64,000 nucleotides of DNA from Candidatus Iainarchaeum sp. (GTDB taxonomy: Archaea; Iainarchaeota; Iainarchaeia; Iainarchaeales; DTGL01): the NCBI GenBank assembly GCA_026413945.1, contig JAOAJX010000003.1, positions 62,001 through 126,000 on the forward strand. The letters are read 5' to 3'. Every line of letters starts with the position of its first letter. Position 1 is the stretch's first letter. The notes under the pieces were generated by a model that did not search any database, was not told the origin of the DNA, and was given only the letters and a program-made list of their open reading frames with translations. Shown piece by piece: positions 1 to 64,000 of this stretch. A program made the translations under genes and the position numbers.

Positions 1-1
1 T

Positions 2-787
2 ATGAACACCAAGGTTGAGTTTGTCTGGAAGAAAAGAAAACTAACTGATGCTGTCCTTTTCACAGGTTTGCCTGGCATAGGGCTTGTTGGCAAAATAGCG
101 ACTGACTATGCGTTAAAAAAGCTCGGTGCTGAAAAAATAGCCAATGTTTATTCCGATTCTTTTCCACCAAGTGTTTATATAAACAACGGAATAGCTGATC
201 TTATAAAAGACGAAATTTTCCTTTACACGATGAAGAAACGCGACTTCTTGTTTTTGGCTGGGCCTGTGCAACCAGCTTTAGATCCAAGGATAACAAATGT
301 TCAAGATCATTATGAATTTGCAGAAGCAATAGTAAAAACCGCAAAGGACCTCGGTGTTAAAGAAGTTTATACGTTGGCTGGCATTAACATAGGCGATGCA
401 AGACTTAAGCACGAACCAAAAGTAGTGGTTGCAGCCACTGATAAGAAGACGCTTGAAAGCTTTAAGAAGCTCGGCGCAAAGACAGGCATGAACAATGGCT
501 TAGTATCAGGTGCCGCTGGGCTTATATTGGGTATTGCTGCTAAAAATGGCATGAAAGGCGCTTGCCTAATGGGGGAAACTAGTAGTAAGCTTATTTATGG
601 AGACCATGGCGCAGCGGAGAAGCTTCTTGAACTACTTATAAAGCGATATGGCTTCAAGATAGATATGAAAGAAATCGCAAAAGAGTCTAAAAGCATTAAT
701 ACTGCCTTCAAGCAAATAATGAATGAGCTTTCAGCAAAAAGTGTTGGTGAAACTGAGAGAGAAGAGAATCCAACCTATGTAAGGTGA
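2..787 (+). CDS. PAC2 family protein (proteasome assembly chaperone-like)
   Basis: 261 aa ORF; N-terminal LFTGLPGIGLVGKIATDY and later GLVSGAAGLILGIAAKNGMKGACLMGETS typical of archaeal PAC2 family; may begin upstream of window. Confidence 0.85.
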   Translation: MNTKVEFVWKKRKLTDAVLFTGLPGIGLVGKIATDYALKKLGAEKIANVYSDSFPPSVYINNGIADLIKDEIFLYTMKKRDFLFLAGPVQPALDPRITNVQDHYEFAEAIVKTAKDLGVKEVYTLAGINIGDARLKHEPKVVVAATDKKTLESFKKLGAKTGMNNGLVSGAAGLILGIAAKNGMKGACLMGETSSKLIYGDHGAAEKLLELLIKRYGFKIDMKEIAKESKSINTAFKQIMNELSAKSVGETEREENPTYVR

Positions 788-795
788 AAGATACT

Positions 796-2064
796 TTAAA
801 ATTCTGCAAGTGTTTTTTGGCCCTTAAAAGTGCTGTTGCACTCCAGAACATCTCTTAACTCCAGTTTTTTCAGTTCAAGCTCCTCTTGTGAGGCACAAAT
901 TATTGGTTCTCCGTACTTTCCACCACCGCCGCTTATGTAAAGCACATTTCCTTGCCTAAAGGCACCAATATGCCTTGCAACCTTTTCATCAATTTTCTGT
1001 ATCTCTGAAAGCTCTACATCTAAAAGCACTTTTATCTCAGAACCGAATTTACTCACAAGCTCATGCCATGTTGATTGCACAGCTTCACTATTTATATCCT
1101 TTGCTTTTGTTGCCATTAATATTATTTCAGCAAGCGGTATTATGTGCAAATATGGTGCTCTAAATTCAGGGTGTACTTCTTCCTTGAAGTCTGCAAGCTC
1201 CATTATCCTATCCCTAACACCTTTTTTTATCGTGCCTTTGCATCTTGGGCATCTCCAATTTAAGCCTTTAGCGCTTTCAATGGAGTACTTTGAGTAGCAC
1301 CTGTTGCATGCTGTGCAATGATATTTTCCTTCTCTCGGGTCAAGGCCAACATTAAGCTTTATCCTTTCGCGCTCTTCCATGAAAACTTTTTTGAGGTCTT
1401 CAAAGCAAGGTTTTTTTAGCTCGATCCTCGTGAATTCTCTGCCAAGGCGGTGAGGCCATGGTGAATGGGCATCGCTGCATGTGATAAAAGCTAAACCATG
1501 GTTTCCTGAAATAAGATCTGCAAAATATGAATCAGCACTGAGGCCTAGCTCCATGAAGAAAACATTTTTTACTTGTGCCCCATAGCAGCTTTGTAGTGAA
1601 CTGAAATGAGAATACATGGAATAGTAAGGTGTGAACGCATGTGCCGGCCCTATTATTCCATTGGCTTCTTCTATAATACAAGCAAGTTTCTCTGCATTTA
1701 AACTAATGGAAGGCCTTCCAAATCCATAGCCATCGAGTCTTCCATAAGAAGAGAGCTTTTTTCTTAAAATCTCCGCGCTTTCAAAGTTTGGAAGAAAAAA
1801 TAGGTGGTGGACATTTGAAACATCGTTTATTTCACCGCCAAGTATATAAAAGACATCAATTTTTTTGTCTCTAAAGCAGCCGTTTTCTTCGCAAAGGTTT
1901 TCCTTAAGGTGCCTAAGCCATTCTTTGTTAAGTATATCTCCACTTGCAATTATGTCAAGGCCTTTTAGTTTCGCTTGCATTGAAATCTCAGGAATAAGCA
2001 TATTTTTGCTTACGCCACCAGAATATGAGCCATGTATATGCAAATCGCAATCATACAATTTCAT
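796..2064 (-). CDS. Endonuclease Q-like PHP-domain protein
   Basis: PHP motif DLHIHGSYSGG; internal zinc ribbon CTACNRCYS...WRCPRCKGTIKKGVRDRI; architecture of archaeal EndoQ. ATG at 2064 preferred over longer ORF start. Confidence 0.8.
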   Translation of the reverse strand: MKLYDCDLHIHGSYSGGVSKNMLIPEISMQAKLKGLDIIASGDILNKEWLRHLKENLCEENGCFRDKKIDVFYILGGEINDVSNVHHLFFLPNFESAEILRKKLSSYGRLDGYGFGRPSISLNAEKLACIIEEANGIIGPAHAFTPYYSMYSHFSSLQSCYGAQVKNVFFMELGLSADSYFADLISGNHGLAFITCSDAHSPWPHRLGREFTRIELKKPCFEDLKKVFMEERERIKLNVGLDPREGKYHCTACNRCYSKYSIESAKGLNWRCPRCKGTIKKGVRDRIMELADFKEEVHPEFRAPYLHIIPLAEIILMATKAKDINSEAVQSTWHELVSKFGSEIKVLLDVELSEIQKIDEKVARHIGAFRQGNVLYISGGGGKYGEPIICASQEELELKKLELRDVLECNSTFKGQKTLAEF

Positions 2065-2136
2065 TAAACCACACAAAGACTAATTAATATGAATGTATAA
2101 AAAAGTATTATTAAAAGAATCAGGCAGCACATCTTT

Positions 2137-3171
2137 ATGAGAGAGGCAAAATTTTATGAAAAGCTCCACGGCAAAAAAATAAAATGCACTGCTTGTGCAA
2201 GATACTGCACAATAAGCCCAGAAAAAACAGGCTTTTGCCGTGTTAGGAAAAATGTTAACGGCAAACTTTACTCCCTGGTTTACAACAAAGCGCTTACCCA
2301 AACTGCAGATCCTATTGAAAAAAAGCCAATATACAATTTTATGCCAGCAACTTATTGCAGCAGCATAAGTACTTATGGTTGTAATTTCAAATGCCTTTTC
2401 TGCCAGAATTTTAGCCTTTCGCAAGAGTTTTTAGAAGAAGATATTCAAGAGGTTGGAGAAACAACCCCCGAAGAAATTGTGGAAAACACTATTGCAAGAG
2501 ACCTTGATGGAATTTCTTATACTTATGTTGAGCCAACTGTATTTATTGAATATGCGCTTGATATAATGAAAATTGCTAAAAAACAGGGGCTTTATAATGT
2601 ATGGGTGAGCAATGGCTATATGAGCAAAGAATCACTTAAAGAGCTTTGCAAGTATGTTGATGCTGCAAACATTGATCTCAAAGGAGATGCGGACTTTTAC
2701 AAAAAGCTGTGTGGAAATGCAGAGCTGGGTGTAGTTAAAAGTAATATTGAAGCTCTTTTTAAGGCAAAAGTGCACGTTGAGGTTACAAATCTCATCATTC
2801 CAGGCATTAACGACTCAAAACCATGGCTTCATGACGTCTGCTCATTTGTCTCTGCTCTTAGCAAAGATATGCCTTTGCACTTTTCAAGGTTCTTCCCGCA
2901 TTATAAAATGAGTAACATAAGGCCAACACCACTTGAAACCCTTGCACAAGCTTATGACATTGCAAAATCCCTTGGGCTTAACTATGTTTACATTGGAAAT
3001 ATTGGCTCAGAACAAAATACTTTTTGCCCAAAGTGCAAAGAAATAGCAATAAGAAGAGCAGGCTACAATGTTAATATTGTTGGCTTGAGTGAAAAAGGCC
3101 TTTGCACTAACTGTGGCCACAACTTAGGCATTAAAATGCCAAAAAAAGCTAAAAAATGCCAAAGAATTTAA
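2137..3171 (+). CDS. amrS: AmmeMemoRadiSam system radical SAM enzyme (AmrS-like)
   Basis: CTACARYCTISPEKTGFCRVR N-terminal Cys motif plus CNFKCLFCQN radical SAM motif; C-terminal CPKCKE...CTNCGH. Confidence 0.85.
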   Translation: MREAKFYEKLHGKKIKCTACARYCTISPEKTGFCRVRKNVNGKLYSLVYNKALTQTADPIEKKPIYNFMPATYCSSISTYGCNFKCLFCQNFSLSQEFLEEDIQEVGETTPEEIVENTIARDLDGISYTYVEPTVFIEYALDIMKIAKKQGLYNVWVSNGYMSKESLKELCKYVDAANIDLKGDADFYKKLCGNAELGVVKSNIEALFKAKVHVEVTNLIIPGINDSKPWLHDVCSFVSALSKDMPLHFSRFFPHYKMSNIRPTPLETLAQAYDIAKSLGLNYVYIGNIGSEQNTFCPKCKEIAIRRAGYNVNIVGLSEKGLCTNCGHNLGIKMPKKAKKCQRI

Positions 3172-3511
3172 GCACAAGCATTGCTCCTAAGCCAGCAAGG
3201 CCAAAAATAACACTAACAATAAGGCCTTCAATTAAAGGAAGCTCTATGCCCACTGCGAATTTGAGTATTGCCCAGCCAATAAGCCCTAAAAGAGAGTTTA
3301 TTATTACTTTTTTTATAAAGAAAATTATAGCAACAGCAACAACTATTAGCAATATTCCAATTGCAAGTATTTCCGGCTTTCCAGCCAGGCTACCTGCAAT
3401 TTCACTCAAATGCTGCGTTGCTAAAGACCCTGCTTCAGAAATATCCTTTGCCTTATTTGATACTGTTGCGCTCAAATCTAGTAGGATTGAGCAAAAAATG
3501 GCGCTATTCAT
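3149..3511 (-). CDS. Small membrane protein, BofA-like
   Basis: Hydrophobic C-terminal half with IINSLLGLIGWAILKFAVGIELPL...GLAGLGAMLVL pattern resembling pro-sigmaK processing inhibitor BofA family; overlaps amrS tail-to-tail. Confidence 0.5.
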   Translation of the reverse strand: MNSAIFCSILLDLSATVSNKAKDISEAGSLATQHLSEIAGSLAGKPEILAIGILLIVVAVAIIFFIKKVIINSLLGLIGWAILKFAVGIELPLIEGLIVSVIFGLAGLGAMLVLKFFGIF

Positions 3512-3561
3512 ATATGAAAACTACTAAGCAAGTGTTTTAAAGTGTTTTCAACGCTACTTTT

Positions 3562-4218
3562 ATGTGGTGGTTTTTTGTGGCTCTCTTAAGTTGGCTTCAA
3601 ATAAAAATAGCTAAAGAGCTTATCGAAAGCCCTATGAGCTTACAAGAGCTTTCAAAAGCGATTGGTGAAAACCCATTAGATATTGAAAAAGCTCTTAAGG
3701 ATATGGTTGCACTGAAACTTGTTACTGAAAAATCAGATATGTTTTACATTTCAGAGGAAATAAAAAAGGAGCTTCTTAATAAGAGAGAGTTAACTCAACA
3801 GGAAAAACCAAAAACTGAGATTCAGGCATACATTGAGGTAAAAGGGCTTAATAAAAAAGCTGCTTTGAAGCAGATGAAAGAAATTGAAAAGGCAATTAAG
3901 GCACAAAATGCCTTTGTCTTGTATTCAAGCAATATTATTGAGCCAGAAAAGCAAGGTGACTTTTACATAGGGCATCTTGATATTACCATTGGATTTAAAA
4001 GCCTAACTTCTTTGGTCCAGTTCATGTATCTCTATGGCCCAAGCGTTGTTGAAGTGATAAAGCCACCCAAAGCAGAGTTTACAGCTTTTGACCTTCAAGA
4101 GGCTCTAAATCAGATGGCTGAATTTATATTCAAATACAATGTTTATCTCGAGAAAAACCTCAGGAAGGCAGACATAGAGCGCTTTTATGCCTCGCTTTTA
4201 CAAAAGCAGAATTTTTAA
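3562..4218 (+). CDS. Hypothetical protein with winged-helix-like N-terminal region
   Basis: 218 aa; SLQELSKAIGENPLDIEKALKDMVALKLVTEKSDMFYISEE reads as a wHTH. Confidence 0.5.
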   Translation: MWWFFVALLSWLQIKIAKELIESPMSLQELSKAIGENPLDIEKALKDMVALKLVTEKSDMFYISEEIKKELLNKRELTQQEKPKTEIQAYIEVKGLNKKAALKQMKEIEKAIKAQNAFVLYSSNIIEPEKQGDFYIGHLDITIGFKSLTSLVQFMYLYGPSVVEVIKPPKAEFTAFDLQEALNQMAEFIFKYNVYLEKNLRKADIERFYASLLQKQNF

Positions 4219-4239
4219 TTTGATCAGAAAGAACGGATC

Positions 4240-4261
4240 GGTTTCGCAAATTGACGAAACC
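4240..4261. repeat. Inverted repeat GGTTTCG-8nt-CGAAACC
   Basis: 7-bp perfect arms; downstream of 3562-4218 and upstream of S-layer gene. Confidence 0.55.
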
Positions 4262-4282
4262 AATTTCAACAATATATAGAAT

Positions 4283-4327
4283 TTTATGCCCTAATTTGAG
4301 GCAAAAATCTTCTTTTTTGGGCATAAA
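4283..4327. repeat. Inverted repeat TTTATGCCC ... GGGCATAAA
   Basis: 9-bp perfect arms at 4283-4291 and 4319-4327. Confidence 0.55.
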
Positions 4328-4345
4328 GCGAAAGATATTTAAATA
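4328..4345 (+). promoter_or_regulatory. Putative archaeal BRE/TATA promoter of S-layer gene
   Basis: gcgaaagatatttaaata: purine-rich BRE-like followed by TATA-like ATTTAAATA, about 80 nt upstream of the start codon. Confidence 0.45.
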
Positions 4346-4416
4346 AAGCTTAGCATACTAACAATAAAGCCTTCTCCAAATAACCTTTGAGAGAGGGCTA
4401 AATAAACTAAGGTGAG

Positions 4417-7122
4417 GTGAAAAAAGCTATGAAAAAAATGAATGTAAAGAGACTTGCGGCTTTGGGTGCTGGAATAGCACTGCTTGGAACTGCTTTGGCA
4501 CCGGTTGCTTCAGCGATTTCTCTGACAAGAAGCGATGTTATCAATGCAAACGGCGCTCCGGTTTATGACATTGTTGTCGGTGCAAAAGCAAGCAGCGACG
4601 CACTCTGGGCAGGAAACATAGCTGCAAAGTTAGCACAGCTTGCATACACAGACAGCGCTGTGACATGCACAGTTGATAGGAGTACAATAGGTGCCGGTGG
4701 GCAAGAAGTAAAACCACAAGCAACAGTATCAGGCCTCAACGTTGAGCTCGTAATTGGCGGCGAAACAACATATGGCGAAGGTACAGCATACATTTATGAT
4801 GACAGTTATTTGAACTCAACAGCTGCTGAACTAGACGCTCCAATAGAGCTTGGAAACTCTAAGATTAAAAGCCTTAAGAACGAGTCATGGGGATATACAT
4901 ATAATGGAGCTAACTATTCCCAGACAGTTAGAGAGTTCATTGTTGTGAACCCAGACGCAAAGTTTGAGACAAACCGCGAAGTAAAGGATTTGGTGCTCTA
5001 CATGCCAAAAGCAGGCGACTTCACTTACAGAGTAACTCTTAGCGGTGGTGTTCCTTTAGATTTCAACAAAACAAATAAATACAATATAACAGTGCCACTA
5101 TTCGGAAAGAAGTATAGTGTCTTGAAGACAAATGCGGATGGAACAGAGCTTACCTTGATAGACGAGGCTGCAAAGCGCACAATAGACGCTGGACAGACAA
5201 TAACCGACTTGGTTGGAAAAGGAAGTTACAAAGGCAAATCTCTATCTGTGCGGTTTGTATCGCTAACAATGAGCAAGTATCTTGGTGGAGATACTTACTA
5301 TACAGGAAAATTCCAGTTGCTTGACCCTGAAGGCAATGTCATTGCAACAGAAGACAAAGTTGAAGAAGGCGAGTTCCTTGAGCAAGTTTTCTACGTAAAT
5401 GGCGAATATCCGTTAGAAACATCAATTTACGTCGATACTTTGTTCAAGCAGGACGTTGACAACGCCAACAAAGCAACTATAACTGTTGGTACAAACACAG
5501 TTAAGCTCAAGGACGGCGAGAAATATCCTTATGATGAAAGAGTTACTTCCTCAAGCGAAAAATACTGGCTTGCAAAGCTATTTAAAGGTACTGGGACAGT
5601 CGGCGGTACCTCACAGGATGTAATAAACAAGATTGAAATTTACAACAATGCGGTTGAAGGCTACAGCAAATGGGACAGGAAAATGCCAATATACGCAAAG
5701 AAGGATACTTTGACAGGAAAAGGCGACAAGAGCGAAGCTATCTTCCTCAACGGCGAACCAAGCACAGCTTTAGGCTATGGCTTTGCCAAAGTAGTATTCC
5801 AGGGCTTCAAGAGCGAAACAATGACAGAGCTCAAGATAAAAGATCACAAGATTTACTATGTAGACGAAGGAGATACCCAGCATGAGATTCCGTTGTACAT
5901 AAGCGGCCTTGACAGTACAACAGAGGAATCATTTAACTTTGATAAGCTTGGAACCCAGAAGTATTACTTCAGAATGAGACTTGCTGATGACTATGAGTTA
6001 GGTTGTGAGGACGATGATTGCCAAGGCTGCTTCCAGCTTTCAGACGAGCCATTCAGAAACACTGATTTTGACCTTGATTGTGATAGCCCAGGATATTATC
6101 CATTCTATGCTGACGATGTAGGAGAGGGCCCTCTTGCCCTTACAGGCGACAACGGCATGGACTATGATTATGAATACTACTACTCCAGCACAGACAACGC
6201 AATTTGGTTCCTCTTTGCGCCTCAAAAGCTTGAAGGAAAAGGCGGCTATAAGCTCGAGTTTTTAGGTACAGACACAACAGAAGATCTCGGAATCGATAGT
6301 GAATATTACCTGCCAAACGAGTACGAGCTCGGTGGTGGCAAAAGCGGTGAGTATTACACAGCAGTCTTTGAGCTAACAGAACCTACTGGTGGCGGTAGCG
6401 GTAAAATATACATAGATACCGAAGACGGGAGCTTGGCGCCTTTCGGAAATACAAATTACAGCGCAAGCGGATATGAGTTTAAGTATAAGCACCTGGGCAC
6501 GGATCAAGAGTTGAACCTAACACAGTACCAGGCATCTACAAATGTGCAGACAGCTTACTCAGACTACGGCAGCAAGTACGACATAAGTCAGGATTACTTC
6601 CAGGCATGGATTCCAGATAAAAGACGCTACATAAGGTACGATATAATAGGGCCTGCTGCTTCAGGGTCAACAATAGTTGGTGGCGAGACACTGCTTCTTA
6701 ACGAAGGCGAGGAGAAAGTTACAAGCGCAGGTACAAGGATTACAGCGAAAAAGATAAACTACAATGTCTCAGTTACACCAACAGTGTGCCCAGCCGGCGG
6801 TGTTGTAATAGAGAACATAAGAGCAACACCAAGCGTCAGCACAGCCAAGAGGATTGTGCCTGTTGGACAGCTTGTCTTCACACACGACGCCGCACTTAGC
6901 GGAAAGCCAAAGATAATTATAGGTGGCTGGAAAGTCAACAGGTTTGCAAAAGACATAACTCTCAGCGACGGCAAGAAGATTACTGAGAGATTAACAGCTA
7001 AAGGCGACTACGTAGTGGACAAGCTTAATGACGGCACCATAATAGTTGCTGGATACACGGCAGCAGACACAGAAGCAGCAGCAAGGGAGCTTATAAGAGA
7101 GCTCGACAGGCTGTTGGGCTAA
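4417..7122 (+). CDS. S-layer protein (putative)
   Basis: 901 aa; MKKMNVKRLAALGAGIALLGTALAPVASA signal peptide; long acidic beta-rich body; C-terminal AADTEAAARELIRELDRLLG; GGTGA RBS; strong terminator. GTG 4417 or ATG 4429 possible start. Confidence 0.75.
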   Translation: MKKAMKKMNVKRLAALGAGIALLGTALAPVASAISLTRSDVINANGAPVYDIVVGAKASSDALWAGNIAAKLAQLAYTDSAVTCTVDRSTIGAGGQEVKPQATVSGLNVELVIGGETTYGEGTAYIYDDSYLNSTAAELDAPIELGNSKIKSLKNESWGYTYNGANYSQTVREFIVVNPDAKFETNREVKDLVLYMPKAGDFTYRVTLSGGVPLDFNKTNKYNITVPLFGKKYSVLKTNADGTELTLIDEAAKRTIDAGQTITDLVGKGSYKGKSLSVRFVSLTMSKYLGGDTYYTGKFQLLDPEGNVIATEDKVEEGEFLEQVFYVNGEYPLETSIYVDTLFKQDVDNANKATITVGTNTVKLKDGEKYPYDERVTSSSEKYWLAKLFKGTGTVGGTSQDVINKIEIYNNAVEGYSKWDRKMPIYAKKDTLTGKGDKSEAIFLNGEPSTALGYGFAKVVFQGFKSETMTELKIKDHKIYYVDEGDTQHEIPLYISGLDSTTEESFNFDKLGTQKYYFRMRLADDYELGCEDDDCQGCFQLSDEPFRNTDFDLDCDSPGYYPFYADDVGEGPLALTGDNGMDYDYEYYYSSTDNAIWFLFAPQKLEGKGGYKLEFLGTDTTEDLGIDSEYYLPNEYELGGGKSGEYYTAVFELTEPTGGGSGKIYIDTEDGSLAPFGNTNYSASGYEFKYKHLGTDQELNLTQYQASTNVQTAYSDYGSKYDISQDYFQAWIPDKRRYIRYDIIGPAASGSTIVGGETLLLNEGEEKVTSAGTRITAKKINYNVSVTPTVCPAGGVVIENIRATPSVSTAKRIVPVGQLVFTHDAALSGKPKIIIGGWKVNRFAKDITLSDGKKITERLTAKGDYVVDKLNDGTIIVAGYTAADTEAAARELIRELDRLLG

Positions 7123-7127
7123 ACAGA

Positions 7128-7170
7128 AAAGAAAGGCAAAACCTTTCTTTCTTTTTTCTTTTTTTATTTT
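7128..7170 (+). terminator. Terminator of S-layer gene
   Basis: AAAGAAAGG-CAAAA-CCTTTCTTT hairpin followed by long T-rich tract, right after stop at 7122. Confidence 0.65.
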
Positions 7171-7244
7171 TCTATTTCTTAGTGAAAAAGCAATATTTTT
7201 TGTTAGCAACAGGGTTTTAAACATTCTACACTTTAAAAAGATAG

Positions 7245-8246
7245 ATGCTCGGAAGAAAATTAGCTGAAGTAAATGTACAAAAAGCCTTTCAGAAGGCAAT
7301 AATCGCACTTTTATTTCTAATAGCTTTTTTTGCTGTTTTATTGAAGCTTAGCGGCTCTTTTCAAGAAATTAAGAATGCTAATTTGTTCCTTATCTTGCTC
7401 TCATCTCTTTCTTTTATCTTATCTGCGCTTGTTTGGGCTTTTGCATGGGCTTTTGTTTTAAGAAAAGAGCATAGCTTAAGTTACAGAAATGCCTCTTTTT
7501 TGGGAATATCTTCAATGTTCGCATCTTTTACACCGATGCAGCTTGGCAATGATGCATTAAGGGCTTTTCTGCTTAAAGAATATTTTGGAGTGCCCTTATA
7601 CAAAGGCATAGGCGCAAGCATGGTAATAAAAGGCATAAAGTTTCTCACATTGGCTTTTTTCTCTTTGGTAGCCTTGCTGTCAATACCATTTCAAGCACTA
7701 GGAGCTGCACTTTTATTATCTTTTATGGTTGGTCTTTTGGTAATTGCAATCTCAGCAGCAATTCTTCTTTTGCCAATAAGCAGAAGGTTAAACAATAAAA
7801 TTCGCAAATTTTTTATGGCTCTCTCATTAAAGTTTAAAGTGTTCTCCAGTTTAGATTATTTGCTTTCCGAGTATTCTTACTTTCTGGGCGACAAAATAGC
7901 TCTCTTACCCAAGGTATTTGCTTTTTGCATAGCCGCATTTACTTTTGAGTTCCTGTGCTTTGCATTTTCAGCATTTTCTGTTGGCCTTTACCTTGAATTT
8001 AGCATGCTTCTATTGATTTTCTTTGCAATATCTTTGCTTGAGAGGGTTCCCTTTGCTCCCCGTGGCTTTGGCCTTGTGGAAACGGCAACATATCTTTTCC
8101 TATCAAGGAGCCCATTTGGCTTTTCACAAGCAAAACTGGTTTCTTTCATAGCAATATTTGATTTCTCAAGAATAATTTTGCCAACTGCAGTTTCGTTGCT
8201 TGCTTTTGCAGGACTTCGCAGAAGGTGCCTATTTAAGCAAAAATAA
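7245..8246 (+). CDS. Lysylphosphatidylglycerol synthase TM-region / UPF0104 family membrane protein
   Basis: Multi-TM; PMQLGNDALRAFLLKEYFGVPLYKGIGASMVIKGIKF and RVPFAPRGFGLVETATYLFL patterns. Confidence 0.75.
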   Translation: MLGRKLAEVNVQKAFQKAIIALLFLIAFFAVLLKLSGSFQEIKNANLFLILLSSLSFILSALVWAFAWAFVLRKEHSLSYRNASFLGISSMFASFTPMQLGNDALRAFLLKEYFGVPLYKGIGASMVIKGIKFLTLAFFSLVALLSIPFQALGAALLLSFMVGLLVIAISAAILLLPISRRLNNKIRKFFMALSLKFKVFSSLDYLLSEYSYFLGDKIALLPKVFAFCIAAFTFEFLCFAFSAFSVGLYLEFSMLLLIFFAISLLERVPFAPRGFGLVETATYLFLSRSPFGFSQAKLVSFIAIFDFSRIILPTAVSLLAFAGLRRRCLFKQK

Positions 8247-9176
8247 AATAATTGTCCAGAAAGCACAATTGGCCGCAACACAAAGCCACATAATTGCAAC
8301 AATTGCCGGCTCTTTTTTCGGACCAACTAAAAGCACCACCATTTTGGCAAAGTCAAGTTTTCTGCTTTCAGGAACCCCAAGAGTGCCATCTCTGTTTATC
8401 TTGTAAGGCGGCTCCTTTTTTTGGCTAGGATCCTTTGGATTAGTAAGTATTTTTAAAGAAAAATCAATCATGTGCGGCAAGAAGAAAGGAAAAGTCACAA
8501 ACATAAGCCATAGTGATTTTTGCATTACAACGATGCCTGCTATGGCAGAGCCGATTAAAAGAGTTCCGGAATCGCCAGGAAAAACCTTGGCAGGATATCT
8601 GTTTAAAATAAGAAAACCCAATAGTGAGCAAATAAATGGTAAAAAAACCAAAGATAAGTATGTTTTGTCAGGCAAGAGCACAAGCGCAAAGAAAATCGAA
8701 ATTATAAGCCCCGAACCAGCCTCTAAGCCATTAAGCCCAGCGAATGTGTTTTCAAAACTAGCAACGCCTGCAAGGTAAAGTGCTGCTAGAACAACTAGCA
8801 AAAGATTGCTGCCAAAGAAGGTAAATGAGAACAGCAGCGAAAGTACTGCTATTATTGCAGCCCTGAAGCGCCAAGGTATCGCTTTTGCTTTTGCCTTGTG
8901 CTTCATATCATCTATATAGCCAACTATAGAAAAACCGCTCACCATAATAGCCCAGGCAATAAAGCTAAAATCCCATTCACCTATAGAGGCCAATATTGCT
9001 GTCAACCATATTGGCAACAACATTGCAATACCTGTGCTTTCAGGCAACGCTGGCTTATCAACTTTGTTTATGTCTATTCCCTTTATGCCAACCTTAATAT
9101 TGTGCTTTGCAACTGCTTTTACTAGCAAATAGGTTAAAGCGAAGCAAGTCAAACATAAAGCCAATATTTTAAGCAA
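8229..9176 (-). CDS. Glycosyltransferase family 4 (WecA/MraY-like polyprenyl-phosphate sugar-1-P transferase)
   Basis: Multi-TM; VGYIDDMKHK, ENTFAGLNGLEAGSG, VFPGDSGTLLIGSAIA motifs. Confidence 0.85.
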   Translation of the reverse strand: MLKILALCLTCFALTYLLVKAVAKHNIKVGIKGIDINKVDKPALPESTGIAMLLPIWLTAILASIGEWDFSFIAWAIMVSGFSIVGYIDDMKHKAKAKAIPWRFRAAIIAVLSLLFSFTFFGSNLLLVVLAALYLAGVASFENTFAGLNGLEAGSGLIISIFFALVLLPDKTYLSLVFLPFICSLLGFLILNRYPAKVFPGDSGTLLIGSAIAGIVVMQKSLWLMFVTFPFFLPHMIDFSLKILTNPKDPSQKKEPPYKINRDGTLGVPESRKLDFAKMVVLLVGPKKEPAIVAIMWLCVAANCAFWTIILFLLK

Positions 9177-9231
9177 CCATCCACCTTCATATCTTTTACA
9201 TGATAAGTTTTAAATTGTAAACTAATTATTC

Positions 9232-10491
9232 TTATGCGATATTTTTTGTCTTCATAATTTCCATTAAAACAGTTGTTGCGTAGCTACCCTTTTCCAGCTC
9301 AAAGTATATTTTGCATAGATTTTTACCAGGGAAAAAGTCATCGGCACGAATTTCAAGAACAGCCAACTTTTCTGGAACTACTACTATTTTTCTGCGGGCC
9401 CCAGCACTCGAGCATTCAGGCATCTTTTTAACTTTAAACATAGAAAAGTCAATATCCTCTTCTGCAAGCACTTCCCTTTCAATCTTCCCAATGGCACCGG
9501 CAGTAAAAGACGAGTCAAAGCCTGGCAACAAACCTAAAGGCACGCCATTATCGTGCGGTTCACCATTAATTGCTTTTAGGCACGTGTTTGTTTCAAGTCG
9601 CCTATCAAGTATTCTGTTGAACAAATATGCTTGATAGGCGTGTGTAAAAAGGAAAACAATCTTTTTAGGTAGTTTTCTTAAAGCCCCAACATAGTCTCCC
9701 CTGTGTGATGCCAAATGATGAAGCATTGCCCTTTCGTACCTATATTTTTTTGGAAATGAATTGAGAGCACCTCTCAAGTCATTCTTTGCTGCTAACCTCC
9801 TAGCTTCCCTAACGGCTTCGCTTTCTTGCTCAGATTCCGTAGAAAGATAAATCATTACTGCATTTTCATAGTTGCCCTTTATTATCTCCTTACCGACAAG
9901 ATGACTTATATTTCTTATACCACCAAATCTCTGAGCCCCAAAATAATTCGCAATACCATTTTTCATCTCCCTAAAGCAAGATTCAACATTTGCCTTTATC
10001 TCATCTTCACCAAGGCCAATATTTCTTATTGTTACTGTAAAAGCATTTCCAGAAAGCATTCCCAAGTCTATTTGATTTTCAGCCCATAAAGCTTTCTTAA
10101 GCAAGATAGTATTGGTTCCAAAACCAATGATAAGATCAAGATTTGGTTTAAATATACTTATGCGTTGGCATGTTATTGCTCTTTTGTCTTTTATGCCAGC
10201 ATATCCAATTCTTCTTGGGCTACAGTGCAGAGCCCTTGAAAGCTGCCTTATCGCATCGTGCAAATCCCTGTTTTTTTTCTGTAGCTCAACCCAAAGATAG
10301 CTTTTCTCAACACCATCCGGCTTATCAAGAAACGGCTTTCCAAAATCTTCTATAGTAACTGCACATTTGTAACTTTCGTGTAGCTCCTCAACAATAAAAT
10401 CAGCATACCTGTGCTTTATTTTGCCGCCAATGCCAGGGCTTTTTGTTGAGAATCGCCACAATGTAGAATTTTCTTGCATTTCCGCCATCAC
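9232..10491 (-). CDS. truD: tRNA pseudouridine synthase TruD
   Basis: IGYAGIKDKRAITCQ, NYFGAQRFGG, HAYQAYLFN motifs. Confidence 0.93.
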   Translation of the reverse strand: MMAEMQENSTLWRFSTKSPGIGGKIKHRYADFIVEELHESYKCAVTIEDFGKPFLDKPDGVEKSYLWVELQKKNRDLHDAIRQLSRALHCSPRRIGYAGIKDKRAITCQRISIFKPNLDLIIGFGTNTILLKKALWAENQIDLGMLSGNAFTVTIRNIGLGEDEIKANVESCFREMKNGIANYFGAQRFGGIRNISHLVGKEIIKGNYENAVMIYLSTESEQESEAVREARRLAAKNDLRGALNSFPKKYRYERAMLHHLASHRGDYVGALRKLPKKIVFLFTHAYQAYLFNRILDRRLETNTCLKAINGEPHDNGVPLGLLPGFDSSFTAGAIGKIEREVLAEEDIDFSMFKVKKMPECSSAGARRKIVVVPEKLAVLEIRADDFFPGKNLCKIYFELEKGSYATTVLMEIMKTKNIA

Positions 10492-11732
10492 TACCTATAC
10501 CTTAATATTCCGCCAAGGCCACCAAATGTTTTCCAAAATTGCTCGCCTTCGTCAGTTTCAGTGCTTATTATTATTGTTTTTGTGCCCATTTTTTCAGCTT
10601 TTTTCATCAACAATTCAACGTAATCATTCTCTTCCAAAATTTCCATCTCATAGCCACATTTATCACACTTTAGACTAGGCGACTCCGACTCCTCAATTGT
10701 AACCATCTTTTGAAAGCCGCAATGAGTGCATTGCATTTTGTATGCTGTTTTATTTATCCTCTCGCTTATGAGAAGCTTTGCAACTTTTCCAGATTCGAGC
10801 GCATCAATAGTTTCCTTTTCACCATATACTGCAAGCCCTGTTTTTATTATGTTTGTCATGAATTCGCTGACTGCTTCCTTTTCTTTCACTACTGCTGCGT
10901 TTTTTAGAAGCTCCTTGCCCCTTTCAATAGCTTCCTTTATCCCATACTCGTCAGTATATGATGTACTAACAGTGCCAATAATTTTGCTCTTTAATCTATA
11001 ATCCAAAAAGTCCTTTTCGAGAAAAGTTTCTTTTGTAAAGCCGGGCCCAGCAACTATAATACCATTTAGCTTTTCAGCATAAGGCACTAAAGCGCTGTTT
11101 ACTGCTTCGCTCACTTTCTTGTAAAAGTTGTGTTCTGCCTCTTCACGCAGATGCTCAAATCGCTTTGCAGATTGGCCACCTGCGCGTTGCTTTCCTGCAA
11201 CATTGCTGTTGAAGTGCCCTATTATCTCATAAGATTTGCCCTTAAGTATTGCGATGGTTGCCTCATTCTTGTCTATGGTAATTATTCCGTAGATTTCGGT
11301 TGGTAAAACCATTTGCTTTAATGGCTCTAGGTTAAACTCCGAATCGCACCAATACATTTTCGTTTCTAGCTTTTTTATAGGGACTACCGTAAATAATCTT
11401 ATGTCCGATTTTCCTTCCTGCTTAGAGATGTTCCCGCAGAAAATAGCAAGCCCATTTTTTGGAATATCAAAGTCAATTTGCTTTATAAGGTTTATTATTC
11501 TCTTAAGAGCACTCTGCACATTTTTTCTCGTGCTCGGATCTTTAATATTTGAACTCTGACTTTTTTCATTTATAAGCTGTGACATTATTGCACTTCTATC
11601 GGCGCCATATGGGACGTAAAGAGAAATAAGCTCTGTACCACTGCCTTTTAAAGAACTCAGTTTTCTTAGCTTTTTGTTGAACAGGTTCAGCTCACTATCG
11701 CTTATTTCCTCTATAAAGTCCTTTTTCATCAT
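10491..11732 (-). CDS. prf1: Peptide chain release factor aRF-1
   Basis: GTELISLYVPYG; NIKDPSTRKNVQSAL; AGGQSAKRFEHLREEAEHNFYKKV (GGQ-type); archaeal RF1 family. Confidence 0.95.
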   Translation of the reverse strand: MMKKDFIEEISDSELNLFNKKLRKLSSLKGSGTELISLYVPYGADRSAIMSQLINEKSQSSNIKDPSTRKNVQSALKRIINLIKQIDFDIPKNGLAIFCGNISKQEGKSDIRLFTVVPIKKLETKMYWCDSEFNLEPLKQMVLPTEIYGIITIDKNEATIAILKGKSYEIIGHFNSNVAGKQRAGGQSAKRFEHLREEAEHNFYKKVSEAVNSALVPYAEKLNGIIVAGPGFTKETFLEKDFLDYRLKSKIIGTVSTSYTDEYGIKEAIERGKELLKNAAVVKEKEAVSEFMTNIIKTGLAVYGEKETIDALESGKVAKLLISERINKTAYKMQCTHCGFQKMVTIEESESPSLKCDKCGYEMEILEENDYVELLMKKAEKMGTKTIIISTETDEGEQFWKTFGGLGGILRYR

Positions 11733-11832
11733 CGCGCAACACACTCAATGACCAAATTAGCTAATAAGGCATATGCTTTAAATATAATTAAAACTACTAT
11801 AAATAAGAATAAAAACCTTAAGAGGTGCAAAA

Positions 11833-12618
11833 ATGTTCGATGAAAGCTTCTTCAAGATATTCAATGAGAGCCAAGCATCAGAAAAGCAACCCACAGAGAG
11901 TTCTGGTGATGTTGAAGAAATAGATTTTGATAGAAAGCCTGTTGTTCTTTCCGTGGGCGGCTCTCTTATAGCACAAGAGAAGCCAAACGCTTCTTTTATT
12001 GGCAAATTTTCCGAAAAAATAAAAGAGCTCTGGACTGAAGGCCACAGATTTGCGATAGTAGTTGGCGGCGGAGCTATATGCAGAAACTACATTGCCGCAG
12101 CAAAAGCTTTGGGAGCAAACAACTATTCTGCAGATGCTTTGGCAATAATGGTTACGCGAGTAAATGCAATGTTATTAATACAAGGCCTTGAAAAAGCATA
12201 TCCCCAAGTGCTTGAAAATGTGTTCGCTTCGAAGAAGGTTTTAAATGCAGGCATGATTCCTGTTTACGGTGGCCTTTTGCCAGGCATAACTACGGATTGT
12301 GTTGCAGCATTATTGGCAGAATTTCTTGGCGGAACTTTCATTAACCTCACAAATGTAGATGGAGTATATTCATCAGATCCGAGGGATAATCCAAGGGCGA
12401 AGTTTTACCCAGAAATTTCATATGAGCGCTTAATTTCTTTAATTTCTGTAGCAGAAAGCAAGCCCGGGCAAAATTTAGTGATGGATTTGCCGTCCTGCCT
12501 TATTCTGAAGCGCTCTAAAATACCTGCTATAATTCTAAATGGAAATGATTTAGATAATTTTGCTTCAGCAGTTCGCGGTCTCCCCTTTAAGGGGACAAAG
12601 GTTTGTGAAAAGGCCTAA
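11833..12618 (+). CDS. pyrH: Uridylate kinase (archaeal PyrH)
   Basis: VVLSVGGSLIAQ, VVGGGAICRNYI, TNVDGVYSSDPRDNPRAK; about 35 aa acidic N-terminal extension. Confidence 0.88.
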   Translation: MFDESFFKIFNESQASEKQPTESSGDVEEIDFDRKPVVLSVGGSLIAQEKPNASFIGKFSEKIKELWTEGHRFAIVVGGGAICRNYIAAAKALGANNYSADALAIMVTRVNAMLLIQGLEKAYPQVLENVFASKKVLNAGMIPVYGGLLPGITTDCVAALLAEFLGGTFINLTNVDGVYSSDPRDNPRAKFYPEISYERLISLISVAESKPGQNLVMDLPSCLILKRSKIPAIILNGNDLDNFASAVRGLPFKGTKVCEKA

Positions 12619-13574
12619 GCTTTTTTAAAGATCGTTTTTAGTTCCTCGAAAGTTATTGCGGGAGTTTTCCAGTGTGCTAAATCATCACTTATGCGTGGGC
12701 AAGCAATTATTACATAACAATCAAGCATAAAATCTAAAAGTGAAGTTTCAGATACAATTTCGGTTGCAATAAGAACTGCTTTTCTGCCATTTTTCTCAAG
12801 AATTCTCTTTGCCTCAAATGCTTCTCTTTCAAAAAACTGCCCTGGCTTTGTACTCATAACAACTCCAAAGTTTTTAGCATGATATGCCTTTAGCATTGCA
12901 AAATTCCTCTTGATGAGTTTTTTTTCAATATCCTTAAAACTTAGCAATGATATTTTCTTCGAAAGAGGATCTAAAATAATAACATTTTTACCTGTATTTT
13001 TTGAAATACCAATGGCATGGAAAAAACCATCTCCAACAAATAAAACATTTTCAGCATTGCATTCTGCAGCTTTTGTTTCACAACCCAAAACCATGCCTTT
13101 TTTTTCATGCCGGCCCTTTTTTAGCAATATGCTTATGCCAAGCCTTTTTGCTTCTTTTTTGAGCCATTTTAGAAGCAATAAATATTGTGCTGTCGCTGTT
13201 CCACAGACTTTCTTAATTCCACTCGAGGATAAATGCTCATAGAGAATTCTGAGCAACTCTTCTTTTTCAGCATGGTTAAACTCGTATCTAAGAGGAATAT
13301 AAACAATGCCCTTCATTTTAATCATTTTTTCATGACCTATATGGATTACTAAATCTGGTTTTATTGCACTTATTGTGCCAATTGGTATATCGCATGCTCC
13401 AAAGCAGGAATCAGCAGAGATTATGAAAGTAGTGTATAATCTATTCTCCAAATCTTGCAACAAATTATTTAGCTTCATCTTTACACCTGCTGGTGCCTGC
13501 ACAAGCACTTTCTTTGCACGATTCTTTTTTATTGCATTTTCAATTTTTTTTATATCAATGTAAAGCTCGACCAT
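12615..13574 (-). CDS. dph2: Diphthamide biosynthesis enzyme Dph2
   Basis: KVLVQAPAGVKMK, SADSCFGACDI, IIACPRISDDLAHWKTPAITFEEL; conserved Cys positions. Confidence 0.92.
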   Translation of the reverse strand: MVELYIDIKKIENAIKKNRAKKVLVQAPAGVKMKLNNLLQDLENRLYTTFIISADSCFGACDIPIGTISAIKPDLVIHIGHEKMIKMKGIVYIPLRYEFNHAEKEELLRILYEHLSSSGIKKVCGTATAQYLLLLKWLKKEAKRLGISILLKKGRHEKKGMVLGCETKAAECNAENVLFVGDGFFHAIGISKNTGKNVIILDPLSKKISLLSFKDIEKKLIKRNFAMLKAYHAKNFGVVMSTKPGQFFEREAFEAKRILEKNGRKAVLIATEIVSETSLLDFMLDCYVIIACPRISDDLAHWKTPAITFEELKTIFKKA

Positions 13575-13668
13575 AACAATCGCTATAGTTATTATTTATC
13601 GTGCGTTCGTATTTATACACTTGTGTTATACCAAGATTTAATATGTGAAAACCAAATCCACTTTTAGC

Positions 13669-16374
13669 TTAGTTTTCGTTTTTCATTAATTCGCTTATTT
13701 GCTTCGTGCTTTCAATTAGTAGCTTCTTTTCTTCGCTTATCACAACTGCCCTTATCTTTTCAACGCTATCAATATTAGCAGATACTGAGTCAATGCCATA
13801 TTTAATTAGTATTTTTACCATTTCTGGATTGCTTGCTGCTTGGCCACAGATTGATGTAGTTACGCCAGCTTTCTTGCATGCATCTATTACCATCTTGATC
13901 AGCTTAAGTACGCCGGGGTGCATCTCGTTGAAATATTTTTGTATACGCTCGTTGTTCCTGTCAAGACCAAGAGTTAACTGTGTGAGATCATTTGTGCCAA
14001 ATGATATAAAATCAATGCCTTCAGCAATGATGTCTTCTATTGTAAGTGCTGCTGATGGCACTTCAATCATAACACCGAACTCAAGTACTCCTTTCTCTCT
14101 TTTAAGGCCAACTTCCTCAGCAACCTTTTTTGCCTCACGTATCTGCTCTGCAGTGTGCACAAATGGAAGCATAACCCCTATGTTTGAATAGCCCTCATCG
14201 ATAAGTTGCTTTATTGCGATGAATTGTGCTTTAAGCAAATCTTTCTGGTCGAGGTCTCTCCTAATTCCATGCCACCCCAGCATTGGATTTTCTTCGTGTG
14301 GCTCATATTTGCCGCCTTCAAGATTCCTGAACTCATCTGTTCTTGCATCAAAAGTCCTGTACCAGACAGGTTTTCCTTTAAATTTAGAAACAACTTGCTC
14401 TATGCCATCATGGACTGCCTTTACAAGCTTGTCAAACTCATTTCTCCTCAAATACTCTGCAGGGTGAATACCTTGTGCAGTTATCATGTGCTCAGCTCTC
14501 AATAAACCAACCCCATCTGCACCAGTTTTAGCTGCTCTTTCAGCCGCTTCTGGAAGAGCAACATTGACTTTCACTGCTGGCGCAAGCTCCGAAAGAAGTT
14601 TTAATATCATTCGCTCCTCTTCTTCCAACTCCGATTTTTCCATTTCTTCCGCTTTTATGCCCCCAAATCTCTCAATAATCTCCTCTGCTTCTTCTTTGTG
14701 CTCTTTTATTTTACTTCTCTCACCAATGCTTCTCTGTATAGCTTCTTTTATCCTGCTTATTTTAACTTGCAGTGCACCCACTCTTTCCCTTTCTTCTTTT
14801 ACTTCATCTAAAACTTCCTGTTTTTCTTTTAACTGTTCTGCCATTCCTTTGAGGCCCGCCTTTGGCTTAGAATAAACATCCTCTTTCTGCAAGACTTTAT
14901 ACCTTTCGCTTTCTTCACTTTTGAGCTCAAGTTTTATTGCTTCTTCTATCTCATCTATTTCTTGAAGGCGTATTATCTTGTCTGTTGTTTTTTCTGGCAT
15001 TGCTAAATGTACTTCTCCTTCATAGACGAATCCTTTATAACCGTCAACTGTAACAACTACGTCATCTTTCAAGACCTTGGTTGCATTCTCTGTTCCTACC
15101 ACACAAGGTATGCCAAGCTCCCTGCTAACAATTGCCGCGTGGCAAGTTGTGCCTCCCTCATCTGTGACAATTGCCGCAGATTTTTTCATTATCGGAACCC
15201 AATCTGGATTGGTCATCTTAGTTACCAGAATTTGCCCCTCTTTTACTTTTGCTATTGCAGAGATATTTGGTACTACAGAAACTTTACCAGTTACAATTCC
15301 CGGGCTTGCAGCAAGGCCATCTAATAATATTTTATTCTCAAATTTCTCCACCTCAACTCTTCTTCGGAACTCACTTTCAATCTTATCTTTGAGTGATAGC
15401 GTTGTTATTGCTCTGCTCTGCAATATTTTTACCTCATTTCCTTCTATGGCCCACTCAATATCTTGTGGTGCCTTATAATGAGCTTCAATCTGTCTTCCAA
15501 TTTTTGCTATTTCTATTATTTTATCATCACCAATCTTTTGCTTTGCACCCTTATTTTGGAGTAGCTTAACTTTTCTTGTTTTCTCCCCCTCTTTTTTTAA
15601 CATCCACTTTTGGTAGCTTATTTTTTTGTCAATTATCTTTAATGTGTTTTTGTCTACTACATACGTGTCTGGAGTTATGCTTCCCGAAACAATAGCTTCA
15701 CCGAGGCCAAAACAGGCCTCTATTATTATTTTGCTCGTATCCCCTGTTGGATCTGCTGTAAACATTACACCGCTTTTTTCAGAATCAACCATGCTTTGCA
15801 CTACGACAGCTATTCCAACCTTTTCTGTAGCAAAGTTCTTTTTCTTTCTGTAGAATACTGCTCTTGCAGTAAACAATGATGCCCAGCAGTTCTTTACTGC
15901 TGTAAGCAATTCTTGGCAGCCATGAACATTAAGATAAGTTTCCTGTTGTCCCGCAAAGCTTGCTTCTGGCAAATCTTCAGCAGTAGCAGAACTTCTTACA
16001 GCAACAAAAGCCTGTTCGCTTGAGGTTAACCAGGCAATGCGGTGCTTCCCAAGCTTGTTGTATTCGCAAAGTATTTCTCTTTTGAGACCTTCACTCATAG
16101 GCGTCTTTTTTATAAGTGTGCGGATTTCAGCCGTTGTTCTCTTCAGTTTTTCTGTATCATCAACGTTTAGATTTTCAATTTTATCAATAATGGTTTTCTT
16201 AATACCGGTTTCTTCTATAAAGTTGAAATAAGCATTTGAGGTAATTATGAATCCGCACGGTACCGGGAAATTTGCACTAGCAAGTTCACCGAGATTGGCA
16301 CCTTTGCCACCTACGAGAGGTATATCTTTAGCGCTTACCTCATGAAACCAAACTATGTTGCGCACAAATGTCAC
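13669..16374 (-). CDS. ppsA: Phosphoenolpyruvate synthase
   Basis: PLVGGKGANLGELA; GGTTCHAAIVSRELGIPCVVGT phospho-His motif; GADGVGLLRAEHM; FGTNDLTQLTLGLDRNN. Confidence 0.95.
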   Translation of the reverse strand: MTFVRNIVWFHEVSAKDIPLVGGKGANLGELASANFPVPCGFIITSNAYFNFIEETGIKKTIIDKIENLNVDDTEKLKRTTAEIRTLIKKTPMSEGLKREILCEYNKLGKHRIAWLTSSEQAFVAVRSSATAEDLPEASFAGQQETYLNVHGCQELLTAVKNCWASLFTARAVFYRKKKNFATEKVGIAVVVQSMVDSEKSGVMFTADPTGDTSKIIIEACFGLGEAIVSGSITPDTYVVDKNTLKIIDKKISYQKWMLKKEGEKTRKVKLLQNKGAKQKIGDDKIIEIAKIGRQIEAHYKAPQDIEWAIEGNEVKILQSRAITTLSLKDKIESEFRRRVEVEKFENKILLDGLAASPGIVTGKVSVVPNISAIAKVKEGQILVTKMTNPDWVPIMKKSAAIVTDEGGTTCHAAIVSRELGIPCVVGTENATKVLKDDVVVTVDGYKGFVYEGEVHLAMPEKTTDKIIRLQEIDEIEEAIKLELKSEESERYKVLQKEDVYSKPKAGLKGMAEQLKEKQEVLDEVKEERERVGALQVKISRIKEAIQRSIGERSKIKEHKEEAEEIIERFGGIKAEEMEKSELEEEERMILKLLSELAPAVKVNVALPEAAERAAKTGADGVGLLRAEHMITAQGIHPAEYLRRNEFDKLVKAVHDGIEQVVSKFKGKPVWYRTFDARTDEFRNLEGGKYEPHEENPMLGWHGIRRDLDQKDLLKAQFIAIKQLIDEGYSNIGVMLPFVHTAEQIREAKKVAEEVGLKREKGVLEFGVMIEVPSAALTIEDIIAEGIDFISFGTNDLTQLTLGLDRNNERIQKYFNEMHPGVLKLIKMVIDACKKAGVTTSICGQAASNPEMVKILIKYGIDSVSANIDSVEKIRAVVISEEKKLLIESTKQISELMKNEN

Positions 16375-16405
16375 CTCAATAAATAAAGCATTTTTATTTA
16401 TTAAA

Positions 16406-19400
16406 TTAACGCTTTTTTGGTTTTAAAGGAATATTGCCTTTGGCCATTGATCTTATTTTTGTAAGTCTTAAAATCGCTTCGCTGTATTTTTCCTTAAATT
16501 CTGCTTTACTTATGTGCTTTTTCATATAAGCTATCTTAAGCCTTTTTATCAAAGATCGCAAGCTTTCTTCTTCGGTTTTTAGATTTTTCATTAGATCTCT
16601 CCTCTCCAAAGTTTTGGATAATATTCTAAATCCCATATAAGCAAAAACTGAAAAAGAGACAATTAAGACTAACAGCCAATTAATATTCTCGTCTTGTTTG
16701 ATCAGTACTACCATTTCCTGTTGATAGGCATATGGCTCTTCAAGCATAAGCTTCAAATAGTGTTCTCCGAAACCCAATGGCTCTTCAAGATTTGCAACAT
16801 AAAAGCCACCCGACTTTTTAAATACTACTGCCGAGTTCTTGCCATCAATATTGATTTTTCCATAAATCTCTTCTTCCGTAGGCGTACTATCATCGCTCTT
16901 CAATATAAAGAGCTTTATACTGTTAGTTGGGCCAAGGGAAATGTTGATACCTTGCTTTGGCTCTATCACGGTTACAGTAAAATTTACTAAATAAATAGAA
17001 AAATTTTCTAATGCAACCCAACTCTTATTTTTGTCAAACGCTACTGCCTTTGCTTCACACCCAAGTTTATTACTTTTAAGATCATTTGGTACTTGTATCT
17101 TTAGCAGATGTACATCTTCTTCAGCTTTATAAATTGCCTTTCCGCCATCGCCATTATCACATAAAAACTCAACATTGCCTTTAAGCCCTATTGTAGAGGT
17201 TATTTTTCCTTTGATTGTCAAAAACTGTCCTTTTACAGCACCTATATTGTAATCTGATAGTTCTAAATCAAAATTAGGATTATCTTTTGAAATAGGTATT
17301 CTAAGCTCTTCAGAAAAATAGTTTCCATATATATCCTCACCTTGAACATAAAGCACAAGACCTTGCTTGAGATTTTCCTCTGATATGCGATGGTCTAAAA
17401 CCATTCTATAATCATATGGGTTGCTTTTGCTGCTGACAGATGCAACTCTTTTCTTTGAATTACTACATTTAAGATAAGCTTCAATATATGCCATTTGCAC
17501 AGGTTGGTTTATCTGTGGCACCATCACTCTTATTATTGCATCTTTGATTTCTGAGTTTATGGGATAATTTTTTTCAGCAAAAGGATTATGGTATAATATA
17601 AGTTTCATTGGCTCAAAACTTAAAGGCAAACTACTATTTAATTCAATTTTTCCTGAACTTGAGCTTACCTTTGCAGATATTTTTAAGATTGTGCTATTTT
17701 TTGTTTTATAGTTTGGCAGGTAAGTAATCACCAATTCATTACCGTCAAACTTTGTATTCGTACTCAAACCATCAATAGTAGCGTAAATATTTGTTATTTG
17801 TGATGGTTCTATTGTTTTATTGCCCGCATCCATGAAAGTAACTCTTGCTTCTACCAATTCTGTTTTTTTTAAAGTTTCGCCCCATGTGGGTTTTATCAAC
17901 CTAACTCTTATTGCTGAGCGCTTTATCGTCACTTTTTTTTCTGCATAACCCAAATCTTCATCGTCGCTTCCAATAACGGAAACTTTTACCGTGTATTCCT
18001 TTTCATAATTCTCAAAGTTGGCTGGCAAATAATAAACATATTCTTTTTTATTTTTTTTATCAGTAATTATCCTACCATCGCCAAAATCCCATTTATATTT
18101 TAGCTCTGGATAAGCTGCGCTTACAACAAGCTCAAAAGTAATTACCTCGCCTTCATATGCAGTAGTCGGTTCTGCCTTAAAGCCAACTATACTTATTCTT
18201 TTCCTGTTTTGTTCTTGAGGCATGGTGAAAAAAGTTCCTCTGTAGTTTTTCAATTCTACATCAGTGAAACACTTTATCTCATACACGTAAATTGTATCGC
18301 TATAAAGTTCGGAAAAACTTTGCGTGTGTTCTTTGCTGTTAAGCGTAAAACTATCATACCAGGAAAATATGTCTTCAGTTTTCGCTATACCTATCCGACA
18401 TCTTGATTCAATACTAGTTTTCCATGTTATTTTTGCCTCGTTTGCTGATGTTTGCACTGAAACATCGCTTATTGAAAGTGTCCTAACGGTGGGTGTTGGA
18501 ATTGGTGAGTTTGAAGGTGTTTGAGTTTGCACTGGCGTTGGTGATGGGCTTGGTGAGGGCGATGGCTCAACCGATGATGAAAAATCCTCAACACAAAATT
18601 CAGCGCTTTTCTCCGTCTCCAAATTTCCTGCCTTGTCGGAAGATCTATAGTTTATTCTGTGACATCCAGCATCTGTAATATTAAATTCAGTTCCAGTTGA
18701 CCAATTGCTTCCATCAACACGATAATTTGTATCTTCGCACCCAGATACCAATTCGATTTCAGCAATATTTAAGCCTAGGCCATATGGTGAGGTATCTTTG
18801 CACACAAGGGAAATTTTTGGATTCTTTATTACACTTATATTATCAATCCTGAACTTGCCTATCGACTTTACATATGCATCGAACTTCACCTTAAAATTCA
18901 TAGTTCTGTATTCTTTAGGAATATCGATTTTAAATACTTCGCCCATCAAGTCAAGCTCGCTGCTAACTTTCTTAAAAAGTTGACAGTTGGTGTCAGAGCC
19001 GCTACAAAAATAAAGATATAAATAATCTTCAGCCCCCCAATTCTCTTTCATTGCCCAAAACTCAATTATCGCGCTTTCAGCACCGGCCAAATTTATGCTT
19101 TTTGAGATAAGATGCCCCTTTCTTTGTTCTGTTGCAGTTGCAATGCCTGTACGGTAACTTGTCTGGACTATGGTCCAATTGGTTTTTTCCCATCGCAACT
19201 CATCAAAAGTGTTTTTGTCAAAAGTATCCTTAAAAACAACTGATGCTTTCGACATTATCGCATCTGTTGGAGGTGCTACACCATCAACTTTTATGTACGC
19301 TACACTTGGCTTTTCAAAGTTACCTGCAAAATCCTTTGATGCATATGCTATTAGCGTAGGCTCATTTAAAGTCACAGTTATACTCGATTTTCCGGAGGAT

Positions 19401-20074
19401 TGTATTAATTGCTTTAACCTTTCTATGTTGTCCTTGTTTTTCCAAATATCTGTAAATGCTTGTGCTTCAGAAACACCGGCTTTTTTATAATAAATTGAGC
19501 TGCACCCTACACCTACATCTGAGCATTGAAGGGTTACATCAGATTGGCCTTTAAGCCAGGTTTTTATATCCGGCGAAAAACTCGTCTTTGGCAACTTTTT
19601 GTCTCTCTCAAGACAGTATTTCATATTGAGATCATATTCCTCATAATCATTAGCATCACAAAGATCTGGCCTGCTGCACGCCCACCTATAACATAACAAT
19701 TTGACCCTTATAATTGCATTTTCAGATGCAAAATCAGTGCTCAAGTTAAAAGTTGCCTCTATTTTTCCATCGCATTTTCTATCATCACATCCAGGCAATT
19801 TTTTTATCGTTTTGTGCATTTCCTTTAAGCTACCTTGGTCTATAGAAACCAGGCACCTTGGTTCGTAACTACTAAGATTATCTTTTGGGATATTTTCCAA
19901 CACTACTTCAACGTTTGCATAAAAAGTCATATCAATTTTGCCTGTGTTATAAACATTGCAATTTTTATCAATACTTTTTATCTCTAGTCTTGCAGATGGT
20001 TGATAATTCCCTTCAACATAGCAAAGAGCACTAATAAGCAAAATTTGGACTAAGCAAGCCAGATTTCTTTTCAT
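16406..20074 (-). CDS. Large cell-surface protein with PKD-like domain, S/P/T stalk and C-terminal TM
   Basis: About 1222 aa from ATG at 20074 (signal peptide MKRNLACLVQILLISALCYVEG); PKD-like YKWDFGDGRIITDKKNKKEYVY; SPSPSPSPTPVQTQTPSNSPIPTPT stalk; C-terminal TM and basic tail. Longer ORF start at 20269 reads through a tRNA and is rejected. Confidence 0.75.
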   Translation of the reverse strand: MKRNLACLVQILLISALCYVEGNYQPSARLEIKSIDKNCNVYNTGKIDMTFYANVEVVLENIPKDNLSSYEPRCLVSIDQGSLKEMHKTIKKLPGCDDRKCDGKIEATFNLSTDFASENAIIRVKLLCYRWACSRPDLCDANDYEEYDLNMKYCLERDKKLPKTSFSPDIKTWLKGQSDVTLQCSDVGVGCSSIYYKKAGVSEAQAFTDIWKNKDNIERLKQLIQSSGKSSITVTLNEPTLIAYASKDFAGNFEKPSVAYIKVDGVAPPTDAIMSKASVVFKDTFDKNTFDELRWEKTNWTIVQTSYRTGIATATEQRKGHLISKSINLAGAESAIIEFWAMKENWGAEDYLYLYFCSGSDTNCQLFKKVSSELDLMGEVFKIDIPKEYRTMNFKVKFDAYVKSIGKFRIDNISVIKNPKISLVCKDTSPYGLGLNIAEIELVSGCEDTNYRVDGSNWSTGTEFNITDAGCHRINYRSSDKAGNLETEKSAEFCVEDFSSSVEPSPSPSPSPTPVQTQTPSNSPIPTPTVRTLSISDVSVQTSANEAKITWKTSIESRCRIGIAKTEDIFSWYDSFTLNSKEHTQSFSELYSDTIYVYEIKCFTDVELKNYRGTFFTMPQEQNRKRISIVGFKAEPTTAYEGEVITFELVVSAAYPELKYKWDFGDGRIITDKKNKKEYVYYLPANFENYEKEYTVKVSVIGSDDEDLGYAEKKVTIKRSAIRVRLIKPTWGETLKKTELVEARVTFMDAGNKTIEPSQITNIYATIDGLSTNTKFDGNELVITYLPNYKTKNSTILKISAKVSSSSGKIELNSSLPLSFEPMKLILYHNPFAEKNYPINSEIKDAIIRVMVPQINQPVQMAYIEAYLKCSNSKKRVASVSSKSNPYDYRMVLDHRISEENLKQGLVLYVQGEDIYGNYFSEELRIPISKDNPNFDLELSDYNIGAVKGQFLTIKGKITSTIGLKGNVEFLCDNGDGGKAIYKAEEDVHLLKIQVPNDLKSNKLGCEAKAVAFDKNKSWVALENFSIYLVNFTVTVIEPKQGINISLGPTNSIKLFILKSDDSTPTEEEIYGKINIDGKNSAVVFKKSGGFYVANLEEPLGFGEHYLKLMLEEPYAYQQEMVVLIKQDENINWLLVLIVSFSVFAYMGFRILSKTLERRDLMKNLKTEEESLRSLIKRLKIAYMKKHISKAEFKEKYSEAILRLTKIRSMAKGNIPLKPKKR

Positions 20075-20143
20075 GAAAATAATACCATTTGCATAAATAA
20101 AAATGTTTCTAATGTGATTCAAAATATAACTAAAAAAAGTGAG

Positions 20144-20216
20144 TGCCCCAGCCGGGATTCGAACCCGGGCTACTGGCTTGAAAGGCCAGGGTGCTTGACC
20201 GCTACACCACCGGGGC
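20144..20216 (-). tRNA. tRNA-Glu (anticodon TTC)
   Basis: Acceptor GCCCCGG/CTGGGGC, anticodon arm CTGGC-CTTTCAA-GCCAG, T arm CCCGGGTTCGAATCCCGG. Confidence 0.93.
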
Positions 20217-20309
20217 AATGCTACATTAGAATTAATGCCGATAAAATGTTTTTTAAATGTAACCCACAATAAGCATATAATCTAGCTTATATTGCTTATA
20301 GGTGTTCTT

Positions 20310-20477
20310 ATGCCACTAACTCCTGAAGCACTTAAGAGGCGATTTGAAAATGTTTGGGTTTGTATGAGCTGCAATGCTAAGAACCGTGCATCCCCCGGGA
20401 AAAAGCCGCAAAAGTGCAGGAAATGCGGCAGCAAGCGCCTAAGGCCTAAGAAAAAGCTAAAGAAGATAGCAAAATAG
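20310..20477 (+). CDS. rpl40e: Ribosomal protein L40e
   Basis: MPLTPEALKRRFENVWVCMSCNAKNRASPGKKPQKCRKCGSKRLRPKKK zinc ribbon. Confidence 0.93.
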   Translation: MPLTPEALKRRFENVWVCMSCNAKNRASPGKKPQKCRKCGSKRLRPKKKLKKIAK

Positions 20478-20532
20478 CAACATAGTTTTTTATCAAAAAA
20501 ATATTTAAATAACTTCTAAGCGCAATACTTAT

Positions 20533-21378
20533 ATGGTTAGGCATTATATTGAGATCATAAGGCCTTCTGACTGCCTTATGGCATCTTTTGCTGTTCTAAT
20601 TGGCTTTCTTGTTGCTTCAGGTGGCTTTGTCGTCCACGATTTTTTAATGTTCTTAAAGCTATTCTTCGGCATGATTGCAGTTTTTTTATTTGCAGCAGCA
20701 GGAATAGTGATAAATGACTACTTTGATTATCACATAGATAAGATAAACGCTCCACATAGGCCTTTACCTTCCGGCAAAATAAAGCGCGGCCATTCTTTGA
20801 ACTATTCTTATCTTCTGTTCTCTTTAGGCATATTTTTCGCATTTCTAGTTTCATATCTTTCGCCAGGTAACCCGTGGTGTCTCTTTTTAGCACTTATAAA
20901 TACAGCACTTGAAATTTACTATGCGAGGAACTTCAAAAGGATGCTATTAATTGGCAATTTTGTAGATTCTTGGTTTGTTGCCTCGAGCTTTCTTTTTGGC
21001 GCATTAATTTTCGGTTATGAAAATTTGCAAGCAGTATCAATCCTTGCGCTCATTTCATTTTTTGCAAATGCTGGTAGAGAAGTCTTTGGTGATATTGAGG
21101 ATATTGCCGGAGATAAAAAGCTTGGGCTTAAAACATTACCAATAATTTACGGGGAAAAAATAGCAAAAAAAATTGGCTCTGCACTAATACTATTGGCTGT
21201 GATAATGAGCCCATTGCCTTGGTTTTTTGGTCTTTTGAAAATGCCCTATCTTTTCGCAGTTCTTTTAGCAGATGCAATCTTTTTAGCATCCTTGTCAGTT
21301 GATCCAAGAAAGAATCAGCTACTTACAAAGATAGCCATGGTTGTGGCACTATTTGCGTTCGTTGTTGGAGTGATCTGA
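20533..21378 (+). CDS. UbiA family prenyltransferase, probable digeranylgeranylglyceryl phosphate synthase
   Basis: NDYFDYHIDKINAPHRPLPSGKI and REVFGDIEDIAGDKKLGLKTLPI Asp-rich motifs; multi-TM. Confidence 0.88.
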   Translation: MVRHYIEIIRPSDCLMASFAVLIGFLVASGGFVVHDFLMFLKLFFGMIAVFLFAAAGIVINDYFDYHIDKINAPHRPLPSGKIKRGHSLNYSYLLFSLGIFFAFLVSYLSPGNPWCLFLALINTALEIYYARNFKRMLLIGNFVDSWFVASSFLFGALIFGYENLQAVSILALISFFANAGREVFGDIEDIAGDKKLGLKTLPIIYGEKIAKKIGSALILLAVIMSPLPWFFGLLKMPYLFAVLLADAIFLASLSVDPRKNQLLTKIAMVVALFAFVVGVI

Positions 21379-22023
21379 TTGGATTTTGAGTCACAAAGAA
21401 AAAAGCTTGTTAATTCAATGATTGCAAATGGCTCTTTAAAAAGTGCGGAAATAATTAAAGCTTTTCTTAAAGTTAAGCGCGAAGAATTTTTTTTACCAGA
21501 ACTTAAAAAGTTCTCTTATGATGATTCGGCCTATCCAATAGGTCATAGCCAAACAATATCACAGCCAAGCACTATAGCTATAATGTTAGAGCTTCTAAAA
21601 CCACTAAAAGGGCACAAGGTGCTAGAGATAGGCTCTGGTTCTGGGTATGTGCTTGCATTGTTGTCAGAGATAGTTGGCCCTGAAGGGAAAGTAATAGGTA
21701 TAGAGCGCAATTATGAACTTGCTGTGCGCTCAATTGAGACACTTGCCAAGCTTAAATACAAAAAGATTAAAGTATTAATTTCTGACGGCTCAAAAGGCCT
21801 TCCTGAGGAAGCGCCATTTCATCGTATTTTGGTTTCTGCTGCTTGTAATGTTGTTCCAAAGCCTTTGGAGGAGCAGCTCACCTTTCACGGGCGCATAGTT
21901 GCGCCAGTTGGCTCAAAGTTTTCACAGCAACTTCAGGTTATAGAAAAAGAACCAAATGGAGCACTTAAGAGATATTTTGCAGAGGGCTATTTTGTATTCG
22001 TACCACTTGTTTCAGATAGTTAA
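21379..22023 (+). CDS. pcm: Protein-L-isoaspartate O-methyltransferase
   Basis: YPIGHSQTISQPSTIAIMLELL; VLEIGSGSGYVLALLSEIVG; TTG start. Confidence 0.92.
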   Translation: MDFESQRKKLVNSMIANGSLKSAEIIKAFLKVKREEFFLPELKKFSYDDSAYPIGHSQTISQPSTIAIMLELLKPLKGHKVLEIGSGSGYVLALLSEIVGPEGKVIGIERNYELAVRSIETLAKLKYKKIKVLISDGSKGLPEEAPFHRILVSAACNVVPKPLEEQLTFHGRIVAPVGSKFSQQLQVIEKEPNGALKRYFAEGYFVFVPLVSDS

Positions 22024-22031
22024 AAAAATAG

Positions 22032-22730
22032 CTAAAAAATTTTCTTAACTTTTTTATTAACTAGTTTAACACCTTTTATTTCAAGTTTCCCATGGTCTTT
22101 ATAAAAGTTTTTCTCAGAATCTGTGATTTCAATTCGTTTCTTGAAAAGTGGCGCATCAAGCACAGTCGTCTCAAATTCGCCACCTTCACCACATATATTG
22201 ATGCCATATGTTTTTTCAAGTCCTTCAAGCTCTTTGATAAGTGCATAATCAATCCTTCTCCCTAGCCATGATGCATCCAAAGGATATGCACTTACCCCAA
22301 TAATTATTGTCTCAAATTTTCTTTCAACCACTTCTTGCAAAATCTTTTGCTGCGGCATGCCCCATAAAGGATTAAATGTTTTTAATTTTAGTTCATTACA
22401 AATGCTTTGAATTCTTTTGGCTTGGTAGTTCGATGCAATTGCACCACTAACAACGACACCAATTCCAAATTTTTCTTTTGCATCTGAAATAAGCGCTTTT
22501 AAATCTTGGAGCTCATCGTCTTTTTTGCCACTTGTGTGCTTCACTATTTGTGGCATCTCCAATGCTTTGGCTTGTATTTTTGTCATCTCTATGTTTGGAG
22601 TGTGAAACATATAGCTGTAAGGGTTTTTTGATATTGCTGTAAGAAGACATATATTGCTATATACTTCTTTTGCAATATGAAGCGCAAGACAAGAATCCTT
22701 GCCCCCCGAAAAAAGAACTCCGGCCCACAT
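22032..22730 (-). CDS. dph6: Diphthine--ammonia ligase (Dph6-like ATPase)
   Basis: MWAGVLFSGGKDSCLALHIA PP-loop; GEGGEFETTVLDAPLF. Confidence 0.88.
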   Translation of the reverse strand: MWAGVLFSGGKDSCLALHIAKEVYSNICLLTAISKNPYSYMFHTPNIEMTKIQAKALEMPQIVKHTSGKKDDELQDLKALISDAKEKFGIGVVVSGAIASNYQAKRIQSICNELKLKTFNPLWGMPQQKILQEVVERKFETIIIGVSAYPLDASWLGRRIDYALIKELEGLEKTYGINICGEGGEFETTVLDAPLFKKRIEITDSEKNFYKDHGKLEIKGVKLVNKKVKKIF

Positions 22731-22734
22731 GTTT

Positions 22735-23763
22735 TTACCCAAACCAAGAATCCAAACGAGCCTGAGAGCCGCCCTTACATTGAAGTTTTTGTAGTTTCTC
22801 AATTGCCTTCAATACACGCTCTTCAGAAAAATTCCTTTCATTGCAAAGAAAATTTTTTATTCCCTCACTATCTGGCTCTGAAAATTCTATTGTGAAAGAA
22901 TCACTCTGCTTTGGCTCAAGGAAGATTTCTTCAACTTCCTTGTAATCAAAATCAATATCTTTGCCCAAATTTTTTAATATTTCTTCAAATGACGGGTATT
23001 TTTTGACAAGCTCAAGCGCTCTTTTTGGGCCTATGCCTTCAATCTTTTGATTAAAGTCAGTACCTATCATTATCGCAACCCAAACAAGTTTTCTTCTGTC
23101 AATTGAAAGGCACCTCAGTGTTTCTTCAAGGGATATTAGCTCAGGCACTACATCAATATAGACATCCCTGCCTGGCAATTTTCTTTTCCCGCTTATAGTT
23201 AAATTGCGAACAAGCAAAGGCGCTCCAAAGAGAAGCGCGTCGTAGTCTTGGCTTGCACAGGCATAGATCTTTTTGTTTGCAGCCATTAATGCAGCTTGTG
23301 CTTCACCCTCGCTTGGTGCTTGTACTATGGGTAGCCCCATAAGTTGCAGAAGCTCTTTTGATTCTTCAATCATTTCTTTGTTAAGCCTCACTGCCTGCTT
23401 AGCATATTTTTTTGCATCTTCAATTAAGCCATCTTTAAGCGCTTCTTTAAATTTCTCTTCAGCGTCTGTTCTTATGCGGTTTCTTTCCTCGCGCGTTCTT
23501 TCTTTAAGCTTACTTGGTTCGCCATCAAAAATGAACACAGGCCTTATCTCGTTTTCTACGAGGTTTGCCGTTCTGTATAAGAGGCCACTCAAGTGACTCG
23601 TAACTCTGCCTTTGGAGTCTGTAAGCAGTGATCCATCAGCTCCACGAATGTTTGAAAGGAATTGATACAGGGTATTGAATGCGTCTATACCTATTGTCCT
23701 GCCCTTCAAAAAGCTGAGGCTTATTTCTTTTTTAACAACCAAATTTCCAAGGTCTACGCCCAT
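22735..23763 (-). CDS. fen: Flap endonuclease 1
   Basis: MGVDLGNLVVKKEI; FDGEPSKLKERTREER; IGTDFNQKIEGIGPKRAL; C-terminal PIP-like QARLDSWFG. Confidence 0.95.
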   Translation of the reverse strand: MGVDLGNLVVKKEISLSFLKGRTIGIDAFNTLYQFLSNIRGADGSLLTDSKGRVTSHLSGLLYRTANLVENEIRPVFIFDGEPSKLKERTREERNRIRTDAEEKFKEALKDGLIEDAKKYAKQAVRLNKEMIEESKELLQLMGLPIVQAPSEGEAQAALMAANKKIYACASQDYDALLFGAPLLVRNLTISGKRKLPGRDVYIDVVPELISLEETLRCLSIDRRKLVWVAIMIGTDFNQKIEGIGPKRALELVKKYPSFEEILKNLGKDIDFDYKEVEEIFLEPKQSDSFTIEFSEPDSEGIKNFLCNERNFSEERVLKAIEKLQKLQCKGGSQARLDSWFG

Positions 23764-23801
23764 ATATAGATACTTTAACAGTTAAATTGTTAAAAGAGTT
23801 T

Positions 23802-24572
23802 TTATTTAATCTCTTTTTGTTGGTCCAAGCCCAATATTTCAACAACCCTTCTTTTTCTTCTTGAGAACCTGTAAAGCCCATTTTTGGGTGAAGGTTTTGA
23901 TTCGAGGTAGCGATCTCTTATTTTGCTAAAAAGCTCAGCATGCGGTGTTTCAAAAAAGTAAAGTTCATTTCCCGAAGCAAAAATAGGCCTTGCACTTGCA
24001 AGTATTTCATCAACTATTGCCTCAAACCACAGCTTTCCAAGCGCTTGGTTTACTTTTCTCATATCTACGCCTTTTATTCCCTGGACAAATTCGATATAAT
24101 ATCTATTTAAGACGTGGTTGAATTTGAAATTAAATAAGCAAAATTCGCCAATGCCTTTTACGCTCGCCATATAAACCCCATTTAAAATATGGCCATCAGG
24201 CATAACATATTGTAGCTTAAAGTGAACATCAAATTTTTTTTCGGGCTTAGGGTTAAATATATTGAATATAGTTTCAACAGTTGCAACAAACACCCTTGGT
24301 TTTACTCGCCTGTAAGCAACGAAATCAGGAAGGCTATTGCTAATGTATCCCATTATATGTCCTCGGTCTATCTCAGAAAATGTAGTGGTCTTTTCTATTA
24401 TTCTGCTAAGTTTTCTGTATAGGTATATCTTCTCAGTAAGCCGTAAATTTGGCAATAAGAATATGTCGTGCCTAAGCTTACCTTTGATTTTTCTTCTAAT
24501 ATTGTCTGCAATTGCACTCGGTGGCTTTGGCTTAGTTTTTGGTCTTATTACAAGCCGCATTTTTCGAAACAT
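23802..24572 (-). CDS. Hypothetical protein, 256 aa
   Basis: Long ORF between fen and arginine decarboxylase; basic N- and C-termini; no recognised family. Confidence 0.7.
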   Translation of the reverse strand: MFRKMRLVIRPKTKPKPPSAIADNIRRKIKGKLRHDIFLLPNLRLTEKIYLYRKLSRIIEKTTTFSEIDRGHIMGYISNSLPDFVAYRRVKPRVFVATVETIFNIFNPKPEKKFDVHFKLQYVMPDGHILNGVYMASVKGIGEFCLFNFKFNHVLNRYYIEFVQGIKGVDMRKVNQALGKLWFEAIVDEILASARPIFASGNELYFFETPHAELFSKIRDRYLESKPSPKNGLYRFSRRKRRVVEILGLDQQKEIK

Positions 24573-24693
24573 GCTTCTCGTGATAATATTTTCAGCTTTG
24601 TGGAATAAAATTGTTTACTCAATTTTTTCTGAGGGCGATTTTTTTCCAAAACAAATATTTTTAAACATATAGCAAACATATATAAACTTTAGA

Positions 24694-25158
24694 ATGGACA
24701 TAATTATCACGGCTGCGACTGGCACTGGCAATACTGAACTCAGTGCTTTTGACAATGCTCTTTGGAATGCTGGAGTAGCTAATTATAACTTAATTAAGCT
24801 CAGCTCGATAATACCTCCAGCTTCCAGAATAATACTCAAGAAGCCAGATATCAATCCAGAAGAATACGGCCGTAGGCTTTATGTTGTCATGAGTGAGCAG
24901 AGAGCAAGAAAGAAAGGACAGGTTGCATGTGCGGGTGTTGGTTGGTATATTCTTGAAGACGGCCGCGGCGTGTTTGTTGAGCATCATGGCACTTCAATTA
25001 AAAAAGTTGAAAGCGAAATTAAAAAATCTCTTCAAGATCTTGCAAACCAGAGAGGCATAAAAGATGTTCAATTCAATATGAAGATTTCTAGTGCGAAATG
25101 CACATCAAAGCCTGTATGCGCGATTGTATGCGCAATTTACAAGAGCGAACCTTGGTGA
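24694..25158 (+). CDS. pdaD: Pyruvoyl-dependent arginine decarboxylase
   Basis: NYNLIKLSSIIPPASRI; cleavage-site context LIKLSS(I/I)IPP; GWYILEDGRGVFVEHHG. Confidence 0.9.
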   Translation: MDIIITAATGTGNTELSAFDNALWNAGVANYNLIKLSSIIPPASRIILKKPDINPEEYGRRLYVVMSEQRARKKGQVACAGVGWYILEDGRGVFVEHHGTSIKKVESEIKKSLQDLANQRGIKDVQFNMKISSAKCTSKPVCAIVCAIYKSEPW

Positions 25159-25253
25159 AAGGATAAGTTTTCCCGTTTCTGATAACATATGTATATATAT
25201 ATCGTTTCTTTATTATAGATATCTTTGGATATTGTTTAGGAGGTGTTAAGTTT

Positions 25254-25526
25254 ATGGACTATAAGATTCCATTATTGTTAGTTGTTGTCTGCATTTTTTC
25301 TTTTGTGGCTGGGATATTATTAGCAAAATATATCTTACCAGAGGCAACACCGGGCCAAAGTGGAGGTTTTATCACATGTAAATCACAGCAGTTGTGCACT
25401 TTAGAAGGGAGCGATATGCAAGCATACGGTTGCAGAAAAGTTTCTGATACGCCTTGCGGAATGGCCTACATGGCTGGTTATAAGAATGCAGTACACGCTT
25501 ACTGCTATGATTGTTCTCCTAAATAA
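25254..25526 (+). CDS. Small membrane-anchored Cys-containing protein
   Basis: 90 aa; N-terminal TM; six Cys in exported part. Confidence 0.55.
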   Translation: MDYKIPLLLVVVCIFSFVAGILLAKYILPEATPGQSGGFITCKSQQLCTLEGSDMQAYGCRKVSDTPCGMAYMAGYKNAVHAYCYDCSPK

Positions 25527-25631
25527 ACCACAAACTATTAAACATTAATTTTATTTTACTATTTTATCTGCTCACTTTTTCAAAAACGTAAGTTTTAAGC
25601 CGAACTTTTACCGTTTTTTTTAAATATTTCA

Positions 25632-25721
25632 GTTCACACATCGTGGCGCGACTGCTATGACGAATCAAAATATGGGCTAAGCTGCAGATGTGTTTCTGGT
25701 AAGTGCCAATGGGCGCAGTAA
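25632..25721 (+). pseudogene. Orphan C-terminal fragment of a Cys-rich protein
   Basis: Frame reads VHTSWRDCYDESKYGLSCRCVSGKCQWAQ* with no start codon after the upstream stop. Confidence 0.3.
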
Positions 25722-25791
25722 ATTTTGTGACATTTTTTGAATAAAGCTTAAAAGCGCAACATATAAAAAAACAATTTCTTTTTATCCATTT

Positions 25792-26169
25792 ATGCTGTGC
25801 GAGGTCTGCGGCAAGAGCTCCCAAAAACTTTTGAGGACTGAAATCGAGGGTGCAGAGCTTATGGTTTGCCAAGAATGCTCTGCACTTGGCAAAATAATCA
25901 GAGAACCAAAAGAAAATTTTATGCAACCAATATTTAAAAAAACAACTAATCCGCCAAAAATTCAAGAACCGCCGCAGGTAATTGAAAATTTTGGTGTGGA
26001 AATTAAAAAGGCAAGAGAGAAGTTAGGACTCACAAGAGAAGAGCTTGCAAAGAAGATTTTTGAAAAGGAGTCCTTGTTAGTGCGAATTGAAAATACCAAT
26101 TTTGAGCCAGAGGAAAAAGTCATAAGAAAACTTGAAAAGGTGTTAGGCATAAAGCTTATCGAACAGTGA
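25792..26169 (+). CDS. MBF1-like HTH transcription factor
   Basis: N-terminal zinc ribbon CEVCGK...CQECS; Xre-type HTH IKKAREKLGLTREELAKKIFEKESLLVRIE. Confidence 0.87.
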   Translation: MLCEVCGKSSQKLLRTEIEGAELMVCQECSALGKIIREPKENFMQPIFKKTTNPPKIQEPPQVIENFGVEIKKAREKLGLTREELAKKIFEKESLLVRIENTNFEPEEKVIRKLEKVLGIKLIEQ

Positions 26170-26173
26170 TCAT

Positions 26174-27604
26174 ATGGACTTTTTCGCGGAACCCGCTTCA
26201 CTTTTTGGCATAATTGTCTTAATCGTTCTTTTTGTTTTAGGCTCAACTTATCTTCTAAAGCGTTTCCGCTCTGTTGAGTCGCATATTATTTACTCGCTTT
26301 GGCGCAGTGAAAGATTTGCAAGTGCAATAAAGCGCCTTTATTTCATGGGCCATATCATAGACTTTTTTGCAATTACTGGCGCAATTCTTGGGTTTGGGGT
26401 TTTGGCCTCTGATTTCCTCTTTGCAAAAGAAAGGAAACTTTTTGTGCGTTTGGCCCTGGCAGCAATAGTTTCTCTAATTTTGGCACTTTTCTACTTTTTT
26501 ACTTTTCGTGCTCTTGTACTTGGCACAAATTTTACAAGATCTTACGATGTGATTTTCTTTTTGTTTTTTTCAGTTTTCGGAATGTCGTTTTTTGGTTTTA
26601 TATTGATGCTCGTTAACGGCATACACATTTTGCAAGGCCTTTTTACTGGGTCAACTGTTTGTCCAGGCGTAGCACCACTGATACCCGGCGTAAGGATTCC
26701 AAAAGTACCTGTATTCATTCCTTGGTATGGCTGGATCGCATTGCTAATTGCGATGTTATTGCATGAGTGTGCCCACGGCATACAGGCCCTGAAGTCAAAA
26801 CTAAAGCTAAAAAGCGCAGGTGTTCTTTTAGTTGGACTTTTGCCTTTCGGTGCTTTTGTTGAACCAGACGAAGAGCAACTAAAAAAGGCAGATCCCAAAA
26901 TGCGCATAAAGATATATTGTGCAGGCCCATCCGCAAATCTATTTTCAGTACCTTTCTTTCTAATAATCGCACTCCTATTTAACACCTATTTTGTAACGCC
27001 CATTTATGAAAAATATCAAAAATCATACCTTGAAAATGTCCAGAGCGTTGAAGTCAGCAATGTTTTTGAAACAATCCCTTATTGCAATTCCCCAAAAAGC
27101 CCTGCTCATGGTATATTGGAGCCAGGTATGCAAATTGTAGCTATTGATGGCAATAGAATAAAAAACCGCCTTGAGCTTTACAGCATCCTTAGTTCAGAGC
27201 GCTTTAAAGAACGTGCTTTCACAATTATTGATAAAAACAAAGAAGCCGTTGTTGTCCTTAAACCAAATCAAGAGCTGCCTCTCAATCCCCCAGAAAACTT
27301 TGGCTTTACTGTTAAAGACATCTTGAAGGAAAATGCAAAGATAGATTCTGATGCAAGGCAGGCGCTTATGAACTTATCCATCATAGAAAACTTCCTTTGG
27401 CTTTGCTTCCTGCTTTCTTTCCTTGTTATGCTTTTTAATTTCTTGCCAATAGTGCCTCTCGATGGTGGCTATGTTGCAAGTGACCTTTACTCCCATTATT
27501 TTTTCGGTGAAATAAATGAAAAAAATAGAAAAATAGTAGCCGATGTGTTACTTGCAGCATTCTTTATAATTGCGCTTTTGAATATACTGCCATTCTTTGT
27601 ATGA
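26174..27604 (+). CDS. Site-2 protease family membrane metalloprotease with PDZ-like region
   Basis: HECAHGIQ zinc motif; LEPGMQIVAIDGNRIKNR PDZ-like; FLPIVPLDGGYV second motif. Confidence 0.88.
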   Translation: MDFFAEPASLFGIIVLIVLFVLGSTYLLKRFRSVESHIIYSLWRSERFASAIKRLYFMGHIIDFFAITGAILGFGVLASDFLFAKERKLFVRLALAAIVSLILALFYFFTFRALVLGTNFTRSYDVIFFLFFSVFGMSFFGFILMLVNGIHILQGLFTGSTVCPGVAPLIPGVRIPKVPVFIPWYGWIALLIAMLLHECAHGIQALKSKLKLKSAGVLLVGLLPFGAFVEPDEEQLKKADPKMRIKIYCAGPSANLFSVPFFLIIALLFNTYFVTPIYEKYQKSYLENVQSVEVSNVFETIPYCNSPKSPAHGILEPGMQIVAIDGNRIKNRLELYSILSSERFKERAFTIIDKNKEAVVVLKPNQELPLNPPENFGFTVKDILKENAKIDSDARQALMNLSIIENFLWLCFLLSFLVMLFNFLPIVPLDGGYVASDLYSHYFFGEINEKNRKIVADVLLAAFFIIALLNILPFFV

Positions 27605-27666
27605 ATCTAAAAGAAAAAAAGAAAAGTAAACAAGAAAAGTAAAAAAAATAAAAAAAAAGATTAGAT

Positions 27667-28740
27667 TTAGGGTATAAAGTCAAGCCCTAAATCCTTGCTC
27701 GAGCCATATGCACTTGCTGCTTTCATTGACTTCGCTGCGCCCTTAATGTATGGTGATGTAACGCCTGTGAAGATCCCAATGACCTCGAGCTTGTTCTCAA
27801 ATGTTGGATCAACCCTTGCACCCCATATTACCTGTGCTTTGGGGTCTATGCGCTCTGTAAGCATTTCACCAACAGCATTTGCTTCACCAAGTGTCAGTTC
27901 AGGGCCACCTGTAATGTGTATGAGAGCGCCTGTAGCACCTTCTATGTTTACATCTAAAAGGGCATTCTTAAGAGTGTCTTCCACAACTTCGTTAACCCTG
28001 TCAACTGACTTTGATTCACCAACAGCTATCATGCTAAGGCCCTTATTGCTCATAACTGCGCGAACATCCGCATAGTCCAGGTTTATGAGTGATGGCTGCG
28101 TTATTGTTTCAGTTATTCCTCTTACAGCTCTTGCTATGACTTCATCAGCAACCCTAAATGCATCTTGTATTGGCAAGTTTGGAACAAGCTCAACAAGGCG
28201 GTTGTTGTCAATTACAATTACAGTATCTGCAGTTTCCTGCAATCTTGCAATGCCGCCCTCTGCTTTTTCCAATCTTGCTTTTTCAAGTGCAAATGGATAT
28301 GTAACCATTGCTATTACGATTGCGCCTTGCTCTTTTGCTATTTCAGCCACTATTGGTGCACTTCCAGTACCTGTACCTCCGCCCATACCAGCAGTAACGA
28401 AGAGCAGATCAACACCACTAAGAACCTCTTCTAAAGTACTCCTTGATACCTCTGCTGCCTTTGCTCCTATCTCTGGGTAGCCACCAGCACCTAAGCCACG
28501 AGTGACGCTCTTACCTATAAGAATCTTAGTAAGCTCGTCATTCATTAAAGAAAGGTGCTGTTTATCTGTATTAACTGCAACAAGCTTTGCACCAACTATT
28601 CCCATGCTTGCAAGCCTGTTTACAGTGTTACAGCCACCACCTCCAGTACCAACAACCATAATTTTGGGCGTGCCAAATTCTTCTAATGTATCTTCTTCAA
28701 CCTTTGCTTTATCAACAGCATTTTCTATGATGCTTTTCAT
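27667..28740 (-). CDS. ftsZ: Cell division protein FtsZ
   Basis: [26 protein letters not shown] tubulin signature; VIDNNRL; C-terminal LGLDFIP; GAGGTG RBS before ATG 28740. Confidence 0.97.
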
Positions 28741-29272
28741 ACACCTCACCTCAATTTTTTAAAAAAGTTTAATTTGTATAATATATTGGCTGAACTCCTT
28801 TAAATAGCTTTTGTTTTTAAAAATAAAGATAATTAACATTTTGTTAGCGAATGACATTTCTGTTAAGATAAAATTGAACGAAATGCCAATTAATAGTTAT
28901 TTAATCGAACCTAATGTTAAAATTGAGGTTCTGTTTCTAATAAACTTTTTCGCTATTTTAAAAAACTTTGTAATTTAACCAAGAATTGATCTTAAAATTA
29001 AGTAAAAAATGTTTAAAATTTTCTTATTGATGTTTTGTGGCATTAAAAAACTTAAGTATTAATTAAAAGCTATTTAAATTCTCAATTAATTATCAATAAA
29101 ATACATCCTAAACTCATTGCTAACAAGAGTTAGAATGCTGATTATGTATAAGATATGCTTTACGAACTTTTGGATATAGTTGTTTTATAGCACATTTATT
29201 GACTGACATCTATGTAAACATTATAAAATATTTTCCTATAAATTTGCTTAATAGTTGATTGTTGCCCCAATT

Positions 29273-29344
29273 GTCCAAGTAGCTCAGTGGTAGAGCAACC
29301 GGCTGTTAACCGGTAGGTCGGAGGTTCGAATCCTCCCTTGGACG
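29273..29344 (+). tRNA. tRNA-Asn (anticodon GTT)
   Basis: Acceptor GTCCAAG/CTTGGAC, anticodon arm CCGGC-TGTTAAC-CGG, T arm GGAGGTTCGAATCCTCC. Confidence 0.93.
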
Positions 29345-29397
29345 CTATCTTTACTTCTTCTTATGGGTTTAAAACACATTTTTACTTTAATCTACGA

Positions 29398-30024
29398 ATG
29401 AATCAAAGCGGTTTTGTACCAATAGGGAGTAGCGCAAAAGTAAAGACCTTTCCAGGAATTACAATTTTATTGATTGTAATCAATATTGTGGTTTTCTTTC
29501 TACTACCAGACGATACTGCAATTTATTTTGCGTTTATACCAGAATATCCAACATTAGTAACCCTTTTTACCCACATTTTTCTTCATGCTGACATATTCCA
29601 TCTTTTTGGCAATATGCTTTTTCTTTGGATCTTTGGCAAAGCCGTGGAAAGCGCTTTAGGCGGAAGGAATTTTTTAATAATTTACTTTTCAGCAGGTCTT
29701 GCTGCAGTTCTTGCGCATTCTCTACTCACAACGGTCCCAAGTATTCCTATCGTTGGAGCGTCTGGCGCAATTTCAGGCATCTTGGGAGCTTACTTGCTGC
29801 TATATCCAAAATCAAAGGTCAGAGTTTACCTCGGCTTTTTTATAAGCACTGACATGCCAGCAATATTTTACGCTTTCGTTTGGTTTGCAATACAGATTTA
29901 CTTTGGTCTTATTAGTCTTCATCAGGATTTGGGCGTTGCATTCTTTGCACATATTGGCGGATTCATCGCGGGCATGATCATGCTTCCAATGCTGCTACCG
30001 AGAAAGCAGACCCAAAGAATTTGA
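29398..30024 (+). CDS. Rhomboid family intramembrane serine protease
   Basis: HLFGNMLFLWIFGKAVE; GASGAISGILGAYLLLYP (GxSG); HIGGFIAGM. Confidence 0.92.
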   Translation: MNQSGFVPIGSSAKVKTFPGITILLIVINIVVFFLLPDDTAIYFAFIPEYPTLVTLFTHIFLHADIFHLFGNMLFLWIFGKAVESALGGRNFLIIYFSAGLAAVLAHSLLTTVPSIPIVGASGAISGILGAYLLLYPKSKVRVYLGFFISTDMPAIFYAFVWFAIQIYFGLISLHQDLGVAFFAHIGGFIAGMIMLPMLLPRKQTQRI

Positions 30025-30055
30025 TTTTTTATTCTTTTGCAATACTTTTCATATT

Positions 30056-30790
30056 ATGGTTCTCGTTTGGATACTTGTTGCAACTGCACTTAACAGCTTT
30101 TTAGCATTAATCGGCGGCATATCTCTGCTTATAAAAAAAGCACATTTTGAAAAATTGATCTTTGTAATGATATCTTTTTCCGCAGGTGCTTTGCTAAGTG
30201 GCGCATTTTTACATCTTATTCCAGAAGCGCTTGAATCAATTGAAAAGGACCTGCTTTTTATTATTGTGTTTGTGGGCTTTTGCAGCTTTTTTCTTATAGA
30301 GAGGTTTTTACACTGGCATCACTGCCACGAAGGTCATTGTAAAGTCCATCCCATAAGCTGGCTAATCACAATTGGCGATACAATACATAACTTTGTTGAT
30401 GGCACAATTATAACTGCAAGCTTTTTGGTAAGTATACCTTTTGGGTTTTTAACAACAGCTTTGATAATTGCACATGAGTTACCTCAAGAACTAGGCGATT
30501 TTGCAATACTTGTTCACAGCGGAGTTAAAAAAAGAAGAGCACTTCTAATGAATTTTATTTCCCAAACAGCATGCATCTTTGGTGCATTATTATCTTACTT
30601 TTTACTGATAAGCAATGACCTAACTGTTTTTCTATTGCCTTTTGCTGCAGGCGGATTCATATACATTTCAGCTTCTGATCTAATTCCAGAGCTACATAGG
30701 GAAGCAAGCCTAAAGAAGAGCCTGGCTTCATTCATAATTTTCATAGCGGGAGTTCTTTTTATATTTTCACTTAAGCTTCTCTTTGGGTGA
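30056..30790 (+). CDS. ZIP family metal transporter
   Basis: Multi-TM; HNFVDGTIITASF and HELPQELGDFAILVHSG metal-binding TM motifs. Confidence 0.9.
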   Translation: MVLVWILVATALNSFLALIGGISLLIKKAHFEKLIFVMISFSAGALLSGAFLHLIPEALESIEKDLLFIIVFVGFCSFFLIERFLHWHHCHEGHCKVHPISWLITIGDTIHNFVDGTIITASFLVSIPFGFLTTALIIAHELPQELGDFAILVHSGVKKRRALLMNFISQTACIFGALLSYFLLISNDLTVFLLPFAAGGFIYISASDLIPELHREASLKKSLASFIIFIAGVLFIFSLKLLFG

Positions 30791-32128
30791 TTTGCCTTTA
30801 CTTTTTATTCCTTCTGCAGAAATAATTCCTGTAACTGCGGCATACACAATTCCCCTAGAAAAACCACTTGCATCACCTGCAACATAAAGGTTTGAAACAT
30901 TCGTTTCCAAGAATTCGTTAGTAATATACTTCGTGTCATAAAATTTTATCTCTGGCGCGTAAACTAAAGTTGCATCTGATGCTATGCCAGGCATCACAAA
31001 GTCAAGCTTTTGTATTGCTTCTATTATATTTTGTACAACCCTCCTAGGTAATGCCATTGCAATATCCCCGGGCGTTACTTCCTTAAGAGTTGGTTCTATG
31101 GGTGCTTTTCCTATGCGTTCCCATGTGCTCCTACGGCCTTTTCTGAGGTCTTTGTAGCGCTGGATTATTGGCTTATTGCCACCTATCGTTGATGCTAACC
31201 TTGCTATGCTTCTGCCATATTCAGTAGTATCCTCGACAGGGTCAGTTAAAATAATTCTATTGAGCAAGGCCATGTTGGTATTTTTTGATTTCTTCTCTTT
31301 TTCAGCATGGCCATTCACAAGCACAAAACCGTCAAATTGCTCAGTTGTTACAAAACCCCTTGGGTTTGTACAAAAACTCCTGACCATATCATCATAGGTC
31401 TCAGTGTAGAGGCGAAATTTTGCATCATACATTATGCGCTCGATGTTTTCATATATCTCAGCAGGAAACTCGATTCTGACGCCAACATCAATGGGGCCAT
31501 ATTTTGTTTTTACGCCTAGCTCATGTAAAGTTTCTCTTAACCAATATGCCTTGCTTCTTCCAGGTGCACATATTAAGCTATTGCATTTGATGTTGCCTTC
31601 AGTCGTATCAATTTCAAATAAGCCTTCGCTTTTTTTTATCTTTTTTGCCTCGGTATCTAAAATGAATTCAATGCCCTCTTTCTTTAATTCCCTATAAAAC
31701 TTATCAATAATTCTTGGCAGTTTATCTGTGCCCACATGCTTCTGCTTCCCAGCAACGAATTCTATACCTGCACTTTCAGCTTTCTTCTTAAGCTCTTGCA
31801 GTTCATTGCCATTTGTCCCCGAGAATTCTTTTGGCGCACCATAGCTTACTAATATTGAGTCGACTTCATCAATAAACATTTGCAGCTCTGCTGCAGATCT
31901 TTTTAGCTCTTCAGGGCTTCCGCCTATCTCATAAGTTAGGTTTAATTTTCCATCAGAATAAGTGCCCGCACCGCCGATTCCAAATATAGCATCCTTTGGA
32001 TTTTCAGATGGTTTTCTATCAAGCGGCTCTTTTCCCATCTCTATAACAACTACGCTTTTAGCCCCAACTAATTTTTTTGCTGCAAAAAGACCAGCAGGTC
32101 CAGCACCTATGATTGCAACATCATACAT
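30767..32128 (-). CDS. FAD-dependent dehydrogenase/oxidoreductase
   Basis: DVAIIGAGPAGLFAAKKL; VAGDASGFSRGIVYAAVTGIISAEG. Confidence 0.85.
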   Translation of the reverse strand: MYDVAIIGAGPAGLFAAKKLVGAKSVVVIEMGKEPLDRKPSENPKDAIFGIGGAGTYSDGKLNLTYEIGGSPEELKRSAAELQMFIDEVDSILVSYGAPKEFSGTNGNELQELKKKAESAGIEFVAGKQKHVGTDKLPRIIDKFYRELKKEGIEFILDTEAKKIKKSEGLFEIDTTEGNIKCNSLICAPGRSKAYWLRETLHELGVKTKYGPIDVGVRIEFPAEIYENIERIMYDAKFRLYTETYDDMVRSFCTNPRGFVTTEQFDGFVLVNGHAEKEKKSKNTNMALLNRIILTDPVEDTTEYGRSIARLASTIGGNKPIIQRYKDLRKGRRSTWERIGKAPIEPTLKEVTPGDIAMALPRRVVQNIIEAIQKLDFVMPGIASDATLVYAPEIKFYDTKYITNEFLETNVSNLYVAGDASGFSRGIVYAAVTGIISAEGIKSKGKSPKEKLK

Positions 32129-32245
32129 TAAGATTTCCCTTTTATGTTTTATCCAAAAAGGTTTTAATTGGTTATCATCACAAGCAAAACAGCAATGCTT
32201 TTGAAAATGCAGTGATATTTTAAAATTAAAAGCATTAATATCTTT

Positions 32246-33148
32246 ATGTTAGTTGGTCTTGAAAGATACGAAGCAATATTAGAAGGAAAGGCAGAGCCAA
32301 ATTATTTGTTAGCTAAAAAATCAAGGTTACTTTCTAAGAAAATAAAAGAAGCAGAATATTCATTGCAATCATGTGAACTTTGCGAGCGAAAATGCAGAGC
32401 AAACAGAGCCAAGGAAGAGCTTGGCTATTGTGGTTGTGATACAAAAGCAAAAATTTTTGGTGCATTTGCACATTATGGCGAAGAGCCAGAGCTCGTGCCT
32501 TCAGCTACTCTTTTCTTTTCAGGTTGCACGATGCATTGTGTTTACTGCCAAAATGCACCTGATAGTGTAACACCATCCATGGGTGAATTGTGGAATGAGC
32601 GCAAAATTGCAACTTGGATTGAATCAATGCACAATAGTGGCTGCAAGAATGTTAACTTTGTTGGTGGAGACCCTACTCCTTATGTGTATAATATTCTCAA
32701 AGCACTTTCTTATTGTAAAGCCAAAACGCCAGTAGTTTGGAACTCAAATGCTTACTATAGCAAAAAAACAGCAGATCTGCTTAAAGGCATTGTGGATGTT
32801 TATCTTCTCGATTTCAGATATTTTAATGATGAGTGTGCTTTAAAATATAGCAAAGCTCCAAATTATGTAGAAGCAGCCAAAAGAAATTTTTTGGACGCTT
32901 ACAATGATGCTGAAGTTTTAGTTAGACTGCTCGTTATGCCTTCGCATATCGAATGTTGTGCAAAACCAATACTAGACTGGCTTGCTAAGAATTTAAGCAA
33001 AGATGTTAGAATTAATATATTGAACCAATACTGGCCAGCATACAAAGCACACAATTACAATGAGATTAACAGGAGATTAGATCACAAAGAGATCTGTGAA
33101 GTTCTAAATTATGCTAAAAAAATTGGTCTTAAAAATCTCGCACCTTGA
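32246..33148 (+). CDS. Radical SAM protein (COG1313-like, PFL-activase-like)
   Basis: CELCERKCRANR...LGYCGC; FSGCTMHCVYCQN radical SAM motif; NFVGGDPTPY. Confidence 0.83.
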   Translation: MLVGLERYEAILEGKAEPNYLLAKKSRLLSKKIKEAEYSLQSCELCERKCRANRAKEELGYCGCDTKAKIFGAFAHYGEEPELVPSATLFFSGCTMHCVYCQNAPDSVTPSMGELWNERKIATWIESMHNSGCKNVNFVGGDPTPYVYNILKALSYCKAKTPVVWNSNAYYSKKTADLLKGIVDVYLLDFRYFNDECALKYSKAPNYVEAAKRNFLDAYNDAEVLVRLLVMPSHIECCAKPILDWLAKNLSKDVRINILNQYWPAYKAHNYNEINRRLDHKEICEVLNYAKKIGLKNLAP

Positions 33149-33219
33149 TTTTAGCCAAGCATTTTCAAGTGCCAATTACAATAAAGTTTTAATTGGTTTG
33201 CGGCAGTATACTTTAAGCT

Positions 33220-34593
33220 ATGGATAAGTTTCACCTTATAAGCCCGCTTGATTTTCGCTACATGCGCAGTGATTTAGCGGATAAAGCAATTGCTTATCTT
33301 TCAGAAGAAGCAAAGATAAAGCATGAGATTGAGGTAGAAGTTGCTTACGTGAGAGCACTTTCTTATTTTGGCATTTGTAAGAAAGAGTTATACAAAGAAA
33401 TCCAAAAAGCAGGCAAAAAAATAACTGCCGAACTGATCTGTGATGAAGAATCAAAGACAGGCCACGAGACAAAGGCGCTTGTTAATGTTCTTTCAACAAA
33501 TGTCAGCAGCGAGGCAAAGAAGTTTATCCACCTTGGGCTCACAAGCTGTGATGTTTTAGATACTGCAAACGCATTGCGCTTCAAGCGCTATACTGAAAAA
33601 GTCCTTTTGCCAGAAGCAAAATCGCTTGAAAAATTGCTTATAAAACTTGCAATCCAAAATAAAAAAACGTTTCAAATTGGTAGAACTCATGGCCAGCATG
33701 CCGAACCAATTACTTTCGGTTTCTTTTTAGCACAATACGTTTCCAGGCTAGGGCAAAGGATTCTTGCCATTGAAAATGCCTCATCAAATCTGAAGGGAAA
33801 AATTTCTGGAGCAGTTGGTGCTTATAATGCATTATCTTTGTTTTGCAATGATCCATTAAAACTTGAGGCAAAAACGCTTTCATATTTAGGCCTTAAGCCA
33901 TCTGAAAGCTCCACACAAATATTGCCAAGGGAATACTTTGCAGATCTTGTGCACGCGTTATTGAGCACATTGGGTGTTATTGCAAACCTTGCTGATGATA
34001 TGCGACATCTTCAGAGGAGCGAAATAGGTGAGGTTGCAGAACATTTTGGTAGCACACAGGTAGGTAGCTCAGCGATGCCTCACAAAAGGAACCCAATAAC
34101 CTTCGAAAACATAAAAAGCATATGGAAGGCTTTCTCGCCGAGAATTCTCACAGTTTATATGGATCAGATAAGTGAGCATCAGAGAGACCTTACAAACTCA
34201 GCAAGCGAACGCTTCCTGCCGGAGATGCTGTTTGCCTGCACCTATGCCATAAGGCAGATGAGAAAAGCTCTTGAAAAGCTTTATGTCGATGAAAAAGCAA
34301 TGCTCAATAACTTAAGCAAAAGCAGCCAGAAAACAATTTCTGAGGCGCTTTATGTTCTCTTAGCGCTTCAAGGCTTAGAAAATGCGCATGAACATGTAAG
34401 GCGCATAGCTTTTAACTTACAAAAAGGCTCTTTAATTGATGCTGCTTTGAAAGACAAAGAGCTCTTGCCTTACATTAAAAAAATTCCGCAAGCAAAATTA
34501 AAATATCTTCAGAATCCAAAGAATTATTTGGGTTTAGCTGAAAAGAAAACAGAAAGAATTTGCAAAAACTGGGAAAAAATATTGGGGTTTTAA
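33220..34593 (+). CDS. purB: Adenylosuccinate lyase
   Basis: GRTHGQHAEPITFG; GSSAMPHKRNPITFENI signature. Confidence 0.95.
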   Translation: MDKFHLISPLDFRYMRSDLADKAIAYLSEEAKIKHEIEVEVAYVRALSYFGICKKELYKEIQKAGKKITAELICDEESKTGHETKALVNVLSTNVSSEAKKFIHLGLTSCDVLDTANALRFKRYTEKVLLPEAKSLEKLLIKLAIQNKKTFQIGRTHGQHAEPITFGFFLAQYVSRLGQRILAIENASSNLKGKISGAVGAYNALSLFCNDPLKLEAKTLSYLGLKPSESSTQILPREYFADLVHALLSTLGVIANLADDMRHLQRSEIGEVAEHFGSTQVGSSAMPHKRNPITFENIKSIWKAFSPRILTVYMDQISEHQRDLTNSASERFLPEMLFACTYAIRQMRKALEKLYVDEKAMLNNLSKSSQKTISEALYVLLALQGLENAHEHVRRIAFNLQKGSLIDAALKDKELLPYIKKIPQAKLKYLQNPKNYLGLAEKKTERICKNWEKILGF

Positions 34594-34594
34594 T

Positions 34595-36013
34595 ATGCTG
34601 CGCGTTTACAATACACTCGCAAGGAAAAAAGTTATTTTTAAGCCAAAAGAAAAAGGCCTTGTCAGAATGTATGTTTGTGGCCCAACTGTTTATGGTCCCG
34701 CGCATATAGGCCACGCAAGAACTTATGTTGCATTTGATATAATAAGACGCTATTTTGAATGGAAAGGCTTTGAAGTTAAGCTTGTAGTGAACATCACAGA
34801 TGTTCACGATGATATGATAAGGGTTGCGAATGAGCAAGGAAAGACAATATTTGAGCTATCTAAACAGTACACTGAGCTTTTCTTTAAAGACATGAAGGCA
34901 CTTAAAGTTAAAGAGGCAAGCGTGTACCCCAAGGTCAGTCGGGAAATTCCAGATATAATTGAGACAATAAAACTTCTGGAAAAAAAGGGCTATGCATACG
35001 CAACAGAAGATGGGCTTTATTTTGATATTAGCAGATTTAAAGGATATGGAAAGCTCTCTGGCATAAAGCCAAAGCAGTCAATAACAGGCACAAGAGTTGA
35101 AACGGACAAATATGATAAGCGCCAAGCCCATGATTTTGCTCTTTGGAAAAAGGTAAAGCCAAATGAACCTTTTTGGGATAGTCCTTGGGGTCCGGGCAGA
35201 CCCGGCTGGCACATAGAGTGCACAACAATGAGCTCAAAGTATCTCGGCTTACCTTTAGATATACATTGCGGTGCAGTAGACTTAGTATTTCCACACCATG
35301 AAAATGAGATTGCTCAAAGTGAGGCAGCTTACGGCACAAAACCTTTTGTTAAATACTGGCTTCACACAGGTTTCCTTACAATAAATGCCCAAAAGATGAG
35401 CAAAAGCTTGGGTAATTACATCACAGTGCCGGAGCTGCTGTCACGGATAGATCCAAATGTATTTAGGTTTTTTATTGCTGTGCGTCATTACAGAAGCAGG
35501 GTTGATTATTCAGATTTTGCTATTGAACAAGCAAAGAATGCACTGCAAAGGCTAAATGACTTTATACAAAGGTTATATGCGGTTGAACATAATAATTTCT
35601 CTAATGAAGCCACCAATGCTTTGAAGTTGGCAAAAAAAGAATTCGAAAAAGCGATGGATGATGATTTTAATACGCCTCTTGCTTGGAAGGTAATATTCAC
35701 ACTTGAGAATAAGATCAACATAATGCTTGGAAAAGGCATTTTAGCAAAGAATAATGCCAAAGAGATAATCGCTTTTTTTAAGGATATTAATTCGATTTTT
35801 GAAGTTTTCGAGACCGACAAAAAAACTGAAGATATTCCTCAAGAATGCCTCGAAATGATAATGCAAAGGGAAAAACTTAGAAAGGAGAAAAGGTTCGAGG
35901 AGGCAGACGATCTTAGAGCAAAATTAGCAGCTAAAGGAATTGCTGTTTTCGACACTCCACAAGGCCCCCAATGGAAAAAAATAACTACCAATAGTAAAGA
36001 TTCAAAGGTGTAG
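34595..36013 (+). CDS. cysS: Cysteinyl-tRNA synthetase
   Basis: YVCGPTVYGPAHIGHARTYV (HIGH); KMSKSLGNYIT (KMSKS). Confidence 0.96.
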   Translation: MLRVYNTLARKKVIFKPKEKGLVRMYVCGPTVYGPAHIGHARTYVAFDIIRRYFEWKGFEVKLVVNITDVHDDMIRVANEQGKTIFELSKQYTELFFKDMKALKVKEASVYPKVSREIPDIIETIKLLEKKGYAYATEDGLYFDISRFKGYGKLSGIKPKQSITGTRVETDKYDKRQAHDFALWKKVKPNEPFWDSPWGPGRPGWHIECTTMSSKYLGLPLDIHCGAVDLVFPHHENEIAQSEAAYGTKPFVKYWLHTGFLTINAQKMSKSLGNYITVPELLSRIDPNVFRFFIAVRHYRSRVDYSDFAIEQAKNALQRLNDFIQRLYAVEHNNFSNEATNALKLAKKEFEKAMDDDFNTPLAWKVIFTLENKINIMLGKGILAKNNAKEIIAFFKDINSIFEVFETDKKTEDIPQECLEMIMQREKLRKEKRFEEADDLRAKLAAKGIAVFDTPQGPQWKKITTNSKDSKV

Positions 36014-36670
36014 CACAAAAGCAACTATGATAGGCACTATTAAGAGCCCACTCAAGAGATAAATAAGCAAAGATTTTGGATATGTTGCCTTAGTAAGCTG
36101 CTTTATTGTAAGAAATGGATATACAAATAGCATATACACCAAAATGACAATCAGAAGCAGCGACGCTAAAAAGGCCTTATTGGAAAAATCAGATAGATCG
36201 CTTTCAGTTATGCCATGCTTTTGCAAAATTGCTCCAGCATTTTCATCAAAAATATTGTAAGCGTATGGCAGACTAGCTGATTGTTTTTTTACTTCTGTAA
36301 TCATTGCAAAGATTTTTGGCGAAGAATATAGCACTACAAAAGAGATACACATTATGATAGCAAGGAAAAGCCAAACAAATGATATTGCTGAAAGTATGCC
36401 ATAAAATTTACCTTTTACATCTTTGCTGTTCACCATAAATGCAAAGAAGTAAATTACAGCTGAGATTATGATCCAAGCAAAGTAGCTTGCTGCACCGTGT
36501 TTTATTGTGTCTAACAGGTCAAAGCCAAAGCCAGCAAAAAGGCCAAACATAGTGTAAAGAATGGTTGGGGATAAAATAATCAAAAAGGATATCTTGAAGT
36601 CAGGTTTCGATATCGTTTTTTCGATGGTTTTTTTTGGTTTTATAAAAATATTTATTGGGTTAATTTCCAT
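36002..36670 (-). CDS. Multi-TM membrane protein, YIP1-like
   Basis: Five or so hydrophobic segments; N-terminal FIKPKKTIEKTISKPDFKISF typical of Yip1-domain proteins. Confidence 0.6.
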   Translation of the reverse strand: MEINPINIFIKPKKTIEKTISKPDFKISFLIILSPTILYTMFGLFAGFGFDLLDTIKHGAASYFAWIIISAVIYFFAFMVNSKDVKGKFYGILSAISFVWLFLAIIMCISFVVLYSSPKIFAMITEVKKQSASLPYAYNIFDENAGAILQKHGITESDLSDFSNKAFLASLLLIVILVYMLFVYPFLTIKQLTKATYPKSLLIYLLSGLLIVPIIVAFVLHL

Positions 36671-36730
36671 ATGAACCAAATAAAATTATACTTAACACTT
36701 ATTTAAACTTATCCTTGCGAAACTTACTTA

Positions 36731-37195
36731 ATGGAGCATAAAAAATTGGTGATGGCTTTCGGGACATTTGATTTTTTTCATTATGGGCATCTATACTATT
36801 TGGAAAGGGCAAAGAAGCTAGGCGGTAAGCTGATAGTGGTTGTTTCAAGGGATGAAAACGCTTTTTTATCAAAAGGAAAAAGTACTTTGCACAATGAGAA
36901 AGAGCGCCTTAAAGTTATAAAAGCGCTAAGCTTAGTTGATGATGCGGTTTTAGGGCTAAAAGGCAACACTTTTGGAATTCTGCTGAAATATAAGCCTGAT
37001 ATAATTGCACTTGGCTATGACCAAAGAGTTGACATTAAAGCATTAAAGGCCTTCATTTCAAAAAAAGGCCTCAAAACGAGAATAAAAAGAATTCCTGCCT
37101 ACAAGCCCCATATTCTTAAAAGCTCTAATTTCAAGGCTCTGAAAAAAGAGCTGCAGGAAAATAAACCTTTAGAGTTGGGCAGGGACATACTCTAA
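36731..37195 (+). CDS. ribL: Cytidylyltransferase-family protein, probable archaeal FAD synthase
   Basis: AFGTFDFFHYGHLYYLERAKKLG; ALGYDQR; short archaeal RibL-like length. Confidence 0.8.
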   Translation: MEHKKLVMAFGTFDFFHYGHLYYLERAKKLGGKLIVVVSRDENAFLSKGKSTLHNEKERLKVIKALSLVDDAVLGLKGNTFGILLKYKPDIIALGYDQRVDIKALKAFISKKGLKTRIKRIPAYKPHILKSSNFKALKKELQENKPLELGRDIL

Positions 37196-37260
37196 TTTTT
37201 TACATCAATTGCCAACAACGAAAACTTTAAATAGTAAAAAAACCTAATTTTTAAGCTCTA

Positions 37261-39545
37261 ATGGTGATGTTTATGCGAAAAGATTTAAGGAAATTTTATT
37301 CAAACAGGCTTTTTATTTTTTTTATCGCTGTTCTAATCCCTACTTTGGCTTCAGCTTATTGTACCGGAACTCCAAGGCCTTGTTCATATTGGTCGAATAG
37401 TTTTAACTGCAGGGATGCTGGCTGCACATGGGATTATGATTATTGCACAGGCACGCCAAACAGCTGCTCAACTTATTACAATGAATGGGGTTGCAGAACA
37501 GCCGGTTGCACCTGGTATGGCGCAACTCAGACACCAAAGCCGAGTGGTTGCTATTCTTGGTCGTATCAATGTGAGTCAGCAAACTCTAGCAAATGTTCTT
37601 GCTATGATGCTGTTGAGTGCCAATATATTGGGATTACGACTGCTATACTTTCTGGTATTGCGACAATACAAAGTGCAACAAGCCAACAGGCTGTTATGAA
37701 AACTCTGGAAGCTGCTACACACAAAATGCATCAAAATGCTCCTGCAAGGAAGCAGTAAAGTGCAAATACAACAGCACTTATAATTGTTATTCGTTTGATT
37801 ATTGTGATACCTCAAGATGCCCACCAACCGGATGTGTCGGCGCACACACTAATTGCATAGCACTTAACGAGAGACGTTGTGATTGCAGAGAGGCTGTAAA
37901 TTGCCTTTACAATACTCTACACGATTGCTATACTTTTAAAGATTGCAACAATAGTGTTTGTAAAGAGCTCGATTGTTCTTTTATTTATATATTAAGCCCA
38001 CGCAACGCCTCTGTAAAGTGGAATGAAACTTTATCTGCGCTAGTCATTCTAAGTTGCAATAAGGCTGTAAGTTCTATCACAGTTAATGCGGGTACCAAAA
38101 GCAATACATGTTATAATCCCTCTGGAAGCACGTGTAAAATCGAATATACTGAAACCATTCCACAAAGTAAGAGCATAGGTAAATATTATATTGACATATC
38201 AGGAACAGTTGTAAAAGGAAATGAGTCAAAAAACTATACAGGTCGCATTGAATATAATGTAATAGAACCACATGATTGCAAACTTAGCTATTATTTAAAT
38301 TCTAGTTCCCTAAAACCAGGCGATTATATATCAGGTAATGCTACCTTGACATGCTATAATAAAGTGGATTTAATAGTTATAACTTTTGGCTCATCTAGAA
38401 ATAGTTGTAACGCATCTACATGCAGCATAGATCATCGTGAAAAGATTCCAATAGATAGAGAACCAGGAAATTATACGGTTGCAGTATATGCAACAGCCAC
38501 AGTGGCAGGAATCCCCAAAACATATCATGAAACTATTACTTATTCAGTCAAAGATGCATCATTATGTAGAATCCATTTCAACCCACTTAGCGCTTCAGTG
38601 AAACCAGGAGACATCTTAAAAGTTGATGCTGACGTATCATGTAGTACCGGAATGGATTCTATAAGTGTTAGTCTTGGTACCTCAAAAAGGCAATGTCAAA
38701 ACTTATCTTCATGTAGCGCCACTTACCAACAAAAAATACCTGATAGCATGAGGCCTGGCAAATATGAAATATTAGCAGAAGCAGCTGTTACGAAAGAAGG
38801 CGCATCGAAAAAATACAATGCATCTTTTTCCTATACAGTTGAAGAGCCGCCAAAGCCTTGCAGTATAAGCTTTAACCCATCAACCGCGTCCGTATACAAA
38901 GGTAGCTCATTTAAGGTGACAGCAACCATTGGCTGTGGCGATATTATGGATTCCATTGATATTCAGTTTGGCTCAGCTTCTAACAGGTGTCAGAAATCAG
39001 CTAGCTGTAGTGTCACTTTTGAAATACCCCAATCTTCGACTGCAGGTGTAATATTTGTACATGCATCTGCAAAAGCAACAAAAGGTGGCGTATTAAATAC
39101 TTATAGCAATATTTTCAAATATACTGCTACAGACGAACCTTATTGCTTCATAACATTTAGCCCCTCAACAGCAACAGTTGTTGCTGGAGATATTTTGTAT
39201 GTCAGCGCTATCCTTGAATGTGATACTACTATAGAACGTCTTAGCATTGTTTTTAGTACAGCATCTAACTATTGCAGCAATTCAAAAGGTTGTATGGTAA
39301 GCATAACCATACCAACACGAGGCATAGCACCAGGTGATTATACAATCAATGCGTCAGGAAGTATTGCCTTTAGCGGAAAATCAAAAACATATAGTAGTGC
39401 CTTTAAATATAAAATAACAAAACCAACGACTTCAGCAGGTTCAACAGCGACATCATCAACTTCTGCACAGTCAACTTCAACCACCTTTGAACAATTCATA
39501 GCAGTTATTAGGGAAACAATACGTTTTATTTTCCCATTCGGCTAA
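37261..39545 (+). pseudogene. Cys-rich repeat surface protein gene interrupted by one apparent frame disruption near 37625
   Basis: ORFs 37261-37758 and 37617-39545 are halves of one repeat protein; signal peptide in first, three about 45-aa Cys repeats span the junction, then Ig-like about 85-95 aa repeats. Could be assembly error rather than true pseudogene. Confidence 0.75.
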
Positions 39546-39554
39546 ACCGTGTCC

Positions 39555-40010
39555 TTAAAATTCTTTCTTCAGAAGCACAAGATTTTTGTATTTAGATCCT
39601 TCTTTTGTGCCTTTCTCAAGTAAGCCATATTGCACAAAACCAAGCTTCTCGAAAACCTTTAAGGATACTGCGTTATCATCATTGACTTGGGCTGTTACTA
39701 TTTCGGTTCCTTTTCTAATGTTTTTAAGCGCATGCTTTAAAATATGCTGAGCTATTCCTTTGCCTCTATGCTTTTTCGCAACTATAAGAGAATGCAAGCT
39801 TGCAATGTGCTTATGGGGTCCAATGCCATACTTGACAAGCAGATGTGCAATAACTTTGTCGCCCAATTTTGCCACATACCTTTTTTCATTTTTTGAAAGA
39901 AAGCTGTTTATAACACGCTTTCTGGAGAGTTCAAGACCCCAATGCGGATAAAGCTTTGCTATTCCTGTAGAGTCCTCAATTCTTGCTTCGCTTATCTTTA
40001 TTTCCGGCAC
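39555..40010 (-). CDS. GNAT family N-acetyltransferase
   Basis: SLHSLIVAKKHRGKGIAQHILKHAL acetyl-CoA motif; VSLKVFEKLGFVQYG. Confidence 0.9.
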   Translation of the reverse strand: MPEIKISEARIEDSTGIAKLYPHWGLELSRKRVINSFLSKNEKRYVAKLGDKVIAHLLVKYGIGPHKHIASLHSLIVAKKHRGKGIAQHILKHALKNIRKGTEIVTAQVNDDNAVSLKVFEKLGFVQYGLLEKGTKEGSKYKNLVLLKKEF

Positions 40011-40422
40011 CTTCTTTCAGCCCTTCAATATTTTTTCTCCGCTTTTCCCCCATATGAATTATGAACTCACTGCCAAGGAAATCTCTTCCGACCAATACTG
40101 GAAGCTTCATCCCAAAACGATCAGCTATAGTGAAAAGCGTCTTTTTTCTTTTTCCGCACATTTCAAGGATTCCTTCAGCAACAGGCCTCCTAACATAGCC
40201 TCTTGGTTCAGTCTTGCTCTTTATCCTCAACACCCTTACAATAGGGCCCAAACCAGCTTTTGCAGCAATTTTAAGATCAACGCTCGATCTTTCAGCACCA
40301 GTATCAAGCAAGGCAAGCGTTTCAACCGCCTTTTTTTTGCCTATTATCTTAACATGCTGAACAAGCCCCACAATCTTTTTCTTCTTCTTTTTGTTGCAAG
40401 AAATCCCCCTTTTTTCAGCCAT
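39976..40422 (-). CDS. Retropepsin-like aspartic protease (RimK-associated type)
   Basis: ALLDTGAERSSVD aspartic protease motif; PVLVGRDFLG; family often linked to RimK-type ligases; overlaps GNAT gene by 35 nt. Confidence 0.8.
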   Translation of the reverse strand: MAEKRGISCNKKKKKKIVGLVQHVKIIGKKKAVETLALLDTGAERSSVDLKIAAKAGLGPIVRVLRIKSKTEPRGYVRRPVAEGILEMCGKRKKTLFTIADRFGMKLPVLVGRDFLGSEFIIHMGEKRRKNIEGLKEGAGNKDKRSKN

Positions 40423-40510
40423 AACGAGAATAAGTAAAAATCAAAAACTTTTTAAACAAATGAGGAGAATACATATTCACATACGTTTGCCTTTTTGGCA
40501 TGTGTCTTTT

Positions 40511-41347
40511 ATGAAAAAGCTGATAATGGCTGTTGAAGGTGAACGCAAAAGGTTTGCATTGCTTAGAAACGCATTTGAGCAAAAAGGCTTCTCAGTTAAG
40601 TTACTACCGGTAAGGCGCCTTACACTTTTTGCTGATAGGAATGGCTCCAAAGCAAAGATTTTTGGCAATGGTAAGTTCGATGGGGCAGTTTACCTTGAAA
40701 CACCATTCATGCTCACTCAGTTTGTCGAGCCGCTTCTTGATTACATTGAAACAAAAGGTTTCTATTGCCAAGTGCATAAAGGAGCCTATTATGTTGGAAG
40801 CAATGAGCTGCTTCAAATAAGCTTGCTTAGTAGCTATGGTATAAAAATTCCTTATACAAGGATTTTTGGAAATATTGAGCAAATACGAAAAGCCAAGGAG
40901 AAGTTTAGCTACCCTGTCGTTGTTAAGGTTTACAAGAATGGTGAAAAGATACAAAGCATGATTGCTAAAAACTCTGATGCCTTAGCTTCGCTAACCGAGA
41001 GGATTGAAGGTGACACAGCAGTTGTGAGTGAATTTATAGAAGGTGATATTGAGCATTGTGCCGTTATTGGAGAAGAAGTTTTTGCCCTTAGAAGCACTAC
41101 ATCAGATCCGACAAAAGTACGACTTATGAAAAATGCAGTTAATGTAAAGCTCTCAAAAACTGAAGAAGAAACAGCCATACAAGCTGCCAGCATTTGCGGC
41201 TGTGACATAGCAACGGTAAAAATGTGCCGTGGCTTTGTTACAAGAGTGAAGCCACATGTAAATATGATTCTTTTTACTAAGAAAACAGGGCGTAACCTTT
41301 TTGAAAAAGTGGCAGAGTTGTTTTACAAGAAAAGTGGTGGTGGCTGA
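40511..41347 (+). CDS. RimK-like ATP-grasp protein, possibly degenerate
   Basis: ATP-grasp-like arrangement KFSYPVVVKVYKNGEKIQSMI ... VVSEFIEGDIEHCAVIGEEVFALRS; C-terminal acidic/Asn motif replaced by VTRVKPHVNMI. Confidence 0.75.
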   Translation: MKKLIMAVEGERKRFALLRNAFEQKGFSVKLLPVRRLTLFADRNGSKAKIFGNGKFDGAVYLETPFMLTQFVEPLLDYIETKGFYCQVHKGAYYVGSNELLQISLLSSYGIKIPYTRIFGNIEQIRKAKEKFSYPVVVKVYKNGEKIQSMIAKNSDALASLTERIEGDTAVVSEFIEGDIEHCAVIGEEVFALRSTTSDPTKVRLMKNAVNVKLSKTEEETAIQAASICGCDIATVKMCRGFVTRVKPHVNMILFTKKTGRNLFEKVAELFYKKSGGG

Positions 41348-42231
41348 TGCCAAGCATTGTAATAATTGCTGCAAAGAACTACAATAAGGGAAATAATAAG
41401 CTACTTCTCGAAGAGGCAAAGAAGGCATTTGATAAGGTGCTGTTTGTGCCTATAAATAAATTAACCATCGTGCACAAAAACGGCACCTCAAAATTGTTAT
41501 ACAAGGGGATAAACCTTCTGGATTTTGATGCATGTTATCCGAGGTTTGGATCAACCGATTACTTTATGGGGGAAGCAGTACTAAAGGTGATAGAAAGCTC
41601 TAAAATATACTCTCCGGTTTCACTGAAAGGCTATCAAATATCTAACCATAAATTCTATACAATTCAAGAGATTGCAGAAAGCGGCCTTCCATGTGTGCTT
41701 ACCTCATTGAGTGCTTCGCCGCAAAGCATGGAAAGCATTGTAGAAGAAATGACATTTCCTCTGGTTTTGAAATTAATAAGTGGCTTCGGTGGACGGGGCG
41801 TTATGCTTATCTCAAACAAAAACGAGCTTCAATCTATATTAGATACTGTGCACTTATTCGAAGAATATATAACAGCCCAAAGATTTCTGCCTACCGGCAG
41901 CACAGACATCAGATGTTATGTTTTCGGGGATGATGTCTTGAGCGTTAGACGCACAGGTGCTCCAAATGACTGGCGTGCTAACATTTCGCGCGGTGGCAAA
42001 GCAGAGATAATAGATGGTAATCCAAAAATGGAGGAGTGTGCCATTAAAGTTGCTAAACTCCTTGGCTTTGACATATGTGCAGTTGATTTCATTGAAACAG
42101 ATCTTACCAAAGAGGGTTTTGCTGTGATAGAAGTCAACTTTCAGCCAGGGCCCTTCAGAAAGTTTTTAGGCAACGTAGTGCCAAAGAAGATGATGGAATT
42201 CATAAGGGCAAAGATAGAAAAAAAGAAATAA
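41347..42231 (+). CDS. RimK-family ATP-grasp ligase
   Basis: FPLVLKLISGFGGRGVMLI, STDIRCYVFGDDVLSVRRTG, FAVIEVNFQPGP motifs; start overlaps upstream stop. Confidence 0.88.
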   Translation: MPSIVIIAAKNYNKGNNKLLLEEAKKAFDKVLFVPINKLTIVHKNGTSKLLYKGINLLDFDACYPRFGSTDYFMGEAVLKVIESSKIYSPVSLKGYQISNHKFYTIQEIAESGLPCVLTSLSASPQSMESIVEEMTFPLVLKLISGFGGRGVMLISNKNELQSILDTVHLFEEYITAQRFLPTGSTDIRCYVFGDDVLSVRRTGAPNDWRANISRGGKAEIIDGNPKMEECAIKVAKLLGFDICAVDFIETDLTKEGFAVIEVNFQPGPFRKFLGNVVPKKMMEFIRAKIEKKK

Positions 42232-42237
42232 AACATT

Positions 42238-43500
42238 TCATTCCTGCGCTTTTATTAGAGTTTGTTTTCTTTCTGGGCCATAAGAAATCATTCGTACCCG
42301 AATTCCAACATTTTTTTCAATAAGCTTTATGTAGCTTCTTGCCTCAGATGGGAGATCATAAAAGCTCTTGAGTTCATGGCTAAGTTCAAAACCTTTAAGC
42401 CTTACATACATTGGCTTACACTTCTCGAGCAAAAAGGTATCCGCTGGTACCTCTTTCACTTTTTTGCCTCCAATTTTGTAAGCTGTACTAACTTTTATTT
42501 CTTTAAGCCCTGATAAAACATCGAGTTTTGTTAGTGCAATTTCAGTAAAACCACATATCCTTGAAGCTGTCCTAAGCATTGGCAAATCTAACCAGCCTAC
42601 GCGCCGAGGTCTGCCAGTGGTAGTGCCGTATTCATTGCCTTTTTCTCTTATAGCACTGGCAAGTGAGCCATTTATCTCGGTTGGAAAAGGCCCTGCGCCA
42701 ACTCTCGTACAATAAGCTTTAGAAACGCCGATCACTCGACATTCATGGTAAGCAATTCCAGCACTCATAAAAGCGCCTGCACTTCCAGTGTGTGAGCTTG
42801 TCACATATGGATATGTGCCAAAATCATTGTCAAGGAAAAAACCCTGTGCGCCTTCAAGAAGAACCTCTTTGCCATTTTTTAGAGAAACGTGTAAATATTT
42901 TGAGACATCCATCTGGTATTTTTTCAACTTGTATGACATTTTGCTAAGTTCTTTGAAAAGCGCCTCTGCATTTTTTTGTTTAAGACCAAATGCTTTAAGC
43001 TCCAAGTTTTTTAATGGCACAACCTCTTTTAACCTTTCATAAAATTTATTCTTGTTAATGAATTCAGAGAATCTTATGCCCTGCCTTGAAGCTCTGTCAG
43101 CATAGCATGGTCCTATGCCTTTCTTTGTTGTGCCAATTTTTTTACATTTTTTTTCTTCTGAAGCGCCATCAAGCAGCAAATGGTAAGGCATTATTATTTG
43201 TGCGCGTGGATCAACAAAGAGCTTGACTTTTCCGACCTCCTTTTCAATCAGTTCTATTTCTTCTAAAAGAGTTTTTGGATTTATTGCTACTCCACTCGCA
43301 AGGCAACAGATTTTTTTCTGCACAGCCCCACTCGGCATGAGATGGAGCTTGTATGTTTTATTGCCTACAACTACTGTGTGGCCTGCATTGTCGCCACCAT
43401 TAAACCTAACAACAATGTCGGCTTTTTCAGATAGATAATCAATTATTTTTCCCTTGCCTTCATCCCCAAACTGGGCGCCAATTATAACGCTTAACGGCAT
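42238..43500 (-). CDS. purA: Adenylosuccinate synthetase
   Basis: IIGAQFGDEGKGKIIDYL; GDNAGHTVVVG; GTYPYVTSSHTG. Confidence 0.96.
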   Translation of the reverse strand: MPLSVIIGAQFGDEGKGKIIDYLSEKADIVVRFNGGDNAGHTVVVGNKTYKLHLMPSGAVQKKICCLASGVAINPKTLLEEIELIEKEVGKVKLFVDPRAQIIMPYHLLLDGASEEKKCKKIGTTKKGIGPCYADRASRQGIRFSEFINKNKFYERLKEVVPLKNLELKAFGLKQKNAEALFKELSKMSYKLKKYQMDVSKYLHVSLKNGKEVLLEGAQGFFLDNDFGTYPYVTSSHTGSAGAFMSAGIAYHECRVIGVSKAYCTRVGAGPFPTEINGSLASAIREKGNEYGTTTGRPRRVGWLDLPMLRTASRICGFTEIALTKLDVLSGLKEIKVSTAYKIGGKKVKEVPADTFLLEKCKPMYVRLKGFELSHELKSFYDLPSEARSYIKLIEKNVGIRVRMISYGPERKQTLIKAQE

Positions 43501-43566
43501 ACTAGCACAAATTATTTGCAACAGCAAAAATTTAAATTACATATGTGCTTCTATTTACTGAGCACA

Positions 43567-43863
43567 ATGGCTACAGAAAAAATAGAAATTGCCCTAAAAA
43601 AACAACTAATTGAAAGGATTGATGTTTTGGCAAAAATGTCAGGCAAAAGCAGGAATGCTTTTATAAATGACTTTTTAGAGAGTTATCTTGACAAGTTAGT
43701 TGAAGATCTTGCGCTTGAGAAGGATGCTATAAAGCAGTACATGGCTGGAAAGATGGAAGAGAAACAGCTTTCGCTCATCGTTGGCAAGGAGAAAACAGAA
43801 GCAGCAAAGATTAGCAAGCGCATAGGCGCGAAAGGAGAAGATTTGTTAAAAGCATTTAAATGA
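43567..43863 (+). CDS. Ribbon-helix-helix (CopG/Arc-like) protein
   Basis: MATEKIEIALKKQLIERIDVLAKMSGKSRNAFINDFLESYL. Confidence 0.65.
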   Translation: MATEKIEIALKKQLIERIDVLAKMSGKSRNAFINDFLESYLDKLVEDLALEKDAIKQYMAGKMEEKQLSLIVGKEKTEAAKISKRIGAKGEDLLKAFK

Positions 43864-43886
43864 TCTTTATAACCCAAATTAAAAGC

Positions 43887-43911
43887 GCTGGCCCATGTTA
43901 CATGAGCCAGC
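43887..43911. repeat. Hairpin GCTGGCCCATG-TTA-CATGAGCCAGC
   Basis: 11-bp arms with one mismatch, 3-nt loop, 24 nt after the RHH gene stop. Confidence 0.6.
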
Positions 43912-44072
43912 CCAAAACCAACTCTCTCAGCAATAAAATAATTCCTTTGTTTGCACCTTAAATATTTTTTGTTGATGCTTTAGAGTTTAATATTTTTGGT
44001 TTAAGTTGTTACATTTGCATCACACCGTCCAAATTGCGTATGTTTAAAAATGTTCCCTTGCAATTTTTTTTC

Positions 44073-45248
44073 ATGGTGATTGCAATGGTTGAGACTGAAG
44101 ATAATAGTAAAGCATTAACTGAAGAAAAAAAAGAAAAGAAGCCAAAAAATAGATCTGCTCAAATTGTTGAAAGCAATGAAGAAAGTAAAGGAAAGATTAG
44201 CTTAGATACGCCTGTTTTTGCAATGTTTTTAGTGCTTGCCTTAGTAGTGGGTGCACTTATATCTGCTGCTATATTCTATTTTTACTTTAAGCCAACCAAT
44301 AATCAGCCAAATAATAGCACTTGCACATTGCCAATGGATTCAAAAAATTGCATTGCTGCGATAAAGCCAGAAGAAGCTGGCGAAAAAGTAAGGGCTTTTC
44401 TTGAAGAAAGCTTTCTGAAAAGCTATGGTTATAAGCTTATAGTGAATAAAGTTACCGCTTATAACGAATGCCTTTATGACTTAAATGCCTCAATCGTGAC
44501 TGAAGATGGAAATATGCCAGCCGGACTATTATTAGTCACAAAAGATGGCAAAAAGGTCATAATAGCATCTGCAGTTTATGATACTAATGCACCAATAAAG
44601 CCGACACCAGTTCCTTCACCAACACCTTTCCAAGCAAAAATAAAGAGCGACAGGCCGGATGTGCTGATGTTCGTGATGACATTTTGCCCCTATGGGCATG
44701 TAGCCGAAAAAGGCCTGAAGCCGGTTGCTGAGCTTTTCGGCGATAAGATAAACATTGAACCACACTATGTTATCTACTCCGGCGAATACGGCTATACATA
44801 CCCTGATGACTGCATAGACAAAGAGAAAAAATACTGCTCGATGCACGGAGTATCAGAGCTAAACGAAGGTGTAAGGCAGCTGTGCATTTTCAAATACCAG
44901 AAGGACAAATTTTGGGATTATATTGCAAAGATTTATGAAGGAAAGTGCACATTGAAGAACATTGACTCTTGCTGGAAGTCTCAAGCAGAAGCTGCTGGAA
45001 TAGATACACAAAAGATAGAAAAATGCTTCGAAGAAGAAGCAATATCTTTGCTCGAAAAAGAAGTTGAGCTAAATAAAAAATACAATGTAATGGGTTCGCC
45101 AACAATTATAATTAACGAGACCGAATACCGAGGTGGCAGAGCACCGGAGAATTATAAGGCAGCGATATGCACTGCTTTCAACACACCGCCTACCGAGTGC
45201 TCTAAAACACTTAGCTCACAAGGTGGAACAGCAAGCGGGCAATGTTGA
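44073..45248 (+). CDS. Membrane-anchored thioredoxin-fold (DsbA/GILT-like) protein
   Basis: N-terminal TM; KPTPVPSPTPFQ linker; VLMFVMTFCPYGHVAEKGLKPV; YNVMGSPTIIINETEYRGGRAPENY cis-Pro region. Confidence 0.8.
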   Translation: MVIAMVETEDNSKALTEEKKEKKPKNRSAQIVESNEESKGKISLDTPVFAMFLVLALVVGALISAAIFYFYFKPTNNQPNNSTCTLPMDSKNCIAAIKPEEAGEKVRAFLEESFLKSYGYKLIVNKVTAYNECLYDLNASIVTEDGNMPAGLLLVTKDGKKVIIASAVYDTNAPIKPTPVPSPTPFQAKIKSDRPDVLMFVMTFCPYGHVAEKGLKPVAELFGDKINIEPHYVIYSGEYGYTYPDDCIDKEKKYCSMHGVSELNEGVRQLCIFKYQKDKFWDYIAKIYEGKCTLKNIDSCWKSQAEAAGIDTQKIEKCFEEEAISLLEKEVELNKKYNVMGSPTIIINETEYRGGRAPENYKAAICTAFNTPPTECSKTLSSQGGTASGQC

Positions 45249-45264
45249 AACTCGAGGTGATTAA

Positions 45265-45483
45265 ATGAAAGTATTACAAGAACCTGAAAAATGCATAGGT
45301 TGTGGAACATGTGCTGCAATCTGTCCAGCTCTATTTGAGATGGATGGTGCAAAAGCAAAGCTAAAAGGAGCCAAGTCTCAAGGTAAAAGTTTGGTACTCG
45401 AAAAGAAATTTACAAAAGATGAGGAAGATTGTGCAAAGGCATCCGCTGACAGTTGCCCTACAAGTTGTATATACGTAAAGTAA
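45265..45483 (+). CDS. [4Fe-4S] ferredoxin
   Basis: KCIGCGTCAAICPALFEM ... CAKASADSCPTSCI. Confidence 0.9.
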   Translation: MKVLQEPEKCIGCGTCAAICPALFEMDGAKAKLKGAKSQGKSLVLEKKFTKDEEDCAKASADSCPTSCIYVK

Positions 45484-45488
45484 TTTTT

Positions 45489-45788
45489 ATGGTATCAGAG
45501 CAAGCAATAATTAGGGAACTTAAAAAAGTGATAGACCCAGAAATAGGCATAAATGTCATTGATTTAGGTCTTATATATGATATTAGCGTAAGCAATGATG
45601 CTGTTTCAATAAAAATGACTGTTACTAATCCTTATTGCCCTCTGCAGGAACATTTAAAGCAGCTTGTAGAGAATGCACTTTCTTCAATTAGAGGTATAAA
45701 AGAAGCCTCAGTAGAGCTTGTTTTCGATCCCCCATGGACACCGGAGCGTTTGTCTCCAAAAGCTAAAAAAGAGCTTGGATTTGGATAA
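45489..45788 (+). CDS. MIP18/DUF59 family metal-sulfur cluster assembly factor
   Basis: VIDPEIGINVIDLGLIYDI; MTVTNPYCPLQEHL; VELVFDPPWTPERLSPKAKKELGF. Confidence 0.92.
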   Translation: MVSEQAIIRELKKVIDPEIGINVIDLGLIYDISVSNDAVSIKMTVTNPYCPLQEHLKQLVENALSSIRGIKEASVELVFDPPWTPERLSPKAKKELGFG

Positions 45789-45796
45789 TTCTTATT

Positions 45797-45880
45797 TGCA
45801 GGGGGGCGGGCTCGAACCGCCGAAGGCACTAAGCCACCAGATCTTGAGTCTGGCCCGTTTGACCGCTTCGGTACCCCTGC
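45797..45880 (-). tRNA. tRNA-Leu (anticodon CAA)
   Basis: Acceptor GCAGGGG/CCCCTGC, anticodon arm CCAGA-CTCAAGA-TCTGG, long variable arm, T arm GGCGGTTCGAGCCCGCC. Confidence 0.9.
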
Positions 45881-45891
45881 TTTTGAAATTT

Positions 45892-46272
45892 TTACTCAAT
45901 TTCCAAAACATCGCCTGGTGCAACCCGCACATTCCTAGAATTTATAAATATAGCTCCAGAGTCGCCTTCGTGTAGAACATCTACTTTTTTTTCATTAATC
46001 CAAAGTTCAGATATTCTTAAAGGTTTTTCACCAAGAAGAATTTTATCTTTCTTGGTTATGGTGCCTTTGGTTACTGTGCCTTTTATTACCGACAATTCAT
46101 GGAGCTGGAAACTGTCAGTAACCGAAAAAAGAGCCCTTGCACTTTTGCTTTCTTCTAGGGGTTTTAGTTCTTCTTCAAGCGGTTTTGTTGTCTTCTCAAT
46201 TCTTACTTTTTGATGCTCCGGGATGCACAAGCGATCTTTTTTTTCCTTGGTTTTACCCCACATAGACATCAT
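45892..46272 (-). CDS. Small protein resembling translational-GTPase domain 2 beta-barrel
   Basis: ARALFSVTDSFQLHELSVIKGTVTKGTITKKDKILLGEKP...VLHEGDSGAIFI...VRVAPGDVLEIE. Confidence 0.55.
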   Translation of the reverse strand: MMSMWGKTKEKKDRLCIPEHQKVRIEKTTKPLEEELKPLEESKSARALFSVTDSFQLHELSVIKGTVTKGTITKKDKILLGEKPLRISELWINEKKVDVLHEGDSGAIFINSRNVRVAPGDVLEIE

Positions 46273-46317
46273 ATTAAAAGCTACACTTAAAAAGAATTAA
46301 AAAATATCAAGTATACT

Positions 46318-47175
46318 TTAATGCCTTCCACAACGCCTTTTTTTCATATTTGTTTTTCTTTTAAATCTAGCTCCAAAAGTTTTGTTTTGGATCCTGTTGT
46401 ATAAGTAATTTCCAAACCTTTCAGGATCAAAACAGATAAAATGAGGGTTTTTGGTCAATAATCGCCTAGTTTTAGCCATTGTCAATCCATAAGTTCTGCC
46501 AAGTAGAAAAAGTTTTTTTATTCGATCTTTCAGTGCCGGTGGGTTTTGTGGGAATTTGCCATGTGCAAACCATGTTATTAGAAGTGGTCTCATCATATGG
46601 GCTAAACCATACTGCGAAAGCACCTGCTTCATCTCAATCAGCTTTTCTTTATCAATATCAAAAAGCCACTTTGCACCTTTGGCAGTTGAAACAATTGCAA
46701 ACACTTCCTCTTTTTTAAAACCAAACTCGCTTAAAAAAGTAATTTTGCTTCCAAAAAATCTCTCTAGAACAATTTCCTTTGCCTTTTGATATCTTCTCTC
46801 AGCAAGAAACTCTACAAAAACACTTGCCTTTACTTCTCCAATATCCTTATTGCTTAACCCATAGCGGCTGATCAATTCATTAAAGACTTGTAAAGTTGCT
46901 TTTATTTCGGTTAGAGTTGGAAACCTGCCGCGAGTTGCCTTAATGCGTCTCCAATTAGCAGGATCTAGTAGCCTAATTAGTAATTCTCTACTACTCTGGC
47001 CAAAATTTGATAATAAAATGTTTGCCATCTCCATTAGATCTTTTTCGGGCATTCTTTCTATTTCTTGCCAGATAGCTTTTGACCTTATCCGCAAAGCTTC
47101 ATCTGTGGTAAAACCGAGCATTAGAAGAAATTTTCTTCCTTTTTCAACTTCTGACATTAAAGAGCCCTTAGACAA
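46318..47175 (-). CDS. Helical-repeat protein, possibly mTERF-like
   Basis: Repeated LGFTTDEALRIRSKAI, FGFKKEEVFAIVSTAKGAKWL, YGLTMAKTRRLLTKNPHFICFD; very basic C-terminus. Confidence 0.6.
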   Translation of the reverse strand: MSKGSLMSEVEKGRKFLLMLGFTTDEALRIRSKAIWQEIERMPEKDLMEMANILLSNFGQSSRELLIRLLDPANWRRIKATRGRFPTLTEIKATLQVFNELISRYGLSNKDIGEVKASVFVEFLAERRYQKAKEIVLERFFGSKITFLSEFGFKKEEVFAIVSTAKGAKWLFDIDKEKLIEMKQVLSQYGLAHMMRPLLITWFAHGKFPQNPPALKDRIKKLFLLGRTYGLTMAKTRRLLTKNPHFICFDPERFGNYLYNRIQNKTFGARFKRKTNMKKRRCGRH

Positions 47176-47224
47176 TAATTTTTTACTTTTCTCTTATTTA
47201 AACATTTTGTTTATCTATTTGCAT

Positions 47225-48121
47225 ATGGAGGGAGAAACACTTCTTCGATACAAAGATATAATTCCTGATTTCGATGCACTTATTGCTTCTATTAATAGGC
47301 CTCGCGATATCACAATACGCTGGAACCCACATAAGATTGAAAGAAATCAGCTTTTTGCAATGCTAAGGGAAACCTTTAACGAAGTTCATGAGATTGGCTG
47401 GTATAATCATGCTTTTAAGCTTGGCCAAAATGAGCGACCCGGCAAAAACTTTCTACATGCTCTTGGATACTATTATGTTCAGGAAGAATCAGCCATGGTA
47501 GCGCCTATTGTTCTTGCACCTTCAAAAAATTCTTTTGTTCTTGATATGTGCGCTGCTCCAGGTGGTAAAACAACCCAACTTTCAGCCTTGATGGAAAATA
47601 GTGGCACAATAATAGCCAATGATAAGGCAATACCGCGGCTTAAAAGCCTAGTTTCAAACGTGTCGAGGTTAGGTTGTATAAATGTTGTGGTAACTTGGAA
47701 TGATGCTAGGAATTTAAGCATAAAGGATTGCTTTGATTATGTGCTTCTTGATGCCCCGTGTACAGCTGAAGGCAACCTTTTTAAAAAGATAAAATTAATG
47801 CCAAAATTTATGCGAGACAGCCTAACTAATTTGCAAAAAGCACTGCTGCATAAAGCGATTGAAATAGCAAAGCCCGGATCAACAATAGTTTATTGTACCT
47901 GTACCTTTGCTCCAGAAGAGAATGAAGGTGTTATTGCAAATATTTTGGCAAAAAACCTCGCAAAAATAGAGCCAGTAAGGATTAAAATACCACACGAAAA
48001 AGGCCTTGAATATTTTGGTAAAAATGAATATGGCGGCGAGCTAAAGAAAGCAGTTCGTATATATCCATATCATTTAAACTCAGGGGGGGCTTTCATTGCA
48101 AAGCTTAGAAAAAGAGATTGA
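47225..48121 (+). CDS. NOL1/NOP2/Sun-family RNA m5C methyltransferase
   Basis: VLDMCAAPGGKTTQLSALM; LLDAPCTAEGN; YCTCTFAPEENEGVI. Confidence 0.93.
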   Translation: MEGETLLRYKDIIPDFDALIASINRPRDITIRWNPHKIERNQLFAMLRETFNEVHEIGWYNHAFKLGQNERPGKNFLHALGYYYVQEESAMVAPIVLAPSKNSFVLDMCAAPGGKTTQLSALMENSGTIIANDKAIPRLKSLVSNVSRLGCINVVVTWNDARNLSIKDCFDYVLLDAPCTAEGNLFKKIKLMPKFMRDSLTNLQKALLHKAIEIAKPGSTIVYCTCTFAPEENEGVIANILAKNLAKIEPVRIKIPHEKGLEYFGKNEYGGELKKAVRIYPYHLNSGGAFIAKLRKRD

Positions 48122-48530
48122 AGAACTTCTTTTAAGTTTTGGAATAAATCTCGCAATTATTGAAAAGTGGCATATTGAAAAAGCTGGAAACTCATTTTGG
48201 CTCACATCAAAAGGCCTCAAAATTTGCGAAGGCTTTAATATGCAGTGCAAAGGCCTTAGGGTTGCCGAAAAAACGAAGCTTGGCTGGAAGCCCACAAGTT
48301 ATTTCCTTCAATTTTTTGCAACTTACATTACAAAAAAAATAGTTGAAATTAACAAGAACGAACTTTTATCAATAATCAAGGGCACACCCGTAGAAAAAAA
48401 CTGTGAAAATGGGTATGTGGCAATTCGCTTTAAAGGCCATATTGTGGGCTGCGGGCTTTGCAAAAATGGAAAGGTTTATTCCCAATTGCCAAAGGAATTA
48501 GCAATAGCGCTTTCTGAAAACTGTAGGTAA
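48096..48530 (+). CDS. PUA-like RNA-binding protein (COG3270-like)
   Basis: GYVAIRFKGHIVGCGLCKNGKVYSQLPKE; overlaps the methyltransferase by 26 nt; TTG start. Confidence 0.72.
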   Translation: MQSLEKEIEELLLSFGINLAIIEKWHIEKAGNSFWLTSKGLKICEGFNMQCKGLRVAEKTKLGWKPTSYFLQFFATYITKKIVEINKNELLSIIKGTPVEKNCENGYVAIRFKGHIVGCGLCKNGKVYSQLPKELAIALSENCR

Positions 48531-48543
48531 TAATGATGAATAA

Positions 48544-48628
48544 CGGCGGGACCGGGATTTGAACCCGGGAGAGCTCATCGCTCAGCAGCTTAGCAGGCTG
48601 CCGCCGTGGACCGCTGGGCCATCCCGCC
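48544..48628 (-). tRNA. tRNA-Ser (anticodon GCT)
   Basis: Acceptor GGCGGGA/TCCCGCC, anticodon arm GCAGC-CTGCTAA-GCTGC, long variable arm, T arm CCCGGGTTCAAATCCCGG. Confidence 0.92.
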
Positions 48629-48703
48629 AACCAGAGCATATAAAAATATGCTGGCAATCTTTAAAAATTGAACATTTTAAATACTTTCCCAAGAGAGATT
48701 TCT

Positions 48704-50494
48704 ATGGGGCTAAGCATGGCTGTTAAAGAAGTGCGTTACTTATTTAGGAAAATATACAGTGGAGACCGCCTTTTTGAGTTTGGTGAACGCACTTTAACAA
48801 TAAGCTCTAACGTAAAGCTTAATGACAAGGAAATATTAAACCTGCTTAAGAAACTTCTTTTAAAGAAAGAAAATCCTGTAAGAATAACAATGAGCATATG
48901 CCCAAAATGTGCCGATGAGAAGAAATGGGCTGAAATGCGCATACCCGCACTAATATTTGAAAAAGACAAAAAAGTAATGATAAGGAAAGAATGCCCAAAG
49001 CATGGAATATATCAAGATGCGTACTGGGAAGATTCTGATTATTACTTTAAGCAACAGAAATTCGCTGACCAAGGCCTTGAGCTTTCAGTTGTACAGGTAG
49101 ATAAGCCACTATCTGAAATTGTCTGCCCAAACGATTGTGGGTTATGCAAGCAGCATAAAAGCCACACGGCATTGGCGAACCTTGTTGTGACAAACAGGTG
49201 TGATTTGTCATGTTGGTACTGCTTCTTCTTCCAGAAAATGAATGAACCGGTTTACGAACCTTCACTGGATGCAATCAGAGCCATGCTAAAAAATCTGCGC
49301 AACGAGAAGCCAATCGCATGTAATGCTATACAGCTTACAGGCGGAGAGCCAACGCTTAGGGAAGATATAGTGGAAATTGTGAAGATGTGCAAAGAAGAGG
49401 GCTTTGAACATGTCCAATTCAATACTAATGGCATAAGATTGGCAACTGATGCTGCATTTGTTGAAAAAGTTGTTAGAGCCGGTGCAAACATATTCTATAT
49501 GAGCTTCGATGGTGTAACACCAAAAACAAACCCAAAAAATTATTGGGAAGCACCGAAAGCTATTGAAAATGTGAGGAAAACCCGGGCTGCTGGCATAGTG
49601 CTCGTGCCGACAATTATAAATGGCTTTAATACCCACGAGCTTGGCGATATAATAAGATTTGCTGCCTCACAAATTGATGTAGTTAGGGGCGTAAATATGC
49701 AACCAGTGTCACTTGTCGGTATGATGCCTAAAAATGAGCGCGAGAAACAACGCATAACCATACCAAGAGCAATAAAGCTAATTGAGGAACAAACAAACGG
49801 AGAAATAGGTCTTGATGATTTCTATTGCGTACCTTGTGTAGGGCCAATAACAAACTTAATAGAAACACTAACGGGAAAGCCACAATATAGATTATCATCT
49901 CACTTTGCGTGTGGTGCAGGCACTTATGTTTTTATAGAAGGAAAGCGCTTTCTGCCAATAACGCGGTTTGTTGATGTTGAAGGGTTGTTTGAATATCTGC
50001 AGTCGTTGGCTGGTGAGCTGAGAGGGAAAAAGCTTGGAAGATTAGGCAAACTTTTGACAGGTAGTAAGATCCTTTATAGAATAAACTCATTTATAGATCA
50101 AGAAAAGAAGCCAAAGAACTTGAAGCTCAGTGATATCCTCGCAAAAGCTCTTCTTAGTGGAAACTATAATGGCCTCAAGGAATTTCATTACAATTCTCTA
50201 TTTATAGGTATGATGCACTTTATGGATCCATATGATTATGACATAGACCGTGTTGAAAGGTGCTGCATACACTATGCAATGCCTGACAATAGAATTGTTC
50301 CTTTTTGTGCTTTTAATGTGATCCCAGACCTATACCGGGATGCAATACAAAAGAAGCATTCTGTTCAGGCTAAAGACTGGGAAAAACTAAGAGGTAAAAA
50401 GCTTTGTAATGACAAATACAGAAGAAATATCTCAAAAGAAGAACAGCAAAAGATAGATGCCTATTACAAGGAAAACATAGATAAATTCAAATAA
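48704..50494 (+). CDS. Radical SAM protein of the tetraether lipid synthase (Tes)-like family
   Basis: CPNDCGLCKQHKSHTALANLVVTNRCDLSCWYCFF; AIQLTGGEPTLREDI; N-terminal CPKCADEKKWAEMRI. Confidence 0.8.
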   Translation: MGLSMAVKEVRYLFRKIYSGDRLFEFGERTLTISSNVKLNDKEILNLLKKLLLKKENPVRITMSICPKCADEKKWAEMRIPALIFEKDKKVMIRKECPKHGIYQDAYWEDSDYYFKQQKFADQGLELSVVQVDKPLSEIVCPNDCGLCKQHKSHTALANLVVTNRCDLSCWYCFFFQKMNEPVYEPSLDAIRAMLKNLRNEKPIACNAIQLTGGEPTLREDIVEIVKMCKEEGFEHVQFNTNGIRLATDAAFVEKVVRAGANIFYMSFDGVTPKTNPKNYWEAPKAIENVRKTRAAGIVLVPTIINGFNTHELGDIIRFAASQIDVVRGVNMQPVSLVGMMPKNEREKQRITIPRAIKLIEEQTNGEIGLDDFYCVPCVGPITNLIETLTGKPQYRLSSHFACGAGTYVFIEGKRFLPITRFVDVEGLFEYLQSLAGELRGKKLGRLGKLLTGSKILYRINSFIDQEKKPKNLKLSDILAKALLSGNYNGLKEFHYNSLFIGMMHFMDPYDYDIDRVERCCIHYAMPDNRIVPFCAFNVIPDLYRDAIQKKHSVQAKDWEKLRGKKLCNDKYRRNISKEEQQKIDAYYKENIDKFK

Positions 50495-50497
50495 GTC

Positions 50498-51655
50498 GTG
50501 GTTGTTTTGGAATATCTTTTTCTCTTTGGCAGGAACCCAAAGCTTTCTTATATAGAGTTGCTCAGCTATTTTTTATCCAGAAATGTAAATTTTGCTGTTG
50601 TTTGCTTTTGTGAAAAAGCAGCTATAATCAAACTACAAACTGATATTGATTTGGATGAGATTATAAATAACTTAGGCGGTACTATAAAAATTGCAGAAAT
50701 TCTTTTTTGTTGCAACGAAGCGTCTCTTGAAAAAAATTTTAATGTAGCTTGCCTTTATACGGGAACTTCAAACAAAATTGTTTACAGTTTAGAAACCATT
50801 GGCGCTTCCTCATCTATAATCTCTTACTTCCAAGAAAACTTCAAAAAAAATGAAATAAAAGCAGTGCATAAAGAGATAGCGCCTCATACTATTGCAAAAA
50901 GCAATAAAGAGCTACTTAGCTTTGTAGTGCTTAAGGTGGGGCCTTTATTTTATGTTGCAAGAGCTGTAAAATTCTTTGATCCACATACTTTTAGAGAAAG
51001 AGATATATCCAGACCAAATATTCAGCCAGAGATAATGAGCTCAATAAGGCTTTCAAGAATCTTAATTAATCTTGCTGGAGTTAAACCTAAAGCAAGGATG
51101 CTTGATCCTTTTTGTGGAATAGGCACTATCCTTCAAGAAGCATTGCTCTTAGGTTATGATGTGACCGGCGTTGATTTGAACCGAAAACGCACACAGAAAG
51201 CTTCAGAAAACCTTAACTGGGTGGAAAAAACTTATTGTGTTGATAGTAAATGGTCTGTTAGGCAAGGTGATGCCACAAAACTATCACAATATTTTCCAGA
51301 TGATTATTTTGATTTCATCACAACTGAACCAGAACTTGGGCCTTTGCTTAAAAAAGCGCCAACTGATAGAGAAGCAGAAAAAACAATAAATGATCTTCAG
51401 AAGCTATACAAAAAATTTTTCACTGAAGCTTCTAGGGTTTTGAAAGCAAAAGGGCGAATATCTATAGTCATCCCTCGCATAAGGGCCAAAAGCACTAAAA
51501 CATATCGCATTGATATGGACTATATTTTGAGAGAAACTGGGTTTAAGAGCTATAATCCAACATTAAAAAGCAATTTTGAGGTAAAATTGCCTGTGTTTTA
51601 CAAAGAGCAATGGCACAAAATAGAGCGCCTTATTTATATCTTAGAGAAAGCATAA
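50498..51655 (+). CDS. TRM11/THUMP-type tRNA guanine-N2 methyltransferase-like protein
   Basis: MLDPFCGIGTILQEALLLGYDVTGVDLNRKRTQKASENL; TTEPELGP motif; VLKAKGRISIVIPRI. Confidence 0.8.
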   Translation: MVVLEYLFLFGRNPKLSYIELLSYFLSRNVNFAVVCFCEKAAIIKLQTDIDLDEIINNLGGTIKIAEILFCCNEASLEKNFNVACLYTGTSNKIVYSLETIGASSSIISYFQENFKKNEIKAVHKEIAPHTIAKSNKELLSFVVLKVGPLFYVARAVKFFDPHTFRERDISRPNIQPEIMSSIRLSRILINLAGVKPKARMLDPFCGIGTILQEALLLGYDVTGVDLNRKRTQKASENLNWVEKTYCVDSKWSVRQGDATKLSQYFPDDYFDFITTEPELGPLLKKAPTDREAEKTINDLQKLYKKFFTEASRVLKAKGRISIVIPRIRAKSTKTYRIDMDYILRETGFKSYNPTLKSNFEVKLPVFYKEQWHKIERLIYILEKA

Positions 51656-51698
51656 TGGCAACATTTTAAAATAATTCTGAAATTATTAATTAATACAA

Positions 51699-51849
51699 GC
51701 CCAAGTAGTCTAATGGTCAGGATGCGGCCCTGTCGCACCACTTTCTTTCAATGAGTAAGGGAGAAAGCGCAATCAATATTTTTAGTATTTGTTTTAGCAG
51801 TGGTGGGTGCAGTGAGGCTGCGATCCGGGTTCAATTCCCGGCTTGGGCG
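51699..51849 (+). tRNA. tRNA-Asp (anticodon GTC) with about 79-nt intron
   Basis: Acceptor GCCCAAG/CTTGGGC; 5' half ends CTGTCG at 51735; 3' half AGGCTGCGATCCGGGTTCAATTCCCGG from 51815; intron 51736-51814 with complementary termini. Confidence 0.87.
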
Positions 51850-51938
51850 TAATCTTCTTTTTTCTCGAGTAGAATTCATATACCCACAACATTTTGCTAC
51901 CCATTTAATCTACCTTAAGGTAATTCAGAGAATCTTAA

Positions 51939-52694
51939 CTAACTTTTTCCCCTCGCTTTCCTTAATCCTTTAGCCAAAAGCAGAAAGTGAACCGAAAGCG
52001 CACAAGCCACAACAATTATTAAAATCGCTATAATCAATTCAATGCTAATGCTATTTTCAACTGGTTTTAGAATTCCTGTTTGACTTCCGTCTTTTTTAGG
52101 TTTTTCGCAATCTTTGTCAAAGTCCTCGACACAATCTGGGTCACATATCCCATCTGTAGCCATGTCACATATTTTGTCATCATAACCAGTGTTGCAATCC
52201 TCGGGACAATTAATGTAATTCTCACCAAGATTAGAAGAACATTTTCCATCAATAGCGCACTTTATGTCTATTGAATGGCTCTTTAGATAGAATTTTTCCT
52301 GCTCAATAATTGCTTCTGCCGGGGTAATTACATACGCTCCAATATTTTTAGGCTCTATCCAATATGCTATAGAAGCAGATTCTCCAGGCCCTAATTTTAT
52401 CTTCCAGAAATAGTTCCAAAATTTAGCTCCATAATCGGTTTCAATATACTGCGCCTCGTTTTGGTCGAAGTTTGCTGCACCTATATTCTCCCTTATGCTT
52501 ATTTCTTTTTCTTGGCTAGACTTATTTTCAATATGAAAGCCGATCCAGATCTTTTCTCCAGCGTATGCTTGCTGGGGTGCAATCCTTCTTATATAAACAC
52601 CGTTTATATTTTCAGCCATTAGCACCTCAGCAAGTCCTAAAACACCTGTTGACAATAAAAGCAGCAGAAAAACAAAATTACGCACTTTCGGCAT
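51939..52694 (-). CDS. Membrane-anchored exported protein
   Basis: Signal peptide; DGKCSSNLGENYINCPEDC...DGICDPDC Cys motif; C-terminal TM ISIELIIAILIIVVACALSVHFLLL. Confidence 0.7.
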   Translation of the reverse strand: MPKVRNFVFLLLLLSTGVLGLAEVLMAENINGVYIRRIAPQQAYAGEKIWIGFHIENKSSQEKEISIRENIGAANFDQNEAQYIETDYGAKFWNYFWKIKLGPGESASIAYWIEPKNIGAYVITPAEAIIEQEKFYLKSHSIDIKCAIDGKCSSNLGENYINCPEDCNTGYDDKICDMATDGICDPDCVEDFDKDCEKPKKDGSQTGILKPVENSISIELIIAILIIVVACALSVHFLLLAKGLRKARGKS

Positions 52695-55187
52695 TTAGCT
52701 GCACCCCACAATCTGATTTATGCTTGGTGCGAAATCAGGAAGCCTAAAATTGTCCCTTGCACAAGCAACGCCCGGGCCGCATTCCGGGGCATATGAGCGG
52801 TTGAAGTTGAAATCTATGCCACCATACCTTCCTGTGAAACCAGGTGTTCTGCAAGTAGCGAAAGCGAAAACTCTTCCGGCATCCCTGGCTCTCCAATATT
52901 CATCAGCATCATACGTTGTAATATTTTTGAAGCAATAGTTTGCCTCATTTAATGCAAAACAGTAAGGGTAGTCTCCAGGCAAACCACCTAAAACCACCCC
53001 AATGTTATTATTTGTTGTATCAACCACGTGCCATTTTGCATCGCCAGGGAATTTAACCAAATTGTAGCAATGCGCCCCATCACAATAGTTTGCGACTTCT
53101 CTCTGAGTGTATCCTGCTTTTCTGAGGAGAGTTGCAAGTGCTCCTGAGTAATCCCTACAAATGCCTTTCTTGTGATAGTTTATCAATCTTTCTGCAGGCG
53201 CTGCTGATGCCCATGCACCGCATACAAAGTAGTCCATTAAGCTGTTGCGGAAGTATCCGCGCATCCATCTTGCGTAAGGTCCAAGGCCTTTTATTATGTA
53301 AAGACCAACGCATTTCTTGCAGTTTGAGCCACCCCCACGCAACGATTCTCTACAAAGATTAGGATCTACTGTGCGATTAACATCATCCCAGCTTGTCGAG
53401 CTGCAACATTTGAGTGCCTCTTCTATTACATGATCGAGGTTCTGGTCACAAACCTCATAAAACTGGCAAGGACATTCACCACCGCCTTCTGTCCACTCAA
53501 GCTCTATTTTGTGCATGTCACTCAAATTCTCATCTGAAATAAATTCATACTTGTAAAAATTCGCGTGTGGATAAGGCGTACCACGAACAATTGCTCTGCC
53601 ACCACCTATAAAGTGGCTCGTGCATGGGGAATCATTTGGAGCATACTTTACTGTACCAGAACAAACAGAATTGCATGGTGGGCATTTTCCACCGCAATCT
53701 ACCCCAATTTCATCTTGGTTTCTCACCTTATCAGCGCACGTTGCAGTGCCTGTCGAGCAGGTGATTGGAAATGCTTCGACTGGAGTTGTCTTGCAAGCAC
53801 CGTTTTCACAGCCATACCTACAGTCCATTGTCCTTGAAGGATTTGTTTCGGTCTCTTCATTACCAGAGCCGCAGTAATTTTCTATTAAGAGACTCCCAAC
53901 ACAATAATCTACTGTTTTACTCCGCCCTTTAATTAAGACTGTTCCTTTTTCAAATGGTTTAATACCACCATCAGAATCCTTGCATACGCAGCCGTTTTCG
54001 AAAACTTGTTTGCCAGAAGGCGTTCTTGGGCAGTTGTCGGCCATGTTTGGCACACCGTCACCATCATAATCATCGAAAGCGCTTGGCATAATTGGACCTT
54101 CTCGAACTATTTCCCTGCCAGTTTCTTTGAGAGTTATTTCCAAACCATCTTCAGACCTTATAGAAAAAGACCTTCCAACTTGCACATCTACGTAAGATGG
54201 CGTTGCAGTAACCAGTGGTGCTTGATCGGGGCAGCCATCTGAGTCTTCAAATCCATTTAATGTTTCCATCTCATGTGTGCATTTGTCCTCACAGTTTTTT
54301 ATACTGTCTCCATCTGAATCCCTGTCATCACATTCGTCACAACTATCTCCAATGCCATCTTTATCAGAGTCTTTCTGGTCCTGATTGTAAACAAATATGC
54401 AATTATCCTTATCATCCATTGCACCGTCCTTGTCAGAATCATCACAGGCATCCCCAAAAGCGTCTTTATCGCCATTTTCCTGACGGGGGTTGTAAACATT
54501 GACACAGTTGTCAATCGAATCGTCAACTCCATCTCTATCTGAGTCTTCGGGCTTTTCGCATGCGTCCCCAACACCGTCTTTGTCCGAATCTGCCTGTTTT
54601 GGATTGTAATTTTGTGGGCAATTGTCACAATGATCGCCTATGCTGTCTTGGTCAAAATCTTCCTGTTTCGGATTGTATTTATTCAAACAGTTGTCAGAGG
54701 CATCCGGAACACCGTCTTTGTCATTGTCAGGCTCTGGGGCAGCGCCTACCTTCAGATAACAGGCCTGCCAGTTTTCAGGACCTGATTTATACTCTTTCCC
54801 TGATAATATGTGGTATGAAGGCCAAACAACCCAAGAGCCAGCCTTGTCGAGTTTCCTCGACGCAGAAACCGAGACAATTTTACCAGCCTCAAAAAGCGTG
54901 TTTGCATAAGAAAAACCAAAGGACGTATCCAAAGAATCAGGATCTTTTGCATGAGCATATATGCCGCGCACTCCGAGCTTTACAGTATTTTGCCCGTAGT
55001 TTTGCAGGCTGAACTTTACAGTTACAGAATCTCCAACTTTAAGCTCCGAAGGCCCCTCAACGCTTAGCCCAGTAAGCCGCATATAATCTTCAGACAAATC
55101 TGGTCCTTTGAAGTAGCACAGCGTTTCCGCATATGCTAAATTTTGGATAAAACTAAGCGATAAGGCAACAGCCAGTAAAAATTTTAT
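52695..55187 (-). CDS. Secreted protein with thrombospondin type 3-like repeats and transglutaminase-like domain
   Basis: DNDKDGVPDASDNCLNKYNPKQEDFDQDSIGDHCDNC... repeats; GICRDYSGALATLLRKAGY...GAHCYNLVKFPGDAKWHVVDTTN Cys-His-Asp pattern; signal peptide starts at ATA 55187 (ORF track start TTG 55097). Confidence 0.75.
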   Translation of the reverse strand: MKFLLAVALSLSFIQNLAYAETLCYFKGPDLSEDYMRLTGLSVEGPSELKVGDSVTVKFSLQNYGQNTVKLGVRGIYAHAKDPDSLDTSFGFSYANTLFEAGKIVSVSASRKLDKAGSWVVWPSYHILSGKEYKSGPENWQACYLKVGAAPEPDNDKDGVPDASDNCLNKYNPKQEDFDQDSIGDHCDNCPQNYNPKQADSDKDGVGDACEKPEDSDRDGVDDSIDNCVNVYNPRQENGDKDAFGDACDDSDKDGAMDDKDNCIFVYNQDQKDSDKDGIGDSCDECDDRDSDGDSIKNCEDKCTHEMETLNGFEDSDGCPDQAPLVTATPSYVDVQVGRSFSIRSEDGLEITLKETGREIVREGPIMPSAFDDYDGDGVPNMADNCPRTPSGKQVFENGCVCKDSDGGIKPFEKGTVLIKGRSKTVDYCVGSLLIENYCGSGNEETETNPSRTMDCRYGCENGACKTTPVEAFPITCSTGTATCADKVRNQDEIGVDCGGKCPPCNSVCSGTVKYAPNDSPCTSHFIGGGRAIVRGTPYPHANFYKYEFISDENLSDMHKIELEWTEGGGECPCQFYEVCDQNLDHVIEEALKCCSSTSWDDVNRTVDPNLCRESLRGGGSNCKKCVGLYIIKGLGPYARWMRGYFRNSLMDYFVCGAWASAAPAERLINYHKKGICRDYSGALATLLRKAGYTQREVANYCDGAHCYNLVKFPGDAKWHVVDTTNNNIGVVLGGLPGDYPYCFALNEANYCFKNITTYDADEYWRARDAGRVFAFATCRTPGFTGRYGGIDFNFNRSYAPECGPGVACARDNFRLPDFAPSINQIVGCS
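54270..54730 (-). repeat. Coding tandem repeats (TSP3-like calcium-binding repeats)
   Basis: At least 5 copies of D-x-D-x-D-G-x-x-D-x-x-D-N-C-x-x-x-x-N in translation. Confidence 0.75.
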
Positions 55188-55287
55188 TTCAAGCCTTATT
55201 CTTAAGCCCCCAACTCAAAATTCTTTTGAACGCAATAATCTTAACCCTTTCCTATGACGCCCATATTAATGAGATAGTTCAGTTTAC

Positions 55288-55358
55288 GCCCCGGTAGTAT
55301 AACGGAAGAACTCCGGCTTCCGGAGCCGGCAATCCGGGTTCGAATCCCGGCCGGGGTA
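55288..55358 (+). tRNA. tRNA-Arg (anticodon CCG)
   Basis: Acceptor GCCCCGG/CCGGGGT, anticodon arm CCGGC-TTCCGGA-GCCGG, T arm CCGGGTTCGAATCCCGG. Confidence 0.88.
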
Positions 55359-55404
55359 TTGTAATAGGATTAGTTTATTAAATCTAAATTAGCACTTCTT
55401 ACAT

Positions 55405-55749
55405 ATGGCTTCAAGATTTAAACGAGTAAAGAGTGGAATTGGGGGTGTTTTGGCTAGGGCAAAACAGCGTTTAGAGGCCCGCAGGCAATCCAAAATTAAA
55501 AAATTAGAAGACAGAATAGCCAAGCTAAAAAAAGAAATCGAAAGGGAATACAAATTGCTTAATAATGCTTTGAACAGAAGATCTATTCTTCTCAAAAAAG
55601 GGCCACTTTCAGAAAAAGAAAAAAGCTTGCTGGCTATTGATGGTGAATTGGTATTACGTCACAGACAAAGAATTCACTATTTAAAGAATGAAATAAGTAT
55701 TTTAGAGAGTTCTCTAAAAAGACTATCTGAAAAAAAAAGAAAGAACTGA
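55405..55749 (+). CDS. Hypothetical basic coiled-coil protein
   Basis: 114 aa; KKLEDRIAKLKKEIEREYKLLNNAL heptad-like. Confidence 0.5.
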   Translation: MASRFKRVKSGIGGVLARAKQRLEARRQSKIKKLEDRIAKLKKEIEREYKLLNNALNRRSILLKKGPLSEKEKSLLAIDGELVLRHRQRIHYLKNEISILESSLKRLSEKKRKN

Positions 55750-55886
55750 CTAAATTAGAATAATCCGAATTTTTGCAATAATATAAAGCATCGAGAATAT
55801 TTGCATACTCATGAGTAAAAACAAATAATTAAAAATAAAAAAATACTTACTATTTTCCATAATTTACATAAAATAAGTGATAAAAT

Positions 55887-57056
55887 ATGACTTTTTCATT
55901 CAGAGCCACCTTGGCAAAATTTTTGCTGTTAGTAACTTTTCTGGTTTTAGTGCTGTATCTCTCAAAAAATTCATTTTCAGCCCCAACCCTAAGCCCAAGT
56001 GAAGTATACAAAATAATAAAATTTGAAGAAGAAGGTGGCAGTGGGCCAAATGGAACAAGACCATCCTGCGTAATAACTTCAAGTGACCTCAGAATAGGCG
56101 AAGAGAACACAATAACTGCTGATGTAACAGACTCTGACGGTAATTTAACTGATGCATATCTATTCATAAAATCTCCAAGCACTAAGTCGTATTACAACAA
56201 AGCCTTTTATGAGCTAATGGCTTGTACAGGCACAGAGTTTTCTATGACTTGCAAATACACAATTGAGCCAAATTCTTCCTGGGGCGTAGATGCTAAAATA
56301 GAAGTTTCTGGTGTTGACGACGGGGGTTTAGGCGAATATTGTTCTAAGATAGTGCGGGTAATTTCTCCAGCATCACCAACACCGATACAGGCACACCAAA
56401 GCCCAAGCCAAACACCAACAATCTCATCACCAAATGTAAGGCCGACCGTTAAGTTGAGCGCCCAAGAGCTTAAAAGATATGAAGGAAATCAAATTACTGC
56501 AAATATTACAGATCCAGATGGAGATGCTGATGCCTTGGCTGTTTTAATTTACATAAAGTCACCAAGCACTGAAGAAGCATTTAGAGTTAATGGGCAAAAA
56601 ATGCCATGCGCAGGCACAGGTGCAAGTTTAAATTGTTCCTATGTGGTAAGACCTGACTCTAACTGGGGCAATGACGCTTTGATCGTTATTCTGGCAAGTG
56701 ACAAAGTAGGCAAAGGGCCTGAAGCAAAGCAAAATGTATTAATTAAGCCCGAGATAGTGCCATCACCAACCCCAAGCCCGACACCAACACCAAGTCCATC
56801 TCCAACGTTAAGCCCTTCACCAACACAGATTCCAACACCCACTCCAAGCCCAACACCAACTGTAAAAACAACCCCGAGTGTAGAAAAAACTGCACAGCCG
56901 TCACCGACTCAAAGCGTTCCACCTTTTTCCCCAGTAGTTTCCCCATCACCAAAAAAAGAGGAAAAAATGGATACTTTTATTCTGATAGCAACTACAATCT
57001 TTGTATCAGCAATAATACTTGCGCTTGTATATTATGTTGTGCGCAAAAAAGGCTAA
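55887..57056 (+). CDS. Surface protein with duplicated about 90-aa domain, S/P/T stalk and C-terminal TM
   Basis: N-terminal hydrophobic segment; two domains each with IKSPST and [43 protein letters not shown]-terminal TM. Confidence 0.75.
56759..56870 (+). repeat. Low-complexity coding repeat (Ser/Thr/Pro stalk)
   Basis: Repeated ccaacaccaagccc-like hexamer/nonamer units. Confidence 0.8.
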
Positions 57057-57073
57057 AAAATCTGCAAATAGAA

Positions 57074-58762
57074 CTATTTTAGCCCCAGCAATTTTTTCAT
57101 CTCTTCATAAGGTGGTGGCACTCTAAGCGCAGCAGCTATTTTTCTTTTTCTCTCATCAGAACTTTTTGTTTCCACAATTCTATGAAGCGATTTTTCTATT
57201 TTCAATTCGTGGTTAAGAATCTCCTCTCTTACAGATCCCCATTTTTCAGGGCTGTTGAGAAATCTGATAAAAACATTTCTTTGGGTCTCAATTAAAGCCC
57301 TTCTGTCCCCTATAAAAAGGCCACAAAATAAAGGCGCCAATGTTTTGTTTTGTTCGCTAAAGGGATTTATAAAGTGACCGTGTTCACACAGCCTTAACCT
57401 CATTTCTTTTGCGATCTCCTTCAACCTTTTTTCTGCCGAACTATCAGAAGCAATTAACGCATAGTCGATATCACTGCCTGCTCTTGCGTAGCCTTTCGCT
57501 AAGCTGCCGAGTATAACTATGCCTATGAATTTGTCCTCATACTCTCGTTTTAGCTGTGTGGCTGCTTCACGAAGCGGTTTTATGTCCGCTAAAATTTCCT
57601 TCAGATGAGGCATTGCTGCAAAAGGCCTTCTTGTTAATAGCAAAAGTTCTCTTGCATTAATCATACTAATAGCCTCTTCAGCATGCCTGCGCAAGTGATA
57701 ATCCCCTTTTTCAACCATCATGGCAAGCGCTCTGAAATCTTTTTTCTCGAGGTAATATCTCGCAAGGGCTTCAGCAGCATACTCTTTCGTTACCCAATCC
57801 TCATCAAGAAGCAGTTTTTCAAGTGCCTTAACGCCTTTTGGGCCAATTTTAAGTAAGGCTCTTGCAGAAGGCTCCTTACGATCTAATTCACTGTTTCTCA
57901 TGATTTCCATCAAAGCAGGTATTGCAGCTTCACCTCTCTTTCCAAGCTCCTGAGCAACAGCTCTTGTTATATCATATGAATTTCCGGCTTTTGCAAGCTC
58001 TACTAATTTGCTTATGCCTTCTCTGCCTGGAAATATTCTAGAAATTGCGGCGACCGCTTCTCTTTTCGCCAACCAATGTTCGCTCCTTAGAAGTGTCATT
58101 AATAAGGATAACCCACGTTTCCCCATCATTGCGAGCCCATGTGCTGCGCCGGCTCTTATCTGCCCGTCTTCATGGTAAACAAGGCCTCGCAGTGCATTAT
58201 AATCGCCCTGCTTTGCATATATTATTGATGCTGCTTTGGAAAGATCCATCCATGCTGAAACCTCCAGTAATGACAGATTGTTTAATATTTTATTGGCCAA
58301 AGGCGCTGCCTTTTCGCCAGCAAGATGTAATGCTTCGACAACTGAGATCTGGATAGAACTTCTGCCACTATCAAAAAGTCTTTCAAGGTCGGCTATCCGA
58401 CCCTGTTTTGCATAACGCCTCGCCAGGGATAAAGACGCCCTTTTCACCACATCGTAATTTCCAGAGCGCAAAAGCTTTTCCAATTCATTAGTTGTCAGGC
58501 TTTCAAAGGGTCTTTTTTCTATGATCAGCCTTTCACAAGCTGCCTTTCTTATAACTGGATCTTTACTTAGAGCCATTGTGGATAGTAGTTTTGCGCTAAC
58601 TTTCTTCTTCTGGAGCCGCCTTATCGCATAATCATAAGGAAGTTGCTGCCTTGGGAAAGTAGAGGCGGGCGGCTTTATGCCAGATGCAATTATTTCTTTT
58701 CTGGCATCTTCCCTCTGCACGCGTAGCATACTGGGCTTAGGCTTTTTGAACTGTGGTTTCAC
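57074..58762 (-). CDS. HEAT-repeat protein fused to pol-beta superfamily nucleotidyltransferase domain
   Basis: N-terminal HEAT/PBS-type repeats (e.g. GQIRAGAAHGLAMMGKRGLSLLMTLLRSEHWLAKREAVAAISRIF); C-terminal GIVILGSLAKGYARAGSDIDYALI NTase signature. Confidence 0.82.
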   Translation of the reverse strand: MKPQFKKPKPSMLRVQREDARKEIIASGIKPPASTFPRQQLPYDYAIRRLQKKKVSAKLLSTMALSKDPVIRKAACERLIIEKRPFESLTTNELEKLLRSGNYDVVKRASLSLARRYAKQGRIADLERLFDSGRSSIQISVVEALHLAGEKAAPLANKILNNLSLLEVSAWMDLSKAASIIYAKQGDYNALRGLVYHEDGQIRAGAAHGLAMMGKRGLSLLMTLLRSEHWLAKREAVAAISRIFPGREGISKLVELAKAGNSYDITRAVAQELGKRGEAAIPALMEIMRNSELDRKEPSARALLKIGPKGVKALEKLLLDEDWVTKEYAAEALARYYLEKKDFRALAMMVEKGDYHLRRHAEEAISMINARELLLLTRRPFAAMPHLKEILADIKPLREAATQLKREYEDKFIGIVILGSLAKGYARAGSDIDYALIASDSSAEKRLKEIAKEMRLRLCEHGHFINPFSEQNKTLAPLFCGLFIGDRRALIETQRNVFIRFLNSPEKWGSVREEILNHELKIEKSLHRIVETKSSDERKRKIAAALRVPPPYEEMKKLLGLK

Positions 58763-58852
58763 AATATTATTAGAATTGATTGTTTTTTATTGGTTTTGAA
58801 ACCCTCTTTCTTTTTAAAACATATTAAAAAACTTTGCTTCAAGTTGTGATTT

Positions 58853-60469
58853 ATGGATTTGGGCCCTTTAATAGCCCCAATTTTTGGAATTCTCGCAGGC
58901 CTTGCCGTTTTCCTTTTTGGCATGTCAATGCTTTCTGAAACACTCAAGAGCGTTGCGGGCGAAAAATTAAAAAAATTGCTTGAAAGATTTACAAACAGCC
59001 GCATTAAAGCGTGTGCAGTAGGCGCTTTTGTAACCGGAATTCTACAAAGCTCTTCATTAATGATGGTTGTTTTCATTGGCTTTCTTAATGCAGGTATGAT
59101 GAGCCTGGAGCAAGCAGTATGGGCAATGCTTGGGGCTGAGATAGGCACTACTGTTACTGCACAATTGCTTGCTGGGGCAGTGTCCTTCAAGTTGGTTGAC
59201 CTTTTAGGCATGCCTTTCCTTGCAGCTGGCTTTTTTGCCCAGCTGATGTCTAGAAAAAAATCTTTCAAGAGCGCCGGAAAAATAATTTTTGCAGTTGGTC
59301 TTATCCTTCTTGGAATGGACTTAATGTCTGATGCAGTTGGCCATATTAAGAAAGATCCAAACGCAAAAGACTTACTAGCATCTTTTGGTACACAGCCAGT
59401 GCTGGGTGTTTTGGCTGGAGCTATTTTCACTGCAATAGTACAGAGCTCGTCAGCTACTACCGCACTTGTCATAGCTATTTCAACAACAGGCGCTATTACA
59501 CTGCCAGGAGCAATTGCAATAATCCTCGGCGCGAACATAGGCACAACATTTGATACGCATTTAGCAGCGATAGGTTCAAACATTTCCGGTAAAAAACTAG
59601 CTTTTATACAAAGCACTGTAAATGTGCTTGGGGCAATAGCTTTCATCCCATTCATTTACCAGTTTTCAGCCGTTATGGCCGCCACGAGCAACGAGCTTCC
59701 CAGGCAGATTGCAAACAGCCACACGACATTTAATGTTGTCTGCACTGCAGTTGCGTTGCCACTGTCTGCATATCTAGTGAAAATTTCTGGCAGAATCATT
59801 AAAGGGCATGATGTTAGAGTTGAGCGCGGTCTGAAACATATTAACAAAAAAATTGCAGCTGTGCCTTCCGTTGCGTTGGCACAGATTAAGAAAGAAGTTT
59901 TGCGTATGTCTGATATTGCATTAGAGATGATAAAAATATCGAGGAAAGCACTTCTTGAGAATGATCTTTCAATGAAAAAACAGCTCTATGAATACGAGGA
60001 TACGCTTGATGAACTTAAACTAATACTTTTTATAATGGTCGAGGATTTGTGCAAAGGCGAGCTTAACTGCGAAGATCATAGAAATGCGGCAATGCTTAAA
60101 AGTCACATCATCGATATCGAGCGCGTGGGTGACCATGCAAACAATCTTTTTGAGCTTGCAGAGAAAAAGCGTGAACTTAAGACAGAATTTTCCACAAAAG
60201 AGAAAAAGGAACTAAACCACTATTTTGAACTCGCAACTGAAGCTTATTTGGCTGGCGCTAAAGCACTTAGGTGCGCTGAAGAGGTGCATTATAAAAAAAT
60301 AATAAAAAACGAGCAGGAACTTGACATGATTCAGGAAAGGATTGAAAAAATTGAATCAAAGGAAAAGGAGAAAAAAAGCGCTATAATAATGGTTGAGGCA
60401 TTTCTCAATCTGGAAAGGATAAGCGATCATGCCAAGAACATTATGAGAACCTTGCAGCAAGGTTTTTGA
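58853..60469 (+). CDS. Na/Pi cotransporter family protein with PhoU-like C-terminus
   Basis: FLFGMSMLSETLK; TGILQSSSLMMVV and VQSSSATTALVIAIS duplicated QSSS motifs; C-terminal helical PhoU-like region. Confidence 0.92.
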   Translation: MDLGPLIAPIFGILAGLAVFLFGMSMLSETLKSVAGEKLKKLLERFTNSRIKACAVGAFVTGILQSSSLMMVVFIGFLNAGMMSLEQAVWAMLGAEIGTTVTAQLLAGAVSFKLVDLLGMPFLAAGFFAQLMSRKKSFKSAGKIIFAVGLILLGMDLMSDAVGHIKKDPNAKDLLASFGTQPVLGVLAGAIFTAIVQSSSATTALVIAISTTGAITLPGAIAIILGANIGTTFDTHLAAIGSNISGKKLAFIQSTVNVLGAIAFIPFIYQFSAVMAATSNELPRQIANSHTTFNVVCTAVALPLSAYLVKISGRIIKGHDVRVERGLKHINKKIAAVPSVALAQIKKEVLRMSDIALEMIKISRKALLENDLSMKKQLYEYEDTLDELKLILFIMVEDLCKGELNCEDHRNAAMLKSHIIDIERVGDHANNLFELAEKKRELKTEFSTKEKKELNHYFELATEAYLAGAKALRCAEEVHYKKIIKNEQELDMIQERIEKIESKEKEKKSAIIMVEAFLNLERISDHAKNIMRTLQQGF

Positions 60470-60485
60470 TGTTTAGGTGAGTCAT

Positions 60486-60704
60486 ATGGTCAAAAAAGCA
60501 GATAACCCAAAAAAGCTCTACCGATCAAGCAAAAACAATTGGCTTGGCGGCGTTTGTGGCGGCATAGGCGAATACTTTGAAGTTGATCCAAATATAGTCC
60601 GAATCGTTTGGATTGCCCTTACACTGGCTTCTCTGGGCTTTGGCCTGTTGCTTTATATTGCCGCGTGGCTTATAATACCACTGAATACAGAACAGTCAAA
60701 ATAA
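60486..60704 (+). CDS. PspC domain protein
   Basis: KKLYRSSKNNWLGGVCGGIGEYFEVDPNIVRIVWIALTLAS. Confidence 0.9.
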   Translation: MVKKADNPKKLYRSSKNNWLGGVCGGIGEYFEVDPNIVRIVWIALTLASLGFGLLLYIAAWLIIPLNTEQSK

Positions 60705-60764
60705 TCAGAATATTCTAAACTATCCCAAGTTTTTTAATATGTTTTGTACAAAAATTTTATTTTA

Positions 60765-61499
60765 ATGTATAACGAATGGAAAAAATACAATAGAAAAAAA
60801 TTCCTTAAAAGTCTTGAAAGGAAAGGAATGCAAGTACATTTAATAACTCACCCTCTAATTTTGGAGGAGCTTACAAGACTTAGAGACAAAAGTACCAATC
60901 GCTTCGAGTTTAGGCATTCACTGCGAAGGATGGGAGAGCTTTTAACATATGAGCTCCTTAGGTTTGGGAAGATCAAAAAAATACCTTTGGTTACGCCACT
61001 TGGCAAATCTCACGGCTATAAGCTTGAAGATGGCTATGTTGTGGTACCTGTTTTAAGAGCTGGAGTTCCAATTGCAGAAGGCTTCAATGCAATGATAAGC
61101 AGTGTTGAGATTGCCTTTGTTTCATGCTGGCGTGACAAGGATCTTAGCGTTGTTGTTGAGTATGCAAAAGTTCCAGACATAAGCAATAAGCAGGTTATAA
61201 TAATAGATCCTATGCTAGCAACAGGCCACAGCTTGTGCGCAGTCTACGAAACTTTGAGAAGGTTTGGTAAGGCCAAAAGTTGGAAGATACTTGCTGTGAT
61301 CGCAAGCCCTGTTGGCTTGAAAGAGATCAGCAAGAGCTTTCCAAAAGGCACAGATGTTTTTATCTGTGCTTTAGATGATAGTGCTTTTGGCAAGGATTTC
61401 TTAGGGCCTGGTCTCAATTCACACGGTTATATTGTGCCAGGCCTTGGCGATGCTGGAGATCGGGCCTATGGTTCACCTTTAAAACTAAGTAAGAAATAA
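60765..61499 (+). CDS. upp: Uracil phosphoribosyltransferase
   Basis: VPVLRAGVPIAEGF; IIIDPMLATGHSLCAV PRPP motif; HGYIVPGLGDAGDRAYG. Confidence 0.93.
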   Translation: MYNEWKKYNRKKFLKSLERKGMQVHLITHPLILEELTRLRDKSTNRFEFRHSLRRMGELLTYELLRFGKIKKIPLVTPLGKSHGYKLEDGYVVVPVLRAGVPIAEGFNAMISSVEIAFVSCWRDKDLSVVVEYAKVPDISNKQVIIIDPMLATGHSLCAVYETLRRFGKAKSWKILAVIASPVGLKEISKSFPKGTDVFICALDDSAFGKDFLGPGLNSHGYIVPGLGDAGDRAYGSPLKLSKK

Positions 61500-61532
61500 G
61501 AGCAGTATTTATAGTGCTTTGGCCTTTTTTAC

Positions 61533-62057
61533 CTATTTTCTTCTTTTTACGCTTTCAGCGATTTCTTCATCAAGTTTTTTAAGTTCACTCTCACTTAATT
61601 CAAATTCGCTTTCTTTGCTTTTTCTCTCAAATAATATGAAATATGAGCCAAGCATCAAGGCATATCCAAAAATCAAAGTACCAGCCCCTAAAAGCATAAG
61701 AATTATTCCTTCCTCTAAAGAAGGGTTAAGCATTGCAAAGGCTATGCCACCAAAATAAAATAACGCGAAAACAATAAGCAGTATTTGAGCATATAACCTT
61801 CTTTTTTCGCTCACGAGCTTTTCGTCGTAAAAAGGCTTCAGGCCCTCTTTTCCTGAATTTTTAACGCAGCTTTTACAAAGGACGCCGTCTTCTGTTACAA
61901 ACAAGCATGCACCACAAACCGCTCTGCTGCAGTTAGGGCATTCGTAAATCGAAAGGTCAAATATTGGTGGAAAGCCACGATGCACAGAGCACCATGGATA
62001 TAAAATTTGCTTTCTAATTATAGACCATTTACTTTCAGGGTTTTTATCGTCACTCAT
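61533..62057 (-). CDS. Zinc-finger (B-box-like) membrane protein
   Basis: CSVHRGFPPIFDLSIYECPNCSRAVCGACLFVTEDGVLCKSC followed by two TM segments. Confidence 0.6.
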   Translation of the reverse strand: MSDDKNPESKWSIIRKQILYPWCSVHRGFPPIFDLSIYECPNCSRAVCGACLFVTEDGVLCKSCVKNSGKEGLKPFYDEKLVSEKRRLYAQILLIVFALFYFGGIAFAMLNPSLEEGIILMLLGAGTLIFGYALMLGSYFILFERKSKESEFELSESELKKLDEEIAESVKRRK

Positions 62058-63247
62058 CTCAATGACCTAGCGAATTCCTCTATCTTGTTGAAGGCTTCTT
62101 CAAGGATATTTAATGGTGGTAGGATAACTATTCGGAAGTGTTTTGTGCCTTGCTTTTGCCCAAATCCAGAGCCATGTACAACACAGACGCCTTTTTCCCG
62201 CAACAAACCTAATGCAAATTCCTTATCATCTTTCACAGGAAGCTCTATTTTTGGAAATGCATAAAAAGCAGCATTCGGCTTTTGACAGCTTATACCTTTT
62301 ATTTCATTTAACCTTTTTACAGAATAATCGCGCCTCTTTCTTAGCTTTTTCACAGCATCCTTTATGTGCTTCTTGCTGCCTTCAAGAGCCGGCTTTATCG
62401 CATACTGAAATGGATGTACTGCACAGAGCCTAGCTCTTGCCAACCTTGAGATAGCATCCATTATGTCTGAATTTTGCAGCAGGAACTCGTTTGGCGCAAT
62501 CCAGCCCATTCGAAATCCGGTTGCTAAATAGTTTTTGCTAAGCCCATTTGCCACAATGACTGGGACATCTTTTGCTAAAGCCCCCATGCAATAATGCTTT
62601 TCTTTTTCATCGAGAAGAAGTTCATCATATATTTCATCAGAAAATATCACTAGCTTGTGCTCTGCCGCTATGCTTATGATTTCTTCGAGTGTTTTCTTGC
62701 TGTAATTCGTGCCTGTCGGATTGTTTGGGTTTATCACCACAATGGCTTTAGTTTTTTTGTCAATGTTCTTTCTTATACTCTCTATATCAGGCTGCCAACC
62801 TCTGCTCTCATCCAAATCATAATATTTTTCCTCTACATCATAAAAAGGCAAAGCTGCAGAATAAACTGGATAGCAGGGCCTTGGGAGAAGTATGCTTTCC
62901 CCAGGATTTGCAACGCAGCTCATAGCAAACCAAATCAACTCAGAGGATCCATTGCCAAGCAGCACATTTTCAGGTTCAACCCTCATCCCTTTTCTATTGA
63001 AATTCTCTGCGATTGCTTCTCGAGCCTCTTTTATACCCTCACTCGGCGCATAGCTCTCTCCTTTCTGCTTCGAATCAAAGACAGCTTTCCATAAGTGCTC
63101 CGGAGTTCGGAAGTCATATTTTAATGGATCCCCAATGTTTAAGTAGAGCACTTTTTTGCCCTGTTTTTCCAGTTTTGAGGCCTCCACTACAATATCTCTA
63201 ATTGCATATGAAACTTTCTCGGAACGTTTTGAAGCTTTGAAAAACAT
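62054..63247 (-). CDS. Class I/II pyridoxal-phosphate aminotransferase
   Basis: VVINPNNPTGTNYSKKTLEEI; SDEIYDELL; ANGLSKNYLATGFRMGWI. Confidence 0.93.
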   Translation of the reverse strand: MFFKASKRSEKVSYAIRDIVVEASKLEKQGKKVLYLNIGDPLKYDFRTPEHLWKAVFDSKQKGESYAPSEGIKEAREAIAENFNRKGMRVEPENVLLGNGSSELIWFAMSCVANPGESILLPRPCYPVYSAALPFYDVEEKYYDLDESRGWQPDIESIRKNIDKKTKAIVVINPNNPTGTNYSKKTLEEIISIAAEHKLVIFSDEIYDELLLDEKEKHYCMGALAKDVPVIVANGLSKNYLATGFRMGWIAPNEFLLQNSDIMDAISRLARARLCAVHPFQYAIKPALEGSKKHIKDAVKKLRKRRDYSVKRLNEIKGISCQKPNAAFYAFPKIELPVKDDKEFALGLLREKGVCVVHGSGFGQKQGTKHFRIVILPPLNILEEAFNKIEEFARSLR

Positions 63248-63298
63248 ATATGTTGAAAGAGATATCGAAAATTATTAAAAATAATGTGTTGTTATAGC

Positions 63299-63331
63299 GA
63301 GATGGCTATTTACTAAATAGTCCCTAATCTC
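63299..63331. terminator. Hairpin between thioredoxin-like and aminotransferase genes
   Basis: GAGAT-GG-CTATTTA-C-TAAATAG-TCCCTA-ATCTC followed by T6 on + strand; 15-nt perfect palindromic core. Confidence 0.45.
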
Positions 63332-63336
63332 TTTTT

Positions 63337-63783
63337 TCAAACATTTTGCAAGATTTCTATGCTGTTCTCCGTGTGATACTTAAGAATTAGCTTACAGATG
63401 GCTTTTTTTATCATCTGTTTAGGTGGATAGTTGTATATTTTACCTTTGTAAAAATACACTCTACAACCACACTTGCACTCCTTTGTAACATATTCTGAGG
63501 CCCCTCCGGTTTTATTAGCAATTTTTTCACATGGAATGCATCTATTTTTAGCGATTGTTTCTTGGATGTCTTCACCATTAATTCTAACTGTTGGGGACCC
63601 AACAAAATTAAATTTTTTGGCTTTATTCTCCGAGTCGATTATAATTTCTTCCACCTCTGCTTTCAACCCCAACTCCTTCAAGCTTTCTTTAACTAACTTC
63701 TTTGTTTTTACACACCATGGGCAATCTAAAAGGTACAATACCTGAATTTTTATTTTCGACTTTTTATCAGTAGTTTTTATCAT
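63337..63783 (-). CDS. Thioredoxin/glutaredoxin-like protein
   Basis: VLYLLDCPWCVKTKKLVKESLKELG; FVGSPTVRINGEDI; extra CIPCEK and CKCGC motifs. Confidence 0.75.
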   Translation of the reverse strand: MIKTTDKKSKIKIQVLYLLDCPWCVKTKKLVKESLKELGLKAEVEEIIIDSENKAKKFNFVGSPTVRINGEDIQETIAKNRCIPCEKIANKTGGASEYVTKECKCGCRVYFYKGKIYNYPPKQMIKKAICKLILKYHTENSIEILQNV

Positions 63784-64000
63784 CCCTATCAGCTTTCCAC
63801 ATCGCAGTATATTGCTTTTGTATTTCTGAGTTTTTTTGGCTCAGGGTTGGATTGTCTCCTCATTGCTTGCGCTCTGCCGGTGTTAACCTCATCATTGCCG
63901 TAAAAATATTCCTCTGTAAGTCAATTAAAAATTATGTTTTGAGTTGAGCAACACCTTTATTTTTCCTGATCTGGGTGCTTTACTTTGCTCTTTTTAAATG

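Follow-up and report, generated by a model that had tools for sequence, protein, structure and literature searches.

The window, the whole 64,000-nucleotide stretch of DNA analysed here, comes from a Diapherotrites-related host genome of ~0.95 Mb and harbours two divergent gene pairs: a GNAT acetyltransferase and a retropepsin-like peptidase on one strand, and AG1 and AG2 on the other, the only RimK-type proteins retrieved from this genome by a PF08443 search. Re-inspection bore out all four ORFs at the coordinates originally predicted (Table 1). The GNAT and retropepsin ORFs share 35 bp, and the end of AG1 and the start of AG2 overlap by a single base (TGATG). We placed the AG1 start at an ATG because the orthologues agree on it, and rejected a TTG-started ORF (40391-41347) as a mechanical ORF call. 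The region between the two pairs contains an AT-rich motif, AATCAAAAAcTTTTTAAA, that is kept in congeners (AATCAAAAAxTTTTTAAA), and this TATA-like element suggests that the region acts as a divergent promoter.

Table 1. Genes and features of the module, in window positions
Feature	Positions	Strand	Remarks
GNAT acetyltransferase	39555..40010	-	GTG start; PF00583 52 bits; accessory member
Putative RimB/RloA-like retropepsin (DTGA aspartic peptidase)	39976..40422	-	profile matches, AF2/Foldseek
Divergent intergenic region, 88 bp	40423..40510	.	conserved TATA-like motif; predicted promoter
AG1, predicted catalytically dead RimK paralogue (pseudo-ligase)	40511..41347	+	RimK fold, active-site loss
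AG2, predicted catalytically complete RimK-family ligase	41347..42231	+	TIGR00768, invariant catalytic residues

An NTase gene (36731-37195) and PurA were dropped as module members because they are missing in several loci (L047, L049-L052) that retain all four genes. The former, on the plus strand, encodes a cytidylyltransferase-like protein and lies next to the module in many Diapherotrites families. Two further plus-strand ORFs, 37261-37758 and 37617-39545, overlap in different frames and have Cys-rich repeats in common; the product of the first has a hydrophobic N-terminal stretch, and they may be fragments of a single secreted repeat protein interrupted by a frameshift, whether real or from the assembly.

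The two RimK-type proteins had been predicted as a ligase pair, which missed that they differ: AG2 has a complete active site and AG1 is a conserved dead copy. AG2 scores 149.6 bits against TIGR00768 (RimK family), above the cut-off of 143.4, and 99 bits against PF08443 (AG1, 42 bits), and a profile comparison with RimK structures gives 172 bits. In E. coli RimK numbering (reference row EcRimK, residues 1-281 of the RimK chain), AG2 of the window has the Mg ligands D248, E260 and N262, K100/K141 and the G-loop. Across 26 orthologues K102, K142, G149, G151, R189, R210, N212, D247 and N264 are invariant and E262 is nearly so. The RimK catalytic set is retained, with few exceptions (R64 and R216/G217 in some 'y' copies, one E260D), in 28 AG2 sequences and in 22 live copies ('y') of a second DPANN set (see below); these residue calls, like those for AG1 and the dead copies ('x') of the second set, depend on alignments of divergent proteins. 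AG2 probably adds amino acids to an acceptor. It scores below the curated cut-offs for bacterial RimK (S6-glutamate ligase, PRK10446; 109.6 bits, cut-off 331) and LysX (98, cut-off 276), and far below those for MptN and CofF, and so agrees with the original prediction in being no clear orthologue of any of these enzymes.

By contrast, AG1 is a predicted pseudo-ligase of the RimK fold whose active site is lost. Its AlphaFold (AF2) model (pLDDT 88.9) superimposes on RimK 7qyr with a TM of 0.86 and its profile matches RimK over the full length (73 bits), and in the window copy the G-loop, R211, D248, E260 and N262 are all gone. In every one of the 28 AG1 sequences something else, in many cases KKxQS, stands in place of the glycine loop, and R211 has disappeared along with its loop (RxN..RGG); D248 has become K in 20 copies, E260 is kept in three, never alongside D248, and N262 in one, such that none has the complete catalytic set. 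The same active-site parts are lost in the 'x' copies, D248 and E260 occurring together in 0/28 AG1 and 0/19 'x' sequences. Other positions are conserved instead: F71, E73, P74, L106, P135 and G187 are invariant in AG1, including a new N-terminal motif, F71-x-E73-P74, and K141 and E178 are retained in 23/28 and 24/28 copies, respectively. With Nei-Gojobori dN/dS values of 0.05-0.20 (Diapherotrites) and 0.03-0.08 (Aenigmatarchaeota), similar to those of the live copies (0.03-0.14), the predicted dead copies are under purifying selection and not decaying.

The peptidase gene encodes a DTG motif whose D40 and G42 are invariant in 18 orthologues. Profile searches retrieved RloA (9g58, E=7e-8), the closest solved structure by this measure, and 2pma (E=1.5e-7), and the best Foldseek matches of the AF2 model were 2pma/RloA, followed by HIV protease. 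With 24.7 bits against a cut-off of 27, the window copy matches PF05618 weakly (relatives reach 31-42 bits), and the RimB equivalog NF052261 was not listed for it; the copy at locus L056 scores 29.6 against the NF052261 cut-off of 200. No signal peptide is apparent by eye. Profiles and model point to a RimB/RloA-like retropepsin.

To our colleagues' earlier suggestion that ligase and peptidase form a conserved unit, the genomes of the phylum lend support, as the neighbourhood is kept in 22 of them and is conserved in the second DPANN set as well. Among 87 genomes searched, AG1 was detected in 34 and AG2 in the same ones. The one exception is G046, in which AG1 reaches the end of its contig and no AG2-level match was found. 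Of the 34 AG1-positive genomes, 22 encode the retropepsin (PROT). So does one further genome, G086, within a set of its own arranged as PROT > live > dead. The peptidase shares a contig with AG1 in 22 genomes, at a few hundred bp in 21 and at ~1.3 kb in the remaining one. Fisher tests on co-occurrence in the 87 genomes, which ignore phylogeny, gave 5e-11 and 3e-10. Most of the named relatives in which we found the retropepsin are Candidatus Diapherotrites; it is absent in families f3, f6, f7, f10 and f13, and since many genomes are draft MAGs, absence of a gene can be contig loss.

In all seven retropepsin-negative loci inspected, AG1 has immediately upstream of it, in several cases abutting or overlapping, a gene for a fusion of a mechanosensitive-channel domain with a C39-like peptidase (MscS-C39), in which CGPAS, GHxxL and DPS motifs are conserved. 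A search of the phylum returned MscS-C39 in exactly 11 genomes. Each of these has AG1 and lacks the retropepsin, and the matches adjoin AG1. Exactly one of the two peptidases thus accompanies AG1 in 33/34 genomes, both in none and neither in one (G057). The predicted peptidase is swapped for an unrelated C39 type in the sister clade, and as the C39 genomes form one clade in the AG1 tree (G065 left out), the swap may correspond to one or a few evolutionary events.

The dead/live pair extends to other DPANN archaea. In the named genomes scanned and the phylum of G090 (34 genomes), we found the retropepsin in 28 genomes. In many members of the second set the genes run co-directionally as PROT > dead > live; others keep the dead > live tandem but separate it from the retropepsin, or have PROT > dead while the live copy lies at another site; in some Aenigmatarchaeota genomes no dead copy was identified near the live one. 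The tree separates AG1, AG2, 'x' and 'y' into four groups, and AU tests reject neither one nor two origins of the dead copy. At four Aenigmatarchaeota loci (L099, L100, L103, L104) the retropepsin lies next to M29-type aminopeptidase genes, away from the RimK pair, and two archaeal-histone-like ORFs lie directly downstream of a live ligase in G104 (L096 3723-4201, +). PF05618 also has matches in the control genomes of M. jannaschii, H. volcanii and M. acetivorans, and on four haloarchaeal plasmids RimK and a RimB-type peptidase are one protein with the ligase residues intact. Two Bipolaricaulota matches (L060, L061) were rejected as kin of the system, because the match is weak and these genomes have no RimK.

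The GNAT belongs to a specific subfamily with invariant P22, W24, R44, H56 and H68, found in 16 of the 87 genomes, where it adjoins the retropepsin in 15 and lies at a contig end in one. Although the capping role originally assigned to it is possible, its presence in only 15 of the 22 retropepsin-positive AG1 genomes makes it an accessory member of the module. The window GNAT scores 15.9 bits against NAGGN synthetase (TIGR03103, cut-off 569), a fused GNAT-ATP-grasp protein; here the two are separate genes.

We favour, and consider fairly probable, a two-subunit version of the RimK/RimB ligation-and-trimming system. AG2 would be the live ATP-dependent ligase, converting an acceptor carboxylate into an acyl phosphate to which an amino acid is then added, most likely glutamate because AG2 is homologous to RimK. 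From the all-or-none co-occurrence of AG1 and AG2 and the adjacency of their genes, which argue for a joint function, we infer a mixed RimK-type oligomer in which AG1, as the dead partner subunit, would determine the target choice of AG2 or regulate it. In the manner of RimB, the retropepsin would trim the added residues and/or stimulate the ligase, a trimming job that in the sister clade may have passed to the membrane MscS-C39 cysteine-peptidase fusion, and the GNAT would act as an accessory modifier. Against this reading stand the PF05618 score of the window retropepsin below the cut-off, the possibly very few events behind the swap, a tree compatible with either a single or a double origin of the dead copy, the live copies with no dead copy nearby in some Aenigmatarchaeota, and the GCS2-, M20- and FGase-type neighbours in the C39 clade, which fit small glutamyl peptides equally.

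These neighbours bear on the main rival to tagging, a small-molecule pathway. Its product, made by AG2 together with AG1, would be a small peptide or cofactor, N-acylated or oligo-glutamylated (compare NAAG, NAGGN or polyglutamylated coenzymes), which the GNAT would cap and the peptidase recycle. We regard this pathway as a real possibility, though not a probable one. Near some C39-clade loci lie genes for a GCS2-like ligase, an M20 deacylase-type peptidase, an M29 aminopeptidase and an N-formylglutamate amidohydrolase, and near the MscS-C39/AG1/AG2 operon (L129-L134) a third, largely intact RimK-like ligase (D248, E260 and N262 kept, R203 replaced by K). An AstE/AspA-type hydrolase adjoins the live ligase at L056 and three of the four haloarchaeal RimK-RimB fusions, the GNAT adjoins a RimK-like ligase in one branch, and the RimK relatives MyfA/MyfB build a coenzyme polyglutamate (PMC8141765). 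Yet the scores lie below the equivalog cut-offs for MptN, CofF, LysX and NAGGN synthetase, and the substrate of characterised retropepsins of this type is either a glutamylated protein or poly-Glu (PMC11957791, PMC12239564). LysW was not found in the host genome, which led us to reject a LysW-type carrier, and no recurrent carrier gene was seen among the loci inspected.

A more specific form of the two-subunit reading, to which we give rather little credence, is an obligate heteromeric RimK ligase with a targeting or regulatory dead twin that would make reversible glutamyl tails or peptides, trimming being tied to osmotic or membrane tension. The coupling to tension is suggested by the fusion of the C39 peptidase to a mechanosensitive-channel domain and by RloA peptidases being required for hypo-osmotic survival in Pseudomonas (PMC12239564). 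It is very improbable that AG1 has some other, non-ligase chemistry or senses a ligand (poly-Glu or a nucleotide) independently of AG2: its conserved K141, E178 and F71-x-E73-P74 would suit such roles, but not the strict pairing of the two genes. Equally hard to credit are two active ligases working in sequence, as in the original write/erase/cap scheme: tandem ligases acting in succession (MyfA/MyfB, PMC8141765) and linked ligases (discussed in PMC4431377) have precedents, but all 28 AG1 sequences, and likewise the 'x' copies, are without glycine loop, R211 region and complete Mg triad, leaving the two-writer reading unsupported.

RimK and RimB have been characterised in bacteria, and bS6 is not known outside bacteria. 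The Pseudomonas RimK/RimB (RimABK) ribosome-modification system likewise combines a complete RimK-type ligase with a cytosolic retropepsin-like partner, whereas here a second, dead RimK copy lies beside the live one, no rimA was seen at the window locus, the C39 swap occurs in a sister clade and the GNAT in one branch. In Pseudomonas RimB binds and stimulates RimK and trims poly-Glu tails, both regulating and opposing RimK, and hybrid RimBK proteins exist (PMC11957791). The RloA/RloB/RloC system of Pseudomonas aeruginosa, tied to osmotic stress, has a retropepsin and an ATP-grasp in one operon, but there the retropepsin, RloA, is a secreted protein, RloB is a membrane protein of inactive transglutaminase type and no dead/live ATP-grasp pair is described (PMC12239564). 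The coenzyme glutamate ligases MyfA/MyfB and MptN/CofF are RimK-group ATP-grasps that add glutamates, but no peptidase or dead paralogue partner is described for them, while LysX/ArgX, archaeal RimK-like ligases too, differ in using the LysW carrier.

While RimK with RimB and the hybrid RimBK are already known, the conserved dead/live pair with interchangeable peptidases appears to be new. The searchable literature yielded no account of a dead/live RimK pair from archaea; an earlier mention is possible, for example in Iyer et al. 2009, reportedly a survey of such ligases. The pair and its exchangeable peptidase suggest that archaea with minimal genomes run a dedicated write/trim cycle, AG1 would be a natural example of an ATP-grasp pseudoenzyme maintained under selection, and the module offers a small testable system of three or four genes for identifying the tagged target.

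The haloarchaeal fusions likewise join an archaeal RimK ligase to the same kind of peptidase, but with a single live ligase, and the surroundings of the four plasmid loci showed no dead copy. S6, which RimK modifies in E. coli, ends in Glu-Glu. All four fusions (L125-L128) also end in Glu-Glu, which may reflect self-tagging or merely an acidic proteome.
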